A stretch of DNA of 64,000 nucleotides from Microvirga thermotolerans. GTDB taxonomy: Bacteria; Pseudomonadota; Alphaproteobacteria; Rhizobiales; Beijerinckiaceae. Within the stretch, counting starts at the first letter, position 1. Each line of letters begins with the position of its first letter. The stretch is from the NCBI RefSeq assembly GCF_009363855.1, contig NZ_CP045423.1:248001-312000 (forward strand). The letters are read 5' to 3'. The notes under the pieces are model-generated. The model did no database searches, was not told the origin of the DNA, and saw nothing but the letters and a program-made list of their open reading frames with translations. The position numbers and the translations under genes are program-made. Positions 1-64,000 of the stretch are shown piece by piece.

Positions 1-1
1 C

Positions 2-997
2 AACCGCCTCGCCAGCCTCGTCTTCGGCCAGTACGACCAGAACCTCGCCCATCTCGAGCGGCGGCTGAACGTGGCCGCCATCGCCAACGGCAATCGGGTC
101 ACCGTGAAGGGGACGCCGGAGAGCTCCGAGCTCGCCCGCCGGGTCCTGGAGGGCCTCTACGAGCGCGCCCGCCAGGGCATGGGCGTCGCCCTCGGGGACG
201 TGGACGGAGCCATCGAGGAGAGCACCCTCCAGGGCAGCCTCTTCCCCGCCGAGGAGCCGACCCTGCCGGGGATCACCGCCTTCGACCAGATCGCGACCCG
301 CAAGCGCGGCCCGGTCCGGGCCCGCAACGCGGCGCAGAACGCCTACATCAAGGCCCTCAAGCATCACGAGCTCGTCTTCGCGGAAGGACCCGCCGGCACC
401 GGCAAGACCTGGCTTGCGGTGGGCTACGCGGTCTCCCTGCTGGAGCAGGGCCAGGCGGACCGCCTGATCCTCTCCCGCCCGGCGGTGGAGGCGGGCGAGC
501 GGCTCGGCTTCCTGCCCGGCGACATGCGGGAGAAGGTCGATCCCTACCTGCGCCCGATCTACGACGCCCTCTACGACTTCATGGAGGCCCGGCACGTGGA
601 CCGGGGGCTCCAGACCGGCATGATCGAGATCGCGCCGCTCGCCTTCATGCGCGGGCGCACCCTCACCAACGCGGTGGTGCTCCTCGACGAGGCGCAGAAC
701 ACCACCACCATGCAGATGAAGATGTTCCTCACCCGGCTCGGGGAGGGCTCGCGGATGATCGTCACCGGCGACCCGACCCAGATCGACCTGCCGCCCGGCC
801 AGAAATCCGGCCTCGTCGAGGCGGTGCGGATCCTCGACGGGGTCGAGGGCATCGCCCGCGTCACCTTCCGGGAGCAGGACGTGGTCCGGCACGACCTCGT
901 CCGCCGCATCGTCGCCGCCTACGACACGGATGCCCGCCGGGACCAGGCCCAGCCGCCCCGCGAGCCGGCGCGCCGGGACCAGGACCGCCGGCCGTGA
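2..997 (+). CDS. phoH: PhoH-like ATPase (YbeZ family), 5' end outside window
   Basis: Cytoplasmic P-loop NTPase of the PhoH/YbeZ family, linked to RNA metabolism and 70S quality control together with YbeY. The reading frame is open from base 2 and the residues before the first in-window GTG (base 71) already read like the family's N-terminal 'FGQYD..L..LE' region, so the true start lies upstream of the window. Walker A (GPAGTGKT) is at about 386-409 and Walker B (LLDEAQN) at about 680-700. About 331 codons are visible, close to full length. The stop overlaps the GTG of ybeY by 4 bases, so the two are translationally coupled. The order phoH-ybeY-corC-lnt is the widely conserved ybeZYX-lnt cluster. 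Confidence 0.95.
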   Translation, partial: NRLASLVFGQYDQNLAHLERRLNVAAIANGNRVTVKGTPESSELARRVLEGLYERARQGMGVALGDVDGAIEESTLQGSLFPAEEPTLPGITAFDQIATRKRGPVRARNAAQNAYIKALKHHELVFAEGPAGTGKTWLAVGYAVSLLEQGQADRLILSRPAVEAGERLGFLPGDMREKVDPYLRPIYDALYDFMEARHVDRGLQTGMIEIAPLAFMRGRTLTNAVVLLDEAQNTTTMQMKMFLTRLGEGSRMIVTGDPTQIDLPPGQKSGLVEAVRILDGVEGIARVTFREQDVVRHDLVRRIVAAYDTDARRDQAQPPREPARRDQDRRP

Positions 998-1485
998 TCG
1001 CGGTCGAAACGGTGATCGAGGCGGGCGACTGGTCCGCTCTCCCCGGGGCGGAGGCCCTCGCCCAGCGCGCCGCGGAGGCGGCGGTCGCGGCGGCCGAGAC
1101 CGACGGCGCGGACGTGGCGGGGGAGGCGCTCGAGGCGAGCGTCATGCTCACGGACGATGCGGCGATCCGGGAGCTCAACCGGGAATGGCGGGGCAAGGAC
1201 AAGCCGACCAACGTGCTCTCCTTCCCGGCCCCGGAGCAGCCCGGCATCGAAGGCCCTCGCCATCTTGGCGATATTGCATTAGCCTATGAGACGCTGGTTC
1301 GCGAGGCGGAGGAGGAATCCAAGACCCTGGCGGACCATTTCGCCCATCTGATCGTCCACGGCGTCCTCCATCTTCTCGGCTACGATCACGAGGTCGAGGA
1401 GGAGGCGGAAGCCATGGAGGCCCTGGAGGTGAAGGCGCTCGCCACCCTTGGCATCGCCGATCCCTATCGCGATATGGCAGCCTGA
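994..1485 (+). CDS. ybeY: Endoribonuclease / rRNA maturation factor YbeY
   Basis: Zinc-dependent single-strand endoribonuclease needed for 16S rRNA 3'-end maturation and ribosome quality control. The family signature HGxLHLxGYDH is present with metal ligands His122, His126 and His132; the motif begins near base 1357. The length (163 aa) fits alphaproteobacterial YbeY. The GTG start overlaps the phoH stop by 4 bases, which supports this start and co-expression with the PhoH ATPase, its usual neighbour. corC starts 32 bases downstream. Confidence 0.96.
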   Translation: MIAVETVIEAGDWSALPGAEALAQRAAEAAVAAAETDGADVAGEALEASVMLTDDAAIRELNREWRGKDKPTNVLSFPAPEQPGIEGPRHLGDIALAYETLVREAEEESKTLADHFAHLIVHGVLHLLGYDHEVEEEAEAMEALEVKALATLGIADPYRDMAA

Positions 1486-1517
1486 ACGCCCGTGCGTCCG
1501 GCTGAAACTCAAGGCAC

Positions 1518-2543
1518 ATGAACGAAGATCGAAGTCGCAGCGACCGCCCCGTCCGGACGAGCCCGGACCCCGACGGGCTGCGCGAGCACTGGTACGACCG
1601 GGTCCTGACCCGCCTCGGCCTGAAATCCCGCGAATCCATCCGCCACGACCTGGAGGACGCCCTCTCCGAAACCGTCGAGGACACGGACTTCTCGCCCCAG
1701 GAGCGGGCGATGCTCAAGAACGTGCTCGGCTTCCACCGCATCCGCGTCGACGACGTGATGGTGCCGCGGGCGGACATCGTGGCCGTGTCCTCCGACACCA
1801 GTCTGGGCGAGCTGCTCAGCATCTTCAGGACGGCCGGCCATTCCCGCCTGCCCGTCTACGGCGAGACCCTCGACGACCCGAAGGGGATGGTCCACATCCG
1901 CGACTTCCTCGACTTCATCGCCATGCGGGCGGACACGGGCAACGGGCGCCCGCAGGAGGACCAGGACGGCAGCCCGCCCCCCGGCCCGAACCTGGGCCAG
2001 ATGGACTTCTCCATGTCCCTCGCCTCGGCCCAGATCCTGCGGCCGGTGCTGTTCGTGCCCCGCTCGATGCCCGCCATCGACCTGCTGGTGCGGATGCAGG
2101 CGACCCGCACCCACATGGCCCTCGTCATCGACGAGTACGGGGGCACGGACGGCCTGGTCTCCATCGAGGACCTGGTCGAGATGGTGGTGGGCGACATCGA
2201 GGACGAGCACGACGACGCGGCGGCCGTCGCGGTGGTGCCGAGCTCCGACGGCACCTTCATCGCCGACGCCCGGGCGAGCCTCGACGAGATCAAGGAGACC
2301 CTCGGCGTCGACCTGACGGAGGAGGAGGGTGCGGAGGACATCGACACCATCGGCGGCTTCATCGTGACGCTCGCCGGGCGCGTGCCCTCCCGCAACGAGC
2401 TGATCGAGGGGCCCGAGAACCTGGAGTTCGAGGTGCTCGACGCGGATCCCCGCCGGGTCAAGCGGCTGCGCATCCACCGCCGGGGCGCCCCCCTCGCCGC
2501 GGCGAACGGCGCCCTCCCCCCCGAGAGCACCGCCGCCGAATGA
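1518..2543 (+). CDS. corC: CBS-domain protein, CorC/TlyC family
   Basis: A 341-aa protein with two CBS domains (roughly residues 70-135 and 150-215) followed by a CorC_HlyC C-terminal domain (about 235-315). It lacks the N-terminal DUF21 membrane segment of larger HlyC/CorC proteins, so it is the soluble YbeX-type. In enterobacteria the family is linked to cobalt/magnesium efflux and, more recently, to ribosome metabolism; the function here is inferred from the conserved ybeZ-ybeY-ybeX-lnt order. AAGG lies just before the ATG. The stop overlaps the lnt start in an ATGA. Confidence 0.9.
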   Translation: MNEDRSRSDRPVRTSPDPDGLREHWYDRVLTRLGLKSRESIRHDLEDALSETVEDTDFSPQERAMLKNVLGFHRIRVDDVMVPRADIVAVSSDTSLGELLSIFRTAGHSRLPVYGETLDDPKGMVHIRDFLDFIAMRADTGNGRPQEDQDGSPPPGPNLGQMDFSMSLASAQILRPVLFVPRSMPAIDLLVRMQATRTHMALVIDEYGGTDGLVSIEDLVEMVVGDIEDEHDDAAAVAVVPSSDGTFIADARASLDEIKETLGVDLTEEEGAEDIDTIGGFIVTLAGRVPSRNELIEGPENLEFEVLDADPRRVKRLRIHRRGAPLAAANGALPPESTAAE

Positions 2544-4144
2544 AGAGGCTCGCGCAGGCCGTGACCCTCGCCACCGGCTGGCGGCGCGGCCTCCTGGCCT
2601 GGATCGCCGGGGCCGCGGGGGCGCTCGCCATGCCCCCCCTCGGCCTCCTGCCGGCCCTCTTCCTCTCGCTCACGCCCGCGGTCTGGCTGATCGACGGCTC
2701 CGTCCGCGACACGCGCCGGGGGAGCCTCGCGGCGGCGGCGCTCGCCGGCTGGCTCTGGGGCTTCGGGTATTTCGTCGCCGGGCTGTGGTGGCTCGGCGCG
2801 GCCTTCCTCGTGGAGGCGGACCAGTTCGCCTGGGCCCTGCCCTTCGGCGTCCTCGGCCTGCCGGCCCTGCTCGCCTTCTTTCCCGCCTTCGGCTTCGCCC
2901 TCGCCCGCCTGCTGTGGTCGCCGGGGGCGGGGCGGCTCTTCGCCTTCGCCTTCGCGCTCACCGCGAGCGAGTGGCTGCGCGGCCATCTCTTCACGGGATT
3001 TCCCTGGAACGCCCTCGGCATGGCGCTCGGCCAGAACCTCTGGCTGATGCAGAGCGCCTCCCTCGTCGGCCTCTACGGGCTGACCGTCCTCGCGACCGCG
3101 ACCGGCGCGGCGCCTGCCCTCCTCGCCTCGGACGGGCCGGCCCGCAGGCGCTGGGGCGCGCCCGTCCTCGCCGCCGCGCTGCTCGCCGCCATGGCCGGCT
3201 TCGGCGCCTGGCGGGTTCCCGCCGACCCGCTGCCCTCCGTGCCCGGGGTGCGCCTTCGCCTGATGCAGCCGAACCTGCCGCAGGACGCCAAGTTCCACCC
3301 GGGCAACCGGCAGGCGATCATGCAGCGCTACCTGGCCTTGAGCGCCAGCCGGCCGCTCGGCGTCTCCGGGGACGCGGCGGCGCCGACCCACATCGTCTGG
3401 CCCGAATCCGCCTTTCCCTTCCTGCTCCACCGCAGCCCGGCCGAGCTCAACCAGATCGCCACCCTGCTGCCGCCGGGCACGCATCTCGTCACCGGCGCCG
3501 CCCGCATGGACGATCCCCTGCCCGGCGAGGAGGTGGGCAAGTTCTACAACGCCATCCAGGTGATCGACGACCGCGGCACCATCCTCGGCTCCTACGACAA
3601 GGTCCACCTGGTGCCCTTCGGCGAATACGTGCCGAAATTCCTCGACGCGCTCATCAGGGCGATGGGGCTGCGCCAGTTCGTGCACATCCCCGGCGGGTTC
3701 GAGCCGAGCGGGCGCCGCACGACCCTCACCGTGCCGGGCCTGCCGCCGGTGGCTGCGACAATCTGCTACGAGGCGATCTTTCCCGGCGAGTTCATGCCGG
3801 AGGGGCCGCGCCCGCAGCTCATCCTCAACGTGACCAACGACGCCTGGTTCGGCAGAACGCCCGGGCCCTACCAGCACTTCGCCCAGGCCCGTCTGCGCGC
3901 GGTGGAGGAGGGGCTGCCCCTCGTCCGCGACGCGAATACGGGGATCTCCGCCGTGGTCGATCCCTACGGCCGCGTGACCGCGAGCCTGCCGCTGGGCGCC
4001 GAGGGCGTCCTCGACGCCGACCTGCCCGCCGCCATTCCGGCTCCGGTCCAGGCGCGCGCCGGCACGTTTGCTTTGACGGCCATGCTTCTGATCTGCTTAA
4101 TGGCGGCGATGGCGCTTCGCGGTTCGCGGCCCCGTCGTGAGTAA
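2540..4144 (+). CDS. lnt: Apolipoprotein N-acyltransferase
   Basis: Inner-membrane enzyme that adds the third acyl chain to the N-terminal cysteine of lipoproteins, the last step of lipoprotein maturation. The N-terminal ~200 residues are several hydrophobic helices (Leu/Ala/Phe-rich), followed by a nitrilase-like CN_hydrolase domain. The triad is visible: Glu289 (WPESAFP), Lys354 (YDKVHLVPFGEY) and Cys409 (TICYEAIFPGE). Length 534 aa. The start is the ATG that overlaps the corC stop (ATGA); the same frame is open far upstream in a shadow of corC, which should not be included. A short hydrophobic helix closes the C terminus. Confidence 0.96.
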   Translation: MKRLAQAVTLATGWRRGLLAWIAGAAGALAMPPLGLLPALFLSLTPAVWLIDGSVRDTRRGSLAAAALAGWLWGFGYFVAGLWWLGAAFLVEADQFAWALPFGVLGLPALLAFFPAFGFALARLLWSPGAGRLFAFAFALTASEWLRGHLFTGFPWNALGMALGQNLWLMQSASLVGLYGLTVLATATGAAPALLASDGPARRRWGAPVLAAALLAAMAGFGAWRVPADPLPSVPGVRLRLMQPNLPQDAKFHPGNRQAIMQRYLALSASRPLGVSGDAAAPTHIVWPESAFPFLLHRSPAELNQIATLLPPGTHLVTGAARMDDPLPGEEVGKFYNAIQVIDDRGTILGSYDKVHLVPFGEYVPKFLDALIRAMGLRQFVHIPGGFEPSGRRTTLTVPGLPPVAATICYEAIFPGEFMPEGPRPQLILNVTNDAWFGRTPGPYQHFAQARLRAVEEGLPLVRDANTGISAVVDPYGRVTASLPLGAEGVLDADLPAAIPAPVQARAGTFALTAMLLICLMAAMALRGSRPRRE

Positions 4145-4184
4145 TTCCGCTGACCTAAGGGAATTTCGAAGGAAGCGTGCGCTG

Positions 4185-4601
4185 ATGAAGAAGTCGACCG
4201 GCTCCATCGACAAGGAAATCGGAAGCAGGGTGCGCATGCGCCGGATCTCGGTCGGCATGAGCCAGGAGAAGCTCGGCGACCTGCTCGGCCTGACCTTCCA
4301 GCAGGTCCAGAAATACGAGAAGGGCACCAACCGCATCAGCGCGAGCCGCCTCGTCGACATCGCGAAGATCCTCGGCGTCGACATCCATTTCTTCTTCAAC
4401 GGCATCCAGAGCGGCAAGGAGGGTTCCGGCTTCGCCGAGGAGAGCTCTCCCTACATCTCCGACGTCATGTCGACCCCGGAAGGGCTGCAGCTCGTCCGCA
4501 CGTTCACGGCGATCAAGAACCCGAGGGTCCGCAAGAGCATCGTCCAGCTCGTCTCCGCCCTGGCCGCCCAGGAGGGGGAGGAGGCGGAGCGTTCGTCGTA
4601 A
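4185..4601 (+). CDS. XRE-family transcriptional regulator upstream of metK
   Basis: A 138-aa Cro/CI-type helix-turn-helix protein; the HTH spans roughly residues 15-70 (SQEKLGDLLGLTFQQVQKYE, then RISASRLVDIAKIL). The C-terminal ~60 residues have no domain I recognise. I place the start at the ATG at 4185, preceded by GGAAG; a GTG at 4137 would add 16 residues and overlap lnt by 8 bases. Related regulators commonly sit between lnt and metK in Rhizobiales. Palindromes immediately downstream, at the metK promoter, are a natural candidate target, but this is inference. The regulon is unknown. Confidence 0.85.
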   Translation: MKKSTGSIDKEIGSRVRMRRISVGMSQEKLGDLLGLTFQQVQKYEKGTNRISASRLVDIAKILGVDIHFFFNGIQSGKEGSGFAEESSPYISDVMSTPEGLQLVRTFTAIKNPRVRKSIVQLVSALAAQEGEEAERSS

Positions 4602-4643
4602 CGAACGCGTTCGCTTGACCTTTCCAACGCTCTGCGGCATGAC
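4590..4643 (+). promoter_or_regulatory. Candidate metK promoter with adjacent palindromes
   Basis: TTGACC (4615-4620), a 17-base spacer and CATGAC (4638-4643) make a plausible sigma-70-type promoter. Immediately upstream, CGTTCG (4590-4595), CGAACG (4602-4607) and CGTTCG (4608-4613) form two overlapping inverted repeats: a hairpin-type one around the regulator's stop codon, and a perfect 12-bp palindrome abutting the -35 box. This resembles an operator. The -10 box is weak, and the implied start near 4650 would cut into the leader structure described next. Confidence 0.4.
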
Positions 4644-4646
4644 CAT

Positions 4647-4693
4647 CTTCAAAGGCCTACGGCGGTAGGCGGTGATTTCTCGTTTTTTTGAAG
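4647..4693 (+). promoter_or_regulatory. Structured metK leader that can mask the ribosome-binding site
   Basis: CTTCAAA (4647-4653) is complementary to TTTGAAG (4687-4693), whose last bases begin the metK Shine-Dalgarno (GAAGGGG). Between them GCCTAC/GTAGGC (4655-4670) forms a perfect 6-bp hairpin with a GGCG loop. The arrangement would allow RBS masking. I could not match it to SAM-II, SAM/SAH or other known SAM riboswitch consensus sequences from memory. Confidence 0.35.
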
Positions 4694-4704
4694 GGGCGAG
4701 CGTC

Positions 4705-5883
4705 GTGCGGCGGTCAAGCTATCTGTTCACCAGCGAGTCGGTTTCCGAGGGCCATCCGGACAAGGTCTGCGACCGGATCTCGGACGCGGTCGTCGACGCC
4801 TATCTCGCCGCCGAGCCCGAGGCCCGCGTGGCCTGCGAGACCCTCGCCACCACCAACCGCGTGGTCATCGCCGGCGAGGTGCGCGGCCCCGAATCGATCA
4901 CCAAGGACCGGGTGATCGAGCTCGCCCGGGACGCGATCAAGGACATCGGCTACGAGCAGGAAGGCTTCCACTGGAAGAACGCGGACGTGTCCGTGTACCT
5001 CCATGCCCAGTCGGCCCACATCGCCCAGGGCGTGGACGCCTCCGGCAACAAGGACGAGGGCGCGGGCGACCAGGGCATCATGTTCGGCTATGCCTGCAAC
5101 GAGACGCCCGAGCTCATGCCGGCGCCGATCTTCTATGCCCACAAGATCCTCGAGGACCTGACCCAGGCCCGCAAGGCCAAGGCGAACGGCGCCTCCGTCC
5201 TCGGCCCCGACGCCAAGAGCCAGGTGACCGTGCGCTACGAGAACGGCAGGCCGGTCGGCGTGACCCAGATCGTGCTGTCGACCCAGCACCTGGACGAGAA
5301 GCTCACCTCCGACGACGTGCGCGAGATCGTGGAGCCCTACATCCGCAAGACCTTGCCCGCCGGCTGGGTCACGCCCGAGACCGTGTGGCACGTGAACCCC
5401 ACCGGCAAGTTCGTGATCGGCGGGCCCGACGGCGACTGCGGCCTCACCGGCCGCAAGATCATCGTGGACACCTACGGCGGCGCGGCGCCCCACGGCGGCG
5501 GCGCCTTCTCCGGCAAGGACCCGACCAAGGTGGACCGCTCGGCCGCCTACGCGGCGCGCTATCTCGCGAAGAACGTGGTGGCGGCCGGCCTCGCCGAGCG
5601 CTGCACCCTGCAGCTCTCCTACGCCATCGGCGTCGCCAAGCCCCTGTCGATCTACGTGGACCTGCACGGGACCGGCCGGGTGGACGAGGGCCGGCTCGAG
5701 ACCGTCCTGATGGACGCGATGGACCTGTCGCCCCGCGGCATCCGCACGCATCTCGGCCTCAACCGGCCGATCTACGCCCGCACCGCGGCCTACGGCCATT
5801 TCGGCCGCAAGCCCGACAGCGAGGGCGGCTTCTCCTGGGAGCGCACCGACCTCGCCGACGCCCTCAAGGCGGCGCTCGCCTGA
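4705..5883 (+). CDS. metK: S-adenosylmethionine synthetase
   Basis: Converts methionine and ATP to SAM, PPi and Pi; cytoplasmic tetramer and the cell's source of methyl donor. Family motifs are present: [12 protein letters not shown] near the N terminus, [12 protein letters not shown] (ATP-binding) and the glycine-rich GGGAFSGKD loop. The start is set at GTG 4705, 4-8 bases after the strong SD GAAGGGGCGAG; a GTG at 4672 is in frame but would place that SD inside the gene. The resulting 392 aa, with [14 protein letters not shown] near the N terminus, fits the family. trmB follows 5 bases after the stop; TrmB uses SAM. Confidence 0.96.
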
Positions 5884-5888
5884 CCGCC

Positions 5889-6569
5889 ATGACCGAAGCC
5901 TCCGAACGGGCCGGCGCCTTCTTCGGGCGCCGGAAGGGAAAGAGGCTGCGCGCCGGCCAGGACGACCTGATCCGCACCCTCCTCCCCGCCCTGCGCGTCG
6001 ACCCGAGGACGGCGCCCGACGCGCAGTTCCCCCGCGCCGGACGGGAGACCTGGCTCGAGATCGGCTTCGGCGGCGGCGAGCACCTCGCCGCCCAGGCCCG
6101 CGCCCACCGGGACGTGAACGTCATCGGCTGCGAGCCGTTCGTGAACGGCATGGCGAAGCTCCTCGCCGCGGTCGACCAGGAGAAGCTCGACAACGTCCGC
6201 GTCTGGGACGAGGACGTGACCGACCTCCTGCCCCAGCTGCCCGAGGCCTGCCTCGACCGGGTCTACATCCTCTATCCCGATCCGTGGCCCAAGCGCCGGC
6301 AGCGCAAGCGCCGGCTCGTCTCCGACGAGACCCTGAAGGCGCTCGCCCGCGTCATGAAGCCGGGCGCGGAGCTGCGCTTCGCCAGCGACATCGACAACTA
6401 TGTGGGCTGGGTCCTGGCCCGCGTGCTCCGCTCCCCCGACTTCCGCTGGATCGCCGAGCGCCCGGACGACTGGCGGAAGCCTTACGAGGGCTGGCCCGGC
6501 ACCCGCTACGAGGCCAAGGCGATCCGCGAAGGCCGCGTGCCGAGCTATCTGCGCATCGTGCGGGTGTGA
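5889..6569 (+). CDS. trmB: tRNA (guanine-N7)-methyltransferase
   Basis: Methylates G46 of tRNA at N7 using SAM. Class I Rossmann methyltransferase: the SAM-binding motif EIGFGGGEHL lies near residues 57-66, and the TrmB signature PDPWPKRRQRKRRL is present mid-protein, followed by a C-terminal GTRYEAKA segment typical of the family. 226 aa from the ATG at 5889, five bases after the metK stop, so it is probably cotranscribed with metK. Slightly extended, basic N terminus (GRRKGKRL), which is common in Rhizobiales. Confidence 0.96.
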   Translation: MTEASERAGAFFGRRKGKRLRAGQDDLIRTLLPALRVDPRTAPDAQFPRAGRETWLEIGFGGGEHLAAQARAHRDVNVIGCEPFVNGMAKLLAAVDQEKLDNVRVWDEDVTDLLPQLPEACLDRVYILYPDPWPKRRQRKRRLVSDETLKALARVMKPGAELRFASDIDNYVGWVLARVLRSPDFRWIAERPDDWRKPYEGWPGTRYEAKAIREGRVPSYLRIVRV

Positions 6570-6615
6570 CGGATCGTCGTCCCGGGACGCGGGAAACGCC
6601 GCAGCGACGGCCTTC

Positions 6616-6643
6616 TTGTCTTTCGGGCGCGGAATCGCTATAT
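6616..6643 (+). promoter_or_regulatory. Predicted promoter of the rimP-nusA-infB operon
   Basis: TTGTCT (6616-6621), a 16-base spacer and CTATAT (6638-6643), placed just upstream of the terminator-like leader of rimP. The predicted start is near 6650, giving a leader of about 110 bases. Confidence 0.5.
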
Positions 6644-6661
6644 CCCTGATGTCAGCTCCGG

Positions 6662-6714
6662 TTGCAGTGTGAACTGCCGTTCGAGAGTGGGCCCCGCCGG
6701 GTCCGCTCTTTTTT
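6662..6714 (+). ncRNA. rimP-leader-like attenuator with intrinsic terminator
   Basis: Two consecutive hairpins precede rimP. The first is GCAGT/ACTGC around GTGA (6664-6677). The second is an 11-bp stem (6684-6694 with 6699-6709, two G-U pairs, CGCC loop) that runs directly into six T residues (6709-6714), a textbook intrinsic terminator 48 bases before the rimP ATG. A 'rimP leader' attenuator has been described upstream of this operon in alphaproteobacteria; this looks like an instance. The operon presumably controls itself through premature termination, with NusA or ribosome assembly as candidate signals (inference). Confidence 0.7.
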
Positions 6715-6762
6715 ATTGCCGCGGCCGGAGCGCAGGAACCTTTGAGAGATGGCACGCAGCCC

Positions 6763-7398
6763 ATGGCGAACGATCGCGACAAGCGTCTGGTGACGGAATC
6801 CGGCGTGGCCGCCCGCGTCGCGGCCATCGTCGAGCCGGTGATCGAGGACCTGGGCTTCAACCTGGTGCGGGTCCGCGTGACCGGCACCAACGGCTGCACG
6901 GTGCAGATCATGGCGGAACGGCCGGACGGCACCATGTCGGTCGATGAATGCGAGGCGGTGAGCCGGGCCCTTTCGCCGGTTCTCGACCTCGAAGATCCGA
7001 TCGATCGGGAGTATTATCTCGAAATCTCCTCCCCCGGGATCGACCGCCCCCTGGTGCGCGTGAGCGACTTCGAGCGGTGGACCGGCCACGAGGCGAAGAT
7101 CGAGCTGGCCGTCCCCCTCAACGGCCGCAAGCGCTTCCGAGGCATCCTCCGGGGCGTCGGCGACGGAACCGTCGCGGTCGAGCTGCCGGACGTGAAGGAG
7201 GGCGAGGAGCGCACCGTGCATCTGCCCCTGGCGGATCTCGGCGAGGCCCACCTCGTCCTGACCGACGAACTGATCCGCGAATCCCTGCGCCGGGGCTCGG
7301 CGCCGCCGGCGGAGGGCGCCGGAGAGGACGAACACGATTCACAGGCGGAGCCGGCGCCTCGTCCGCGCGGCCCGCAGAAGAAGACGAAGAAGGAGTGA
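6763..7398 (+). CDS. rimP: Ribosome maturation factor RimP
   Basis: 30S assembly factor that promotes S12 incorporation. N-terminal RimP_N domain (about residues 10-90, with [12 protein letters not shown] and VDECEAVSR), then the C-terminal SH3-like domain (about 95-165, SPGIDRPL at the junction). The last ~45 residues are charged and low-complexity, ending KKTKKE, a typical alphaproteobacterial tail. The ATG at 6763 gives 211 aa; a TTG at 6742 is in frame but has no better RBS. First gene of the rimP-nusA-ylxR-infB-rbfA-truB operon; nusA starts 5 bases after the stop. Confidence 0.95.
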
Positions 7399-7403
7399 CC
7401 TCG

Positions 7404-9023
7404 ATGGCAGTCAGCGCCAACAGGCTTGAGCTCTTGCAGATCGCCGATGCGGTCGCGCGCGAGAAGGTGATCGACAAGCAGATCGTGCTGGACGCCATGG
7501 CGGACGCCATCGCGAAGGCCGCGCGCTCCCGCTACGGCGCCGAGACCGACATCCACGCGGAGATCAACCCCAAGACCGGCGAGCTGCGCCTGTCCCGCCA
7601 CCTCCTGGTGGTCGACGACGGCGCGCTCGAGAACGATTCCCGCGAGATCACCCTCTCCGAGGCCCGCAGCCGCCACAACCCGGCGGCGCAGGTGGGCGAC
7701 ACCATCGCCGAGACCCTGCCGCCCTTCGATTTCGGCCGCATCGCGGCGCAGTCGGCCAAGCAGGTGATCGTGCAGAAGGTGCGCGACGCCGAGCGCGACC
7801 GCCAGTACCAGGAATACAAGGACCGCATCGGCGAGGTGGTGAACGGCGTCGTCAAGCGGGTCGAGTACGGCAACGTGATCGTCGACCTCGGCCGGGGCGA
7901 GGCCATCGTGCGCCGCGACGAGCTGATCCCCCGCGAGACCTTCCGCCCCGGCGACCGCATCCGTGCCTACCTGTTCGACGTGCGCCGCGAGGCGCGCGGG
8001 CCGCAGATCTTCCTCTCGCGCACCCATCCGCAGTTCATGGCGAAGCTCTTCGCGCAGGAGGTGCCGGAGATCTACGACGGCATCGTCTCGGTGCAGGCGG
8101 TCGCCCGCGATCCGGGCTCCCGCGCCAAGATCGCCGTGACCTCCCGCGACTCCTCCATCGACCCGGTCGGCGCCTGCGTCGGCATGCGCGGCTCCCGCGT
8201 CCAGGCGGTGGTCGGCGAGCTCCAGGGCGAGAAGATCGACATCATTCCCTGGTCGCCCGACCAGGCGACCTTCATCGTCAACGCGCTCCAGCCGGCGGAA
8301 GTGGTCAAGGTGGTGCTCGACGAGGAGGCCGACCGCATCGAGGTGGTGGTGCCCGACGACCAGCTCTCCCTCGCCATCGGCCGCCGCGGCCAGAACGTGC
8401 GCCTCGCCTCGCAGCTCACCGGCTGGGACATCGACATCCTCACCGAGGCCGAGGAATCGGAGCGCCGCCAGAAGGAGTTCGCGGAGCGGACCGAGCTGTT
8501 CATGAACGCCCTCGACGTGGACGAGGTGGTGGGCCAGCTCCTCGCCTCGGAGGGCTTCCGCTCGGTCGAGGAGATCGCCTATGTCGATCCGTCCGAAGTC
8601 GCCTCCATCGAGGGCTTCGACGAGGACACCGCGAGCGAGATCCAGAGCCGCGCCCGCGACTACCTCGCCCGCATCGAGGCGGAGAACGAGGCCCGCCGCA
8701 AGGAGCTCGGCGTCTCGGACGACCTGAAGGAGATCGAGGGCGTCACCACGGCCATGCTCGTGGCGCTGGGCGAGAACGACATCAAGACGGTCGAGGACCT
8801 GGCCGGCTGCGCCACCGACGACCTCGTGGGCTGGACGGAGGGCCGCGGCCAGGACGCCACCCGCTATGCCGGGGCGCTCGACGGCTTCGACCTGTCCCGC
8901 GCCGAGGCGGAGGCCATGATCATGGCCGCCCGCGTGAAGGCCGGCTGGATCGAGGCGCCCGCGGAGACGGCGGAAACCGAGGGGTCGGCGGACGAGGCCG
9001 AAACCGAGGCCCAGCCCTCCTGA
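7404..9023 (+). CDS. nusA: Transcription termination/antitermination factor NusA
   Basis: Binds RNA polymerase and nascent RNA to modulate pausing, termination and antitermination. Domain order: N-terminal RNAP-binding domain (about 1-130), S1 domain (about 135-200, [16 protein letters not shown]), two KH domains (about 230-345, [13 protein letters not shown] and [13 protein letters not shown]), then two C-terminal acidic helix-hairpin-helix repeats. 539 aa. AGGAG lies upstream of the ATG at 7404. Located directly after rimP and before the YlxR-like gene. Confidence 0.97.
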
Positions 9024-9031
9024 CGGCCATG

Positions 9032-9168
9032 GCGAGCGCATCGTGCGGACCCAGCGGGCCGCGCTGGCGAAAGGCGGACCCGGTTTTCCGCTCCGGACGA
9101 TGCGCAGTTCTGGAAAGGGAGCATCGAATGGATCCCAAAGGTGGACTCCCCACTTTTGGGTCCGATGC
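9032..9168 (+). repeat. Degenerate copy of the GCATCG double-hairpin repeat
   Basis: Sits between nusA and the ylxR-like gene. It keeps the layout of the intact copies elsewhere in the window: first GCATCG..GGCGGACCCGGTTTTCCGC..GATGC, a short linker, then GAGCATCG to CCGATGC. The second half is a strong hairpin (GGATCCCAAAGGTGG against CCACTTTTGGGTCC). The sequence has diverged substantially from the other copies. It ends just before the RBS of the next gene. Confidence 0.55.
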
Positions 9169-9185
9169 GAGCGAGGTTACACCCC

Positions 9186-9848
9186 GTGCCGCGGCATGAA
9201 CCGGAGCGCACCTGCATCGTCACCCGGGCGGTTCGCCCCCCGGCGGAGCTGATCCGCTTCGTCCTGGGGCCCGACCGGGAGGTCGTGCCCGACCTCAGGC
9301 ACAGGCTGCCGGGGCGGGGCGTGTGGGTCGGCGCCCGGCAGGACCTGGTGGAGGAGGCGGTCAGGCGCCGCCTCTTCGCCCGCGCCTTCAAGGCGGAGGT
9401 GAAGGTCCCGGAGAGCCTGCCCGGCGACATCCGGGAGGCTTTGCGGACCGACCTGCGCCAGAGCCTGTCCCTCGCCAACAAGGCGGGGGCGGTGGTCACC
9501 GGGTTCCACAAGGTGGAGGCGGCCATCGCGGAAAAGCCCCTCGCCGCCCTTATTCATGCCGCAGAAGCGGCCGAAGATGGGCGAAGAAAGATCGCAAACC
9601 AGTTGCGAAAACGCCTCGGCGACGCAATATCTAGCTTTCCGGTCGTCCAAGTATTGTCGAATGACGAATTGGATTTGGCATTAGGCCGGTCACATGTGAT
9701 ACATGCTGCCCTCGTCGCGGGCGCTGGGAGCGACGGCTTTCTGAACCGCTGGCATCGTTACCGCACCTATTGCGGCCTCGATGCCGATCAGGCTGGCCTC
9801 GATCTCGAGACCGGCGAACCCACGATTTTGAAACCCGCAGGATATTGA
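9186..9848 (+). CDS. RNA-binding protein: YlxR (DUF448) fused to L7Ae-like domain
   Basis: A 220-aa protein with an N-terminal YlxR domain (ERTCIVTR .. ELIRFV .. [11 protein letters not shown], residues ~5-75) and a C-terminal L7Ae/L30e-like domain (about 95-190; [34 protein letters not shown]). In Firmicutes these are the separate genes ylxR and ylxQ; fusion is normal in alphaproteobacteria. YlxR-type proteins bind nucleic acid and have been tied to RNase P and transcription control elsewhere; the role here is not known. The GTG at 9186 is chosen because it lies just before ERTC and follows GAGG; an ATG at 9165 would add 7 residues from the repeat. Confidence 0.85.
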
Positions 9849-9853
9849 GCGGA

Positions 9854-12682
<2,829 letters not shown>

Positions 12683-12711
12683 GGCCGCTTCTCCGCCGCC
12701 CGAAAAACGCA

Positions 12712-12750
12712 AGCGCCATGGCCGGGCCCGTCCCGGCCATGCGCTCTTTT
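12712..12750 (+). terminator. Intrinsic terminator-like hairpin inside the infB-rbfA gap
   Basis: AGCGC (12712-12716), one bulged C, ATGGCCGGG (12718-12726), a 5-base loop, then CCCGGCCAT and GCGCT (12732-12745), followed by CTTTT. The stem is 14 bp. Since rbfA starts 33 bases later in the same operon, it would act as a partial terminator or a processing/decay barrier separating infB from rbfA-truB expression. Confidence 0.65.
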
Positions 12751-12782
12751 GAACGATCCGGTCCAATCCCGGAGGCTTGAAA

Positions 12783-13208
12783 ATGGCAAAACGCTTCGAA
12801 CAGACCGCCGGACCTTCCCAGCGCCAGCAGCGCGTCGCCGAGCTCGTGCGCCACGCGCTCGCGGAGGTCCTTTCCCGCGGCGACCTGCAGGACGAGGTGC
12901 TGACGAGGAACGTCATCACCATCCCCGAGGTGCGCATGTCGCCGGACCTGAAGCTCGCCACCGCCTACGTGATGCCGCTCGGCGGCAAGGACGAGGACGC
13001 GGTGCTGAAGGCCCTGGAGCGGAACAAGAAGGTCCTGCGCCAGGAGGTCGCCCACCGCGTCAACCTGAAGTTCGCCCCGGACCTGCGCTTCCGCCGCGAC
13101 GAGAGCTTCGACGAGGCCGCGCGGATCGACGCGCTGCTGCGCTCCGAGAAGGTGACGCGCGACACGGCCAGACCCGCCGACGACGCAGCCGACGACAACG
13201 ACGAGTGA
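12783..13208 (+). CDS. rbfA: Ribosome-binding factor A
   Basis: Small KH-like cold-shock protein that binds the 30S subunit and helps 16S 5'-end maturation. 141 aa; conserved [15 protein letters not shown]-terminal helix and the YVMPLGG strand are visible, with an acidic C-terminal tail (DDAADDNDE). The ATG at 12783 follows an excellent SD (GGAGG, 12771-12775). A TTG at 12777 is in frame but too close to that SD. truB starts 5 bases after the stop. Confidence 0.95.
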
Positions 13209-13213
13209 CATTC

Positions 13214-14134
13214 ATGACCGAAGAACGACCGCAGCGGCGACCCCAAGGCGACCGCCCGAAGAAGCGCGACGTCAATGGCTGGATCATTCTGGACAAGGGC
13301 GTGGGCATGACCTCGACCCACGCCGTCGCGGTGGTCAAGCGCAGCCTCTCCGCCAAGAAGGCGGGCCACGCCGGCACCCTCGACCCGCTCGCCTCCGGCA
13401 TCCTGCCGATCGCGCTGGGGGAGGCCACCAAGACCGTTCCCTTCGTGATGGACGGGCGCAAGTCCTACGTGTTCACCGTCGCCTGGGGCGCGGAGACCGA
13501 CACGGACGACTCGGAAGGCGAGATCGTCGCCCGCACCGACAGGGTGCCGGACGCCGCCGCCGTCGAGGCCCTGCTGCCCCGCTTCACGGGCTCCATCGAG
13601 CAGGTGCCGCCGCGTTTCTCCGCCATCAAGATCCAGGGCGAGCGCGCCTACGACCTCGCCCGCGACGGCGAGGCGGTGGAGCTGCAGCCGCGCCGGGTCG
13701 AGATCGACCGCCTCGCCCTCGTCCACCACGAGGGCAACCGCTCGGTCCTGGAGGCGGATTGCGGCAAGGGCACCTATGTGCGGGCCATCGCCCGCGACCT
13801 CGGCCGGGCCCTCGGCTGCCTCGGCCACATCGCCGCCCTGCGGCGCACGCGGGTCGGCCCCTTCACCGAGGCCGACGCGGTGACGGTGGACGGGATGACG
13901 ACCGACCCGGCCGCCCTGCGGCCCGTGGAGGCGGCGCTCAGCGAGATTCCCGCCGTGCCGGTGAGCCGCGACATGGCGGGCCGCCTCATGCGCGGCCAGT
14001 CGATCATCCTGCGCGGCCGGGAGGCGCCCGTCTCCGGCAAGGTCTACGCCACCTGCAGCGGCGTCCTCGTCGCCGTGGGCGACGTGGAGCGCGGCGAACT
14101 GGTGCCGCACCGGGTGTTCAACCTGGGAGCCTGA
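13214..14134 (+). CDS. truB: tRNA pseudouridine-55 synthase
   Basis: Forms pseudouridine 55 in the T-arm of most tRNAs. Catalytic Asp57 lies in the family motif GHAGTLDPLASG; a second conserved block (GKGTYVRAIARDLG) is near residue 180. 306 aa, ending with a short PUA-like region (about 245-300). A basic, low-complexity N-terminal extension (RPQRRPQGDRPKKR) precedes the fold. Last gene of the rimP-infB operon, as in many alphaproteobacteria; the next gene is convergent. Confidence 0.95.
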   Translation: MTEERPQRRPQGDRPKKRDVNGWIILDKGVGMTSTHAVAVVKRSLSAKKAGHAGTLDPLASGILPIALGEATKTVPFVMDGRKSYVFTVAWGAETDTDDSEGEIVARTDRVPDAAAVEALLPRFTGSIEQVPPRFSAIKIQGERAYDLARDGEAVELQPRRVEIDRLALVHHEGNRSVLEADCGKGTYVRAIARDLGRALGCLGHIAALRRTRVGPFTEADAVTVDGMTTDPAALRPVEAALSEIPAVPVSRDMAGRLMRGQSIILRGREAPVSGKVYATCSGVLVAVGDVERGELVPHRVFNLGA

Positions 14135-14194
14135 GACGCGCCTCGCTCCCGAGCGCCTCGGGCGGGCCCGGAACGAGGCGGGCAAGCCGCACGG

Positions 14195-14731
14195 TCACCG
14201 GTCCGCCTTCAGCCCCTGGGCCTCGCGCATCAGGTACTTGCGGGTGATCGGCTCGATCTGGTCGCGGATCGCCTGGGCGGCGTTCTGCTCCTCGCGCAGG
14301 GTCTCCTGCAGGGCCGGGACGAAGCGGCCGTAGCCGCTCGCCTCGGCCATGGCGATCAGGGACATGTAGGCGGCGATCTCGAAGTTCTCGAAGGCGTGGT
14401 TGGCGAAGGTGTTCTTCAGGATCTCGTCGGCCATGGGCATGTGCCCGGCGGCGGCGAGATTCGCCATGAACTGGGTGGCCACGTCCTTCAGGAGCGAGCG
14501 GTCCTCGCCGAAGGTGTGCAGCATCTCGTCGAGGCGGCGGATCTGCTGCTCGGTCTCCTGCATGTGGCGGCGCAGGATGTCCGACATCTCGGGATAGTTC
14601 TCCAGACGCTCCAGCTGCCGGCTCATGAGCTGGACCGCCTCCTTCTCGAGGGCGTGGGCGTTCTGGAGGCCGGTGACGAAGATGGAGCGGACGGTTTCGG
14701 ACGAGGCGAGGTCGGCGGTGGTGGACGCCAT
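14195..14731 (-). CDS. DUF892 (YciF-like) ferritin-like protein
   Basis: A 178-aa all-helical protein matching the YciF/DUF892 ferritin-like four-helix-bundle family: an N-terminal segment [15 protein letters not shown], then [28 protein letters not shown], and a long C-terminal Glu-rich helix ([17 protein letters not shown]). Carboxylate/His residues compatible with a di-metal site are seen (Glu29, His56/Glu59 region, Glu in LQETLREE). The family is stress-associated; the substrate is unknown. Convergent with truB, divergent from rpsO. Confidence 0.8.
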
Positions 14732-15094
14732 GGAAGCGACTCCTTGGAAGAGAGCTTGAGGTTTCGGCTTGCCTCTCCAACAGGCCGGGCGTCCGACTTG
14801 TTCCGCCCTCCCCTCGGGGGGTTGGCAGCGCCCGCCGCTTTCCCTGCGTCAGATCCTTGCAGGGCCTGGTCCTTGCAGGGCCTGGAAAAAACGATTTTTC
14901 TGGCGCTCGCACGGTTTTCGTGTATGGTGCCCCCACTTCCCGCAGGCCCTGCCCGCGTGATGCGCCTCGAGATCCGACCGCGCTGGACGACATCCCGGCC
15001 CGGCCGTCTCCGGCGAAACGGACCTCCGCTGCCCCGGAACAGGCGTTCCCCGGAGGGAGGTCGCTCTCTAGAAGCCAAGCTGAAAGGACTGACG
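14732..15094. other. DUF892/rpsO intergenic region
   Basis: 363 bases between divergent genes. It holds a perfect 16-bp tandem duplication (listed separately) and probably the rpsO promoter: TATGGT near 14930-14940 is the best -10-like hexamer I see, without a convincing -35. No ORF with plausible codon use and no RNA gene was recognised. Confidence 0.4.
14854..14885 (+). repeat. Perfect 16-bp tandem duplication
   Basis: TCCTTGCAGGGCCTGG occurs twice head to tail (14854-14869 and 14870-14885) upstream of rpsO. Only two units, with no spacer. Confidence 0.9.
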
Positions 15095-15364
15095 ATGTCG
15101 ATCACGGCTGAGCGCAAGAACGCGCTGATCAAGGAATTCGCTCAAAAGGCCGGCGATACCGGCTCCCCCGAGGTGCAGATCGCCATCCTGACCGAGCGGA
15201 TCAACAACCTGACCGAGCACTTCAAGACCCACGCGAAGGACAACCACTCCCGCCGCGGCCTCCTGAAGCTCGTGTCCCAGCGCCGCTCCCTTCTCGACTA
15301 CCTGAAGAAGAAGGAAGAGGGCCGCTACAAGACCGTCATCGAGAAGCTCGGCATCCGCCGTTAA
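15095..15364 (+). CDS. rpsO: 30S ribosomal protein S15
   Basis: Primary 16S rRNA-binding protein of the central domain, and in enterobacteria an autoregulator of its own mRNA. 89 aa, standard length. Conserved blocks: [33 protein letters not shown] and [14 protein letters not shown]. The ATG at 15095 has GAAAGGA just upstream. Followed by a hairpin and pnp, the near-universal rpsO-pnp pair. Confidence 0.98.
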
Positions 15365-15381
15365 GCTCACTCGGGACATTT

Positions 15382-15406
15382 CCGTCCGGAGCCCGGCTCC
15401 GGACGG
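15382..15406 (+). other. Long hairpin between rpsO and pnp
   Basis: CCGTCCGGAGC (15382-15392) and GCTCCGGACGG (15396-15406) form a perfect 11-bp stem with a 3-base loop. No T-run follows, so rather than a clean terminator it may be an RNA processing site; in enterobacteria the rpsO-pnp junction is cut by RNase III at such a stem and PNPase autoregulates there. Confidence 0.5.
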
Positions 15407-15576
15407 CCTCTTGGCGCAGACGGCCGCGGGCCCTGCGCCTTCGATCAAGAGGCGGGCGACGCGATGGCCATGGCAGGATCGCAAGGGGCTTCGAGGCGGC
15501 ACGACGACCGGCCGCGGAGCCCCTTGCCGTCTTGCTCATGGCATCGAGCCCCCGCCGTGTCATGAAAGACCAATCC

Positions 15577-17757
<2,181 letters not shown>

Positions 17758-17786
17758 GGCTTCCGGCCCCGACCCGAAAACAATCG

Positions 17787-17814
17787 AAAGGCGCGGTCCC
17801 GGCCGCGCCTTTTT
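17787..17814 (+). terminator. Intrinsic terminator after pnp
   Basis: AAAGGCGCGG (17787-17796) pairs with CCGCGCCTTT, running into five T residues (17810-17814). Confidence 0.85.
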
Positions 17815-17870
17815 CATGTCCCGAAGCGGAGGCTCGTCCGCCGGATTGACGCTGCGGCGGGCAGCCTTTA

Positions 17871-17887
17871 TTTAGAACTCTTCTAAA
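17871..17887 (+). promoter_or_regulatory. Iron-control element (ICE / Irr box) at mbfA
   Basis: TTTAGAA-CTC-TTCTAAA is a perfect 7+7 palindrome ending 12 bases before the mbfA start. It matches the ICE consensus (TTAGAA, three bases, TTCTAA) bound by the iron-response regulator Irr in Rhizobiales. A TTGACG at 17846-17851 places the expected -10 inside the palindrome, so binding would repress. Irr occupies such sites when iron is scarce, which fits repression of an iron export/storage gene. Confidence 0.8.
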
Positions 17888-17899
17888 CAAGGCTCTCCC

Positions 17900-18883
17900 A
17901 TGCTCGCCCGCGTCTTCTCCTTCGGCCGCCGCCCGTTCGATTCGCTCTCCGAGCAGGAGATCCTGGCGCTCGCCATCTCGTCGGAGGAGGACGATGCGCG
18001 GATCTACCGGTCCTATGCCGAGGGACTGCGGGAGGATTATCCGCAATCGGCCAAGGTCTTCGAGGAGATGGCCGCGGAGGAGGACGCCCATCGCGCGGCC
18101 CTCATCGAGATGCACCGCAGGCGCTTCGGCGAGACGATTCCCCTAATCCGCCGGGAGCACGTGCGCGGCTATTACGAGCGGAAGCCCGACTGGCTGGTGC
18201 GGCCGCTGGGCATCGAGAAGGTGCGCGGCGCCGCGGAGGACATGGAGGCCCAGGCCCACCGCTTCTACGTGGAGGCCGCCAAGCGCACCACGGACGCCTC
18301 CACGCGCAAGCTCCTCGGCGACCTCGCGGCGGCGGAGGTGGCGCACGAATCCCTCGCCCGCCGGCTCGGCCTCGCCCACACGCCGGAATCGGTGAAGGAG
18401 GAGGAGGCCGAGACGGAGCGCCGCAAGTTCATCCTCACCTTCGTGCAGCCGGGCCTCGCGGGCCTCATGGACGGCTCGGTCTCGACCCTCGCGCCGATCT
18501 TCGCGGCGGCCTTCGCCACGCAGGACACCTGGCAGACCTTCCTCGTCGGGCTGTCGGCCTCGGTGGGCGCGGGCATCTCCATGGGCTTCACGGAAGCCGC
18601 CCACGACGACGGCAGGCTCTCGGGCCGAGGCTCGCCGGTCAAGCGGGGCCTCGCCTCCGGCATCATGACCGCCATCGGCGGCCTGGGCCACGCCCTGCCC
18701 TACCTCATCCCGCATTTCTGGACCGCGACCCTCATCGCCGCGGCCATCGTCTTCATGGAACTCTGGGCCATCGCCTTCATCCAGAACCGCTACATGGAGA
18801 CGCCCTTCATGCGCGCGGCCTTCCAGGTGGTGCTCGGCGGCGCCCTGGTCTTCGCGGCGGGCGTGCTGATCGGGAACGCATAG
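17900..18883 (+). CDS. mbfA: Membrane-bound ferritin MbfA (ferritin-like domain + VIT1-type transporter)
   Basis: A 327-aa iron-detoxification protein: an N-terminal cytosolic ferritin/rubrerythrin-like domain (about residues 10-165) with Glu/His pairs (SSEEDDARIYRSY, MAAEEDAHR, AAAEVAHESLA), then a CCC1/VIT1-like membrane domain with about five hydrophobic helices (about 175-327; GLAGLMDGSVSTLAPIFAAAF, GAGISMGFTEAA). In Bradyrhizobium and Agrobacterium MbfA exports iron and protects against peroxide and acid stress under Irr control. The ICE palindrome just upstream supports this identity and regulation. Confidence 0.93.
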   Translation: MLARVFSFGRRPFDSLSEQEILALAISSEEDDARIYRSYAEGLREDYPQSAKVFEEMAAEEDAHRAALIEMHRRRFGETIPLIRREHVRGYYERKPDWLVRPLGIEKVRGAAEDMEAQAHRFYVEAAKRTTDASTRKLLGDLAAAEVAHESLARRLGLAHTPESVKEEEAETERRKFILTFVQPGLAGLMDGSVSTLAPIFAAAFATQDTWQTFLVGLSASVGAGISMGFTEAAHDDGRLSGRGSPVKRGLASGIMTAIGGLGHALPYLIPHFWTATLIAAAIVFMELWAIAFIQNRYMETPFMRAAFQVVLGGALVFAAGVLIGNA

Positions 18884-18967
18884 GCCACGGATCCGCAACC
18901 GCTTGAACCGGCTGCCGGTCCGGCGCTACGAAGCGCCAGGCGGCACACGCGCGGCAAAGGGGCAGAC

Positions 18968-19588
18968 ATGGCCGATTCCCACCTCGTCACCACCCTCGCG
19001 GGGCTCGAGTCCCTCTACGGCGAAGTCGGCGAGGCCTCCCGCCTCAAGGAGACGGACCGGATCGTGCCGGTCTATCGCGCGCTCATCGAGGCCTCGCCCT
19101 TCGCGGTGCTGGCGACGGCGGGCCCGGACGGGCTCGACTGCTCGCCCCGCGGCGACGGGCCGGGTTTCGTGCGGGTGGTGGACGAGACGATGCTGCTCCT
19201 GCCCGACCGGCGCGGCAACAACCGCATCGATTCCCTGCGCAACATCCTGCACGATCCGCGCGTCGCCCTGCTCTTCCTGATTCCCGGCGTCGGCGAGACC
19301 CTGCGCGTCAACGGCCGCGCGGCGATCTCCGCCGATCCCGCCCTGTGCGAGAGCTTCGCCGTCGACGGCAGGGCGCCGAGGACGGTGATCGGCATCACGG
19401 TCGACGCCGTGTTCTTCCAGTGCGCGCGGGCCGTGGCGCGGGCGGATTTGTGGAACCCGGACAAGCGCCTCCCCCGCCACGCCCTGCCGAGCGCCGGCGA
19501 GATCCTGGCGGCGCTCAGCGACGGCCGGGCGGGAGGCGAATCTTACGACAAGGCCCTGCCGGAGCGGGTGAAGGCGACGCTTTATTGA
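18968..19588 (+). CDS. Pyridoxamine 5'-phosphate oxidase-like FMN-binding protein
   Basis: A 206-aa split-barrel flavoprotein of the PNPOx-like superfamily, of the subset often annotated 'MSMEG_1061 family FMN-dependent'. Features seen: PFAVLATAGPDGLDCSPRGD (substrate/FMN strand), LLLPDRRGNNRIDSLRNIL (FMN phosphate region), RVALLFLIPGVGETLRVNGRA and the C-terminal WNPDKRLPRHALPSAGEIL. It is not the vitamin B6 enzyme PdxH. The substrate is unknown. It stands alone between mbfA and ridA; no operon is obvious. Confidence 0.8.
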   Translation: MADSHLVTTLAGLESLYGEVGEASRLKETDRIVPVYRALIEASPFAVLATAGPDGLDCSPRGDGPGFVRVVDETMLLLPDRRGNNRIDSLRNILHDPRVALLFLIPGVGETLRVNGRAAISADPALCESFAVDGRAPRTVIGITVDAVFFQCARAVARADLWNPDKRLPRHALPSAGEILAALSDGRAGGESYDKALPERVKATLY

Positions 19589-19666
19589 GCCTTCAACCTT
19601 GACCTTCGCCGGCCGGCCTCCGAAAAAGCGGGTCTCCGTTCCCCGTTTTCTTCCGAAGGACCATCC

Positions 19667-20017
19667 ATGACGATCCAACGCATCAATCCGGGCCCGCGCA
19701 TGAGCGGCGCCGTCGTCCACGGCAACACCGTGTACCTCGCCGGTCAGGTCGCGGAGAAGACCGCCGGCCAGAGCGTCGCCGAGCAGACCAAGGAGATCCT
19801 TGCGAAGATCGACGACCTGCTGAAGCAGGCCGGCACCGACAAGTCGAAGCTGCTGATGGCGAACATCTGGCTCACCGACATGGCGACCTTCCAGGAGATG
19901 AACGGCGTGTGGGACGCCTGGGTCGCTCCCGGCAACGCCCCGGCCCGCGCCACCGTGGAGGCGAAGCTCGCCGCGCCGCAGTTCAAGGTCGAGATCGCCG
20001 TCATCGCGGCGAAGTAG
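19667..20017 (+). CDS. RidA/YjgF family protein
   Basis: A 116-aa member of the RidA superfamily, small trimeric proteins; true RidA hydrolyses reactive enamine/imine intermediates of PLP enzymes. Conserved: VYLAGQVAEKTAGQSVAEQTKEILAKI and NAPARATVEAKLAAPQFKVEI. The conserved Arg of the active site is in PARATVEA. It is of the subgroup often seen in alphaproteobacteria with a short N terminus, so the exact substrate is uncertain. AAGGA precedes the ATG; an intrinsic terminator follows. Confidence 0.85.
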   Translation: MTIQRINPGPRMSGAVVHGNTVYLAGQVAEKTAGQSVAEQTKEILAKIDDLLKQAGTDKSKLLMANIWLTDMATFQEMNGVWDAWVAPGNAPARATVEAKLAAPQFKVEIAVIAAK

Positions 20018-20041
20018 GACCGCCGCTCCTCGCACAAACGG

Positions 20042-20069
20042 AAAGCGGGCCCGGAAGGCCCGCTTTTTT
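20042..20069 (+). terminator. Intrinsic terminator after ridA-like gene
   Basis: AAAGCGGGCC (20042-20051), loop CGGAA, GGCCCGCTTT, with six T residues (20064-20069). The A-run on the 5' side lets it serve the convergent BA14K gene on the minus strand as well. Confidence 0.9.
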
Positions 20070-20088
20070 CATGCCATCGCGGCCGTGC

Positions 20089-20574
20089 CTACGGGCATGG
20101 ATGCCGCCGCCCGTCGTAGCCCAGATAGGTGCCGGAGGCGGGGTCGTAGGACTTGAAGCGCTGGGCGCAGTAGGCCACCGCGCCGTTGCCCGGCGCGGCA
20201 TAGACGGGGGCCGCCTGCTGCTGCTGCGCCAGCGCGCCGCCGATGATCGCGCCGGTGGCGAGGCCGATGGCTCCGGCCGCTGCCGCCGCGCCGTAGTCGC
20301 GCCGGTAATAGGGACGCCCGTAATAGTAGCCGTAGCGCGGACCGTACCAGCCGTGACGCCCGTACCAGCCGCGGTGGCCGTAATAGCGGCCGCGCCACTG
20401 CGCATAGGCCGCCTGCACCTCGCCCTTCTCCAGGGCGTTCTCGATGGCGGCGCGCGGCGCCGCGACCCGCTCCGCAGGCGACGGGATCTCCGACGCGGAG
20501 GCCGGAACGGCCGCGGTTCCAAGAGTCAGTGTCGTGGCCAGTGTCGTGGCAAGAGCCAAGTAGAGATGACGCAT
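20089..20574 (-). CDS. BA14K-family secreted/envelope protein
   Basis: A 161-aa protein with an N-terminal signal peptide (hydrophobic LALATTLATTLTLG, cleavage probably after ASA near residue 27), a Tyr/Arg/Gly-rich central segment (~60-95), an Ala/Gly-rich hydrophobic stretch (AAAAAGAIGLATGAIIGGALA) and a C-terminal BA14K-like motif YCAQRFKSYDPASGTYLGYDG with two Cys. The Brucella 14-kDa BA14K protein has lectin-like, immunoreactive properties; related proteins are abundant in Rhizobiales, mostly of unknown role. Confidence 0.85.
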   Translation of the reverse strand: MRHLYLALATTLATTLTLGTAAVPASASEIPSPAERVAAPRAAIENALEKGEVQAAYAQWRGRYYGHRGWYGRHGWYGPRYGYYYGRPYYRRDYGAAAAAGAIGLATGAIIGGALAQQQQAAPVYAAPGNGAVAYCAQRFKSYDPASGTYLGYDGRRHPCP

Positions 20575-20763
20575 GGCAAACTCCTTCCTGGCCTGACGAA
20601 CGTCCTTCGACAGAAGACGTTCCGAAATTTCCAGGAAGAGGCATGACGAATCGCAGATTCGTGAGCCGCGGAGACAGGCGACGGCGGCTCTTCACTTCGG
20701 GAGCCGTGCGGATCTTGGCTCCGGGCGGCTCTCAGGGCCCAACTTCTGCTGCTGCGGGAGCGC

Positions 20764-22071
20764 CTACAGGATGAACCGGCTCAGGTCCGTGTTCCTGGCG
20801 AGGCTCTCCACCTCGCCGCGCACATAGGCCGCGTCGATGACGACCGTCTCCCCGGAGCGGTCGGGGGCGGTGAAGGACACGTCGTCGAGGACGCGCTCCA
20901 GGACCGTCTGGAGGCGGCGGGCGCCGATGTTCTCCACGGAGTTGTTCACCTCCACCGCCACCTGGGCGAGGGCGTCGATGGCGTCGTCCGTGAAGGTGAG
21001 CTCCACGCCCTCCGTCCGCATGAGCGCCACCGCCTGTTTGATGAGGCTCGCCTCGGTCTCGGTGAGGATGCGCTTGAAGTCCTCCACGGTGAGCGGCGAC
21101 AGCTCCACGCGGATCGGCAGGCGGCCCTGGAGCTCCGGCAGCAGGTCCGACGGCTTCGACACGTGGAAGGCGCCGGAGGCGATGAAGAGGATGTGGTCGG
21201 TCTTCACCGGCCCGTACTTGGTGGCGACCGTCGTGCCCTCGATGAGCGGCAGCAGGTCGCGCTGCACGCCCTCGCGGGACACGTCGCCGGCGGCGCGGCC
21301 CTCGCGGGCGCAGATCTTGTCGATCTCGTCGAGGAAGACGATGCCGTTGTTCTCCACCTGTCGGATCGCCTCCTGAACGATGGCGTCCTGGTCGAGGAGC
21401 TTGTCGGATTCCTCGGTGACGAGGGGCTCGTAGGCCTCGCGCACGGTGGTGCGGCGCGTCTTGCGCTGACCGCCGAAGGCCTTGCCGAACATGTCGGAGA
21501 GGTTGATGGCCCCCACCGACGCGCCGGGCATGCCGGGAATCTCGAACATGGGCAGGCCCTGCGGGCCGCCCTGCACCTCGATCTCGATCTCCTTGTCGTC
21601 GAGCTCGTTGTTGCGCAGCTTGCGGCGGAAGCTGTCCCGGGTCGCGGCGCTCGCGGTGGCGCCGACGAGGGCGTCGAGCACGCGCTCCTCCGCCGCCAGA
21701 TGCGCCTTGGCCTGCACCTGCTTGCGGCGCTCGTCCCGCACGAGGCCGATGCCGACCTCCACGAGGTCGCGCACGATCTGCTCCACGTCGCGGCCCACAT
21801 AGCCCACTTCCGTGAACTTGGTCGCCTCCACCTTCAGGAAGGGCGCGCCGGCGAGCCGCGCCAGGCGGCGGGAGATCTCGGTCTTGCCGCAGCCGGTCGG
21901 CCCGATCATCAGGATGTTCTTGGGCGCCACCTCCTCGCGTAAGCTGCCTTCGAGCTGCTGGCGGCGCCAGCGGTTGCGCAGCGCGATGGCCACCGCACGC
22001 TTGGCCTCGTATTGGCCGACGATGTGGCGGTCGAGCTCGGAAACGATTTCGCGGGGGGAAAATGTGGTCAT
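20764..22071 (-). CDS. hslU: HslU, ATPase subunit of HslVU protease
   Basis: AAA+ unfoldase that feeds substrates to the HslV peptidase. 435 aa. Walker [10 protein letters not shown] near residues 58-66, Walker [10 protein letters not shown] near residue 250, an intermediate I-domain between them, and the C-terminal tail ending NTDLSRFIL, the segment that docks into HslV. hslV lies 75 bases upstream on the same strand. A cytoplasmic, heat-shock-type protease in most bacteria; no sigma-32-like promoter was recognised here. Confidence 0.97.
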
Positions 22072-22146
22072 GAACCTGTTCTTCCGATGTCGTCCCCGGC
22101 CGGAGGCGACGCCCGTCGCCGGAGGGGTTCCGGTCGCGGAGCGGGA

Positions 22147-22701
22147 TTATTCCGTGTCCAGCGTTTCGATCACGATGTTGGAATTGGTGTAGACGCAGAT
22201 CTCGGCGGCGATCGCGAGGGAGCGGCGGACGATGGCTTCCGCATCCATGCCGCCGTCGGCGAGCGCCCGCGCGGCGGCGAGGGCATAGTTGCCGCCCGAG
22301 CCGATGGCCGCGATGCCGTTTTCGGGCTCCAGCACGTCGCCCGCGCCGGAGAGCAGCAGGCCCACCTCCCGGTCGGCGACGAGCATCATCGCCTCCAGGC
22401 GCCGCAGGTAGCGGTCCGTGCGCCAGTCCTTGGTGAGTTCCACGCAGGCGCGGGTGAGCTGGCCCGGATACTGTTCCAGCTTCGCCTCCAGCCGCTCGAA
22501 GAGGGTGAAGGCGTCCGCCGTGGAACCCGCGAAGCCCCCGATGACCCCGCCCTTGGCGAGGCGGCGGACCTTCCGCGCGTTGCCCTTGACGATGGTCTGG
22601 CCCAGGCTGACCTGCCCGTCGCCGCCGATGACGACGCGGCCGCCCTTGCGGACCATGAGGATCGTAGTGGCGTGCATGGTGGGAGAGGCTGTCTCTGACA
22701 A
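22147..22701 (-). CDS. hslV: HslV, peptidase subunit of HslVU protease
   Basis: Threonine protease of the HslVU complex. 184 aa; [34 protein letters not shown] and [14 protein letters not shown] are family blocks. The catalytic N-terminal Thr should be the first Thr of ATTIL, residue 12 here, so an 11-residue propeptide must be removed, or translation starts at the internal Met9 (complement of 22675-22677), leaving three residues. Extended N termini before the (G/A)TTI motif are common in alphaproteobacterial HslV. hisB is divergent, 136 bases away. Confidence 0.95.
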
Positions 22702-22837
22702 GGGATCGCTCCGGCGGGGACGGGACTGACTTAATCATCTTCGCCGCAAAAGCAACGCGGGTGGCGTTTCTCCCGAGGGGCTGTTAGAAGGCCCCGTCAC
22801 CCCAACGCGCCGTCTCTTTCGCAAAGGATGTTTCACG

Positions 22838-23425
22838 ATGCGCGCCGCGAGCGTCAGCCGCCGCACCGCCGAGACCGACGTCGCCCTGTCCATCGCCCTG
22901 GACGGGACCGGCAAGGCCGAGATCGCCACCGGCGTGGGCTTCCTCGACCATATGCTCGAGCTCTTCGCCCGCCATGCCCTCGTCGACCTCACCGTGACGG
23001 TGAAGGGCGACCTGCACGTGGACCAGCACCATACGACGGAGGACACCGGCATCGCCCTCGGCCAGGCGCTCCTGCAGGCGCTCGGGGACAAGAAGGGCAT
23101 CGCCCGCTACGCGGACATCCACCTGCCCATGGACGAGACCCTGACCCGGGTCGCGCTCGACATCTCCGGCCGGCCGTTCCTGGTCTTCCGGACGACCTTC
23201 CCGACGGAGAAGATCGGCGCCTTCGACACGGAGCTGGTGCGCGAGTTCTTCCAGGCCTTCGCGATCAATGCCGGGCTGACGCTGCACGTGGAGACCCTCT
23301 ACGGGGCCAACAGCCACCACATCGCCGAGAGCTGCTTCAAGGGCGTGGCCCGCTGCCTGCGGCAGGCCGTGTCCATCGACCCGCGGGAAGGAGGTCGCAT
23401 TCCCTCCACCAAGGGAACGCTCTAG
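22838..23425 (+). CDS. hisB: Imidazoleglycerol-phosphate dehydratase
   Basis: Seventh step (IGP to imidazole-acetol phosphate) of histidine synthesis; Mn-dependent. 195 aa, the monofunctional form without the phosphatase domain. Metal-binding motifs [31 protein letters not shown] and [11 protein letters not shown] are intact. The start at ATG 22838 is preceded by AAAGGA; a second ATG at 22828 is out of frame. First gene of the local his cluster hisB-DUF2628-hisH-hisA-(DUF3800)-hisF-hisE. Confidence 0.97.
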
Positions 23426-23510
23426 ATCTCTCCGGACTCTCTCGGTTGTCCCGAAGAGGCTCGCGGCCGCCCGCGGATCGCCGCGCCCGGCCTCCCGAAG
23501 GAACGGTGAC

Positions 23511-24002
23511 ATGACCACCTACACCCTGCACCTCGCGAAGGAAGCCCGCCCGGGCGACCCGGCCGCCCTGGAAGAGGCGGAGATCGTGAAGGACGGCTTC
23601 TCCTGGGGCGCGTTCTTCTTCACCTTTCTCTGGTTCTTCTTCCACCGGCTGTGGCTTGTCGGGATCGGCGTCTTCCTGACCCTGTTCGCCCTGAACCTGG
23701 CCCTCGACCTGCTCGACGTGCACCCGGCGGCCCGCTTCCTCGCCCAGCTCCTGCTGCAGGTCCTGATCGGCCTGGAGGCCGGGAGCCTCCGGCGCTGGAC
23801 CTACGAGCGCCGCGGACGCCCCGCGGTCGACGTGGTGACGGCCTCGCGCCGGGACGAGGCGGAGGCCAGGAGCTTCGCCCGCTGGCTGCAGCGCCCCGCC
23901 GCGCCGCGGGTTCCCGTTTCCCCGCCCTCCCCGGCGCTGCGCCCCCTTGCGGGCACCGAGCCGGTGATCGGCCTCTTTCCCGATGCGGAGCGTCCCCGGT
24001 GA
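23511..24002 (+). CDS. DUF2628 membrane protein within the his cluster
   Basis: A 163-aa DUF2628 protein. It has an N-terminal soluble stretch, a hydrophobic region with aromatic cluster ([22 protein letters not shown]) and one or two further helices (residues ~35-85), then a Pro-rich soluble tail. It sits between hisB and hisH, and its stop overlaps the hisH GTG (GTGA), so it is translationally coupled to a histidine gene. Such a gene recurs at this place in Rhizobiales. Function unknown; no transport or enzyme motif seen. Confidence 0.8.
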
Positions 24003-24649
24003 GCGTGGTGATCGTCGATTACGGGTCCGGCAACCTCCACTCGGCCGCCAAGGCCTTCGAGCGGGCGGCGCGGGAGGCAGGTCTCGACGAGACCATTACC
24101 GTCTCCTCCGACCCGGCCCTCGTCGCCAGGGCGGACCGAATCGTGCTGCCGGGGGTGGGCGCCTTCGCCGACTGCCGGCGCGGCCTCGACGCGGTCCCCG
24201 GCATGGTCGAGGCCATGGAGCGGCGGGTGCGGCAGGAGGGGCGGCCCTTCATGGGCATCTGCGTCGGCATGCAGCTCATGGCGAGCCGGGGCCTCGAGCA
24301 CGCGACCACCGAGGGCCTCGGCTGGATTCCCGGCGACGTGAAGGCCATCGTCCCGCAGGATCCCTCCCTCAAGATCCCGCACATGGGCTGGAACACCCTG
24401 GAGGCGCGAGGGGCGCACCCGGTGCTGGAGGGGGTCCCGACGGGTCCCGACGGCCTCCATGCCTATTTCGTGCATTCCTATGCGTTCTCGCCCGCCGAGG
24501 CCCGGGACGTCCTCGCCACCGTCGATTACGGCGGCCCGGTCACCGCCATCGTCGCCCGGGACAACCTGGTCGGCACCCAGTTCCATCCCGAGAAGAGCCA
24601 GGCCCTCGGCCTCAGGCTCATCGCCAACTTTTTGAGGTGGCGCCCGTGA
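23999..24649 (+). CDS. hisH: Imidazole glycerol phosphate synthase, glutaminase subunit
   Basis: Class I glutamine amidotransferase that supplies ammonia to HisF. 216 aa. The nucleophile elbow GICVGMQLM carries the catalytic Cys; His and Glu come from [28 protein letters not shown] is the N-terminal signature. GTG start overlapping the DUF2628 stop; its own stop overlaps the hisA GTG by 4 bases. Its partner hisF is separated from this pair by hisA and an inserted gene. Confidence 0.97.
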
Positions 24650-25413
24650 TCCTCTTTCCCGCCATCGACCTGAAGGAAGGCCGCTGCGTCCGCCTGATCC
24701 AGGGCGACATGGACCAGGCGACGGTCTTCAACGACGACCCGGCGGCCCAGGCCGCCGCCTTCGAGGCGCAGGGCTTCGAATGGCTGCACGTGGTCGATCT
24801 CGACGGCGCCTTCGCCGGCAAGCCGATGAACGCGGCGGCGGTCGAGGCGATCCTGAAGCGGGTCCGGATCCCGGTGCAGCTCGGCGGCGGCATCCGCGAC
24901 ATGAAGACGGTGGAGGGCTGGCTCGCCAAGGGCGTCGCCCGGGTCATCATCGGCACCGCGGCGGTGCGCGACCCGGCCTTCGTGCGCGAGGCGGCGCGGC
25001 TTCATCCGGGCCGGGTGGCGGTGGGCATCGACGCCCGGGACGGCCTCGTGGCCGTGGAGGGCTGGGCCCAGACCTCGACCCTCACGGCGGAGGAGCTCGG
25101 CCGCCGCTTCGAGGACGCGGGCGTCGCGGCGATCGTCTACACCGACATCGCCCGGGACGGCATCCTCAAGGGCCTCAACATCCCCATGACCCTCGCCCTC
25201 GCCCGCGCGGTCTCGATCCCGGTCATCGCCTCCGGCGGCCTCGGCTCCATGGCCGATATCGAGCGCCTGACGCAGCCCGACTGCGCGATCCTCGGCGGCG
25301 CCATCACCGGCCGCGCCCTCTACGACGGGCGCATCGACCCGGATCAGGCCCTGGCGCTGATTCGCTCGATGCGCCAAGACTCCGCTTCGAAGAAGAGTCA
25401 ATCCGCGTCTTGA
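24646..25413 (+). CDS. hisA: ProFAR isomerase (phosphoribosylformimino-5-aminoimidazole carboxamide ribotide isomerase)
   Basis: (beta/alpha)8-barrel isomerase, fourth step of histidine synthesis. 255 aa. Catalytic Asp in [14 protein letters not shown] (Asp8) and Asp in [10 protein letters not shown]; phosphate-binding GGGIRDMKT and ASGGLGSM loops are present. The GTG start overlaps the hisH stop. The C-terminal ~10 residues (SKKSQSAS) look like an extension, and the stop codon falls within the -35 box of the promoter described next. Confidence 0.96.
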
Positions 25414-25439
25414 CGGTTCGCAGTTTGTTCACATATAAT
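25410..25439 (+). promoter_or_regulatory. Near-consensus sigma-70 promoter at the hisA 3' end
   Basis: TTGACG (25410-25415), an 18-base spacer and a perfect TATAAT (25434-25439), in AT-rich surroundings. It is the most consensus-like promoter seen in the window. It points toward hisF, through the antisense strand of the DUF3800 gene; a hairpin plus T-run follows about 40-60 bases later. Confidence 0.65.
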
Positions 25440-25477
25440 ACGTCTAAATGGACTGGGGGATGTTCTCGGTCGGCGCT

Positions 25478-25510
25478 GGGCCTCGGATTCGTTCGGGGCC
25501 CTTCGCTTTT
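25478..25510 (+). terminator. Hairpin with T-run between hisA and the DUF3800 gene
   Basis: GGGCCTCG (25478-25485) pairs with CGGGGCCC (25494-25501, one G-U pair), loop of 8 bases, followed by TTCGCTTTT. It could end a transcript of roughly 60 bases from the promoter at 25410-25439, and lies at the stop codon of the convergent DUF3800 gene. Confidence 0.5.
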
Positions 25511-26253
25511 CAAGGAAAGATCTTCAAGCCCCAGCCGAGCGTCTTTCCCGCCGGACTCCGGCGGTATTTCTCGACGATGATCTCCCTGGTCCTGTTTGCC
25601 TGCTCGGGCCTGAGAACGCTCAGCCCGATCGGTCGTGCGAAGAGATCGGCCAGCTGGAGACCCGACGAGTTGGCCTTCTTGTCCACGAAGCAGATCTCGA
25701 GTTCATCCATCCGGATGGCGTTGTAGTTGCCCCGGTCCTTGATTCTCCGGAATTCGAGCTCAAGGATCCTGTCCTCCTTGGCTCCCCGTCTCTCGAACAT
25801 GCAATGGGCAACCTTCCCCCGCTGGTCGTGTTCCATCAGGAAAGCGTGGGTTCGCTCCATGCAGAACTGAAGCCCGATATGGTAAGGGTTGTCCGGCGAA
25901 GCGTATCGTCGTTTCAGTTTTCTCTTGTCGATGACGCTCGCAATCAGCGTAAGGTCTGCATCCTTCACGATGGCGGACAGCTCGTCCATAAATCTCTGTC
26001 TGACATCCTTCTTCTGAAGAAATTTGAACGGCGCCTGCTGCTTTCTGATTTCCCGCTCGTGCAGGATGACCATGTCATGGCCAAACCACCGGAATTTAAA
26101 TTCCTGAATGGCCGGAACGATTTCGTGCACGTATTGGGATTTCCTGAAAATGCAGAAGGCCAAGACGAAAAGTGGAAAGTCATCGTGGACGGAATTGAGG
26201 TCGTGGTCCCCGCTTTCATCGACATAGATGACATAATCGGAAAAGGATGGCAT
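25510..26253 (-). CDS. DUF3800 protein inserted between hisA and hisF
   Basis: A 247-aa DUF3800 protein: N-terminal [13 protein letters not shown] (the family's hallmark acidic strand), central [21 protein letters not shown], and a C-terminal acidic/Asp block ([25 protein letters not shown]). DUF3800 is thought to have an RNase H-like fold; function is unestablished, and genes often travel with mobile or defence DNA. Base composition is clearly lower than its neighbours (58 of 120 bases G+C at 26041-26160 by hand count). I prefer the ATG at 26253 (GCAGG upstream); an ATG at 26277 adds 8 residues and lies 3 bases from the hisF start. Opposite strand to the his genes, so probably horizontally acquired. 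Confidence 0.85.
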
Positions 26254-26279
26254 TGCGCCTGCGAAGGGTTGGTTCATCA

Positions 26280-27077
26280 ATGCTGAAAGTCCGCCTCATC
26301 CCGTGCCTGGACGTCAAGGACGGCCGCGTCGTCAAGGGCGTGCAATTTGTGGATCTCGTCGACGCGGGCGATCCGGTGGAGGCCGCGAAGGCCTACGACG
26401 CGGCGGGCGCTGACGAGCTGTGCTTCCTCGACATCGCCGCGAGCCACGAGGACCGCGGCATCCTGCTCGACGTGGTGCGCCGCACGGCGGAGGCCTGCTT
26501 CATGCCGCTCACCGTCGGCGGCGGCGTGCGCACCGTCGAGGACATCCGGAGGCTGCTCCTCGCGGGGGCGGACAAGGTTTCCATCAACACCGCCGCGGTG
26601 AGGAACCCGGACTTCGTGCGCGAGGCGGCGGAGAAGTTCGGCAGCCAGTGCGTCGTGGTCGCCATCGACGCCAAGCGGGTGTCGGGGGAGGGCGAGGCGC
26701 CGCGCTGGGAGATCTTCACCCATGGCGGGCGCAACGCCACCGGCATCGACGCGATCGCCTTCGCGAAACAGGTGGCGGCGCTCGGCGCCGGGGAGCTCCT
26801 CGTCACCTCCATGGACCGGGACGGCACCAAGGGCGGCTACGACCTCGCCCTGGTGCGCGCCATCGCCGACGCGGTCCCCGTGCCCGTGGTCGCCTCCGGC
26901 GGCGTCGGCACCCTCGACCACCTGGTCGACGGGGTCAGGGAAGGCCACGCCAGCGCCGTGCTCGCCGCGTCCATCTTCCACTTCGGCACCCACACCATCG
27001 GCGAGGCGAAGCGCTACATGGCCGGGAAGGGCCTGAAGATGCGGCTGGACGGGATGGCCCTTCGAGCCGGGCTCTAA
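26280..27077 (+). CDS. hisF: Imidazole glycerol phosphate synthase, cyclase subunit
   Basis: (beta/alpha)8-barrel that joins ammonia from HisH with PRFAR to give IGP and AICAR. 265 aa. Catalytic Asp11 ([16 protein letters not shown]) and Asp in [13 protein letters not shown]; phosphate loops GGGVRTVED and ASGGVGTL are present. The ATG at 26280 is nearly back-to-back with the divergent DUF3800 gene, whose first codons overlie the hisF RBS (GAAGGG). Its usual promoter or read-through from hisA may have been altered by that insertion. The stop is followed at once by an intergenic repeat. Confidence 0.97.
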
Positions 27078-27222
27078 AGCATCGAGCGCAAAAGTGGGAA
27101 CCGGTTTTGCGCGAAAAGATGCTCCAGATCAGAAACTTGGAGCATCGAGCGCCAAAGCGGGAACCGGTTCTGCGCGACTGGAGCATCGGACGTGAGTTCG
27201 CGTTCGCGTCCGATGCTCTAAA
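27077..27222 (+). repeat. Double-hairpin intergenic repeat (copy with duplicated first hairpin), hisF-hisE
   Basis: Starts at the hisF stop. Unit 1: GCATCGAGCGCAAAA..TTTTGCGCGAAAAGATGC; a second, similar unit follows (GCATCGAGCGCCAAAGCGGGAACCGG.. truncated), then the closing hairpin GCATCGGACG..CGTCCGATGC. It belongs to the same family as the copies at 39628, 45379 and 51288 but has one extra, partial first hairpin. Likely an RNA-level hairpin element, akin to REP/BIME sequences. Confidence 0.85.
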
Positions 27223-27298
27223 CCCATGAACACCCATGGCGGGGGATGGAAAGCTGCAGGAGACGTCGCATTCTGCCTTGCCATGACAGCGGCTATGG

Positions 27299-27328
27299 GT
27301 TCCGGGCTCCGCTCCGCGGCCCCGGAAC
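27299..27328 (+). repeat. Inverted repeat GTTCCGGG / CCCGGAAC upstream of hisE
   Basis: GTTCCGGG (27299-27306) and CCCGGAAC (27321-27328) enclose a CTCCGCTCCGCGG loop. It lies in the 347-base hisF-hisE gap, which otherwise holds the repeat above and a TATGAT -10-like hexamer (27396-27401) just before hisE. The sequence style resembles a second dispersed Rhizobiales repeat, but no other copy was seen in this window. Confidence 0.5.
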
Positions 27329-27424
27329 GGCGCGGCGGAGGAGGGGAAGACACCTTGCGCCGCCGGGGATGACAAAGGGCGCTCCACGCGCATGGTATGA
27401 TCGGACGACACCGGAACCGGACAG

Positions 27425-27745
27425 ATGACCTCCTTCACCCTCGACGACCTCGCCCGCATCGTCGCCGCGCGCGCGGCGGCGCCCGCGACCGAGTCCTACA
27501 CGGCCAAGCTCCTGGCGGAGGGCCCTGCGAAGGCGGCGAAGAAGCTCGGCGAGGAGGCGGTGGAGGCCGCCATCGCCGCCGTGCAGGGCGACCGGCAGAA
27601 CCTCACGGCGGAAGCGGCGGACGTGCTCTATCACCTTTTGGTCGTGTTGCAGGGCGCGCGCATTCCGCTAAGTGACGTGATGGCCGAGCTGGAACGGCGC
27701 ACCGTCCAGTCCGGGCTTGCCGAGAAGGCCTCCCGCAAGGCCTGA
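27425..27745 (+). CDS. hisE: Phosphoribosyl-ATP pyrophosphatase
   Basis: Hydrolyses PR-ATP to PR-AMP, second step of histidine synthesis. 106 aa, monofunctional (no HisI domain). MazG-like helices with the metal-binding motif [13 protein letters not shown] and the [13 protein letters not shown] helix. Separated from hisF by a repeat-filled 347-base gap, so it may use its own promoter. coaA begins 33 bases after the stop, as often seen in Rhizobiales. Confidence 0.95.
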
Positions 27746-27778
27746 TGGGCAGGGCCCGGACCCGAAAGGGGGATCCAC

Positions 27779-28750
27779 ATGGACCAGCGCAACGCGGTGT
27801 CGTTCGAGGACGACAACCTCTCCCCGTACCGCGTCTTCACGCGGGAGGAATGGGCGAAGCTGCGCGCCGACGCGCCCATGACCCTCACCGCCGAGGAGGT
27901 GGTGCGGCTGCAATCCCTCAACGACCCGATCTCCCTGGACGAGGTGGCGGCGATCTACCTCCCCCTGTCGCGCCTGCTCTCCCTCTACGTCGCCGCGACG
28001 CAGGGGCTGTTCAAGGCGACCCAGCGCTTCCTTCTGGCGGAGAAGGAGGAGAAGGTCCCCTACATCATCGGCGTCGCGGGCTCCGTGGCGGTGGGCAAGT
28101 CCACCACCGCCCGCGTGCTGAAGGCGCTCCTCGCCCGCTGGCCCAACACTCCGAAGGTCGATCTCGTCACCACCGACGGCTTCCTTCTGCCCAACGCGGA
28201 GCTGACCCGCCTCGGGCTCATGGAGCGCAAGGGCTTTCCGGAAAGCTACGACACGAGCGCGCTGCTCCACTTCCTCGCCGACATCAAGGCGGGCAAGCGC
28301 AACGTGCGCGCGCCGCTCTACTCGCACCTGGTCTACGACGTGGTGCCGGGGGAGGAGACGGTCGTCGACCGGCCGGACATCCTCATCGTCGAGGGGCTCA
28401 ACGTGCTCCAGCCGGCCCGCCTGCCGAAGGACGGCACCGCCATTCCCTTCGTGTCCGACTTCTTCGACTTCTCGGTTTATATCGACGCGGAGGAGGAGGA
28501 CCTGCACCGCTGGTACGTGAACCGCTTCCTGCGCCTGCGGCACACCGCCTTCCGCGATCCCCTGTCCTATTTCCGCCGCTACGCGGAACTGCCCGAGGAC
28601 GAGGCCATCACCATCGCCGACGGGCTCTGGAACCGCATCAACCTGGTCAATCTGCGCGAGAACATCGTGCCGACCCGCCAGCGCGCCAGCCTCATCCTCA
28701 AGAAGGGCGCGAGCCACCGGATCGAGACCGTGGCCCTGCGGCGCCTGTAG
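27779..28750 (+). CDS. coaA: Pantothenate kinase type I
   Basis: Phosphorylates pantothenate, the committed step of coenzyme A synthesis. 323 aa. P-loop [17 protein letters not shown] near residues 96-112; the [16 protein letters not shown]-terminal block, [15 protein letters not shown] and the substrate region [18 protein letters not shown] match type I (CoaA) enzymes, which are feedback-inhibited by CoA. GGGGG lies upstream of the ATG. Placed after hisE in the same direction. Confidence 0.96.
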
Positions 28751-28806
28751 AGACTAACCTTTTCGCCGTCGTGAGCGTTGTGCCCTCGTGTCGAGAGGGA
28801 GAACGC

Positions 28807-29325
28807 ATGCCCACGCCACCGGTCGAGGAAAAGCTCAAGCGCAGCGCCCGACATGCGAAGGAGGCCGCCGTCCAGACCCAGGAAGCGGCCGAGAACACGC
28901 AGGCGGCCGCCGTGCAGACCCAGGCGGCCGCGAAGACGACGGCCACGGCCAGCGTCCAGATGAAGGACAGCGCCGACCGGCGCACGGAGCTGGCGGCGGA
29001 CCGGACGGTCTTCGCCGCCGAGCGCACCTATGCGGCCTGGGTCCGGACCGGCCTCGCGGCGCTCGCCTCCGGCATCGGGGCGAAGAAGCTCCTCGAGGGT
29101 GTCGTGCCTGCGTGGATGGTGCTCGGCACCGGGTCCCTGCTGGTGCTCTTCAGCGCCTTCTGCTTCGCGGCCGCGGTGTGGCGGCAGGTCTTCGTGGGGG
29201 CGCCGCCGCCGAGGCCCGACGTGCACCGCATCCCACCCTTCCTTCTCGTGGTCCTGAACGGCTTCCTGGTGCTCGTGGCCCTCGCGGCCCTGGCGAGCCT
29301 GTGGTTCGGGCGCGCGGGCGGGTGA
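28807..29325 (+). CDS. DUF202 membrane protein with Gln/Ala-rich N terminus
   Basis: 172 aa. The first ~65 residues form a hydrophilic, alpha-helical, heptad-like stretch with an AVQTQ(E/A)AAENTQAA repeat. Then comes the DUF202 domain (LAADRTVFAAERTYAAWVRTGLAALASGIGAKKL), followed by three hydrophobic helices (about 85-105, 110-130, 148-168). DUF202 (YidH-like) proteins are small inner-membrane proteins of unknown function. GGAGAACGC precedes the ATG. Convergent with the adenosine kinase gene. Confidence 0.75.
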   Translation: MPTPPVEEKLKRSARHAKEAAVQTQEAAENTQAAAVQTQAAAKTTATASVQMKDSADRRTELAADRTVFAAERTYAAWVRTGLAALASGIGAKKLLEGVVPAWMVLGTGSLLVLFSAFCFAAAVWRQVFVGAPPPRPDVHRIPPFLLVVLNGFLVLVALAALASLWFGRAGG

Positions 29326-29332
29326 CCCGGAT

Positions 29333-30334
29333 TCAGTCCAGCAGCCCTTCCTGCCGCGCGAGGTCGCGCAGGTCCGCCTGGGGCCGCGCCCCGAGATGGC
29401 CGATGATCTCGGCGGCGGCGAGGCCGCCGAGGCGGGCGCAGTCCACCAGGTCGAGGTTCTGGGCGAGGCCGGCGAGGAAGCCGGCCGCGAAGAGGTCGCC
29501 CGCGCCGGTGGTGTCCACCACCTTCTCGACGGGGAAGGCCGGCACGGCCCGGGTCTCGCCGCGGCTCACCACCAGGGCCCCCTCCGCCGAGCGGGTGACG
29601 ACGCCGAGCACCTTCTCCTCCCGCAGGGCCGCGAGGGCGCTGTCGGGGTCGGAGGTGCCGTAGAGGCTCTGGAGCTCGTGGATGTTGGCGAAGAGGATGT
29701 CGAGGCTGCCGTCGCGCATGAGGCCGAGGAACTCGTCCCGGTAGCGGTCGACGCAGAAGGCGTCGGAGAGGGTGAGCGCCACCCGGTTGCCGGCGCCGTG
29801 GGCGAGGTTCACCGCCTTGCGGAAGGCCTCCTTCGCCGCCGGCGGATCCCACAGATAGCCTTCGAGATAGACATAGGCCGAGGCCTCCACGGTCTCGGCC
29901 TTCACGTCGTCGGGGGTGAGGTTCTGGCAGGCGCCGAGATAGGTGTTCATGGTGCGCTCGCCGTCCGGCGTCACCAGGATGAAGCTGCGGGCGGTGGCGG
30001 GGCCGTCCTCGGCGGGGGCGACGTCGTAGTGCACGCCCGCGGCCTTGAGATCGCGGGCGAAGTGGCGGCCCGTCTCGTCGTTCTTCACCTTGCCGATGAA
30101 CCCCGCCCGCACTCCGAGGGAGGCGGCTCCGGCGGCGGTGTTGGCGGCGGAGCCGCCGGACACCACGATGGCGGGGCCCATGTCCCCGTAGAGCTCCTCC
30201 GCCCGCGCCTCGTCGATGAGCTGCATGGCGCCCTTGTGGACCTTCTTCGCGGCGAGGAAGGCCTCGTCCGTATGGGCGAGGACGTCGACGATGGCGTTGC
30301 CGAGCGTGAGCACGTCGATGCGGGAATGGGACAT
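29333..30334 (-). CDS. PfkB-family carbohydrate kinase, probable adenosine kinase
   Basis: A 333-aa ribokinase-fold kinase. N-terminal TLGNAIVDVLAHTDEAFL, substrate/GG motif VVSGGSAANTAAGAASLG and the PfkB signature DTTGAGDLFAAGFLAGLA with the catalytic Asp. Closest in pattern to the alphaproteobacterial adenosine kinases (LGNAIVDV.., NTYLGACQNLTPDDV); other PfkB sugar kinases cannot be excluded. The ATG at 30334 is used. Downstream of the xre-type gene on the same strand, 55 bases away. Confidence 0.85.
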   Translation of the reverse strand: MSHSRIDVLTLGNAIVDVLAHTDEAFLAAKKVHKGAMQLIDEARAEELYGDMGPAIVVSGGSAANTAAGAASLGVRAGFIGKVKNDETGRHFARDLKAAGVHYDVAPAEDGPATARSFILVTPDGERTMNTYLGACQNLTPDDVKAETVEASAYVYLEGYLWDPPAAKEAFRKAVNLAHGAGNRVALTLSDAFCVDRYRDEFLGLMRDGSLDILFANIHELQSLYGTSDPDSALAALREEKVLGVVTRSAEGALVVSRGETRAVPAFPVEKVVDTTGAGDLFAAGFLAGLAQNLDLVDCARLGGLAAAEIIGHLGARPQADLRDLARQEGLLD

Positions 30335-30389
30335 GGGAACCGTAGCGCCTGTTGGAGACGGGGCGCTTTCGCATCCGGCGGGACGGCGG

Positions 30390-30845
30390 TCAAGCCTCGG
30401 CCCGGGAATCCGGGACCTGCTGGAGGACCGGAGGCGCGGACCGCACACCCTCGGGCGCCGCTTCCGCAAAGGCGGGCCGCCGGCTCCGCTCCTGCGCCTG
30501 GTCCAGGATGGCGAGCATCTCGTCCACCTCCGCCTCGGTGAGCTGGCCGATCTCCCGCGCCAGACGGTTGGCGAGCAGGGTCGCCCGGGCGTGGGTGCCG
30601 GAGGTGTCGATCTTCACCCGCGGGTCGGACAGGTCGGCGAGGCGGGCGAGCTCGTCCGCCTCGTCCCAGATGATGTTGAAATACTGGAGCACGCCCTGGA
30701 TCAGGGTCCAGGTGGGCTTGCCGCGCTCGCCGCGCTCCAGGGCGGAGAGATAGGCGCTCGACACGCCCAGATGGGCGGCCATGTCCTTCAGCATCAAGCC
30801 GCGCTGGCGGCGAAGCTGCCGCACCCGTTCGCCGAAAGGGGTCAT
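30390..30845 (-). CDS. XRE-family helix-turn-helix regulator
   Basis: 151 aa with a Cro/CI HTH at the N terminus (residues ~6-60, FGERVRQLRRQRGLMLKDMAAHLGVSSAYLSALERG). The middle (WDEADELARLADLSDPRVKIDTSG) is a conserved block in Rhizobiales homologues; the C-terminal ~35 residues are Pro/Ala-rich. Start ATG 30845, four bases after the smr stop, so last gene of the timA-mltA-smr-xre operon. Target unknown. Confidence 0.85.
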   Translation of the reverse strand: MTPFGERVRQLRRQRGLMLKDMAAHLGVSSAYLSALERGERGKPTWTLIQGVLQYFNIIWDEADELARLADLSDPRVKIDTSGTHARATLLANRLAREIGQLTEAEVDEMLAILDQAQERSRRPAFAEAAPEGVRSAPPVLQQVPDSRAEA

Positions 30846-30849
30846 CCGT

Positions 30850-31428
30850 TCATCCCGCGCCGCGCCTGCGGCGTAGCCGGACATAGAGTGCACCGGATCC
30901 GCCGTGTTGGGGAGAGGCCTCCTCGAAGCCGACCACAAGAGATCTGAGGTCCGGGAGCCGCAGCCAGTGGGGCACCGACCGGCGCAGGACGCCCCGCTCC
31001 TCGAAGAGCCCGCAGGTCCCGGCGCCGCCCTTGCCGGTGATGACGAGGACGAGGGTATGGCCCGCACCCTGGGACCGGTGGAGGAAGCGGATGAGGGCCG
31101 CGTGGGCCTCGGCCTGGCGCATACCGTGGAGGTCGATGATCGCGTCCACCGCCTTGGCGCCGCGCCGCAGGGCCCTGAGGGTCCGGCGCTCCACGGGGGC
31201 CAGGGGAGGCAAGGGAGGCGGGGGCGGCTGGGCGGCCCGGCCGGCGGGGGAGGGCGCGGGCGGGAGGGGCGGGGCAGGGGGCTCTGAAGCGGGGGCCGGC
31301 ACCGGGGCCGGCTCCTCCTCCGGGGCGGGCAGGATGCGCCCCTTCATGGGCGCCACGCCCCGGACCACGTGCGCCCAGAGGCGGCGTTCCTCGTCGCTCA
31401 GATGGCGGTTGCGGCGTCGGCCGGTCAT
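30850..31428 (-). CDS. Smr/MutS2-domain protein
   Basis: 192 aa. N-terminal MTGRRRNRHLSDEERRLWAHVV is the conserved alphaproteobacterial lead-in; a Pro/Ala-rich linker (about 35-80) follows, then the Smr domain (about 95-190) with DLHGMRQAEAHAAL and LVLVITGKGG. Smr domains can act as nicking endonucleases on DNA or as RNA endonucleases in ribosome rescue; which applies here is unknown. Its ATG overlaps the mltA stop by 4 bases. Confidence 0.88.
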   Translation of the reverse strand: MTGRRRNRHLSDEERRLWAHVVRGVAPMKGRILPAPEEEPAPVPAPASEPPAPPLPPAPSPAGRAAQPPPPPLPPLAPVERRTLRALRRGAKAVDAIIDLHGMRQAEAHAALIRFLHRSQGAGHTLVLVITGKGGAGTCGLFEERGVLRRSVPHWLRLPDLRSLVVGFEEASPQHGGSGALYVRLRRRRGAG

Positions 31429-32594
31429 GGAGACGGGACGGGCTGGAACACCACGAAGCGGACCGGATGCCGCAGGAGGCCGGCCCGGGTTCCCGCCTCC
31501 TCGCCGCTCCCGACGAAGAAATCGCCGCGCGCCGGCCCGACGATGGCGGAGCCCGTGTCCTGGGCGATCATGAGGCGCTGCAGGGGCTCCGTCCGGTCGA
31601 GGGCCACGGGCATGCGGCCGTCGAGCCAGACCGGCAGCCCGTAGGACCAGAGGGAACGGTCGACCGCGAGGCTGCGACCGGGGGTCAGCGGCACGCCCGC
31701 GCCGCCGACGGGCCCGTCCTCGGGGGACAGCTCGTCCGCCTCGCGGAAGAAGATGTAGGAGCGGTTCTCCCGCATGAGGGAGCGGGCCTTCTCCGGGTTC
31801 TCCCGCAGCCAGCCGAGGAGCTTCTCGAGGGTCATGGTCTCGAGGTCCATCTCCCCCCGCTGGACCAGCAGGCGGCCGATGGAGGTGTAGGGATGGCCGT
31901 TCCGCCCCGCATAGGCGACCCTGAGGACGGAGCCGTCCGGGAGCCGGATGCGGGCCGAGCCCTGGACGTGGATGATGAAGGCCTCGCCCGGCTCGCGCAG
32001 GAAGACCACCGGCCTCGCCCGGTCGCCCAGGGCGCCGTCCTCGATGGCGGCCCGGTCCGGATAGGGCTCGTAGCCCCTGCCCGTGCGCCGGGCGGCCTGG
32101 AAGCCAGGATCGAGCCCGGGCAGGGTCTCGCCCTGCGCGACGGTGACGAGATCGTCGGGACGGGCGAGGAGAGGGACGCGGTAGGTCCCGTCCGGAACCC
32201 GGGAGCCGGAGAACTCGGGCTCGTAGTAGCCGGTGAGGAACCCCTCGCCCGAGAGCGGAACGACGGCGGCGGGCCGGAAATGGGTCTCGAAGAAGCGCCG
32301 GGCCTCGGCGCCGGAGAGGGGCCCCGCCGCGAGGGCCCTGCGGCAGACGGCGACGAGGGGAGCCTCCGGCTCCCGGGCAGGGCGCAGGGGCGCCTTCTCC
32401 TCCGCGAGGGCCTTGCAGGTGCGGAGAAAGGCGGCGAAGGCGGCGGCGTGGTCGTCCCCGTCCCAGCCCGCGAGATCCGCGAAGGCGACCGGCTCCAGCC
32501 GCGCCTTGCCGGCCAGCGACGGGGCGGCCTCCGCGGCGGTCACGGTCAGAATCCCGAGGGCGAGGCCGAGGGCGAAGCGACCGCCATGCCTCAT
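31425..32594 (-). CDS. mltA: Membrane-bound lytic murein transglycosylase A
   Basis: Peptidoglycan lytic transglycosylase (GH102). 389 aa. N-terminal signal peptide (ALGLALGILTVTAAEA, cleavage probably near residue 24); no lipobox Cys is seen, so it is periplasmic rather than lipid-anchored. MltA barrel with GYYEPEFSGS, then the 3D domain with IIHVQGSARIRLPDG and the catalytic Asp region MIAQDTGSAIVGPARGDFFVG. Start overlaps the timA stop (ATGA); stop overlaps smr. Confidence 0.93.
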   Translation of the reverse strand: MRHGGRFALGLALGILTVTAAEAAPSLAGKARLEPVAFADLAGWDGDDHAAAFAAFLRTCKALAEEKAPLRPAREPEAPLVAVCRRALAAGPLSGAEARRFFETHFRPAAVVPLSGEGFLTGYYEPEFSGSRVPDGTYRVPLLARPDDLVTVAQGETLPGLDPGFQAARRTGRGYEPYPDRAAIEDGALGDRARPVVFLREPGEAFIIHVQGSARIRLPDGSVLRVAYAGRNGHPYTSIGRLLVQRGEMDLETMTLEKLLGWLRENPEKARSLMRENRSYIFFREADELSPEDGPVGGAGVPLTPGRSLAVDRSLWSYGLPVWLDGRMPVALDRTEPLQRLMIAQDTGSAIVGPARGDFFVGSGEEAGTRAGLLRHPVRFVVFQPVPSP

Positions 32595-33313
32595 TGTCCC
32601 GCTTCGGTGGCGATGAGCTGCCAGTTGGGGTCGCGGCTGCCGAGGGTGCGCGCGAAGGTCCACACGTCGGTCACGTCGACCACCGTGTCGGGGCTCCCGT
32701 CGACGACCGCGCCGGAGGCGTCGCGGGTGGCGGTGATGAGCTTGGACAGGAAGCGGACCACGATCTGCGCCGTCCGGCCCTGGACCTCGGCCCCGGCCAT
32801 CTCGGCCTTGTCGATGGAGACGAAGGTGGTCTCCACCTTCTCGCCGCGGCGCTCGCGCTCGGCGATGGCGCGCTCGAAGCCTTCGTAGACCTCCTTCGAC
32901 AGAAGGTCCTTGAGGGTCCGGCGGTCGCCCTGGGCGAAGGCGGTCACGATCATCTCGTAGGCCATCTTGGCGCCTTCGAGGAAGGAGGCCGCGTCGAAGT
33001 TCGGCTCGGCCCGGGCGATCTCGTCGAGGCTGTGGGCCATGGGCGTGCCGGCCTCGGCATAGCCCTTCCAGCGCTCGGCGGGCGGGGCCGCCGGCTCCGG
33101 GCGGGCGCCGTTGGCGCCGGGGAGGCGGACCACGTTGTCCTGGTCGGTCTTGGCAGCGCCGGTGCGCAGCGGCGGGCCGTCGCGGCGGGCGAGGGGGTCG
33201 AAGGGCGGCTGCTCGTTGCCGGTCTTCTGGCCGAGTACCGACCGCAGGCGCCAGGCCACGAAAATGGCGAGTACGATGAATATGAGGGTCGTGATGTCGA
33301 AGGAATCCTGCAT
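32591..33313 (-). CDS. timA: Tim44-like domain protein (TimA)
   Basis: 240 aa. An N-terminal hydrophobic helix (FDITTLIFIVLAIFVAWRLRSVLG) anchors it in the inner membrane; a Pro/Arg-rich linker leads to a Tim44 domain (about 95-235; FLEGAKMAYEMIVTAFAQGDRRTLKDLLS and DVWTFARTLGSRDPNWQL). Bacterial homologues of mitochondrial Tim44 occur across alphaproteobacteria (TimA in Caulobacter). First gene of the operon, divergent from secB, an arrangement conserved near the origin in this class. Confidence 0.9.
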   Translation of the reverse strand: MQDSFDITTLIFIVLAIFVAWRLRSVLGQKTGNEQPPFDPLARRDGPPLRTGAAKTDQDNVVRLPGANGARPEPAAPPAERWKGYAEAGTPMAHSLDEIARAEPNFDAASFLEGAKMAYEMIVTAFAQGDRRTLKDLLSKEVYEGFERAIAERERRGEKVETTFVSIDKAEMAGAEVQGRTAQIVVRFLSKLITATRDASGAVVDGSPDTVVDVTDVWTFARTLGSRDPNWQLIATEAGQ

Positions 33314-33497
33314 CGTCGATCCGTTAACGGCCGGCCCGGCCCGGCTGGAACGCCGGGCGGTTCACCCGCCAGGCGAGGGGGGTATCCCCCGCATATGGGG
33401 GTTTCCGGTCGTAACATCCACCTTCCCAGGGGACAAGCGACGTGAAACAGCTCAAACTTGTTCGCAGGGGTGAAGCATGGTAGCGCGGAGTTCCACG

Positions 33498-33541
33498 GCC
33501 CGCCGGCGGTCCGGCGCTTCAGGCAAGCGCGTCCGGCGGGC
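33498..33541 (+). other. Long imperfect hairpin in the secB 5' region
   Basis: Outer arms GCCCGCCGG (33498-33506) and CCGGCGGGC (33533-33541) are perfect 9-bp complements; nested inside are GCGCTT (33514-33519) and AAGCGC (33525-33530) with a 5-base loop. It lies 45 bases before the secB start and has no T-run. Role unknown: mRNA leader structure or DNA-level element. Confidence 0.55.
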
Positions 33542-33586
33542 GCAACGCACACGAACCGTCGACTCTTGTCTCGGGAGCAACACCAC

Positions 33587-34078
33587 ATGGCCGACAACCC
33601 GGCAAACAACGGAGCGCAGGGCGGCATGCCCTCCCTCAACGCGCTCGCCCAGTACTGCAAGGACTTCTCGTTCGAGAACCCGAACGCCCCCCGCTCCCTC
33701 CAGCCGCAGTCGGAAGGCCCGCAGATCAACCTGCAGGTGAACGTCAACGCCAAGCAGCTGGCGGATGCGGACTTCGAGGTCGACCTGACCCTCGAGGGCG
33801 ATGCGAAGGTCGGCGGCAAGGAGGTGCTGTTCGCCTTCGAGCTCACCTATTCCGGCGTGTTCCGGGTGCAGAACATCCCGCAGGACCAGCTCCATCCGGT
33901 CATCATGATCGAGTGCCCGCGCCTGCTCTTCCCCTTCGCCCGGCAGATGGTGGCCGAGGCGGTGCGCAACGGCGGCTTCCCGCCCCTCTACATCGACCCG
34001 ATCGATTTCGTGGCGCTCTACCGGCAGCGGGCCGCCGAGGTCCAGGCCGCGCAGGCCGCCGGCCAAACCCTCTCCTGA
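33587..34078 (+). CDS. secB: Protein-export chaperone SecB
   Basis: Tetrameric cytosolic chaperone that keeps preproteins unfolded and hands them to SecA. 163 aa. Family blocks: [47 protein letters not shown] and [41 protein letters not shown] precedes the ATG. Divergent from timA; the gene after it (dnaQ) is convergent. Confidence 0.97.
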
Positions 34079-34121
34079 TCCGCCAGGGTTCCCTTGCGGC
34101 GCCCGCCGGGCGGGCGCCGCC

Positions 34122-34838
34122 TCACTCGGCCGCCGGCTCGCCGAGATAGTCCCGCCACAGGGGCGTTCCGCCCAGGGTCTCGACGAAGGCCGCATGGGCG
34201 GCCCTTTCCGCATCGGTCAGACGCAAGATCGCGGCCCTCGGCCGCGCCTCCCGGGGCGCCGCCGCGCCCGCGACGGCGAGGCGTCCCAGACGGCTCGCGG
34301 GCTGAATCTCCAGATCGAACCCGACCTGCTTGCCCCCGATCAGCTCGATATAGACCTCGGCCAGGATCTCCGCGTCGAGGAGCGCCCCGTGCTTGGTGCG
34401 GCGGGAATTGTCGATGCCGTAGCGGGAGCAGAGCGCATCGAGGTTGTTGGCGGCGCCGGGATGCTTGCGCCGCGCCAGGGCGAGGGTATCGACCACCTCG
34501 GCGAGGACGAAGGGCGGATGGCCGGTCCGCGCGAGCTCGGCATTGAGGAAGGCCACGTCGAAGGCCGCGTTGTGGATCACCAAGCGGCCGTCGCCCACGA
34601 ATTCCAGGAACTCCTCCACGACGGCGGCGAAGACCGGCTTGTCGGCCAGGAACGCGTCGCTGAGCCCGTGCACCGCGAAGGCGCCCTCCGACATGGGACG
34701 CTCCGGATTGAGGTAGCGGTGGAAGCTGCGCCCGGTCGGGATGTGGTTGTAGAGCTCGACGCAGCCGATCTCCACGATCCGGTCGCCCTGGGCGGGATCC
34801 GTGCCCGTGGTTTCGGTATCGAGAACGATTTCACGCAT
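34122..34838 (-). CDS. dnaQ: DNA polymerase III epsilon subunit (proofreading 3'-5' exonuclease)
   Basis: 238 aa DEDDh exonuclease. Exo I VLDTETTG (Asp7, Glu9), Exo II NAAFDVAFLNAE, Exo III with HGALLDAEILAEVY (His and Asp). The C-terminal ~60 residues are the flexible tail that contacts the polymerase alpha subunit. The start ATG lies inside the coaE 3' end (8-base overlap), so it is cotranscribed with ppsR-maf-aroE-coaE upstream. Located in the conserved origin-side cluster. Confidence 0.95.
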   Translation of the reverse strand: MREIVLDTETTGTDPAQGDRIVEIGCVELYNHIPTGRSFHRYLNPERPMSEGAFAVHGLSDAFLADKPVFAAVVEEFLEFVGDGRLVIHNAAFDVAFLNAELARTGHPPFVLAEVVDTLALARRKHPGAANNLDALCSRYGIDNSRRTKHGALLDAEILAEVYIELIGGKQVGFDLEIQPASRLGRLAVAGAAAPREARPRAAILRLTDAERAAHAAFVETLGGTPLWRDYLGEPAAE

Positions 34839-35457
34839 GATGCCCGATGCTCCGCTTCGACGCGCCCCGCCCCGGCCGTCCGGCGAGGCAGGCGAGGATA
34901 GCCCGGACCTGGGCCTCCGCCGAAGCGAAGCCGCGGCCCGTATCAACAAGGAAATGCGCCCGGGCCCGCTTTTCGGAATCCGGCATCTGCCGGGCGAGGA
35001 TCGCGGCGAGCTTCTCCTCCGTCATGCCGGGGCGGGCGAGCACCCGCTCGCGCTGGGTCTCGACGGAGGCCGTGACCACCGCCACCGCGTCGCAGCGCGC
35101 CTCCCCGCCGGTCTCGAACAGGAGCGGGACGTCGAGGACCGCGACCGGCGTGAGGGGCGGAAGGCTCCTCAGGAACGCCTCCTCCTCCTCCCGCACCAGC
35201 GGGTGGACGATGGCTTCGAGGAGCCCGATCCGGTCCGGGCGGCCGAGGACGGCGGCGGCGAGGCGGGCCCGGTCCACGGCCCCGTCCGTCACCGTGCCGG
35301 GGAAGGCCTCCCCGATCGCGGGCGCGGCGCGGCCGCGGTAGAGGGCGTGCACGGTCGCGTCCGCGTCGTGCACCGGCACGCCGAGACGGCGGAAGATGGC
35401 GGCGGTGGCCGATTTGCCCATGCCGATGGAGCCGGTGAGGCCGAGAACGAAGGTCAT
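34831..35457 (-). CDS. coaE: Dephospho-CoA kinase
   Basis: Last step of coenzyme A synthesis: phosphorylates the 3'-OH of dephospho-CoA. 208 aa. P-loop GLTGSIGMGKS at residues 6-16, then VPVHDADATVHALY, the LEAIVHPLVRE helix and DVPLLFETGGE, all typical. Overlaps aroE by 4 bases at its start and dnaQ by 8 bases at its end. The pantothenate kinase for the same pathway lies at about 28 kb. Confidence 0.95.
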   Translation of the reverse strand: MTFVLGLTGSIGMGKSATAAIFRRLGVPVHDADATVHALYRGRAAPAIGEAFPGTVTDGAVDRARLAAAVLGRPDRIGLLEAIVHPLVREEEEAFLRSLPPLTPVAVLDVPLLFETGGEARCDAVAVVTASVETQRERVLARPGMTEEKLAAILARQMPDSEKRARAHFLVDTGRGFASAEAQVRAILACLAGRPGRGASKRSIGHHA

Positions 35458-36299
35458 GTCCTCTCCCCCAGATCGGCGGCGACGAGGGCCCGCAGCTCGG
35501 GCGTGACCTGGGGCATGATCCCGAACCAGCGCCGGAATCCCGGCGCCGCCTGGTGGAGCAGCATGCCGAGCCCGTCGACGGTGCGCAGGCCCCGGGCCTC
35601 GGCGGCCGCGAGGAGGGGGGTCCTCAGGGGCACGTAGACGATGTCGGCCACGGCGGCGCCGGGCCTCGCCCCCGCAAGGTCGATGTCGAGGGGAGGCTGC
35701 CCCGTCATGCCGAGGGAGGTGGTGTTGACCACGAGCCCCGCCGCCTCGACCGCTTCGCCGAGGCGCTCCCAGGGCAGGGCTTCGAGGGCGGCGCCGGGGC
35801 CCGCGAGGTCGCGCATCAGGTCCTGGGCCTTCGAGAACGTGCGGTTCGCCACGAGGATGCGGCCGATCGGGCGCTCCTGCAGTCCCGCCGCGACGGCCCG
35901 CGCCGCGCCGCCCGCGCCGATGACGAGGGCGGTGTCCACCGCCCGTTCCCAGCCCTGCCCCAGGGTCTCGTCGAGATGGGCCATGAAGCCGAGCACGTCC
36001 GTGTTGTCGCCCCAGACGAGCCCGTCCTCGACCCATAAGGTATTGACGGCTTTCAGCTTTTCGGCACGCTCCGTCCGCCGGTCGACGGCGCGGTAGGCGG
36101 CCTCCTTGTGCGGAATCGTGACGTTTCCGCCCGCATAGCCGCGTTCCGCGAAGGTGCGGACGAATTCGGGGAAGTCGGCGGGGGCCACGTCCAGCCGCTC
36201 GTAGGAGCCTTCGAGGCCGTGGCTGAGCAGCCAGTGCCCGTGGATCAGGGGCGAGCGCGAATGCGCGATGGGATGTCCGACGACGAAGGCCCTGGTCAT
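35454..36299 (-). CDS. aroE: Shikimate dehydrogenase
   Basis: NADPH-dependent reduction of dehydroshikimate. 281 aa. Substrate-binding SRSPLIHG; catalytic Lys in NVTIPHKEAA and Asp in GDNTDVLGF; Rossmann motif VIGAGGAARAVAAGL; C-terminal DGLGMLLHQAAPGFRRWFG. The stop overlaps the coaE start (ATGA). Part of the ppsR-maf-aroE-coaE-dnaQ run reading away from the origin. Confidence 0.96.
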   Translation of the reverse strand: MTRAFVVGHPIAHSRSPLIHGHWLLSHGLEGSYERLDVAPADFPEFVRTFAERGYAGGNVTIPHKEAAYRAVDRRTERAEKLKAVNTLWVEDGLVWGDNTDVLGFMAHLDETLGQGWERAVDTALVIGAGGAARAVAAGLQERPIGRILVANRTFSKAQDLMRDLAGPGAALEALPWERLGEAVEAAGLVVNTTSLGMTGQPPLDIDLAGARPGAAVADIVYVPLRTPLLAAAEARGLRTVDGLGMLLHQAAPGFRRWFGIMPQVTPELRALVAADLGERT

Positions 36300-36311
36300 G
36301 GTGCGCGTCCT

Positions 36312-36929
36312 TCAGAACGACAGGTAGCCCCCTCGTCGGAGCACGGCGAGGAGGGGGATGAGCGGCAGGCCGAGAATGGTGAAATGGTCGCCCTCGACCT
36401 TTTCGAAGAGGTGGATTCCGAGGCCTTCGAGCCGGTAGGCGCCGACGCTCAGGAACGCCTCCGGGCCGGCGAGGTCGAGATAGCGGTCGAGGGCCGGGCC
36501 GTCGAGGGGGCGCATGGTCAGGCAGGCGCTGTCGACGAAGCTCTCGGTCACCGCCCCGTCGCGGGCGAGGGCGACGGCGGAATGGAGGGCGTGGGTGCGG
36601 CCGGAAAGCCGGCTCAGGTGCTCCTTCGCCGCCTCCCGGCCGGACGGCTTGTGGAGCACGGTCCCCTCGCAGTCGAGGACCTGGTCGGCGCCGAGCACCA
36701 GCCGGCCCGGATGGCGGCGGCTGACGGCGAGGGCCTTCTCCGCCGCGAGACGCCGGGCGAGCTGCGGGGGCGCGAGCGCCTCGGCCCGCGCGGCGGCCTC
36801 GACGGCCCGCTCGTCCACGCCGGGGCTCTGCGTCTCCACCGGCAGGCCCGCCCCGACGAGGATCGTCAGGCGGGTGCGGCTGGTGGAGGCGAGGAGGAGC
36901 GGCTGATCCGCGATCCAGGGGGATGCCAT
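36312..36929 (-). CDS. Maf-family nucleotide pyrophosphatase
   Basis: 205 aa Maf/HAM1-like protein. LLLASTSRTRLTIL (substrate-binding N-terminal loop), LARRLAAEKALAVS, the catalytic Asp in VLGADQVLDCEG, and KPSGREAAKEHLSRLSGRTHALHSAV. Maf proteins hydrolyse modified or canonical NTPs (house-cleaning), and some are linked to septum control. Which subfamily (dTTP/UTP or m7GTP) is not decided here. aroE follows 12 bases later. Confidence 0.92.
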   Translation of the reverse strand: MASPWIADQPLLLASTSRTRLTILVGAGLPVETQSPGVDERAVEAAARAEALAPPQLARRLAAEKALAVSRRHPGRLVLGADQVLDCEGTVLHKPSGREAAKEHLSRLSGRTHALHSAVALARDGAVTESFVDSACLTMRPLDGPALDRYLDLAGPEAFLSVGAYRLEGLGIHLFEKVEGDHFTILGLPLIPLLAVLRRGGYLSF

Positions 36930-36932
36930 GGC

Positions 36933-37763
36933 CTATTCCGCGATGAAGCGCAGGCGGTGGTCCCGGTACAGGTCGATGATCGCCGCCGCCGTCTCCTCGA
37001 TGGAGCGGCGGGTCACGTCGATCACCGGCCAGCCGTGGCGGGCGAAGAGGCGGCGGGAGGCGGCGATCTCCTCGGCCACCGCCTCCCGGTCCACGTAGGC
37101 GGTGTCGTCGTCCGCGTTGAGGCTCAGCAGCCGGTTCTGGCGGATCTGCACGATGCGCTCGGGCGAGGCGACGAGCCCGACGACGAGGGGCTTGCGCGTG
37201 GTCTCGAGGACCGGCGGCGGCGGCACGCCGGGCACGAGGGGCACGTTGGCGGTCTTGAGGCCGCGGTTGGCGAGGTAGATCGCCGTCGGCGTCTTGGAGG
37301 TGCGGCTCACGCCGAGCAGGATCACGTCCGCCTCCTCCAGGTCGTGGGGCAGGTGCCCGTCGTCGTGGAGAAGGGTGAAGTTCATGGCGTCGATGCGCTT
37401 GAAGTACTCCGCGTTCAGCATGTGCTGCGCGCCGGGCCGGGCCGTGGAATGGGCGCCGAGATAGGAGGAGAGGAGGGAGTGGACCGGCGCCAGGACCGAG
37501 AGGTGCGGCGAGCCGGTGGCGCGGCAGACCTCCTCGAGCCGGCCGGCGAGCTCCTGGTCCACGAGGGTGTAGAGGACGATGCCCGGCGCGGCCTCGATCT
37601 CCGAGAGGACGCGCTCCAGCTGGGTGGTGGAGCGCACGAGGGGATAGACGTGCTCGATCGCCGCGATGCCCTCGTACTGGGCCACCGCGGCGCGGGCGAC
37701 GGTGATCAGGGTCTCGCCGGTGGAGTCGGAGACGAGGTGGAGATGGAAGTAGCTGCGTCCCAC
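36933..37763 (-). CDS. ppsR: Pyruvate, phosphate dikinase / PEP synthase regulatory protein (DUF299)
   Basis: 276 aa DUF299 protein: bifunctional ADP-dependent kinase / Pi-dependent pyrophosphorylase acting on PPDK or PEP synthase. N-terminal [15 protein letters not shown]-loop-like [18 protein letters not shown] near residues 152-169. Start is GTG 37763. This gene (the Rickettsia RP001 equivalent) and hemE flank the replication origin in several alphaproteobacteria, so the intergenic region to its right is the predicted oriC. Confidence 0.93.
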
Positions 37764-38140
37764 AGGGCCCTCCGGACAGGGAGTCGATGAATGTGGATAG
37801 TTCGCCCGGGCGAAGAGGTCCAGCGCGGGAGGCTGTGGGTACGGCCCGGCGCCGTCAACAGCCCTCGCCCGTGTGCGATTCCGGAACCGGCCGCGTGGGA
37901 GAATCCGGCACGAATCGGGGCGCCGTTCCCGGCCCCGCCCGCGCCCGGCCGCGTTAGGGATTTGTTAAGCTTTAAGAATCCGGAAAGGATTGTGGCGGGG
38001 CCGCCCGACACGTAAACGGACCGTTAACGTCCCGGAGCGTGTGGACGATCTGTGGACGCCCTTGCGGCTTTGCGATTCACGGCCCAAGAGAAACAACAGA
38101 TTCTCGATTCTAAGAATTTTCATATTTGAAGAGAGGCTTC
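37764..38140. other. Predicted chromosomal replication origin (oriC), ppsR-hemE intergenic
   Basis: 377 bases between divergent ppsR and hemE, the position of the mapped Caulobacter origin and of predicted origins in relatives. DnaA-box-like sites: TGTGGATAG (37792-37800, one mismatch to the consensus complement), TGTGGGTAC (37834-37842), TGTGGACGA (38040-38048) and TGTGGACGC (38051-38059, 11 bases from the previous). AT-rich tracts at about 37961-37980 (TTTGTTAAGCTTTAAGAATC) and 38097-38130, in an otherwise GC-rich region, could be unwinding elements. It also must hold the hemE and ppsR promoters. Confidence 0.7.
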
Positions 38141-39184
38141 GTGAGCGAGCGTCCCACCAAAGCGATCCTGCGCGTCCTCGACGGCGAACCGGTCTGGCCC
38201 CTGCCGATCTGGATCATGCGCCAGGCGGGACGCTACCTGCCGGAATACCGGGAGACCCGGAAGCAGGCGGGTTCCTTCCTCGACCTCTGCTACACCCCGC
38301 GGCTCGCCGAGGAGGTGACGCTCCAGCCGATCCGCCGCTTCGGCTTCGACGCCGCCATCCTGTTCTCGGACATCCTCGTCATTCCCCATGCGCTCGGCCA
38401 GGAGGTGCGCTTCGTCGAGAACGAGGGCCCGAAGCTCGACCCCGTGACCTCGGCCGCCGATCTCTCCCGGCTTTCCGCGGAGCTGCCCCTCGGGCGGCTG
38501 GATCCGGTCTTCGAGACCCTCGACCGCCTGAGCTCTTCGCTGCCGAAGGAGACGACCCTGCTCGGCTTCTGCGGGGCCCCGTTCACGGTGGCGAGCTACA
38601 TGATCGCCGGCAAGGGCACTCCCGACCAGGCGCCCGCCCGGCTGACGGCCTATCGCGACCCGGACTTCATGGACCGGCTCGTCGACATCCTGGTGCGGGC
38701 CTCCACCGCCTATCTCGTCCGGCAGATCGATGCGGGGGCCGAGGCGGTGCAGATCTTCGAGAGCTTCGGCGCGGCCCTTCCGCCCGCCCTGTTCGACCGG
38801 CTTTCCCTCGACCCGATCCGCCGCATCGTCACGGGGCTGAAGGAGGCGCGGCCGCAGGCGCGGACCATCGTGTTCGTGCGGGGCGGAGGCACCCATCTCC
38901 ATCGCTTCGCGGCGGCGGGGGTGGGCGACGCGCTTGCCCTCGACTGGACCCTCGACCCGGCGCAGGTGCTGCCGCAGCTGCCCGGCCAGGTGGCGACCCA
39001 GGGCAACCTCGATCCGCTCGCCCTCATCGCCGGAGGGGAGCCCCTGCGCCAGGGCGTCGAGCACATCCTCTCGGCGGTGCGCAACCGCCCGCACATCTTC
39101 AACCTCGGGCACGGCATCCTGCCCGAAACCCCCATCGAGCACGTGAGCGAGCTCGTCGCCCGCGTGCGCGGCACCGGCGCCTGA
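38141..39184 (+). CDS. hemE: Uroporphyrinogen decarboxylase
   Basis: Decarboxylates uroporphyrinogen III to coproporphyrinogen III in haem synthesis. 347 aa. PIWIMRQAGRYLPEYRE, the catalytic Asp in FSDILVIPHALG, and GFCGAPFTVASYMI are conserved. Start GTG 38141 is preceded by GAGAGG; a TTG at 38126 in frame is less likely. Origin-proximal marker gene in alphaproteobacteria. hemJ follows 17 bases later. Confidence 0.96.
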   Translation: MSERPTKAILRVLDGEPVWPLPIWIMRQAGRYLPEYRETRKQAGSFLDLCYTPRLAEEVTLQPIRRFGFDAAILFSDILVIPHALGQEVRFVENEGPKLDPVTSAADLSRLSAELPLGRLDPVFETLDRLSSSLPKETTLLGFCGAPFTVASYMIAGKGTPDQAPARLTAYRDPDFMDRLVDILVRASTAYLVRQIDAGAEAVQIFESFGAALPPALFDRLSLDPIRRIVTGLKEARPQARTIVFVRGGGTHLHRFAAAGVGDALALDWTLDPAQVLPQLPGQVATQGNLDPLALIAGGEPLRQGVEHILSAVRNRPHIFNLGHGILPETPIEHVSELVARVRGTGA

Positions 39185-39201
39185 ACGGAGAGGGAGCGGC
39201 C

Positions 39202-39627
39202 ATGGCGTATCTGTGGATCAAGGCGCTGCACCTGATCGCCGTCATCAGCTGGATGGCGGGAATGCTCTACCTGCCCCGGCTCTTCGTCTATCACTGCGAC
39301 GCGCCGAAGGGCTCCATCCAGTCCGAGACCTTCAAGATCATGGAGCGCCGCCTCCTCAAGGCGATCATCAACCCGGCCATGATCGCGACCTGGGTCCTCG
39401 GCCTCGTCCTCGTCTGGCAGGGGGGCTGGTGGACCTCCGGCTGGTTCCACGCCAAGTTCCTGCTCGTGCTGGTCCTCTCCGGCGTGCACGGCTTTCTGTC
39501 GAAGACCGTGAAGGTCTTCGCCGCCGACGCCAACACGCGCCCGGCCAGGTTCTACCGGATGATCAACGAGGTCCCCACCGTTCTCATGATCGCCATCGTC
39601 ATCCTGGTGATCGTGAAGCCGTTCTAG
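39202..39627 (+). CDS. hemJ: Protoporphyrinogen oxidase HemJ
   Basis: 141-aa membrane enzyme oxidising protoporphyrinogen IX. Four hydrophobic helices (about 4-24, 55-75, 80-100, 122-140). Conserved His and Lys: LHLIAVISWMAGMLYLPRLFVYH (His10 region), IINPAMIATWVLGLVL, and WFHAKFLLVLVLSGVHGF. Uses haem and has no flavin motif, unlike HemG/HemY. Clear SD (GGGAG) before the ATG. Next to hemE as in many relatives; a repeat follows directly after the stop. Confidence 0.95.
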   Translation: MAYLWIKALHLIAVISWMAGMLYLPRLFVYHCDAPKGSIQSETFKIMERRLLKAIINPAMIATWVLGLVLVWQGGWWTSGWFHAKFLLVLVLSGVHGFLSKTVKVFAADANTRPARFYRMINEVPTVLMIAIVILVIVKPF

Positions 39628-39731
39628 AACATCGGACGAGAAATCGAACTCACGTCCGATGCCCCAGGCTTATGATTTCACGCATCTTTTCGCGCAAAAC
39701 CGGTTTCCACTTTTGCGCTCGATGCTTTAGA
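39628..39731 (-). repeat. Double-hairpin intergenic repeat, hemJ-rho gap (reverse orientation)
   Basis: Starts at the hemJ stop: CATCGGACG..CGTCCGATGC, linker, then GCATCTTTTCGCGCAAAACCGG..TTTTGCGCTCGATGC. Same family as the copies at 27077, 45379 and 51288, inverted relative to them. Confidence 0.85.
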
Positions 39732-39904
39732 GGCGCGGCAGCCGCTTCCGTCCCGGTGCCGTCGTTCGGTTCCGCACCGTTCGTGGCCATGGCTTCCGGG
39801 TTCTCGCTCCGGAAGGAGGCGGGCAGGGCCGCCCCGCCTCCCGCCCGACCGATCCCGGGCGGTTCGGGAGAGGCGCCGTCCCGCTCCTCGAAATAGTCGT
39901 CCAA
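39650..39904 (-). CDS. Possible small protein between hemJ and rho, 3' end in the repeat
   Basis: An 84-codon frame whose codons have strongly GC-rich third positions over its first ~55 codons, unlike a random frame. It starts at TTG 39904 (MDDYFEERDGASPEPPG..), five bases after AAGGG; a perfect TATAAT lies about 30 bases upstream on this strand (39933-39938). No homologous family is recognised; the sequence is acidic, then Pro/Gly/Ala-rich, and the last ~28 residues are read through the repeat. It could equally be a decayed gene remnant. Confidence 0.3.
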   Translation of the reverse strand: MDDYFEERDGASPEPPGIGRAGGGAALPASFRSENPEAMATNGAEPNDGTGTEAAAAPLKHRAQKWKPVLREKMREIISLGHRT

Positions 39905-39911
39905 ACAGCCC

Positions 39912-39940
39912 TTGAGGAAATCCGCCGGGGCGATTATAAG
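39912..39940 (+). promoter_or_regulatory. Predicted rho promoter
   Basis: TTGAGG (39912-39917), a 17-base spacer and TATAAG (39935-39940), giving a ~150-base untranslated leader before rho. On the minus strand the same bases contain TATAAT (39933-39938), so divergent transcription is possible. rho genes are commonly autoregulated through such leaders. Nothing else was recognised in the 39905-40098 stretch. Confidence 0.5.
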
Positions 39941-40098
39941 GAAGCTCTCTTCCCCTCAAAGACAGGTTGCGCCGCACCGGGCTCCAAGGCTCTTCGAAGT
40001 CACGCTCCGTGAACTGGGTGGCCCTGTCGAACGTTCCCCTTCATCTCCCGCGCGATCAGGCGTCCTGGCCGCGAATCCTACCCCGAGAGTGTTCCCCG

Positions 40099-41364
40099 AT
40101 GAGGGAAATCAAGCTTCAAGACCTGAAATCCAAGTCCCCGACCGAGCTCATCGCCTTCGCGGAGGAGCTCGAGGTCGAGAACGCGAGCACCATGCGCAAG
40201 CAGGAGCTCATGTTCGCCATCCTCAAGCAGCTCGCGGCCCGCGACGTGGAGATCATCGGCGCCGGCGTCGTCGAGGTTCTCCAGGACGGCTTCGGCTTCC
40301 TTCGCTCCGCCGATTCCAACTACCTGCCGGGACCTGACGACATCTACGTCTCGCCCTCGCAGATCCGCCGCTTCGGCCTGCGCACCGGCGACACGGTGGA
40401 CGGCCCGATCCGCGGCCCGAAGGAGGGCGAGCGCTACTTCGCCCTGCTGAAGGTCAACACCATCAATTTCGAGGATCCCGAGAAGATCCGGCACAAGGTC
40501 CACTTCGACAACCTGACGCCGCTCTTCCCCTCCGAGCGCTTCAAGCTCGAGATCGACGACCCGACGAAGAAGGACTATTCCTCCCGCGTCATCGACATCG
40601 TCTCGCCCATCGGCAAGGGCCAGCGCGCGCTCATCGTCGCCCCGCCGCGCACGGGCAAGACCGTGCTGATGCAGAACGTGGCGCAGTCGATCACCACCAA
40701 CCATCCCGAGTGCTACCTCATCGTGCTGCTCATCGACGAGCGCCCGGAGGAGGTGACCGACATGCAGCGCTCGGTGAAGGGCGAGGTGGTCGCCTCCACC
40801 TTCGACGAGCCGGCCTCCCGCCACGTCCAGGTCGCCGAGATGGTGATCGAGAAGGCCAAGCGCCTCGTGGAGCACGGGCGCGACGTGGTGATCCTGCTCG
40901 ATTCGATCACCCGCCTCGGCCGCGCCTACAACACGGTGGTGCCGTCCTCCGGCAAGGTGCTGACCGGCGGCGTCGACGCCAACGCCCTCCAGCGCCCGAA
41001 GCGCTTCTTCGGCGCGGCGCGCAACATCGAGGAAGGCGGCTCGCTCACCATCATCGCGACCGCGCTGATCGACACCGGCTCGCGCATGGACGAGGTGATC
41101 TTCGAGGAGTTCAAGGGCACCGGCAACTCGGAGATCATCCTCGACCGCAAGGTGGCCGACAAGCGCACCTTCCCGGCCATCGACATCACCCGTTCCGGCA
41201 CCCGCAAGGAGGAACTCCTGGTTCCCCCGGACACCCTCAAGAAGATGTACGTGCTCCGGCGCATCCTCAACCCGATGGGCACGGTGGACGCCATCGAGTT
41301 CCTGCTCGACAAGCTGCGCCAGACCAAGTCGAACCAGGAATTCTTCGATTCGATGAACACCTGA
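40099..41364 (+). CDS. rho: Transcription termination factor Rho
   Basis: Hexameric RNA helicase that terminates untranslated transcripts. 421 aa. N-terminal Rho_N helices ([16 protein letters not shown]), the cold-shock-like RNA-binding domain ([22 protein letters not shown], about 60-120), then the RecA-type ATPase with Walker A PPRTGKT near residue 184, Walker [17 protein letters not shown], and the Q-loop [17 protein letters not shown]. The ATG at 40099 fits the family N terminus. A strong terminator follows. Confidence 0.97.
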
Positions 41365-41393
41365 CCGCCTCACCCGAGGCTCCGCCGTCGACG

Positions 41394-41424
41394 CCCCATC
41401 CCCGGAAGCGGGGGTGGGGTTTTT
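41394..41424 (+). terminator. Intrinsic terminator after rho
   Basis: CCCCATCCCCG (41394-41404) pairs with CGGGGGTGGGG (41409-41419; one U-G), GAAG tetraloop, five T residues (41420-41424). Confidence 0.9.
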
Positions 41425-41464
41425 CATGCCTCGACCCCCTTCGGCCCGGCGCGACGGAGGGTGC

Positions 41465-41492
41465 TTGACATAAATACGTTCGTACGTATTTA
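41465..41492 (+). promoter_or_regulatory. TetR-type operator embedded in the promoter of the TetR-dehalogenase operon
   Basis: Consensus -35 TTGACA (41465-41470). The next bases form a perfect inverted repeat, AAATACGT (41472-41479) and ACGTATTT (41484-41491), with a 4-base centre; its right arm overlaps the expected -10 (TATTTA). Binding of the TetR protein encoded 10 bases downstream would block RNA polymerase, giving negative autoregulation of the operon. Confidence 0.8.
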
Positions 41493-41500
41493 ATGAGCCC

Positions 41501-42115
41501 ATGGCAAAACCTTCCCTTCGCGAAAAGATCCTCGACGCCGGGCTCCGGGTCATGTTCCGCCAGGGCTACAACGGCTCCGGCATCCGCGACATCGTGGCCG
41601 AGGCCGAGGCTCCCCAGGGCTCCTTCACCAACCACTTCCGCTCGAAGGAGGCCTTCGCGGAAGAGGTCCTCGACCGCTATTTCTCCCATGTCCGCAGTCT
41701 GGCGGCCCAGGCCCTCGAGGACCGGACCCTCACGCCGCGGGAACGGCTGCGGCGCTACCTCGACATCATCACGGAGCGCCTCGAGGCCGATGCCTACGGC
41801 CGCGGCTGCCTCATCGGGGATTTCAGCCTGGAAGCCTCTTCGCACAGCGAGAGGCTGCGCCGGCGCCTTGCCGACATTTTCGTGGAATGGCGGCAGCCCT
41901 TCGCCGCCTGCATCGCCGAGGCCCAGGACAGGGGGGAAATCTCCTCCGCCTTCGCCGCCGAGGATCTCGCCGACTTCCTCCTGGCCTCCTGGCAGGGCGC
42001 CATCCTGCGCATGAAGGTGGAGCGCGGCCCGGCCGCCCTGGAGCGCTTCAAGTCCATCGCCTTCGCGACCGTCTTTCGAGAATCCCCGAACCGCACCGCA
42101 GAGGAACGCCCATGA
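41501..42115 (+). CDS. TetR-family transcriptional repressor
   Basis: 204 aa. N-terminal TetR HTH (residues ~5-55: REKILDAGLRVMFRQGYNGSGIRDIVAEA, QGSFTNHFRSKEAFAEEVLDRYF) and an all-helical ligand-binding C-terminal domain. It directly follows a palindromic operator and overlaps the haloalkane dehalogenase gene by 4 bases (ATGA), so it probably controls that operon; the inducer may be a haloalkane or related electrophile (inference). Confidence 0.92.
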   Translation: MAKPSLREKILDAGLRVMFRQGYNGSGIRDIVAEAEAPQGSFTNHFRSKEAFAEEVLDRYFSHVRSLAAQALEDRTLTPRERLRRYLDIITERLEADAYGRGCLIGDFSLEASSHSERLRRRLADIFVEWRQPFAACIAEAQDRGEISSAFAAEDLADFLLASWQGAILRMKVERGPAALERFKSIAFATVFRESPNRTAEERP

Positions 42116-43020
42116 AACCCGGTCCCGACATCGCCCTGCCCCGCCGCCCCGTTCTCGATTCGCACATGGCCTACCGGGAGGCCGGGCGTCCCGGCGCCCC
42201 GGTGGCCCTGTTTCTGCACGGCAATCCGACCTCCTCCTTCATCTGGCGGAACGTCATTCCCCATGTGGCGGGCGTCGCGCACTGCATCGCCCCGGACCTC
42301 GTCGGCTTCGGCCAGTCGGGCAAGCCGGCGATCGGCTACCGGTTCTTCGACCACGCCCGCTATCTCGATGCCTTTCTGGATGCTGCCGGAATCTCCTCCG
42401 CCTACCTCGTGGCGCAGGACTGGGGCACGGCGCTCGCCTTCCATCTCGCCGCGCGGCGGCCGGATTTCGTACGGGGCCTCGCCTTCATGGAGTTCATCCG
42501 GCCCATGGCGTCCTGGGACGACTTCCACCAGGTGCCGGCGGCGCGCGAAACGTTCAGGGCCTTCCGGACGCCCGGCACCGGCGAGCGGACGATCCTGGAG
42601 GACAACGCCTTCGTGGAGCGCGTGCTGCCCGGTTCCGTCAGGCGCCGCCTGAGCGAGGAGGAGATGGCCGTCTACCGGGCGCCCTTCCCGACGCCGGAAT
42701 CGCGCCGTCCCGTCTGGCGCTTTCCCAACGAACTCCCCATCGCGGGCGAACCGGCGGACGTCGCTGCGGCGCTCGAGGAGGCCCATGCGGCCCTCGCCGC
42801 CTCGGACTACCCGAAGCTCCTGTTCGCCGGCAATCCGGGAGCCCTCGTCTCCCCGGCCTTCGCAAGGGAGTTCGCCGCCCGCCTCAAACGGTGCGATCTC
42901 GTGCATCTCGGGCCAGGCGCCCACTACCTGCAGGAGGACCATCCGGAGGCCATCGGCCGCGCGGTCTGCGACTTCATCCTGCGGGCCGAGGCGCACGCCC
43001 CGGCCGGCGTGGCAGCGTGA
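42112..43020 (+). CDS. Haloalkane dehalogenase, DhaA-like (subfamily HLD-II)
   Basis: 302-aa alpha/beta hydrolase with the complete haloalkane-dehalogenase site: nucleophile Asp103 and halide-binding Trp104 in VAQDWGTALAF; halide-binding Asn38 in HGNPTSSFIWRN; catalytic acid Glu127 in FMEFIRPMASWDDF; base His271 in AHYLQEDHP. The set matches Rhodococcus DhaA (Asn41, Asp106, Trp107, Glu130, His272) with near-constant offset, placing it in HLD-II. It hydrolyses carbon-halogen bonds to alcohol, halide and proton. The start overlaps the TetR stop. The natural substrate is unknown. Confidence 0.9.
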   Translation: MKPGPDIALPRRPVLDSHMAYREAGRPGAPVALFLHGNPTSSFIWRNVIPHVAGVAHCIAPDLVGFGQSGKPAIGYRFFDHARYLDAFLDAAGISSAYLVAQDWGTALAFHLAARRPDFVRGLAFMEFIRPMASWDDFHQVPAARETFRAFRTPGTGERTILEDNAFVERVLPGSVRRRLSEEEMAVYRAPFPTPESRRPVWRFPNELPIAGEPADVAAALEEAHAALAASDYPKLLFAGNPGALVSPAFAREFAARLKRCDLVHLGPGAHYLQEDHPEAIGRAVCDFILRAEAHAPAGVAA

Positions 43021-43033
43021 GGGGAGGGAAACC

Positions 43034-43282
43034 ATGGCCTCCGTGACGATCCGCTACTGCCGGCCCTGCGGTTACGAGAAGCGCGCCAGGGCCGCTGCCT
43101 CGGCCCTCGGCCGACGGTTCGGGCTCGACGTGGATCTCGTGCCGGGCGGCGGCGGCGTGTTTCAGGTGCTCGTCGACGGTCGGGTCGCGACGGAGCGGGC
43201 GAAGGGATTCTTTCCCGACGAGGCCGCCATCGTCGCGGCGGTGGCGGCCGCCCTGGGCAAGCCGGAGCCCGGCGCCTCTTGA
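43034..43282 (+). CDS. SelT/SelW/SelH (Rdx) family thioredoxin-like protein
   Basis: 82 aa. CxxC motif CRPC (Cys9, Cys12) at the end of the first strand (VTIRYCRPCGYEKRA), then a GGGGVFQVLVDGRVATERAKGFFPDE segment, the layout of Rdx/SelW proteins in which Sec is replaced by Cys. A small redox or thiol-binding protein; the partner is unknown. It begins 13 bases after the dehalogenase stop with a GGGAGGG SD, so it belongs to the TetR operon. That pairing with a dehalogenase is unusual. Confidence 0.85.
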   Translation: MASVTIRYCRPCGYEKRARAAASALGRRFGLDVDLVPGGGGVFQVLVDGRVATERAKGFFPDEAAIVAAVAAALGKPEPGAS

Positions 43283-43296
43283 ACGCCTCAGGCCGG

Positions 43297-45300
<2,004 letters not shown>

Positions 45301-45378
45301 GGGTCCGTCTCCACTGTCTCGCGTCTTCGCACTCGGGCCGGGCGATTCGGGGCCGAACCGGCCGGAAGGCCCTGCCAG

Positions 45379-45482
45379 GCATCGGGCGCAAAAGCGGGAA
45401 CCGGTTTTGCGCGAAACGATGCTCGACATCGGAAGCCTGGAGCATCGAACGTGAGTGCGCGTTCTCGCCCGATGCTCCAGGC
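45379..45482 (+). repeat. Double-hairpin intergenic repeat, DUF255-mnmE gap
   Basis: Hairpin 1: GCATCGGGCGCAAAA..TTTTGCGCGAAACGATGC; linker; hairpin 2: GAGCATCGAACG..CCCGATGCTC. Near-identical to the copy at 51288. It lies between divergent genes, so it is not a terminator for either. Confidence 0.88.
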
Positions 45483-45516
45483 CTTAAAGCTCTCGGTCCC
45501 CTGAAGGTTCATGGTC

Positions 45517-46824
45517 ATGCGCTCGGACGACACCATCTTCGCACCGGCCTCCGGCTACGGTCGAGCCGCCATCTGCGTGATCCGGATCAGCGGGCGGGGC
45601 AGTCGATTCATTCTCGAAACGATCGCCGGCGGAGTGCCCGCGCCGCGCCGGCTCGTCCTGCGGACCCTGCGCGGCCCGGAGGGCGAGCCTCTCGACCAGG
45701 CCTTGGTCGCCTGGATGCCGGGGCCGGAGAGCTTCACCGGGGAGGATCAGGTGGAGCTGCACATCCACGGCGGCCTCGCCACCCGCGCGGCGGTCCTGAA
45801 GGCGCTGGGCGCGTTCCCGGACTGCCGCCCCGCGGAGGCCGGCGAGTTCACCCGCCGGGCCTTCCTGAACGGCCGGATGGACCTGAGCCGGGTGGAGGGG
45901 CTGGCGGACCTGATCGACGCGGAGACCGAGGCGCAGCGGCGCCAGGCCCTCTCCCAGCTGGAAGGGCGGCTCGGCCAAGCGGCGGAGGCGTGGCGGGAGG
46001 AGATCCTCCAGGCCCTTGCGCTCCTGGAGGCGAGCCTCGATTTCTCGGACGAGGGCGACGTGCCCGAGGGCCTGGAGCGGGAGGTCGCCCGGCGCCTGGA
46101 GGCGCTGCGGGATTCCTTCGCGAAGGTTCTGGCGGAGGGCGGCGGCGAGCGCCTGCGCGAGGGCCTGACCGTGGTCCTCGCCGGGCCGCCCAATGCGGGC
46201 AAGTCTACGCTCCTGAACGCGCTCGCGAAGCGGGACGTGGCCATCGTGTCCCCCGTCGCCGGCACCACCCGCGACCTCATCGAGGTCCATTGCGACCTGA
46301 ACGGGCTGCCCGTGGCGGTGGTGGATACGGCGGGCCTGCGGGAGAGCTCCGACCCCGTCGAGCGGGAAGGGGTCGCCCGCGCCCGCGCCCGCGCGGAACG
46401 GGCGGACCTCGTGCTCTGGCTGGTGCCGCCGGAAGGGACCGATGGGGAGCCTCCCCCGGCGCGGCGGCTCCTGCGGGTCGGCACCAAGGCGGATGTGAAC
46501 CGCACCCGTCGCGATTGCGACGTGCTGGTCTCGGCGGCGACGGGGGAGGGGATGCCCGAGCTGCTGCAGCGGCTGGAGCGGGAGGCGGAAGCCGCCTTCG
46601 GGACCGGCGATGCGCTCCTGACCCGGGAGCGCCACCGGCGGGCCCTCGAGCGGGCGCAGGCGGCGATCCGGACCGCGCTCGACCTGCTGGAGCGGCGCGG
46701 GCCCGTGGAGCTCACGGCGGAGGAGGTGCGCCTCGCGGCGCGGGCGCTTGGGGAAATCACCGGCCGGGTGGACGTGGAGGAGATGCTGGACCGTCTCTTC
46801 TCCAGTTTCTGCATCGGGAAGTGA
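45517..46824 (+). CDS. mnmE: tRNA modification GTPase MnmE (TrmE)
   Basis: With MnmG makes the (carboxymethyl)aminomethyl modification at U34 of certain tRNAs. 435 aa. N-terminal folate-binding domain (TIFAPASGYGRAAICVIRISG), helical domain, inserted Ras-like G domain with GPPNAGKSTLLNAL (G1), TTRD (G2) and DTAGL (G3), and the C-terminal CIGK with the essential Cys. The ATG at 45517 is chosen over 45511 for its 9-base spacing from GAAGG. Confidence 0.95.
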   Translation: MRSDDTIFAPASGYGRAAICVIRISGRGSRFILETIAGGVPAPRRLVLRTLRGPEGEPLDQALVAWMPGPESFTGEDQVELHIHGGLATRAAVLKALGAFPDCRPAEAGEFTRRAFLNGRMDLSRVEGLADLIDAETEAQRRQALSQLEGRLGQAAEAWREEILQALALLEASLDFSDEGDVPEGLEREVARRLEALRDSFAKVLAEGGGERLREGLTVVLAGPPNAGKSTLLNALAKRDVAIVSPVAGTTRDLIEVHCDLNGLPVAVVDTAGLRESSDPVEREGVARARARAERADLVLWLVPPEGTDGEPPPARRLLRVGTKADVNRTRRDCDVLVSAATGEGMPELLQRLEREAEAAFGTGDALLTRERHRRALERAQAAIRTALDLLERRGPVELTAEEVRLAARALGEITGRVDVEEMLDRLFSSFCIGK

Positions 46825-46914
46825 CACCGTTTACCTTTCCCATGAGAGAACCGTCCCCGCGGCGAATCGGTGCGCAGAGGCTTGGAGAATCGCCTGAAAA
46901 GCTGTTGGAGAGAG

Positions 46915-46944
46915 TGTGGACGGGCTGTGGAGGGCCGTGGACGG
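46915..46944 (+). promoter_or_regulatory. Phased TGTGGA motifs beside parS, upstream of mnmG
   Basis: TGTGGACGG (46915-46923), TGTGGAGGG (46926-46934) and CGTGGACGG (46936-46944) lie about one helical turn apart just before the parS site. They resemble weak DnaA boxes and the TGTGGACG pair in the ppsR-hemE region. Function not shown. Confidence 0.35.
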
Positions 46945-46951
46945 TCGGCGA

Positions 46952-46967
46952 TGTTTCACGTGAAACA
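46952..46967. promoter_or_regulatory. parS centromere site 1
   Basis: TGTTTCACGTGAAACA, a perfect 16-bp match to the canonical ParB-binding parS site, in the 200-base mnmE-mnmG gap. ParB from the parAB genes about 2.6 kb downstream should load here. Confidence 0.95.
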
Positions 46968-47024
46968 TTTTGCCCTTTTGACCTTCCGCGCCGAACCGCC
47001 TAAGGCCAGCGCTGGAGTGAGGAC

Positions 47025-48914
47025 ATGACACGACATTTCGATGTGATCGTCGTCGGAGGGGGCCATGCCGGAGCCGAGGCTGCGGCCGCGGCCGCGCGCA
47101 TGGGCGCGTCCACCGCCCTCGTCACCCACAGGATCGCGACCGTCGGTGCCATGTCCTGCAATCCGGCCATCGGCGGCCTCGGCAAGGGGCATCTGGTCCG
47201 GGAGATCGATGCCCTCGACGGGGTGATGGGACGGATCGCCGACAAGGCCGGAATCCAGTTCCGCCTCCTCAACCGGCGCAAGGGGCCCGCGGTGCGGGGC
47301 CCGCGCACCCAGGCGGACCGCAAGCTCTATGCGCGGGCCATGCAGGCGGAGCTGCTGGCGACGCCGAACCTCGCCCTTGTGGAAGGGGAGGTGGACGACC
47401 TCCGCCTCGTCGCGGGCCGGGCCGCCGGCGTGGTGCTGGCCGACGGGCGCGCGCTGCCGGCCGGCGCGGTGGTTCTCACCACCGGCACCTTCCTGTCCGG
47501 CCTCATCCATATCGGCGAGCGCAAGATCCCGGCCGGGCGCATGGGCGAGCGGCCCTCCCTCGGGCTGTCCGGTACCTTCCGCCGTCTCGGCTTCGCCCTC
47601 GGCCGCCTGAAGACCGGCACGCCGCCGCGGCTCGACGGCCGCACCATCGACTGGACCTCCCTGGACAAGCAGGCGGCGGACGACGTGCCGGTGCCGTTCT
47701 CCGCCCTCACGGAGCGGATCGACGTGCCGCAGATCGAGTGCGGCATCACTCGGACCACGGCGGCGGGCCATGCGCTCATCCGCGCCAACCTGCACCGGGC
47801 GCCGATGTATTCCGGCGACATCCAGAGCGTCGGCCCGCGCTACTGCCCGTCCATCGAGGACAAGGTGGTGCGCTTCGGCGACCGGGACGGGCACCAGATC
47901 TTCCTGGAGCCGGAGGGGCTCGACGACATCACGGTCTATCCCAACGGGATCTCCACCTCCCTCCCGGAGGAGGTGCAGCGGGAGCTTCTCGCCCTGATCC
48001 CCGGCCTCGAGCGGGCGCGGATGCTCCAGCCGGGCTATGCCATCGAGTACGACTACGTGGACCCGCGCAGCCTCGCTGCGAGCCTGGAGACCAAGGCGGT
48101 GCCGGGGCTGTTCCTGGCCGGGCAGATCAACGGCACGACCGGCTACGAGGAGGCGGCGGCGCAGGGGCTGGTCGCGGGCATCAACGCGGCGCGGCGGGCG
48201 GCCGGGCAGGAGACGGTCACCTTCGACCGGGCGGAATCCTATATCGGCGTGCTCGTGGACGACCTCGTGACCCGGGGCGTCAGCGAGCCCTACCGCATGT
48301 TCACCTCCCGCTCGGAGTATCGCCTGAGCCTGCGCATCGACAATGCGGACGAGCGCCTGACGGGGAAGGGCCTTGCGCTCGGCTGCGTCGGCAGCGCCCG
48401 GGCGGCGCATTTCGCCCGCAGCCGGGACCGGCTCCGTCAGGCGGAGGCGATGCTGCGCGCCCTCACCATCACGCCCGTCGAGGCGGCTCGCCGGGGCCTG
48501 GAGCTGAACCAGGACGGCATCCGGCGCAGCGCCTATCAGCTCCTGTCCTATCCCCTCATCGGCTGGCCGGAGCTCGTGGCGCTGTGGCCGGAGCTTTCCG
48601 CCATTCCGGAGACGATCCGCGAGCGGATCGAGACCGATGCGACCTATGCGGTCTATCTCGACCGGCAGAAGGCCGACATCGCCGCCTATCGGCGGGACGA
48701 GGCCATCGTGCTGGACGAGGACCTCGACTTCCAGGCCCTGTCGGGCCTGTCCAACGAGATCAAGGCGAAGCTGACGAGAGTCCGTCCCCGCACCCTCGGG
48801 CAGGCGGCGCGGATCGAGGGGGTGACCCCGGCGGCCCTGACCCTGCTCGCCGCCCACGCCCGCAAGCGCTCCGAGGCCGCGCCGCGCGACACCGATTCGG
48901 GACTGCAACGATGA
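47025..48914 (+). CDS. mnmG: tRNA uridine-5-carboxymethylaminomethyl modification enzyme MnmG (GidA)
   Basis: FAD-dependent partner of MnmE. 629 aa. N-terminal dinucleotide-binding [59 protein letters not shown], and the C-terminal helical region ending [15 protein letters not shown]. The stop overlaps rsmG (ATGA). Gene order mnmE-mnmG-rsmG-parA-parB is conserved. Two parS sites flank it. Confidence 0.97.
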
Positions 48915-49543
48915 CCGGCCAGGACGTTCAGCCCCGCCTCGCGCCCTTCGATGTTTCACGTGAAACATCCGAGAAGCTCGCGCTCCTCGAAAGCGAACTC
49001 AGGCGCTGGCAGGCGATCAAGAACCTGGTCGGCCCGGGCACCCTCGACCGGATCTGGGAGCGGCACATCCTCGACTCCCTGCAACTCCTCGCCTGTGCCC
49101 CCGAGGCGCGCCTGTGGCTCGACCTGGGGTCCGGCGCCGGCTTCCCCGGACTCGTCCTGGCCATCGCCGGGCAGGAGCGGGGGCTCGAGGTCCACCTCGT
49201 CGAGAGCAATTCGCGCAAATGCGCCTTCCTCCGGCACATCGCCCGCCTCACCGGGGCCAAGGCCGTGGTGCACGAGGCGCGGCTGGAAACCGTCGTGCCG
49301 GATTTCGTCGGCAAGGCCGACGTGGTCTCGGCCCGCGCCCTGGCGCCCCTCGCGACCCTCCTCGGCTGGACCGCCCCTTTGTTGAAAGCGGGGACAATCG
49401 GCCTCTTCCCGAAGGGACGGGACGCGGAGGCCGAATTGACCGAGGCCCGGAAATCATGGAAGTTCGCTGTGGAGGTCCTGCCCAGCCGAACCGATTCCGA
49501 GGCCAGGATCCTTCGCATATCCTCCATCGAGAGCCTGTCATGA
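48911..49543 (+). CDS. rsmG: 16S rRNA (guanine-527 N7)-methyltransferase RsmG (GidB)
   Basis: SAM-dependent methylation of G527 in 16S rRNA; loss gives low-level streptomycin resistance in other bacteria. 210 aa. SAM motif [16 protein letters not shown] near residues 70-85; [18 protein letters not shown] follows. Codons 14-19 (Asp-Val-Ser-Arg-Glu-Thr) encode, and are constrained by, a perfect parS site. Overlaps mnmG at its start and parA at its end, both as ATGA. Confidence 0.96.
48952..48967. promoter_or_regulatory. parS centromere site 2, inside rsmG
   Basis: A second perfect TGTTTCACGTGAAACA, exactly 2,000 bases after site 1, within the coding sequence of rsmG (VSRET). Confidence 0.95.
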
Positions 49544-50379
49544 CAAGCGACCGCAGCGGATCCGAACCAGGGACGCGACCGGCCAAGCCGCGCGTTCTGG
49601 TCCTCGCCAACCAGAAGGGCGGCGTGGGCAAGACGACGACGGCCATCAATCTCGGCACCGCCCTGGCCGCCATCGGCGAGAAGGTGCTGATCATCGACCT
49701 CGACCCGCAGGGCAACGCCTCGACGGGCCTCGGGATCGACCGCAAGAGCCGCAGCGTCTCGACCTATCATGTGCTGGCCGGCGAAGAGACCCTGGACCGG
49801 GCCATCACCGAGACCGTGGTGCCGCGCCTGTTCGTGGCGCCCTCGACCCTCGACCTGCTCGGGATCGAGCTGGAGATCGCCAGCGAGCGCGACCGGGCCC
49901 ATCGCCTGAGGAACGCCATCGCGCATCTGACGGGCGCCGAGGTAAGCGATCCTTTTACCTATATTCTGATCGACTGCCCGCCTTCGCTGAATCTCTTGAC
50001 CATCAACGCCTTGACCGCGGCGGACGCCGTCCTGGTGCCCCTGCAGTGCGAATTCTTCGCTCTGGAGGGTCTCAGCCAGTTGCTGAAGACGGTCGAGCAG
50101 GTCCGCTCGGCCCTCAATCCGCAGCTGACGATCCACGGCGTCGTCCTCACCATGTTCGACCCGCGCAACAACCTGTCGGGGCAGGTGGTGGCCGACGTGC
50201 GACAGTTCATGGGCAGCAAGGTCTACGAGACCATGATCCCGCGCAACGTGCGGGTGTCGGAGGCGCCGTCCCACGGCAAGCCCGTGCTGCTCTACGATCT
50301 CAAATGCGCCGGGTCGCAGGCCTATCTGCGCCTGGCATCCGAAATCATCCAGCGGGAGCGCGCCCTGCGCGCCGCATGA
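49540..50379 (+). CDS. parA: Chromosome-partitioning ATPase ParA
   Basis: Deviant-Walker ATPase that moves ParB-parS complexes to segregate origins. 279 aa. Deviant Walker A QKGGVGKTTTAINLG near residue 28; LIDLDPQGNASTGLG; Walker B-like ILIDCPPSLNLLTINAL. The N-terminal ~18 residues are hydrophilic; no HTH precedes the ATPase, so it is chromosomal type (Ib/Soj-like). Start overlaps the rsmG stop. parB starts 22 bases later. Confidence 0.97.
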   Translation: MTSDRSGSEPGTRPAKPRVLVLANQKGGVGKTTTAINLGTALAAIGEKVLIIDLDPQGNASTGLGIDRKSRSVSTYHVLAGEETLDRAITETVVPRLFVAPSTLDLLGIELEIASERDRAHRLRNAIAHLTGAEVSDPFTYILIDCPPSLNLLTINALTAADAVLVPLQCEFFALEGLSQLLKTVEQVRSALNPQLTIHGVVLTMFDPRNNLSGQVVADVRQFMGSKVYETMIPRNVRVSEAPSHGKPVLLYDLKCAGSQAYLRLASEIIQRERALRAA

Positions 50380-50401
50380 ACGAGCACCAGCGAGGGTCTC
50401 C

Positions 50402-51289
50402 ATGGCAGAAGAAGCAAAGCCGCGCCTGGGAAGGGGGCTCGCCGCCCTGATCGGCGAGGTGGGCGACGAGATCGGGGTCGTCGAGCGGGGCCGCGGCCAG
50501 CGCAAGGTGCCCGTCGCCTTCCTGCGGCCCAACCCGCGCAATCCGCGCAAGCATTTCGCCGACGGCGAGCTGCAGGAGCTGTCCCAGTCCATCAAGGACC
50601 GGGGCATCATCCAGCCCATCGTGGTCCGGCCCGTGCCGAAGACGCCGGATGCCTACGAGATCGTCGCCGGCGAGCGGCGCTGGCGGGCGGCCCAGGCCGC
50701 CGGGCTGCACGAGGTGCCGGTGGTCGTCGTCGACATCGACGACAAGACCTCCCTCGAATACGCGATCCTCGAAAACGTCCAGCGCGCCGACCTCAACCCC
50801 ATCGAGGAGGCGCAGGGCTATTCCCGCCTCATGGCCGAGTTCTCCTACACCCAGGAGAAGCTTTCCAAGGTGATCGGCAAGAGCCGCAGCCACATCGCCA
50901 ACATGATGCGCCTGAGCGACCTGCCCGAGCCGGTGAAGACGCTCCTCGTCAACCGCCAGATCACCGCCGGTCACGGCCGCGCCCTGCTGTCGGTGAAGGA
51001 TCCGGTCGCCGTGGCGAAGCGCATCCTCGACCAGGGGCTCAGCGTGCGCCAGGTGGAGGAGATCGCCCAGGCCGACCAGGCCGAGGCGACGCCGAAGCTC
51101 GAAACCAAGTCCGTGAAGTTCAAGGCGGAGAAGGACCCGGACACCCGCGCCCTCGAAAAGGCGCTCGAGGACGTCCTCGGCCTCGCTGTCTCCATCGACC
51201 ACAGGGGGCAGGGGGGCGAGCTGCGCATCCGCTACAAGACCCTGGAGCAGCTCGACGGCCTGTGCCGGCGGTTGAATCCCGCAGGTTAA
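50402..51289 (+). CDS. parB: Chromosome-partitioning protein ParB
   Basis: CTP-dependent DNA clamp that binds parS and spreads. 295 aa. N-terminal LGRGLAALIGE (ParA-stimulating segment), ParB/Srx domain with the GERRWRAA box (CTPase), the central HTH YTQEKLSKVIGKSRSHIANMMRL, and a C-terminal dimerisation region (LRIRYKTLEQLDGLCRRL). Its two cognate-type sites are at 46952 and 48952. GGGTCTCC precedes the ATG; a repeat begins at the stop codon. Confidence 0.97.
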   Translation: MAEEAKPRLGRGLAALIGEVGDEIGVVERGRGQRKVPVAFLRPNPRNPRKHFADGELQELSQSIKDRGIIQPIVVRPVPKTPDAYEIVAGERRWRAAQAAGLHEVPVVVVDIDDKTSLEYAILENVQRADLNPIEEAQGYSRLMAEFSYTQEKLSKVIGKSRSHIANMMRLSDLPEPVKTLLVNRQITAGHGRALLSVKDPVAVAKRILDQGLSVRQVEEIAQADQAEATPKLETKSVKFKAEKDPDTRALEKALEDVLGLAVSIDHRGQGGELRIRYKTLEQLDGLCRRLNPAG

Positions 51290-51390
51290 AGCATCGAGCG
51301 CAAAAGCGGGAACCGGTTCTGCGCGAAACGATGCTCGACATCGGAAGCCTGGGGCATCGGACGTGAGTTCGCGTTCTCGTCCGATGCTCT
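51288..51390 (+). repeat. Double-hairpin intergenic repeat, parB-holA gap
   Basis: Begins at the parB stop: GCATCGAGCGCAAAAGCGGG..GCGCGAAACGATGC, linker GACATCGGAAGCCTGG, then GGCATCGGACG..CGTCCGATGC. Lies between convergent genes. The 51391-51458 remainder shows nothing else. Confidence 0.88.
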
Positions 51391-51458
51391 GCCTCATCCT
51401 GACGAGGTTGCGGAGCCGTCCGCCTCGAAGGATCGGTGACGATTCCTGAACGGGAAAC

Positions 51459-52478
51459 CTACCGCCGCGCGGTGCGGGCGATGTCGAGCAGGGTCCGGGC
51501 GGCCACCACGTGATCGAGGTCGGACAGGCGGCGGGTGTCGAGCAGGCTCGCCTGGATCAGGGCGATGGCCTGCCTCAGGGTCTCGGAGCTCCAGCGCTGC
51601 AGGTGCCGCTCGACGAGGGGCTTGCGCCGGAAATGCAGGCTGCGCATGCCCTCCACCACGGCGCCGGCCGGCTTTCCCTCCTCGACGGCGAGCCGCGCGG
51701 GCAGGAGCATCAGGGCGTGGCGCAGGGCGGCGCCGAGCACGGTGGAGGCGGCAACGCCTTCCGCGGCGAGGCGGCGCGCGCCGGTCTCCAGCTCCGTTCC
51801 CTGGCCGGCGAAGGCCGCGTCGACCACCGCGTCCATGGCGAGGCTCGATACGTCGCTGAGCACCGCGTCGACGTCGTCGAGGGTGATCTCCCGGCGGCCG
51901 TGGGCGTAGAGCATGAGCTTCGCCAGCTCGCCCCGGGTGGCGAGGCGGTCGCCGCCGAGGCTCGCGAGGAGGGCGGCGCGCGCCTCGCGGGAGATGGCGA
52001 AGCCGCCGCTCTTCAGGGTCTCGTCCACCACCGCGCCCAGGTCCCGGCCCGTATCCGCGTAGCAGGGCAGGGCGAGGGCGTTCTGCGCCCGCTCGCACAG
52101 GACCCGCAGGGGCGCGGATTTGGCGAGATCGCCGCCCTCGATGACGATTGCCGTGTCCTGGAGCCGGCCCTTGAGGACCATCTCCACGGCCGGGGCGATG
52201 TTGCGCGAGGTCGCCTTGACCCAGATCGCCCGGCGGCCGCCGAACAGGCCGATGGTCAAGGCTTCGTCCGCGAGCCGGGCGGGATCGGCGGCGATGTCGT
52301 CCCCGTCGATGCGGATGAGCTGGAACGGATCGGAGGGATCGTCCACGGAACGCTCCGCGACGGCGCGGGCGCGCTCGTTCACGAGGCCCGTGTCGGGCCC
52401 GTAGAGCAGGAAGACGCCGATGCCCGGATGGGGGCGCCGCAGCACCCCGTCCACGTCTCCGGCCTTGACCGCCACCAT
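51459..52478 (-). CDS. holA: DNA polymerase III delta subunit
   Basis: Clamp-loader subunit that opens the beta clamp. 339 aa. N-terminal GIGVFLLYGPDTGLVNERARAVAE, DGDDIAADPARLADEALTIGLFGGRRAIWV, and the KLMLYAHGRREITLDDVDAVL segment are HolA-like; C-terminal helices end with LSDLDHVVAARTLLDIART. The start ATG 52478 lies 5 bases after the lptE stop. The order leuS-lptE-holA is standard in alphaproteobacteria. Confidence 0.92.
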   Translation of the reverse strand: MVAVKAGDVDGVLRRPHPGIGVFLLYGPDTGLVNERARAVAERSVDDPSDPFQLIRIDGDDIAADPARLADEALTIGLFGGRRAIWVKATSRNIAPAVEMVLKGRLQDTAIVIEGGDLAKSAPLRVLCERAQNALALPCYADTGRDLGAVVDETLKSGGFAISREARAALLASLGGDRLATRGELAKLMLYAHGRREITLDDVDAVLSDVSSLAMDAVVDAAFAGQGTELETGARRLAAEGVAASTVLGAALRHALMLLPARLAVEEGKPAGAVVEGMRSLHFRRKPLVERHLQRWSSETLRQAIALIQASLLDTRRLSDLDHVVAARTLLDIARTARR

Positions 52479-52483
52479 GGCCG

Positions 52484-53020
52484 TCAGCCGGCCGTGGCCA
52501 GCTCCATCGCCAGCCGGGTGCGGAGCTGCTCGGCCAGGGCCTTCGCGAGCCTGATCTCCGCGTCGCGGGCCGCGCGCACCGTGGCGAAGCGCTGCTGAAA
52601 GCGCTCGTAGGTGGCGTAGGACGTGACGGTTCCGGTCGCGACGGTCTTGGAGCCGTCCCTGGTGGTGAGCGTGTAGGTCAGGGTGCCGACGATGGTGGTG
52701 GTCTGGGCCCGTCCCGTCACCGTGTCGACGATGGGGCTCTGGAGCGTCTGGCCGAGGGAGAGCGAGAGCACGTAGCGCTTCGGCACCTCCGCGCCCGAGC
52801 CGTTCAGGGCATAGATCACCTCGCTGCGGATGTAGTGCCCGACCCGCGCCTGGGCGTCGGCCCATTTCAGCTCCGGCACCTCGATGGAGGCCAGCACGGT
52901 CTGGAGCGACTCGCCCGAGGCGGTCGGCCCGTAGAGCGGCCGGAAGCAGGCGGACAGGCCGAGCGAAAGGCCGGCCACCACGACGAGACGGGCGAGGCCC
53001 TTGAGGTTAAGCGACGACAT
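52484..53020 (-). CDS. lptE: LPS-assembly lipoprotein LptE
   Basis: Outer-membrane lipoprotein that plugs the LptD barrel. 178 aa. Signal sequence with lipobox LSAC (Cys25) after VVVAGLSLG; then [12 protein letters not shown], typical of the family, and an LptE-like sandwich with a helical C terminus. It overlaps leuS by 14 bases at its start, so it is translated from within the leuS 3' end. Confidence 0.93.
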
Positions 53021-55628
53021 TCACGATCCTCTGTGGGACGACGATGATCTTGCGGACGGACCGTCCTTCCATAGCCCGTTGCACCGCTTCGAGCGAGAGC
53101 ACGGCGGCCTCGATGGCGGCCTGGTCCGCATCCCGCGCCACCGTCACGTCGGCGCGCTTCCTGCCGTTGACCTGGACGGGCAGGGTGATCGAATCCTCCA
53201 CCAGCAGGGAACGGTCGAGGATCGGCCACGGGGCCTCCGCCGCCAGCCCGGTCTCGCCCAGCGCCTCCCAGCACTCCTCCGCCAGGTGCGGCATCATGGG
53301 CGCGAGCATCTGCACGAAGATCCGCGCCGCCTCCCGGAACGCCCCGGGCAGGCCCGACTCGTCGGCGTCCTTCGCCCGGTTCAGGAGGTCCTGCAGGGCG
53401 TTGGCGAGCTCGTAGAGATGGGCGACGCAGCGGTTGAACCGCAGGCGCTCCACGTCCTCCTCGACCGCGGCGAGCGCCTTGTGCGCCGCCTTGCGCACGG
53501 CAAGCCCGACGGGTCCCTGCGCCGCCGCGCCGTCGCCCGCTCCCGCCCGGTCGGCCAGCTCGCCCACGAGGCGCCAGACCCGCTGGACGAAGCGGGCCGC
53601 GCCCTGCACGCCCTCCTCGGTCCAGATCACGTCGCGCTCGGGCGGCGAGTCGGAGAGCATGAACCAGCGGGCCGTGTCGGCGCCGTAGGAGGCGATGATC
53701 TCGTCCGGGTCCACCGTGTTCTTCTTCGACTTCGACATCTTCTCGATGGAGCCGATCTCCACGGGCTCGCCCGTGCGCACGTGGAAGGCCCGGCGGGTGC
53801 CGCCTTCGCTCTCGATGCGCACCTCGCTGGGCTGCACCCAGGCGCCGCTCGCATCCCGGTAGGTCTCGTGCACCACCATGCCCTGCGTGAACAGGCCGGC
53901 GAAGGGCTCGTCGAGGCCCGCATGGCCGGTCCGCGTCATGGCGCGGGTGAAGAAGCGCGAATAGAGCAGGTGCAGGATCGCGTGCTCGATGCCGCCGATG
54001 TACTGGTCCACCGGCAGCCAGCGGTCGACGACCGCCTTGTCCGTCGGCTCGTCCGCGAGGGTCGGGTCGGTGAAGCGCGCGAAGTACCAGGACGAGTCCA
54101 CGAAGGTGTCCATGGTGTCCGTCTCGCGGCGGGCCTTGCCCCCGCATTTCGGGCAGTCCACGTGCTTCCAGGTGGGATGCCGGTCGAGGGGGTTGCCCGG
54201 CACGTCGAAGGACACGTCCTCCGGCAGGGTCACGGGCAGCTGCTCCCGCGGCACGGGAACGATGCCGCAGGACTCGCAGTGGACGACCGGGATCGGGCAG
54301 CCCCAGTAGCGCTGGCGCGAGATGCCCCAGTCGCGCAGGCGGAAGTTCACCTTGCGCTCGGCGACGGGACGGTTGTCGCGGGTCTCCCGCTCCAGGCGGC
54401 GGGCGACCTCCTCCTTCGCCTCCGCGATGGTCATGCCGTCGAGGAAGCGGGAGTTGATCATCCGGCCCTCGCCGTCATAGGCGGTGTCGGTGATCGCGAA
54501 GCTCTCCGGGTCCGTGCCCGGCGGGCAGACCACCGGCGTGTTGCCGAGGCCGTAGCGGTTGACGAAGTCCAGGTCGCGCTGGTCGTGCGCCGGGCAGCCG
54601 AAGATGGCGCCCGTGCCGTATTCCATCAGGATGAAGTTCGCCACGTAGACCGGCAGCGTCCAGTCGGGATCGAAGGGATGGACCGCGCGGATGCCCGTGT
54701 CGAAGCCCAGCTTCTCCGCCTTCTCGATGGCCTCCTGAGCCGTGCCGACGCGGCGGCATTCCTCGATGAAGGCGGCAAGCTCGGGGTTCTTCTCCGCGGC
54801 GGCCCTCGCCAGCGGGTGGTCGGGGGCGACGGCCATGAACTTCGCCCCGAACAGGGTGTCCGGCCGGGTGGTGTAGATCTCGAGTTCGGTCTCGCCGTCG
54901 GGTGCCGTGTCGGGACGCAGGGCGAAGCGGATCAGCAGGCCCTCCGAGCGGCCGATCCAGTTGCGCTGCATCAGGCGGACCTTCTCGGGCCAGCGGTCCA
55001 GGGTGTCGAGCTTGTCGTTCAGGTCCTCGGCGAAGGCGGTGATCTTCAGGAACCACTGGGTCAGCTCGCGCTGCTCCACCAGGGCGCCGGAGCGCCAGCC
55101 GCGCCCGTCGATCACCTGCTCGTTGGCGAGCACCGTCTGGTCCACCGGATCCCAGTTCACCTTCGCCGTCTTGCGGTCCACCAGGCCCGCCTCCAGGAAG
55201 TCCAGGAACATGCGCTGCTGGTGCTTGTAGTAGCTCGGGTCGCAGGTCGCGATCTCGCGGCTCCAGTCCAGCGACAGGCCCATGGACTGCAGCTGACCGC
55301 GCATGGTGGCGATGTTGGCGTAGGTCCAGTCCTTGGGGTGGACCTTGTTCTGCATGGCTGCGTTCTCCGCCGGCATGCCGAAGGCGTCCCAGCCCATGGG
55401 ATGGAGCACGTTGAAGCCCTTGGCGCGCTTGTAGCGGGCCACCACGTCGCCCATGGTGTAGTTGCGCACGTGGCCCATGTGGATGCGCCCGGACGGGTAG
55501 GGGAACATCTCGAGCACGTAGTATTTCGGCCGCGGATCGTCGTTGCGGGTCCTGAACAGGTCGCGGTCGTTCCAGACCTTCCGCCATTTCGGCTCGGCTT
55601 CCTTGGCGTTGTAGCGCTCGGGCCTCAT
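53007..55628 (-). CDS. leuS: Leucyl-tRNA synthetase
   Basis: Class I synthetase charging tRNA-Leu. 873 aa. HIGH-type motif [19 protein letters not shown] near residues 40-58, a CP1 editing domain ([15 protein letters not shown]), a zinc-binding [18 protein letters not shown] segment, and [12 protein letters not shown]. Complete and standard length. Heads the leuS-lptE-holA operon. Confidence 0.97.
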
Positions 55629-55751
55629 TTCCTCGTCACACCGTCATGAATGAAAGACGCGGCTTGCGCCGCAGGGCTGGCGCGGACTAGGACACAGCTC
55701 ACCCGCGCGGTCAACGGCTTCGCGCGCGAGAATGGCGTGCAGAGGAATCAT

Positions 55752-56432
55752 ATGAGCGACACCAACCCCGTCGAAGGCCTCGGGCAGGTCCGCGCCGGCA
55801 TCGCCCGGGCCGCCGCCGATTACGGGCGCGATCCCGCCTCCGTCACCCTCGTCGCCGTCTCCAAGACCTTCCCGGCGGAGGCCGTCGAGCCGGTGCTCGC
55901 CGCCGGCCAGCGGGTCTTCGGCGAGAACTACGTGCAGGAGGCCAAGGCCAAGTGGCCCGCCCTGCGCGAGCGCTATCCCGGCGTGGAGCTCCACCTCATC
56001 GGCCCGCTCCAGTCCAACAAGGCGAAGGAAGCCGTGCAGCTCTTCGACGCGATCCACACCCTCGACCGGCCCTCGCTCGCCGAGGCCCTGGCCAAGGAGA
56101 TCGCCCGGCAGGGCCGGGCCCCGCGCCTCCTGGTCCAGGTCAACACCGGCGAGGAGCCGCAGAAGGGCGGGGTGATGCCGGCCGAGGCGGACGCCTTCAT
56201 CGAGGCCTGCCGCACCCGCTGGGGGCTGATCGTCGAGGGCCTCATGTGCATCCCCCCGGCGGACGAGCCGCCCTCGCCGCACTTCGCCCTGCTCCGCAGG
56301 ATCGCGGCCCGGCACGGCCTCGCGACGCTCTCCATGGGCATGAGCGCCGACTACGACGCGGCGATCCAGATGGGCGCCACCCATGTGCGGGTGGGCAGCG
56401 CGATCTTCGGGGCGAGGCCGCGCAAGGCTTGA
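55752..56432 (+). CDS. PLP-homeostasis protein YggS (PROSC family)
   Basis: 226-aa single-domain alanine-racemase-fold protein that binds PLP and buffers its level; no catalytic activity is known. PLP-Lys in LVAVSKTFPAEAV (Lys37 region), FGENYVQEAKAKW, HLIGPLQSNKAKEAV, LSMGMSADYDAAIQMGATHVRVGSAIFG. The ATG at 55752 has AGAGGAA upstream. Divergent from leuS. A CATGCCGG/CCGGCATG inverted repeat (56444-56472) follows, without a T-run. Confidence 0.93.
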   Translation: MSDTNPVEGLGQVRAGIARAAADYGRDPASVTLVAVSKTFPAEAVEPVLAAGQRVFGENYVQEAKAKWPALRERYPGVELHLIGPLQSNKAKEAVQLFDAIHTLDRPSLAEALAKEIARQGRAPRLLVQVNTGEEPQKGGVMPAEADAFIEACRTRWGLIVEGLMCIPPADEPPSPHFALLRRIAARHGLATLSMGMSADYDAAIQMGATHVRVGSAIFGARPRKA

Positions 56433-56535
56433 ATATTTTCGGGCATGCCGGGACGGGCTTTCCGCCGGCATGGAGAGCCAGCTTGCCCGTTCCCCGGTCT
56501 CCCGCTAAGGTTCCCTTAGATCCGCCACACCAACC

Positions 56536-56817
56536 GAAGGAGGGCTGCATGTGTGAAGCGATGCATCTACGCATGTTCGGCCCCTGGCAGGCCCTGCAGC
56601 AGCTCGTTGCAGGGCGGACCACGGCACGGATCTGACGCGACGACCCCTCCCGGCATCCCGCCGGACACGAACCCGAAGGCGTCCGTCCTCCTCTCTCGAT
56701 CTGGTCTGCTCCGAACGGCTTTCGCGCGCCCGAGCCTCCGCGGCCCCGGCTGCGCCCCGCCTCGTTCACGCCTTCGCGCTGGGCCGACGCGCCCGCGCCC
56801 GACCGTCGAGACAGATC
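56536..56817 (+). promoter_or_regulatory. Attenuation-type leader of the ABC-F gene
   Basis: Contains an optimal SD (AAGGAGGG, 56536-56543), a 28-codon leader ORF (56549-56635), a perfect hairpin inside it (GCCCTGCA 56591-56598 with TGCAGGGC 56608-56615), and GATCTGGTCT (56698-56707), which can pair, with one bulge, with AGACAGATC (56809-56817) immediately before the ABC-F ATG. The ABC-F gene itself has only a weak SD. The layout fits ribosome-stalling control of initiation or elongation. Confidence 0.5.
56549..56635 (+). CDS. Putative 28-aa leader peptide upstream of ABC-F gene
   Basis: ATG 56549 to TGA 56633-56635. Starts MCEAMHLRMFGPWQALQQ and ends RTTARI. It has the strongest ribosome-binding site in the region (AAGGAGGG, 5 bases from the ATG) yet leads only to a 28-codon frame and a long gap, which suggests its translation is regulatory. 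No known leader-peptide sequence is recognised from memory. Confidence 0.55.
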   Translation: MCEAMHLRMFGPWQALQQLVAGRTTARI

Positions 56818-58335
56818 ATGGGCTCCATCGGCCTCCGCAACGTTTCCGTTCTCACTCCCCATCCTCTCTTCCGCAACCTCACGCTCACCGTCGGCCGGGG
56901 CGACCGCCTCGGGATCGTCGCCGGCAACGGGTCCGGCAAGACCACGCTCCTGCGCTGCCTCGCCGGCCTCGCCGAGCCGACGGAGGGGGACGTCGTCCGC
57001 TCCCGCGGCCTGCGGATCGGCTTCGTCCCCCAGGCCGTGCCGGAGGAGCTTCTCGGCCTCTCGCTTCGGGACGCCGTCCTGAGCGGCCTCGATCCCGCGG
57101 ATCGCGCCGGCAGCGGCTGGCGGGCCGACATCGTCCTCGACGAATTCGGGGCGCCGGAGCCGATGCGCGTCCAAGCCCTGCGCGCGCTCAGCGGCGGCTG
57201 GCAGCGGCTCGCCCTGATCGCCCGCGCCTGGGTGGCGGAGCCCGACGCGCTCCTCCTCGACGAACCCACGAACCACCTCGACCTCGAAAAGCTGTTCCTG
57301 CTGGAGCGCTGGATCCGCGAGGGTACCGGCGGAGCGGCGGTGGCGGTCGTGAGCCACGACAGGAGCTTCCTCGATGCCTGCACGACGAAGACCCTGTTCC
57401 TCCGGCCGGACACGTCGGTCGTCTTTTCCCATCCCTACGGCCGCGCAAGGATCCTGCTCGCCGCGCAGGATGCGGCCCTCGCCAACCGCAACGAGAAGGA
57501 CCGGCGCGAGATCGGGCGGCTGCGGCAGAACGCGGGGGAGCTGCGCAACGTCGGCGTCAACAGCGGCAGCGACCTTGCGCTGACCAAGGCGAAGCAGCTC
57601 GGGAAGCGTGCCGATGCGCTCGAGGAAAGGCTGAAAATCCTGCACCGGGACCGGCCGGGCGAGGTGAGGCTCGCGAGCCGCGAGACCCATGCGCGCGTCC
57701 TGCTGCGCATCGGGAACCTGACCGTGAACAGGCCCGACGGGGAGGTGCTGTTCCATGTCCCGAAGCTCGACGTGGCCCAGGGCGAGCGCATCGTCGTGCT
57801 GGGACGCAACGGAGCCGGGAAGTCGCAGTTCGTCCGCCTCCTTCATCGTGCAGCGTCGGATCCCGACGCATGCTCCGACATTCGCGTCGGCCCGAGCGCC
57901 GTCCTGGGCTACATGGACCAAGACCTGTCGCAGATCCCGGAGCGGGAGACGCCGTTCGGCTTCGTCCTGTCCGCCTTCCGGCAGGGCGACCGGCAGACCA
58001 CGGCGCTGCTGGCGGAGGCGGGCTTCTCCATCGCGCAGCAGCAGCGGCCCGTCGGGACCCTTTCCCCCGGCCAGAAGGCGCGGCTGGGACTCCTGGCCCT
58101 GCGGCTCGCGCGGCCGAACCTCTTCCTCCTCGACGAGCCCACGAACCACCTGGACATCCCGGGGCGGGAGGCCTTGGAGGAGCAGCTCCTCGCGGCCGAC
58201 GCCACCGGGATCCTGGTGTCGCACGACCGCCGCTTCGTCGCGGCGGTCGGCACGCGCTTCCTCGCCGTGGAAGGGAGGAGGGTGCGGGAGGTCGCCTCTC
58301 CCGAGGCGTTCTACGCCCGGATCCAGGCCGGATAG
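56818..58335 (+). CDS. ABC-F family ATPase
   Basis: 505 aa with two ABC domains and no membrane helices. Domain 1: Walker A GNGSGKTT, signature LSGGWQRLAL, Walker B ALLLDEPTNHLDLE. A linker of about 100 residues (YGRARILLAAQDAALANRNEKDRR.., helical and charged) joins domain 2: Walker A GRNGAGKSQF, signature LSPGQKARLGL, LFLLDEPTNHLD. ABC-F proteins act on the ribosome: housekeeping (EttA-like) or antibiotic-resistance (ARE). Neither group is clearly matched; the attenuation-like leader favours drug or stress induction (inference). Domain 2 lacks the full canonical LSGG. Confidence 0.88.
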   Translation: MGSIGLRNVSVLTPHPLFRNLTLTVGRGDRLGIVAGNGSGKTTLLRCLAGLAEPTEGDVVRSRGLRIGFVPQAVPEELLGLSLRDAVLSGLDPADRAGSGWRADIVLDEFGAPEPMRVQALRALSGGWQRLALIARAWVAEPDALLLDEPTNHLDLEKLFLLERWIREGTGGAAVAVVSHDRSFLDACTTKTLFLRPDTSVVFSHPYGRARILLAAQDAALANRNEKDRREIGRLRQNAGELRNVGVNSGSDLALTKAKQLGKRADALEERLKILHRDRPGEVRLASRETHARVLLRIGNLTVNRPDGEVLFHVPKLDVAQGERIVVLGRNGAGKSQFVRLLHRAASDPDACSDIRVGPSAVLGYMDQDLSQIPERETPFGFVLSAFRQGDRQTTALLAEAGFSIAQQQRPVGTLSPGQKARLGLLALRLARPNLFLLDEPTNHLDIPGREALEEQLLAADATGILVSHDRRFVAAVGTRFLAVEGRRVREVASPEAFYARIQAG

Positions 58336-58360
58336 AGCCGCTGCCGGGTCGGACGAAGCG

Positions 58361-58810
58361 CTATCGTCCGGCCCGCAGGCGCTTCTCGATCTCGTATACG
58401 GGATGGCGGGTGAGGTCCTTGTCCACCTCCGCCACGATACGGGTCTTGAAGGGCGCGGAGAACCGCTTGCGCAGCTCCGCCAGCGTCCGCGGCGGCGCGG
58501 CGACGATCACGGCCTTGGCCCGGGCCGCGGCCTCCTCGAACGCCTTCGCCACGTCGCCGGCGAAGCGGATCTCGGCAAGGTCGTGCCAATCGGTCTCGCC
58601 CATGGCGCTGCGCTGTCCGCCCGCCGCGAAGGCGCGCCCCGGCCTGTCCGTGCCCTGTTCGGCGGTGGACGGGTTGTCCGGCGCCTCCAGGACCCTGTCC
58701 ACCGTCAGGTTCCAGTCGACCTCGTTGCCGGCATTCCTCAGCAGCAGGGCCTTCCGCCCATCGCTGACGAGCACCATTCCCTCGTGGGGCAGCTTGAGAC
58801 GCTCGGTCAT
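58361..58810 (-). CDS. Host-attachment family protein (baeRF/AtsE-like)
   Basis: 149 aa. Matches the 'protein required for attachment to host cells' family: MVLVSDGRKALLLRNAGNE near the N terminus, a central GTDRPGRAFAAGGQRSAMGETDWHDLAEIRFA block, and C-terminal LAELRKRFSAPFKTRIVAEVDKDLTRHPVYEIEKRL. The fold is related to archaeal/eukaryotic release factor domain 2 (baeRF). The attachment role comes from an Agrobacterium mutant; the biochemical role is unknown. Convergent with the ABC-F gene. Confidence 0.8.
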   Translation of the reverse strand: MTERLKLPHEGMVLVSDGRKALLLRNAGNEVDWNLTVDRVLEAPDNPSTAEQGTDRPGRAFAAGGQRSAMGETDWHDLAEIRFAGDVAKAFEEAAARAKAVIVAAPPRTLAELRKRFSAPFKTRIVAEVDKDLTRHPVYEIEKRLRAGR

Positions 58811-58911
58811 GGAAGTGAGCTCCGTTCCGTTAGGGAAAGAGCTTATCACGCGTCAGTCCCGCAGAGGGGAAAAGGAGACGCGGGCTCGGGTCGCACCCGG
58901 ACGCCCCTGCC

Positions 58912-59109
58912 TCAGCGCCCGTTCCGGCGCAGGGCGGCGGCGATCTTCCTGTCGGTGTTGTACTGGCCGAGGGCGTAGACCGCCCAGATCGCCGCCGGAA
59001 GCCAGCCGATGAGCGTGACCTGGAGGATCAGGCAGATCAGCCCGGCGAAGGGCCGGCCGATCGTGAAGAAGGTCAGCCAGGGAAGGATCAGGGCGATGAG
59101 GAGGCGCAT
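58912..59109 (-). CDS. YqaE/Pmp3-family small membrane protein
   Basis: 65 aa with two hydrophobic segments (LLIALILPWLTFFTIG, residues ~3-19; LICLILQVTLIGWLPAAIWAVYAL, ~25-48) and a polar tail. The pattern FFTIGRPFAGLICLILQVTLIGWLPAAIWAVY matches Pmp3/YqaE proteins, which influence membrane potential and stress tolerance in yeast and plants. A family of small stress-responsive membrane proteins; role here unknown. Confidence 0.8.
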   Translation of the reverse strand: MRLLIALILPWLTFFTIGRPFAGLICLILQVTLIGWLPAAIWAVYALGQYNTDRKIAAALRRNGR

Positions 59110-59203
59110 GGACGGACGGCCTTTCGTTGGGTCGTCCTGAGATAGGCACGCCGCGCCCGATTGCAAAGCTTGCGCCTGTACCGGAGGCCGATGCCCGCAC
59201 CCC

Positions 59204-59737
59204 TCAGCCGAGGATGGCGATCCGGGTCCGCGGCCCGATCCGCTCCAGGAGGCGGCGGGCGGCCTGGGGCGCCACGGCGACGCAGCCTTCGGTGGGCGCG
59301 AAGCCCGGACGGGCGAGGTGGAGGAAGATCGCGCTGCCCCGCCCGCGGCGGATCGGCCCCCGGTTCCAGCCGATGTCGAGGACGATGTCGTAGAGGTGGT
59401 CCTCCCGCCACATCTTCTCGTGCCCGGTCGGGCAGGGGAGGGGGACCGGCCGGTTGTAGCGCCGGTCCCGCGGGTCGTCCGACCAGCCGTCCTGCGGGCG
59501 AAGGGGGCGCAGCTTCAGGCCGGTGCGGGGCCGGTTCATGCGGTCGGCGCGGTAGAATCCCTGCAGCAGGGGAAAGCGGCCGATGGGCGAGGCGCCGTCC
59601 CCCTCCCGCTTGTCGCGCCGCGGCCCCGTGCGTCCGAGGGCGCAGGGCAGGACGAGGGCGCCCGCCTCGAGGCGCCCGCGGCGGCGGTCGAGGGGGGAGC
59701 GGCGAACGACGACGAGATTGACGTAGGCGGTCTTCAT
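59204..59737 (-). CDS. L,D-transpeptidase (YkuD) family protein
   Basis: 177 aa. YkuD-type domain with the catalytic block IFLHLARPGFAPTEGCVAVAP (His and nucleophilic Cys; the usual SxGC is TEGC here) and an upstream DGASPIGRFPLLQGFYR strand. No signal peptide or lipobox is visible, so export is not evident, although this short form is widespread in Rhizobiales. L,D-transpeptidases cross-link peptidoglycan or attach outer-membrane proteins to it; the substrate is unverified. Confidence 0.82.
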   Translation of the reverse strand: MKTAYVNLVVVRRSPLDRRRGRLEAGALVLPCALGRTGPRRDKREGDGASPIGRFPLLQGFYRADRMNRPRTGLKLRPLRPQDGWSDDPRDRRYNRPVPLPCPTGHEKMWREDHLYDIVLDIGWNRGPIRRGRGSAIFLHLARPGFAPTEGCVAVAPQAARRLLERIGPRTRIAILG

Positions 59738-59872
59738 GGGCAGTGGAAGGGACGGGGGCGCCCCTTGTTGTCAAGTCGGGAATGACTAGTCTAAGGGCGG
59801 CGCGCGATCCGCGGAAGCGGGCCTGCCTCCCGCACGAGATCCGCCGCCCGCACTTCGCCTGAAGGGTTTGCA

Positions 59873-60559
59873 ATGTCGAATGCCAGCCGTCTCCTCGTGG
59901 TCGACGACGATCAGGACCTGCGCGACGCGCTCGTGGAGCAGCTCGGCCTGTACGAGGAGTTCCAGGTCGCCACGGCCGCGAGCGCGGCGGAAGCCATGCA
60001 GGCGGTCAAGAACGGGCGCGTCGACCTCGTCATCATGGATGTGGGCCTGCCCGACATGGACGGGCGCGAGGCGGTCAAGGTCATGCGGCAGGAGGGCTTC
60101 CGCAGCCCGATCATCATGCTGACCGCGCAAGGGTCCGACGCCGACACGGTGATGGGTCTGGAGGCGGGCGCCAACGACTACGTGGTCAAGCCCTTCAAGT
60201 TCGCCGTGCTCCTGGCCCGCATCCGGGCGCAGCTGCGCCAGTACGAGGCCAGCGAGGACGCGGTGTTCCAGATCGGCCCCTACACCTTCCGCCCGGGCTC
60301 GAAGCTCCTGACCAACGAGAAGGGCTCCAAGCTCAAGCTGACCGAGAAGGAAACCGCGATCCTGCGCTACCTCTACCGGGCCGGGCAGGCGGTGGTCGGC
60401 CGCGACACCCTGCTCGCGGAGGTCTGGGGCTACAATTCCAACGTCACCACCCACACCCTCGAGACGCACATCTACCGGCTGCGCCAGAAGATCGAGAGCG
60501 ACCCCTCCAACTCCCGCATCCTCGTCACCGAGCCCGGCGGCTACAAGCTGATCCCCTGA
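59873..60559 (+). CDS. OmpR/PhoB-family response regulator
   Basis: 228 aa. Receiver domain (1-120) with the acidic pocket VVDDD and phosphoacceptor Asp56 (VIMDVGLPDMDG), conserved Thr (MLTAQ) and Lys (VVKPF). C-terminal winged-helix domain (about 130-228; LTEKETAILRYLYRAGQAVVGRDTLLAEVWGY, THTLETHIYRLRQKIE). No histidine kinase is encoded nearby, so an orphan here. A cyclic-nucleotide-binding protein gene starts 2 bases after the stop. Divergent from the L,D-transpeptidase gene, which it might regulate (inference). Confidence 0.93.
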   Translation: MSNASRLLVVDDDQDLRDALVEQLGLYEEFQVATAASAAEAMQAVKNGRVDLVIMDVGLPDMDGREAVKVMRQEGFRSPIIMLTAQGSDADTVMGLEAGANDYVVKPFKFAVLLARIRAQLRQYEASEDAVFQIGPYTFRPGSKLLTNEKGSKLKLTEKETAILRYLYRAGQAVVGRDTLLAEVWGYNSNVTTHTLETHIYRLRQKIESDPSNSRILVTEPGGYKLIP

Positions 60560-60561
60560 CG

Positions 60562-61053
60562 ATGGCGCTCGACGACGACATCGCCGTCCTCTCCGGCGCC
60601 CCGCTGTTCAGCCTGCTCGACCGGGACGCCCTGCGCCTCGTCGCCTTCGCGGCCGAGACCCGGAACCTGCGGGAGGGAGACACCCTCTTCCGCAAGGGCG
60701 ACCGGTCGGACGGAGGCTACGTGGTGAGCCGCGGCGCCATCGCGCTGGACGCCCGCGAGGACGGCTCGGCGGCCGAGTTCGTCGCCGGACCGGGCGCGCT
60801 CATCGGGCAGGCGGCCCTGTTCGCCCGCATCGAGCGCCCGGCGACGGCGATCGCCCGGGAGCCTTCCACGGTGATCCGGGTCGCGCCCAGCCTGATGCGG
60901 CGCGTGCTGGAGGAGTTCCCGGCGGCGGCGGCGGCCATGCACGAGGCGCTGGCGCTGGACCTGGTCCGCCTGACGGAGGGGCTCGAGCGGGTGCGCCGCC
61001 GGCTCGTCGCCATCGACGGCGAGGAGAGCCCGGCCGCGCGGGACGAGGGCTGA
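60562..61053 (+). CDS. Cyclic nucleotide-binding-domain protein without effector domain
   Basis: 163 aa, a single Crp-like cNMP-binding domain (about 8-135): PLFSLLDRDALRLVAFAAETRNLREGDTLFRKGD, GGYVVSRGAIAL, and a phosphate-cassette region GPGALIGQAALFARIERPATAIA with Arg at the expected place. No HTH follows; the C-terminal ~30 residues are helical. Two bases after the response regulator, so likely cotranscribed and functionally linked. Whether it binds cAMP/cGMP is unknown. Confidence 0.85.
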   Translation: MALDDDIAVLSGAPLFSLLDRDALRLVAFAAETRNLREGDTLFRKGDRSDGGYVVSRGAIALDAREDGSAAEFVAGPGALIGQAALFARIERPATAIAREPSTVIRVAPSLMRRVLEEFPAAAAAMHEALALDLVRLTEGLERVRRRLVAIDGEESPAARDEG

Positions 61054-61072
61054 CGCGTCCTGCCTGCCGGCA

Positions 61073-62785
61073 TCAGGCCGCCTTCACGTCGGAGAGGAAG
61101 GTCTCCACCTCGCGGCCGAGATGCTCCGCGTAGCGGGCCAGCTCGTGCGCCGCGCTCAGGACCTGGCTCGCCGCGGCCCCGGTCTCGCCCGCCCCCACCT
61201 TCACGCTCTCGATGCTGCCCGTCACCTGGCCGGTGCCGCGGGCGGCCTCCTGGATGCTGCGGGAGATCTCGCTCGTGGTCGCCCCCTGCTCCTCCATGGC
61301 GGCGGCGATGCCGGTGGAGATGGCGGAGATCTCGTCGATGATCGAGCGGATGCCCTGGATCGCGCCCACCGCCTCGTGCGTCGCGCCCTGGATCTGGGCG
61401 ATCTGGGCGCCGATCTCCTCCGTCGCCCTGGCGGTCTGGGTCGCCAGGTTCTTCACCTCGGCCGCGACCACCGCGAAGCCCTTGCCGGCCTCGCCCGCGC
61501 GGGCCGCCTCGATGGTGGCGTTGAGGGCGAGCAGGTTGGTCTGCGAGGCGAGGTCGTTGATCAGGGTCACCACGTCGCCGATCCGCTCCGCGCCGCTCGA
61601 CAGCGCGCGCACGATCTCGTTGGTGCGCTTGGCGCTCTCCACCGCCTCCGACGAGATGCGCGAGGACTGGGTGACCTGGCGCGCGATCTCCTGGATCGAG
61701 ATCGACATCTCCTCCGTGGCCGCCGCCACCGTCTGCACGTTGCCGGAGGTCTGCTCCGCCGCCGCGGCGACGCTGACCGATTCCCGGTTGGTCCGTTCCG
61801 CCGTCGCGGTCATGGTCTGGGCGGTCGCCTCCATCTCCGAGGCCGCCGCGGCGAGGCTGCGCGTGAGGGCGGAGACATTGGCCTCGAACTGGCGCGTCAG
61901 CTCGTCGAGCTTGAGGGCGCGGTGCATCTTCGCCTCGTTCTCGGCGGCCTGCTCCTGCGCCAGGCGCTGGCGCTCCGCCGCGTTGTCGCGGAAGATCTCC
62001 ACCGCGCGCGCCATGGCGCCGACCTCGTTGCGCCAGCCCGCATAGGGAATGTCCCGGGAGGTGTCCCCATGGGCGAGGCGGGTCATGGCCTCGGCCAGGG
62101 TCGGGATCGGCCGGAACAGGGCGCGGGCGGCCATCGTCGCGGCCAGGGCCAGGACGAGGACGGCGGCGAGGGAGACGAGGCCCATGCGCCACATGAGCCG
62201 GTCCGCCGCGGCGGCGAGGTCGGTCGTCTCCACGCCCGTCCCGAGCACGCCGAGGATCTGCCCGCTGCGGCCGAAGACGGGGAGGTTGATCAGGAGGTAG
62301 TCCTTGCCCAGCACCCGGGCCTCGCCCACGTAGACGCGTCCCGCCGAGACCACGGGAAAGACGGCGCCGCTGCGGTCCATGGCCGTGCCGACGGCCCGCG
62401 CCCCGTTGGGGTTGCGCAGGTTGGTGGCGCGGCGGATGAAGTCGCCGCTCGCCTTGTCCCGGGCGAAGAGGGTGGCCGGCGCCTGGGTCGCCTCCGCGAT
62501 GCGGTCGACCAGCGCGTCGCTGTAGAAGACCGCGTCGTCGTCGACGACGATGCCGACGATCGCTCCCGTCGCGTCCTTCCGCGTCGCAAGGCTGCCCACC
62601 GATCCTTCGAGGATTCCGGCGAAGGTGCGGACATTGGCCTGAAGCTGCGCGAGGGCATTGGCCCTCACGTCGGCGCGGGTCTGGAGGGCGACCACGGCGA
62701 AGAGGGCGGCAGCGGTCAGGACGACGAAGGCGATCATGGCGGCCGTCGTGAGATGGGACAGCTTGCGGCGGGCGAGGAACGACAC
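61073..62785 (-). CDS. Methyl-accepting chemotaxis protein
   Basis: 570 aa. TM1 at residues ~13-35 ([22 protein letters not shown]), a periplasmic single-Cache-type sensor (~36-200; [18 protein letters not shown] near its end), TM2 at ~205-230, HAMP (~230-285, [26 protein letters not shown]), and a cytoplasmic signalling domain with the hairpin tip around [40 protein letters not shown]. No C-terminal NWETF-like pentapeptide. The ligand is unknown. No che genes are in the window. Convergent with the cNMP-binding gene. Confidence 0.93.
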
Positions 62786-62964
62786 GGGATTTCCCTAAGG
62801 TAAGACGTAGCCTCACACGTCGCAGAAGGCCTTTAAGAATGGGTGAACGGAGGCAGCCGAAACCGTGATGCCGCAAGGCATCCGCGGTTTGCGCTTCGAT
62901 GGAATCGCGCTCCGCTCGGAGGTCCTCGGTTTGCCGCAATGTCGGACGGACCCGGAAGGGCCGC

Positions 62965-63006
62965 GTCGGCGAAAACCGGATCCCCCTTCTCCGGAAAATG
63001 CTCTAA
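62965..63006 (-). repeat. Degenerate fragment of the GCATCG repeat upstream of the Nudix gene
   Basis: AAAACCGGATCCCCCTTCTC.. to AATGCTCTAA aligns with the inverse of the first hairpin of the repeat (AAAACCGGTTTCCACTTTTG..GATGCTTTA). Partial and diverged. The rest of the 62786-63041 gap shows no gene. Confidence 0.4.
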
Positions 63007-63041
63007 GGGAGACGCGTCCCGTCCCGCCTCCGGAGTCCTCC

Positions 63042-63467
63042 ATGCCCGTCGCCGGCGCGAACGCCCCCATCCGCATCGTCGCAGCCGTGATCCGCGACGC
63101 GGCCGGGCGGATCCTCCTCGTCCGCAAGCAGGGCACGCAGGCCTTCATGCAGCCCGGCGGCAAGCGCGAGCCCGGCGAGGACGACGCGGCGGCCCTCGCC
63201 CGGGAGCTCCGCGAGGAGCTCGGATGCGCGGTCCGGCCGGGTTCGCTGCGCTACCTGGAGACGCTCACCGCTCCCGCGGCCAACGAGGCGGGGCGCCTGG
63301 TGGAGGCGGCGCTCTATGCCGCCGCCGTCGAGGGACGGCCCGCCGTGTCGGCCGAGATCGCGGAGATGCGCTGGATCGACCCCTCGGCCCCGCCGGACAT
63401 CGTGCTCGCGCCCCTCACCCGCGAGGGCGTGCTGCCCCTCCTGCGCAGAGAGACGGCGGACCGCTGA
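63042..63467 (+). CDS. Nudix hydrolase
   Basis: 141 aa. An intact Nudix box begins GGKREPGEDDAAALARE and continues LREELG (fits GX5EX7REUXEEXGU), preceded by ILLVRKQGTQAFMQPGG. Hydrolyses a nucleoside diphosphate linked to another moiety with a divalent metal; substrate not predictable. The start ATG 63042 is chosen (GGAG upstream); the frame stays open upstream into the repeat remnant but without plausible coding. Confidence 0.88.
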   Translation: MPVAGANAPIRIVAAVIRDAAGRILLVRKQGTQAFMQPGGKREPGEDDAAALARELREELGCAVRPGSLRYLETLTAPAANEAGRLVEAALYAAAVEGRPAVSAEIAEMRWIDPSAPPDIVLAPLTREGVLPLLRRETADR

Positions 63468-63524
63468 GCGGCCCGCGCCGGTCCGCGTCGCCCGCTCCGC
63501 TTCGCGGGGTCGGCCGGGAGGCCT

Positions 63525-64000
63525 TCAGAGTTCCAGCACCGCCGTGACGGGAGCATGATCCGAAGGACGCTCCCAGCCGCGGGTTTCCTTCGTCACGTCG
63601 ATGCCGCGCAGGGTGCCGGCGAGGTCGCCGGAAAGCCAGATGTGGTCGAGGCGGCGGCCCTTGTCGGCGGCGGCCCAGTCGGGCGAGCGGTAGCTCCACC
63701 AGGAATAGATCTTTTCCGGCTCCGGCCGCAGGTGCCGCATGGCGTCGGTCCAGCCCGCCTCCTGGCGCAGCTCCTCCAGGGCCTCGGTCTCGATGGGCGT
63801 GTGGCTCACCACGTCGAGGAGCTGCTTGTGGCTCCACACGTCGTGCTCGAGGGGCGCCACGTTCAGGTCGCCCACCAGGATCGCCGGGGCGGAGGCGGGC
63901 CGCGAGCGGCCGCCCCAGGCCCTGAGCTCCTCCATGAACTGGAGCTTGTGGCGGAACTTCTCGTTGAGGTCGGCATCCGGAATGTCGCCGCCGGCCGGGA
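63525..64000 (-). CDS. xthA: Exodeoxyribonuclease III (5' part outside window)
   Basis: AP endonuclease / 3'-exonuclease of base-excision repair. The C-terminal ~158 codons are present; the frame runs off the right edge with PAGGDIPDADLNEKFRHKL before the first in-window Met. Motifs: ILVGDLNVAP, WWSYRSPDWAAADKGRRLDHIWLS, and ERPSDHAPV with the catalytic Asp-His pair near the C terminus. Convergent with the Nudix gene. Confidence 0.93.
   Translation of the reverse strand, partial: PAGGDIPDADLNEKFRHKLQFMEELRAWGGRSRPASAPAILVGDLNVAPLEHDVWSHKQLLDVVSHTPIETEALEELRQEAGWTDAMRHLRPEPEKIYSWWSYRSPDWAAADKGRRLDHIWLSGDLAGTLRGIDVTKETRGWERPSDHAPVTAVLEL

Follow-up and report, generated by a model that had tools for sequence, protein, structure and literature searches.

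A conserved Gly-Pro leader ORF and a predicted ermC-like translational attenuator precede an accessory ABC-F gene in Alphaproteobacteria

The ABC-F gene studied here is preceded by a short leader ORF, and the locus raises the question of whether ribosome stalling on that ORF controls the gene, as an earlier note on this DNA had proposed. The window, i.e. the whole stretch of 64,000 nucleotides that was analysed, comes from a 3.82 Mb, single-contig genome of the genus Microvirga, and the leader lies between a YggS-family gene (55650-56432) and the ABC-F gene (56818-58335, forward strand). All leader elements are on the forward strand. The Shine-Dalgarno sequence (SD) of the leader ORF, AAGGAGGG (56537-56544), has its GGAGG 5 nt from the ATG (56549) of an ORF of 28 codons plus TGA (56549-56635), which encodes the peptide MCEAMHLRMFGPWQALQQLVAGRTTARI and is homologous to the ORF in 91 distinct leaders; the Gly-Pro codons, the proposed arrest site, occupy 56579-56584. 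Inside the ORF, the hairpin GCCCTGCAG..TTGCAGGGC (in full GCCCTGCAGCAGCTCGTTGCAGGGC; 56591-56615) joins segment 1, its 5' arm (GCCCTGCAGC, 56591-56600), to a 3' arm (GTTGCAGGGC, 56606-56615) through 10 pairs, a longer stem than the 8 bp first reported. Segment 2 in Microvirga is formed by the end of the leader ORF and its stop codon (CGGATCTGAC, 56627-56636); outside Microvirga, segment 2 is the 3' arm of the hairpin itself, which there reaches as far as the stop codon (GGGCTGACC). Segment 3, the anti-RBS arm (CTCTCTCGATCTGGTCTGCTCC, 56691-56712), pairs with segment 4, the RBS region of the ABC-F gene (GTCGAGACAGATC, 56805-56817), and is followed in the window by GAACGGC, at the place where most of the genus carries GGTCAGCTCTGAACGGC. 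The SD, ORF, hairpin, gap, ABC-F gene and pairing arm all lie where the earlier note had put them: the gap, given there as about 180 bases, measures 182, the weak SD of the ABC-F gene amounts to GAGA-type complementarity only, and the pairing with earlier leader sequence is that of GATCTGGTCT (56698-56707) with AGACAGATC just 5' of the ABC-F ATG.

Within the genus, a close orthologue of the ABC-F gene is present in 37 of 48 genomes, and before all 37 we found the leader, 221-297 nt 5' of the gene, together with the hairpin and the RBS-pairing arm, an arrangement that is far beyond chance. The leader SD, GGAGGG, is invariant in these 37 leaders, while the ATG, the hairpin arms and the GGTCAGCTCTGAACGGC block are near-invariant. 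The leader stop codon is maintained by means of TGA, TAA and TAG, and both indels observed in the ORF are multiples of three. A hairpin-like insertion of ~55 nt (GCATTTTC...GAAAATGC) is carried by seven Microvirga leaders (L008, L014, L018, L019, L021, L034 and L036), where it sits between the leader stop and segment 3 and leaves the four segments untouched; it resembles a small repetitive element.

A covariance model of the leader (R1), with the window sequence among its members, located a single copy in the genome of the window; an antisense match in the same genome is the palindromic hairpin and not a second leader. R1 matched 32 of the 397 genomes of the order, from 14 genera, and the 30 matches that were fetched as loci all have this ABC-F downstream. 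An exact pattern searched in 84,980 species genomes returned 61 loci, all of them alphaproteobacterial judged by title (Microvirga, Bosea, Aminobacter, Mesorhizobium, Devosia, Pelagibacterium and relatives), with the same ABC-F subfamily downstream in 59 of the 59 assessable ones. A second, class-wide covariance model (R2) detected the leader in other alphaproteobacterial orders, and the ORF and hairpin are kept from Microvirga to Rhodobacterales, the conservation in relatives on which the earlier note had staked its proposal. The 13 R2 matches with E < 1e-7 all precede this ABC-F, and none of the seven weaker matches inspected has it. Sampling 299 genomes of the phylum gave no strong match beyond the class, and no convincing leader was found before ABC-F homologues of 36-43% identity. 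We found no orphan leader before another gene, the apparent case (L203) having turned out to have the ABC-F, and among the confident matches checked the association with this one subfamily is exclusive. Four copies of the leader are on plasmids, including those of Ketogulonicigenium, Gemmobacter and Sinorhizobium meliloti M162. The last (L215, NZ_CP021819.1) has leader and ABC-F on pSymA, an accessory replicon of a model-species strain that makes a convenient genetic system.

Analysis of the leader peptide indicated that the ORF opened after the SD is in frame with Gly-Pro in 91/91 distinct leaders, despite an N-terminal stretch of variable length. Gly and Pro are retained in all 91 through differing codons (GGC, GGA or GGT; CCC, CCT, CCG or CCA), and an Arg three residues N-terminal to the Gly is kept in 88; one class-level outlier has Gln-Pro (QP) instead. 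In the Ala-Leu codons, which make up the hairpin arm, none of the six bases changes, as would be expected of an RNA arm and unlike Gly-Pro. A typical peptide outside Microvirga reads M-I-T-F-F-R-H-H-R-Q-R-G-P-V-x-A-L-Q-x-x-L-Q-G, with TGA right after the hairpin, and Microvirga leaders have RxFGP(W/G). Residues in the loop and towards the C-terminus change freely, and in five leaders (L127, L138, L143, L166 and L176) the stop codon falls inside the hairpin, indicating that translation far beyond Gly-Pro-x-x-Ala-Leu is unnecessary. Conserved residues with changing codons on one side and fixed bases on the other indicate that selection acts on both the peptide and the RNA. Macrolide +X+ arrest at RQR was rejected as a trigger: no +X+ is conserved in Microvirga, and a ribosome whose P-site lies at that motif leaves segment 1 uncovered.

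The RNA pairings were then compared among species. In the leader hairpin (1:2), 232 of 232 cells are paired across 29 distinct hairpins, and double changes occupy 12 cells, at three pairs, vs 2.6 in shuffles (0/500 shuffles); UA is replaced by CG in 6 of the 29 sequences and GC by AU in 2. For the 3:4 duplex, the pairing of a leader with its own partner is more stable than with species-swapped partners (-19.4 vs -16.8 kcal/mol, z -9.0 for all leaders; z -3.1 in Microvirga and z -5.6 in the others), with P 2e-4 in 5000 permutations, a value that is indicative and not independent because the segments had been picked by eye beforehand and the sequences are related. Both the hairpin and the helix that sequesters the RBS covary, as the stalling proposal had anticipated. 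Complementarity to segment 3 is seen in segment 2 of both groups (GATCTGAC in Microvirga; GGGCTGACC elsewhere, mostly with a U.U mismatch); this 2:3 complementarity is conserved at 8 of 9 positions, and its covariation gave P 0.2, there being too little variation. Several MFE folds also contained a hairpin over the start codon of the leader itself, which was discarded since its pairing breaks where codon 9 is ACG or AAG.

To follow the predicted switching, the RNA 3' of a sliding ribosome was folded codon by codon, using secondary-structure energies, which leave aside protein factors and tertiary contacts. In non-Microvirga leaders, and only with the P-site between the Gly and four codons past the Pro, 2:3 rose from 0.5 to 5.0 pairs and 3:4 dropped from 10.6 to 5.7 pairs; with the ribosome before or after this stretch, 3:4 stands. 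The switching begins with Gly in the P-site and ends at about the Leu of GP-x-x-AL. Of these 53 leaders, all gained 2:3, 50 lost 3:4 and 47 opened the RBS, L078 being the clearest case, and the opening was abolished in a shuffled intergenic control (0.077 v 0.004). In Microvirga the shift towards 2:3 was computed for 32 of 37 leaders and that away from 3:4 for 29, with RBS opening in 16, so that the group as a whole has no net opening in the folding. The copy in the window switches weakly and late in silico, with 2:3 mainly at GP+3/+4. The stalling logic of the earlier note is partly supported, in that folding predicts an erm-like switch; the limited switching in Microvirga, and in the very copy for which it was proposed, is the chief reservation about this locus.

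In our view the region probably acts as a translational attenuator of the ermC type, by which ribosome arrest at Gly-Pro controls an accessory ABC-F. By default the gene would be off: the leader would be translated to its end, or the 1:2 hairpin would form, and segment 3 would pair with the ABC-F RBS. A ribosome halted with its P-site on the Gly of Gly-Pro, or on one of the codons that follow, would cover segment 1, the proposed geometry being Gly in the P-site and Pro in the A-site, or a position a few codons later. Segment 2 would then be free to pair with segment 3, the RBS would be released and ABC-F would be made. From the patterns described above, we infer that ribosomes arrest at Gly-Pro and that the switch works in cells. 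The signal has about an even chance of being a drug or a natural peptide that targets the peptidyl-transferase centre (PTC) or the exit tunnel, which is the likelier option; soil bacteria produce compounds with such targets, e.g. phazolicin (PMC6783444). The next likeliest signal, an intrinsic stall relieved by the ABC-F itself, appears possible at a clearly lower level of confidence, and both options use the same RNA.

Arrest of the intrinsic kind defines a homeostatic version of the RNA switch, to which we give the same modest chance, where no drug is needed and low ABC-F or a general elongation defect would turn on the gene. It accords with Gly-Pro being the one invariant feature of the peptide and with a protein not clearly closer to resistance than to housekeeping ABC-Fs; furthermore, B. 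subtilis ABC-F proteins resolve stalls at proline-rich motifs (PMC11381351) and ABC-F resistance factors exert feedback on the leaders of their own genes (PMC12421871). On the other hand, EttA, Uup and YheS-like ABC-Fs are also encoded in the genome, and the gene is patchy in the genus (37/48 genomes) and sometimes plasmid-borne, a distribution that makes it look more like an accessory trait. Transcription attenuation by a terminator and antiterminator, as in vmlR and with the same peptide signal, would agree with the majority of described ABC-F leaders (PMC12421871, PMC9226507), but we regard it as unlikely: the stretch from leader to gene contains no hairpin followed by a T run, and hence no intrinsic terminator, either in the window or in L078, and the conserved helix covers the RBS instead. 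The only terminator-like site near the leader, at 56415-56430, belongs to the end of the upstream gene, and a Rho-dependent variant is conceivable.

Two further readings are very improbable. A riboswitch or a protein-binding autoregulatory site, with translation of the leader incidental, might explain why the GGTCAGCTCTGAACGGC block is near-invariant in Microvirga, but not the conservation of frame and Gly-Pro with changing codons, and no Rfam match supports it. We attach similarly little weight to the idea that the short ORF yields a trans-acting peptide and that the ABC-F is merely co-transcribed. Such a leader peptide is known in the same order, namely peTrpL of Sinorhizobium (PMC7298713), but here early stops inside the hairpin truncate the C-terminal half, or its residues change freely, while the RNA pairing is maintained, and the cis linkage to one gene is strict.

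The translational attenuator that we favour was next compared with known systems. In the classical erm scheme there are four segments, and 1:2 and 3:4 are replaced by 2:3. The present leaders have the short upstream ORF of that scheme with an apparently good RBS (an SD and in-frame ORF in 91 leaders) and the 1:2 and 3:4 pairings, with 3:4 over the SD or start of the main gene; the competing 2:3 helix forms in folding but shows no covariation signal, and opening of the RBS is predicted for most leaders outside Microvirga. They differ from ermC/ErmCL in that an ABC-F ATPase is controlled rather than an rRNA methylase, the hosts are Alphaproteobacteria, the Gly-Pro leader has no evident relation to ErmCL, segment 2 lies beyond the hairpin in Microvirga and the arrest is only predicted. 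In ermC, a ribosome arrested on the short leader ORF changes how the mRNA is folded, and the SD of the main gene becomes accessible (summarised in PMC10219788). The vmlR (B. subtilis, uORF MIN), vgaA, msrD, lmrC, are5sc and tiaA leaders are known from work on Gram-positive bacteria, and most of them act at the level of transcription (PMC9226507, PMC12421871). In the first five, as in ours, an ABC-F gene is preceded by an upstream ORF and by RNA that can fold in alternative ways, and SL-4 of vmlR also partly hides the SD (PMC9226507), but leaders of the vmlR type are mainly transcription attenuators of Firmicutes and Actinobacteria, and here no terminator was found. The vmlR and are5sc ORFs have three codons only, and stalling in are5sc and tiaA takes place on the start codon (PMC12421871), whereas our ORFs have 19-32 codons and a predicted stop ~8-14 codons in. 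The peptide peTrpL of Sinorhizobium meliloti, a leader peptide of the same order that is linked to antibiotics (PMC7298713), belongs to a trp attenuator, acts in trans and has no gene relation to the present leader.

Another parallel concerns the arrest motif itself. In SecM (...RAGP), arrest occurs with Gly in the P-site and Pro incoming. RQRGP and a switching window that opens with Gly in the P-site resemble this, while the present chain is much shorter, lacks the upstream motif of SecM and has another downstream gene, and Microvirga has RxFGP(W/G); the resemblance may serve as a lead and not as a test. No Rfam family reached its gathering score in the window, and five relatives gave only two weak, unrelated matches. 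The leader CDS is not listed in four annotated plasmid records, whose gene tables are incomplete, and an ABC-F survey does not mention leaders (PMC6723617). Literature searches returned nothing on this leader, which agrees with the earlier description of the peptide as unrecognised; as most subscription papers were outside their reach, undescribed here means not found by us.

Leader-ORF control of ABC-F genes has so far been known in Firmicutes and Actinobacteria, mostly as transcription attenuation. What we describe is most likely an ermC-like form that works on translation, has an arrest-type motif of its own and is conserved over several alphaproteobacterial orders. Its hosts include many soil- and plant-associated bacteria, among them symbionts with good genetics, and the leader provides a switch that is open to direct testing, a new candidate for an arrest peptide and a way into the function of an ABC-F subfamily claimed by no curated model.

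The protein of this subfamily encoded in the window has 505 aa, and Pfam ABC_tran covers two stretches of it, with no membrane domain. Its model (pLDDT 88) has a helical hairpin as interdomain linker (helices 207-249 and 252-273) and best fold matches to EttA, PoxtA, YbiT, VmlR2 and YheS; domain content and modelled fold together place it in the ABC-F family, as a divergent member. The protein falls short of every curated resistance model (275 bits vs 380 for NF000355) and is far below every Vga/Msr/Lsa/Sal/OptrA cut-off, so that a role in resistance can be suggested but not assigned. The resistance (ARE) label from NF000355 was rejected, because this model scores the EttA of the same genome higher (401 bits) and, in accepting EttA too, does not discriminate. 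Nor is the protein clearly nearer resistance ABC-Fs than housekeeping ABC-Fs, of which the genome also encodes EttA, Uup-like and YheS-like members. Leader-bearing ABC-Fs have in common the linker tip NIGINSGSD (NVGVNSGSD in the window), which is absent from a 42% homologue (L160) with no detected leader. A more speculative idea, which we hold tentatively and at less than even confidence, is that of nascent-chain sensors throughout the Alphaproteobacteria: the Gly-Pro arrest leader would monitor the PTC, the four-segment attenuator would control a previously uncharacterised ABC-F subfamily, and the linker tip would relieve the inducing arrest. Such a system would form a closed loop of feedback, or make resistance to rhizosphere antibiotics inducible. 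In another genus of the family (G124:C1:4767901-4768794 and 4833735-4834367), the ABC-F is in two pieces ~65 kb apart with an in-frame TGA and is probably a broken copy. In the window, a gene for a baeRF family 12 / Host_attach protein, a family with a release-factor-like fold, lies convergent with the ABC-F gene (58361-58849, reverse strand), and this gene also seems to lie beside the orthologue in locus L002.
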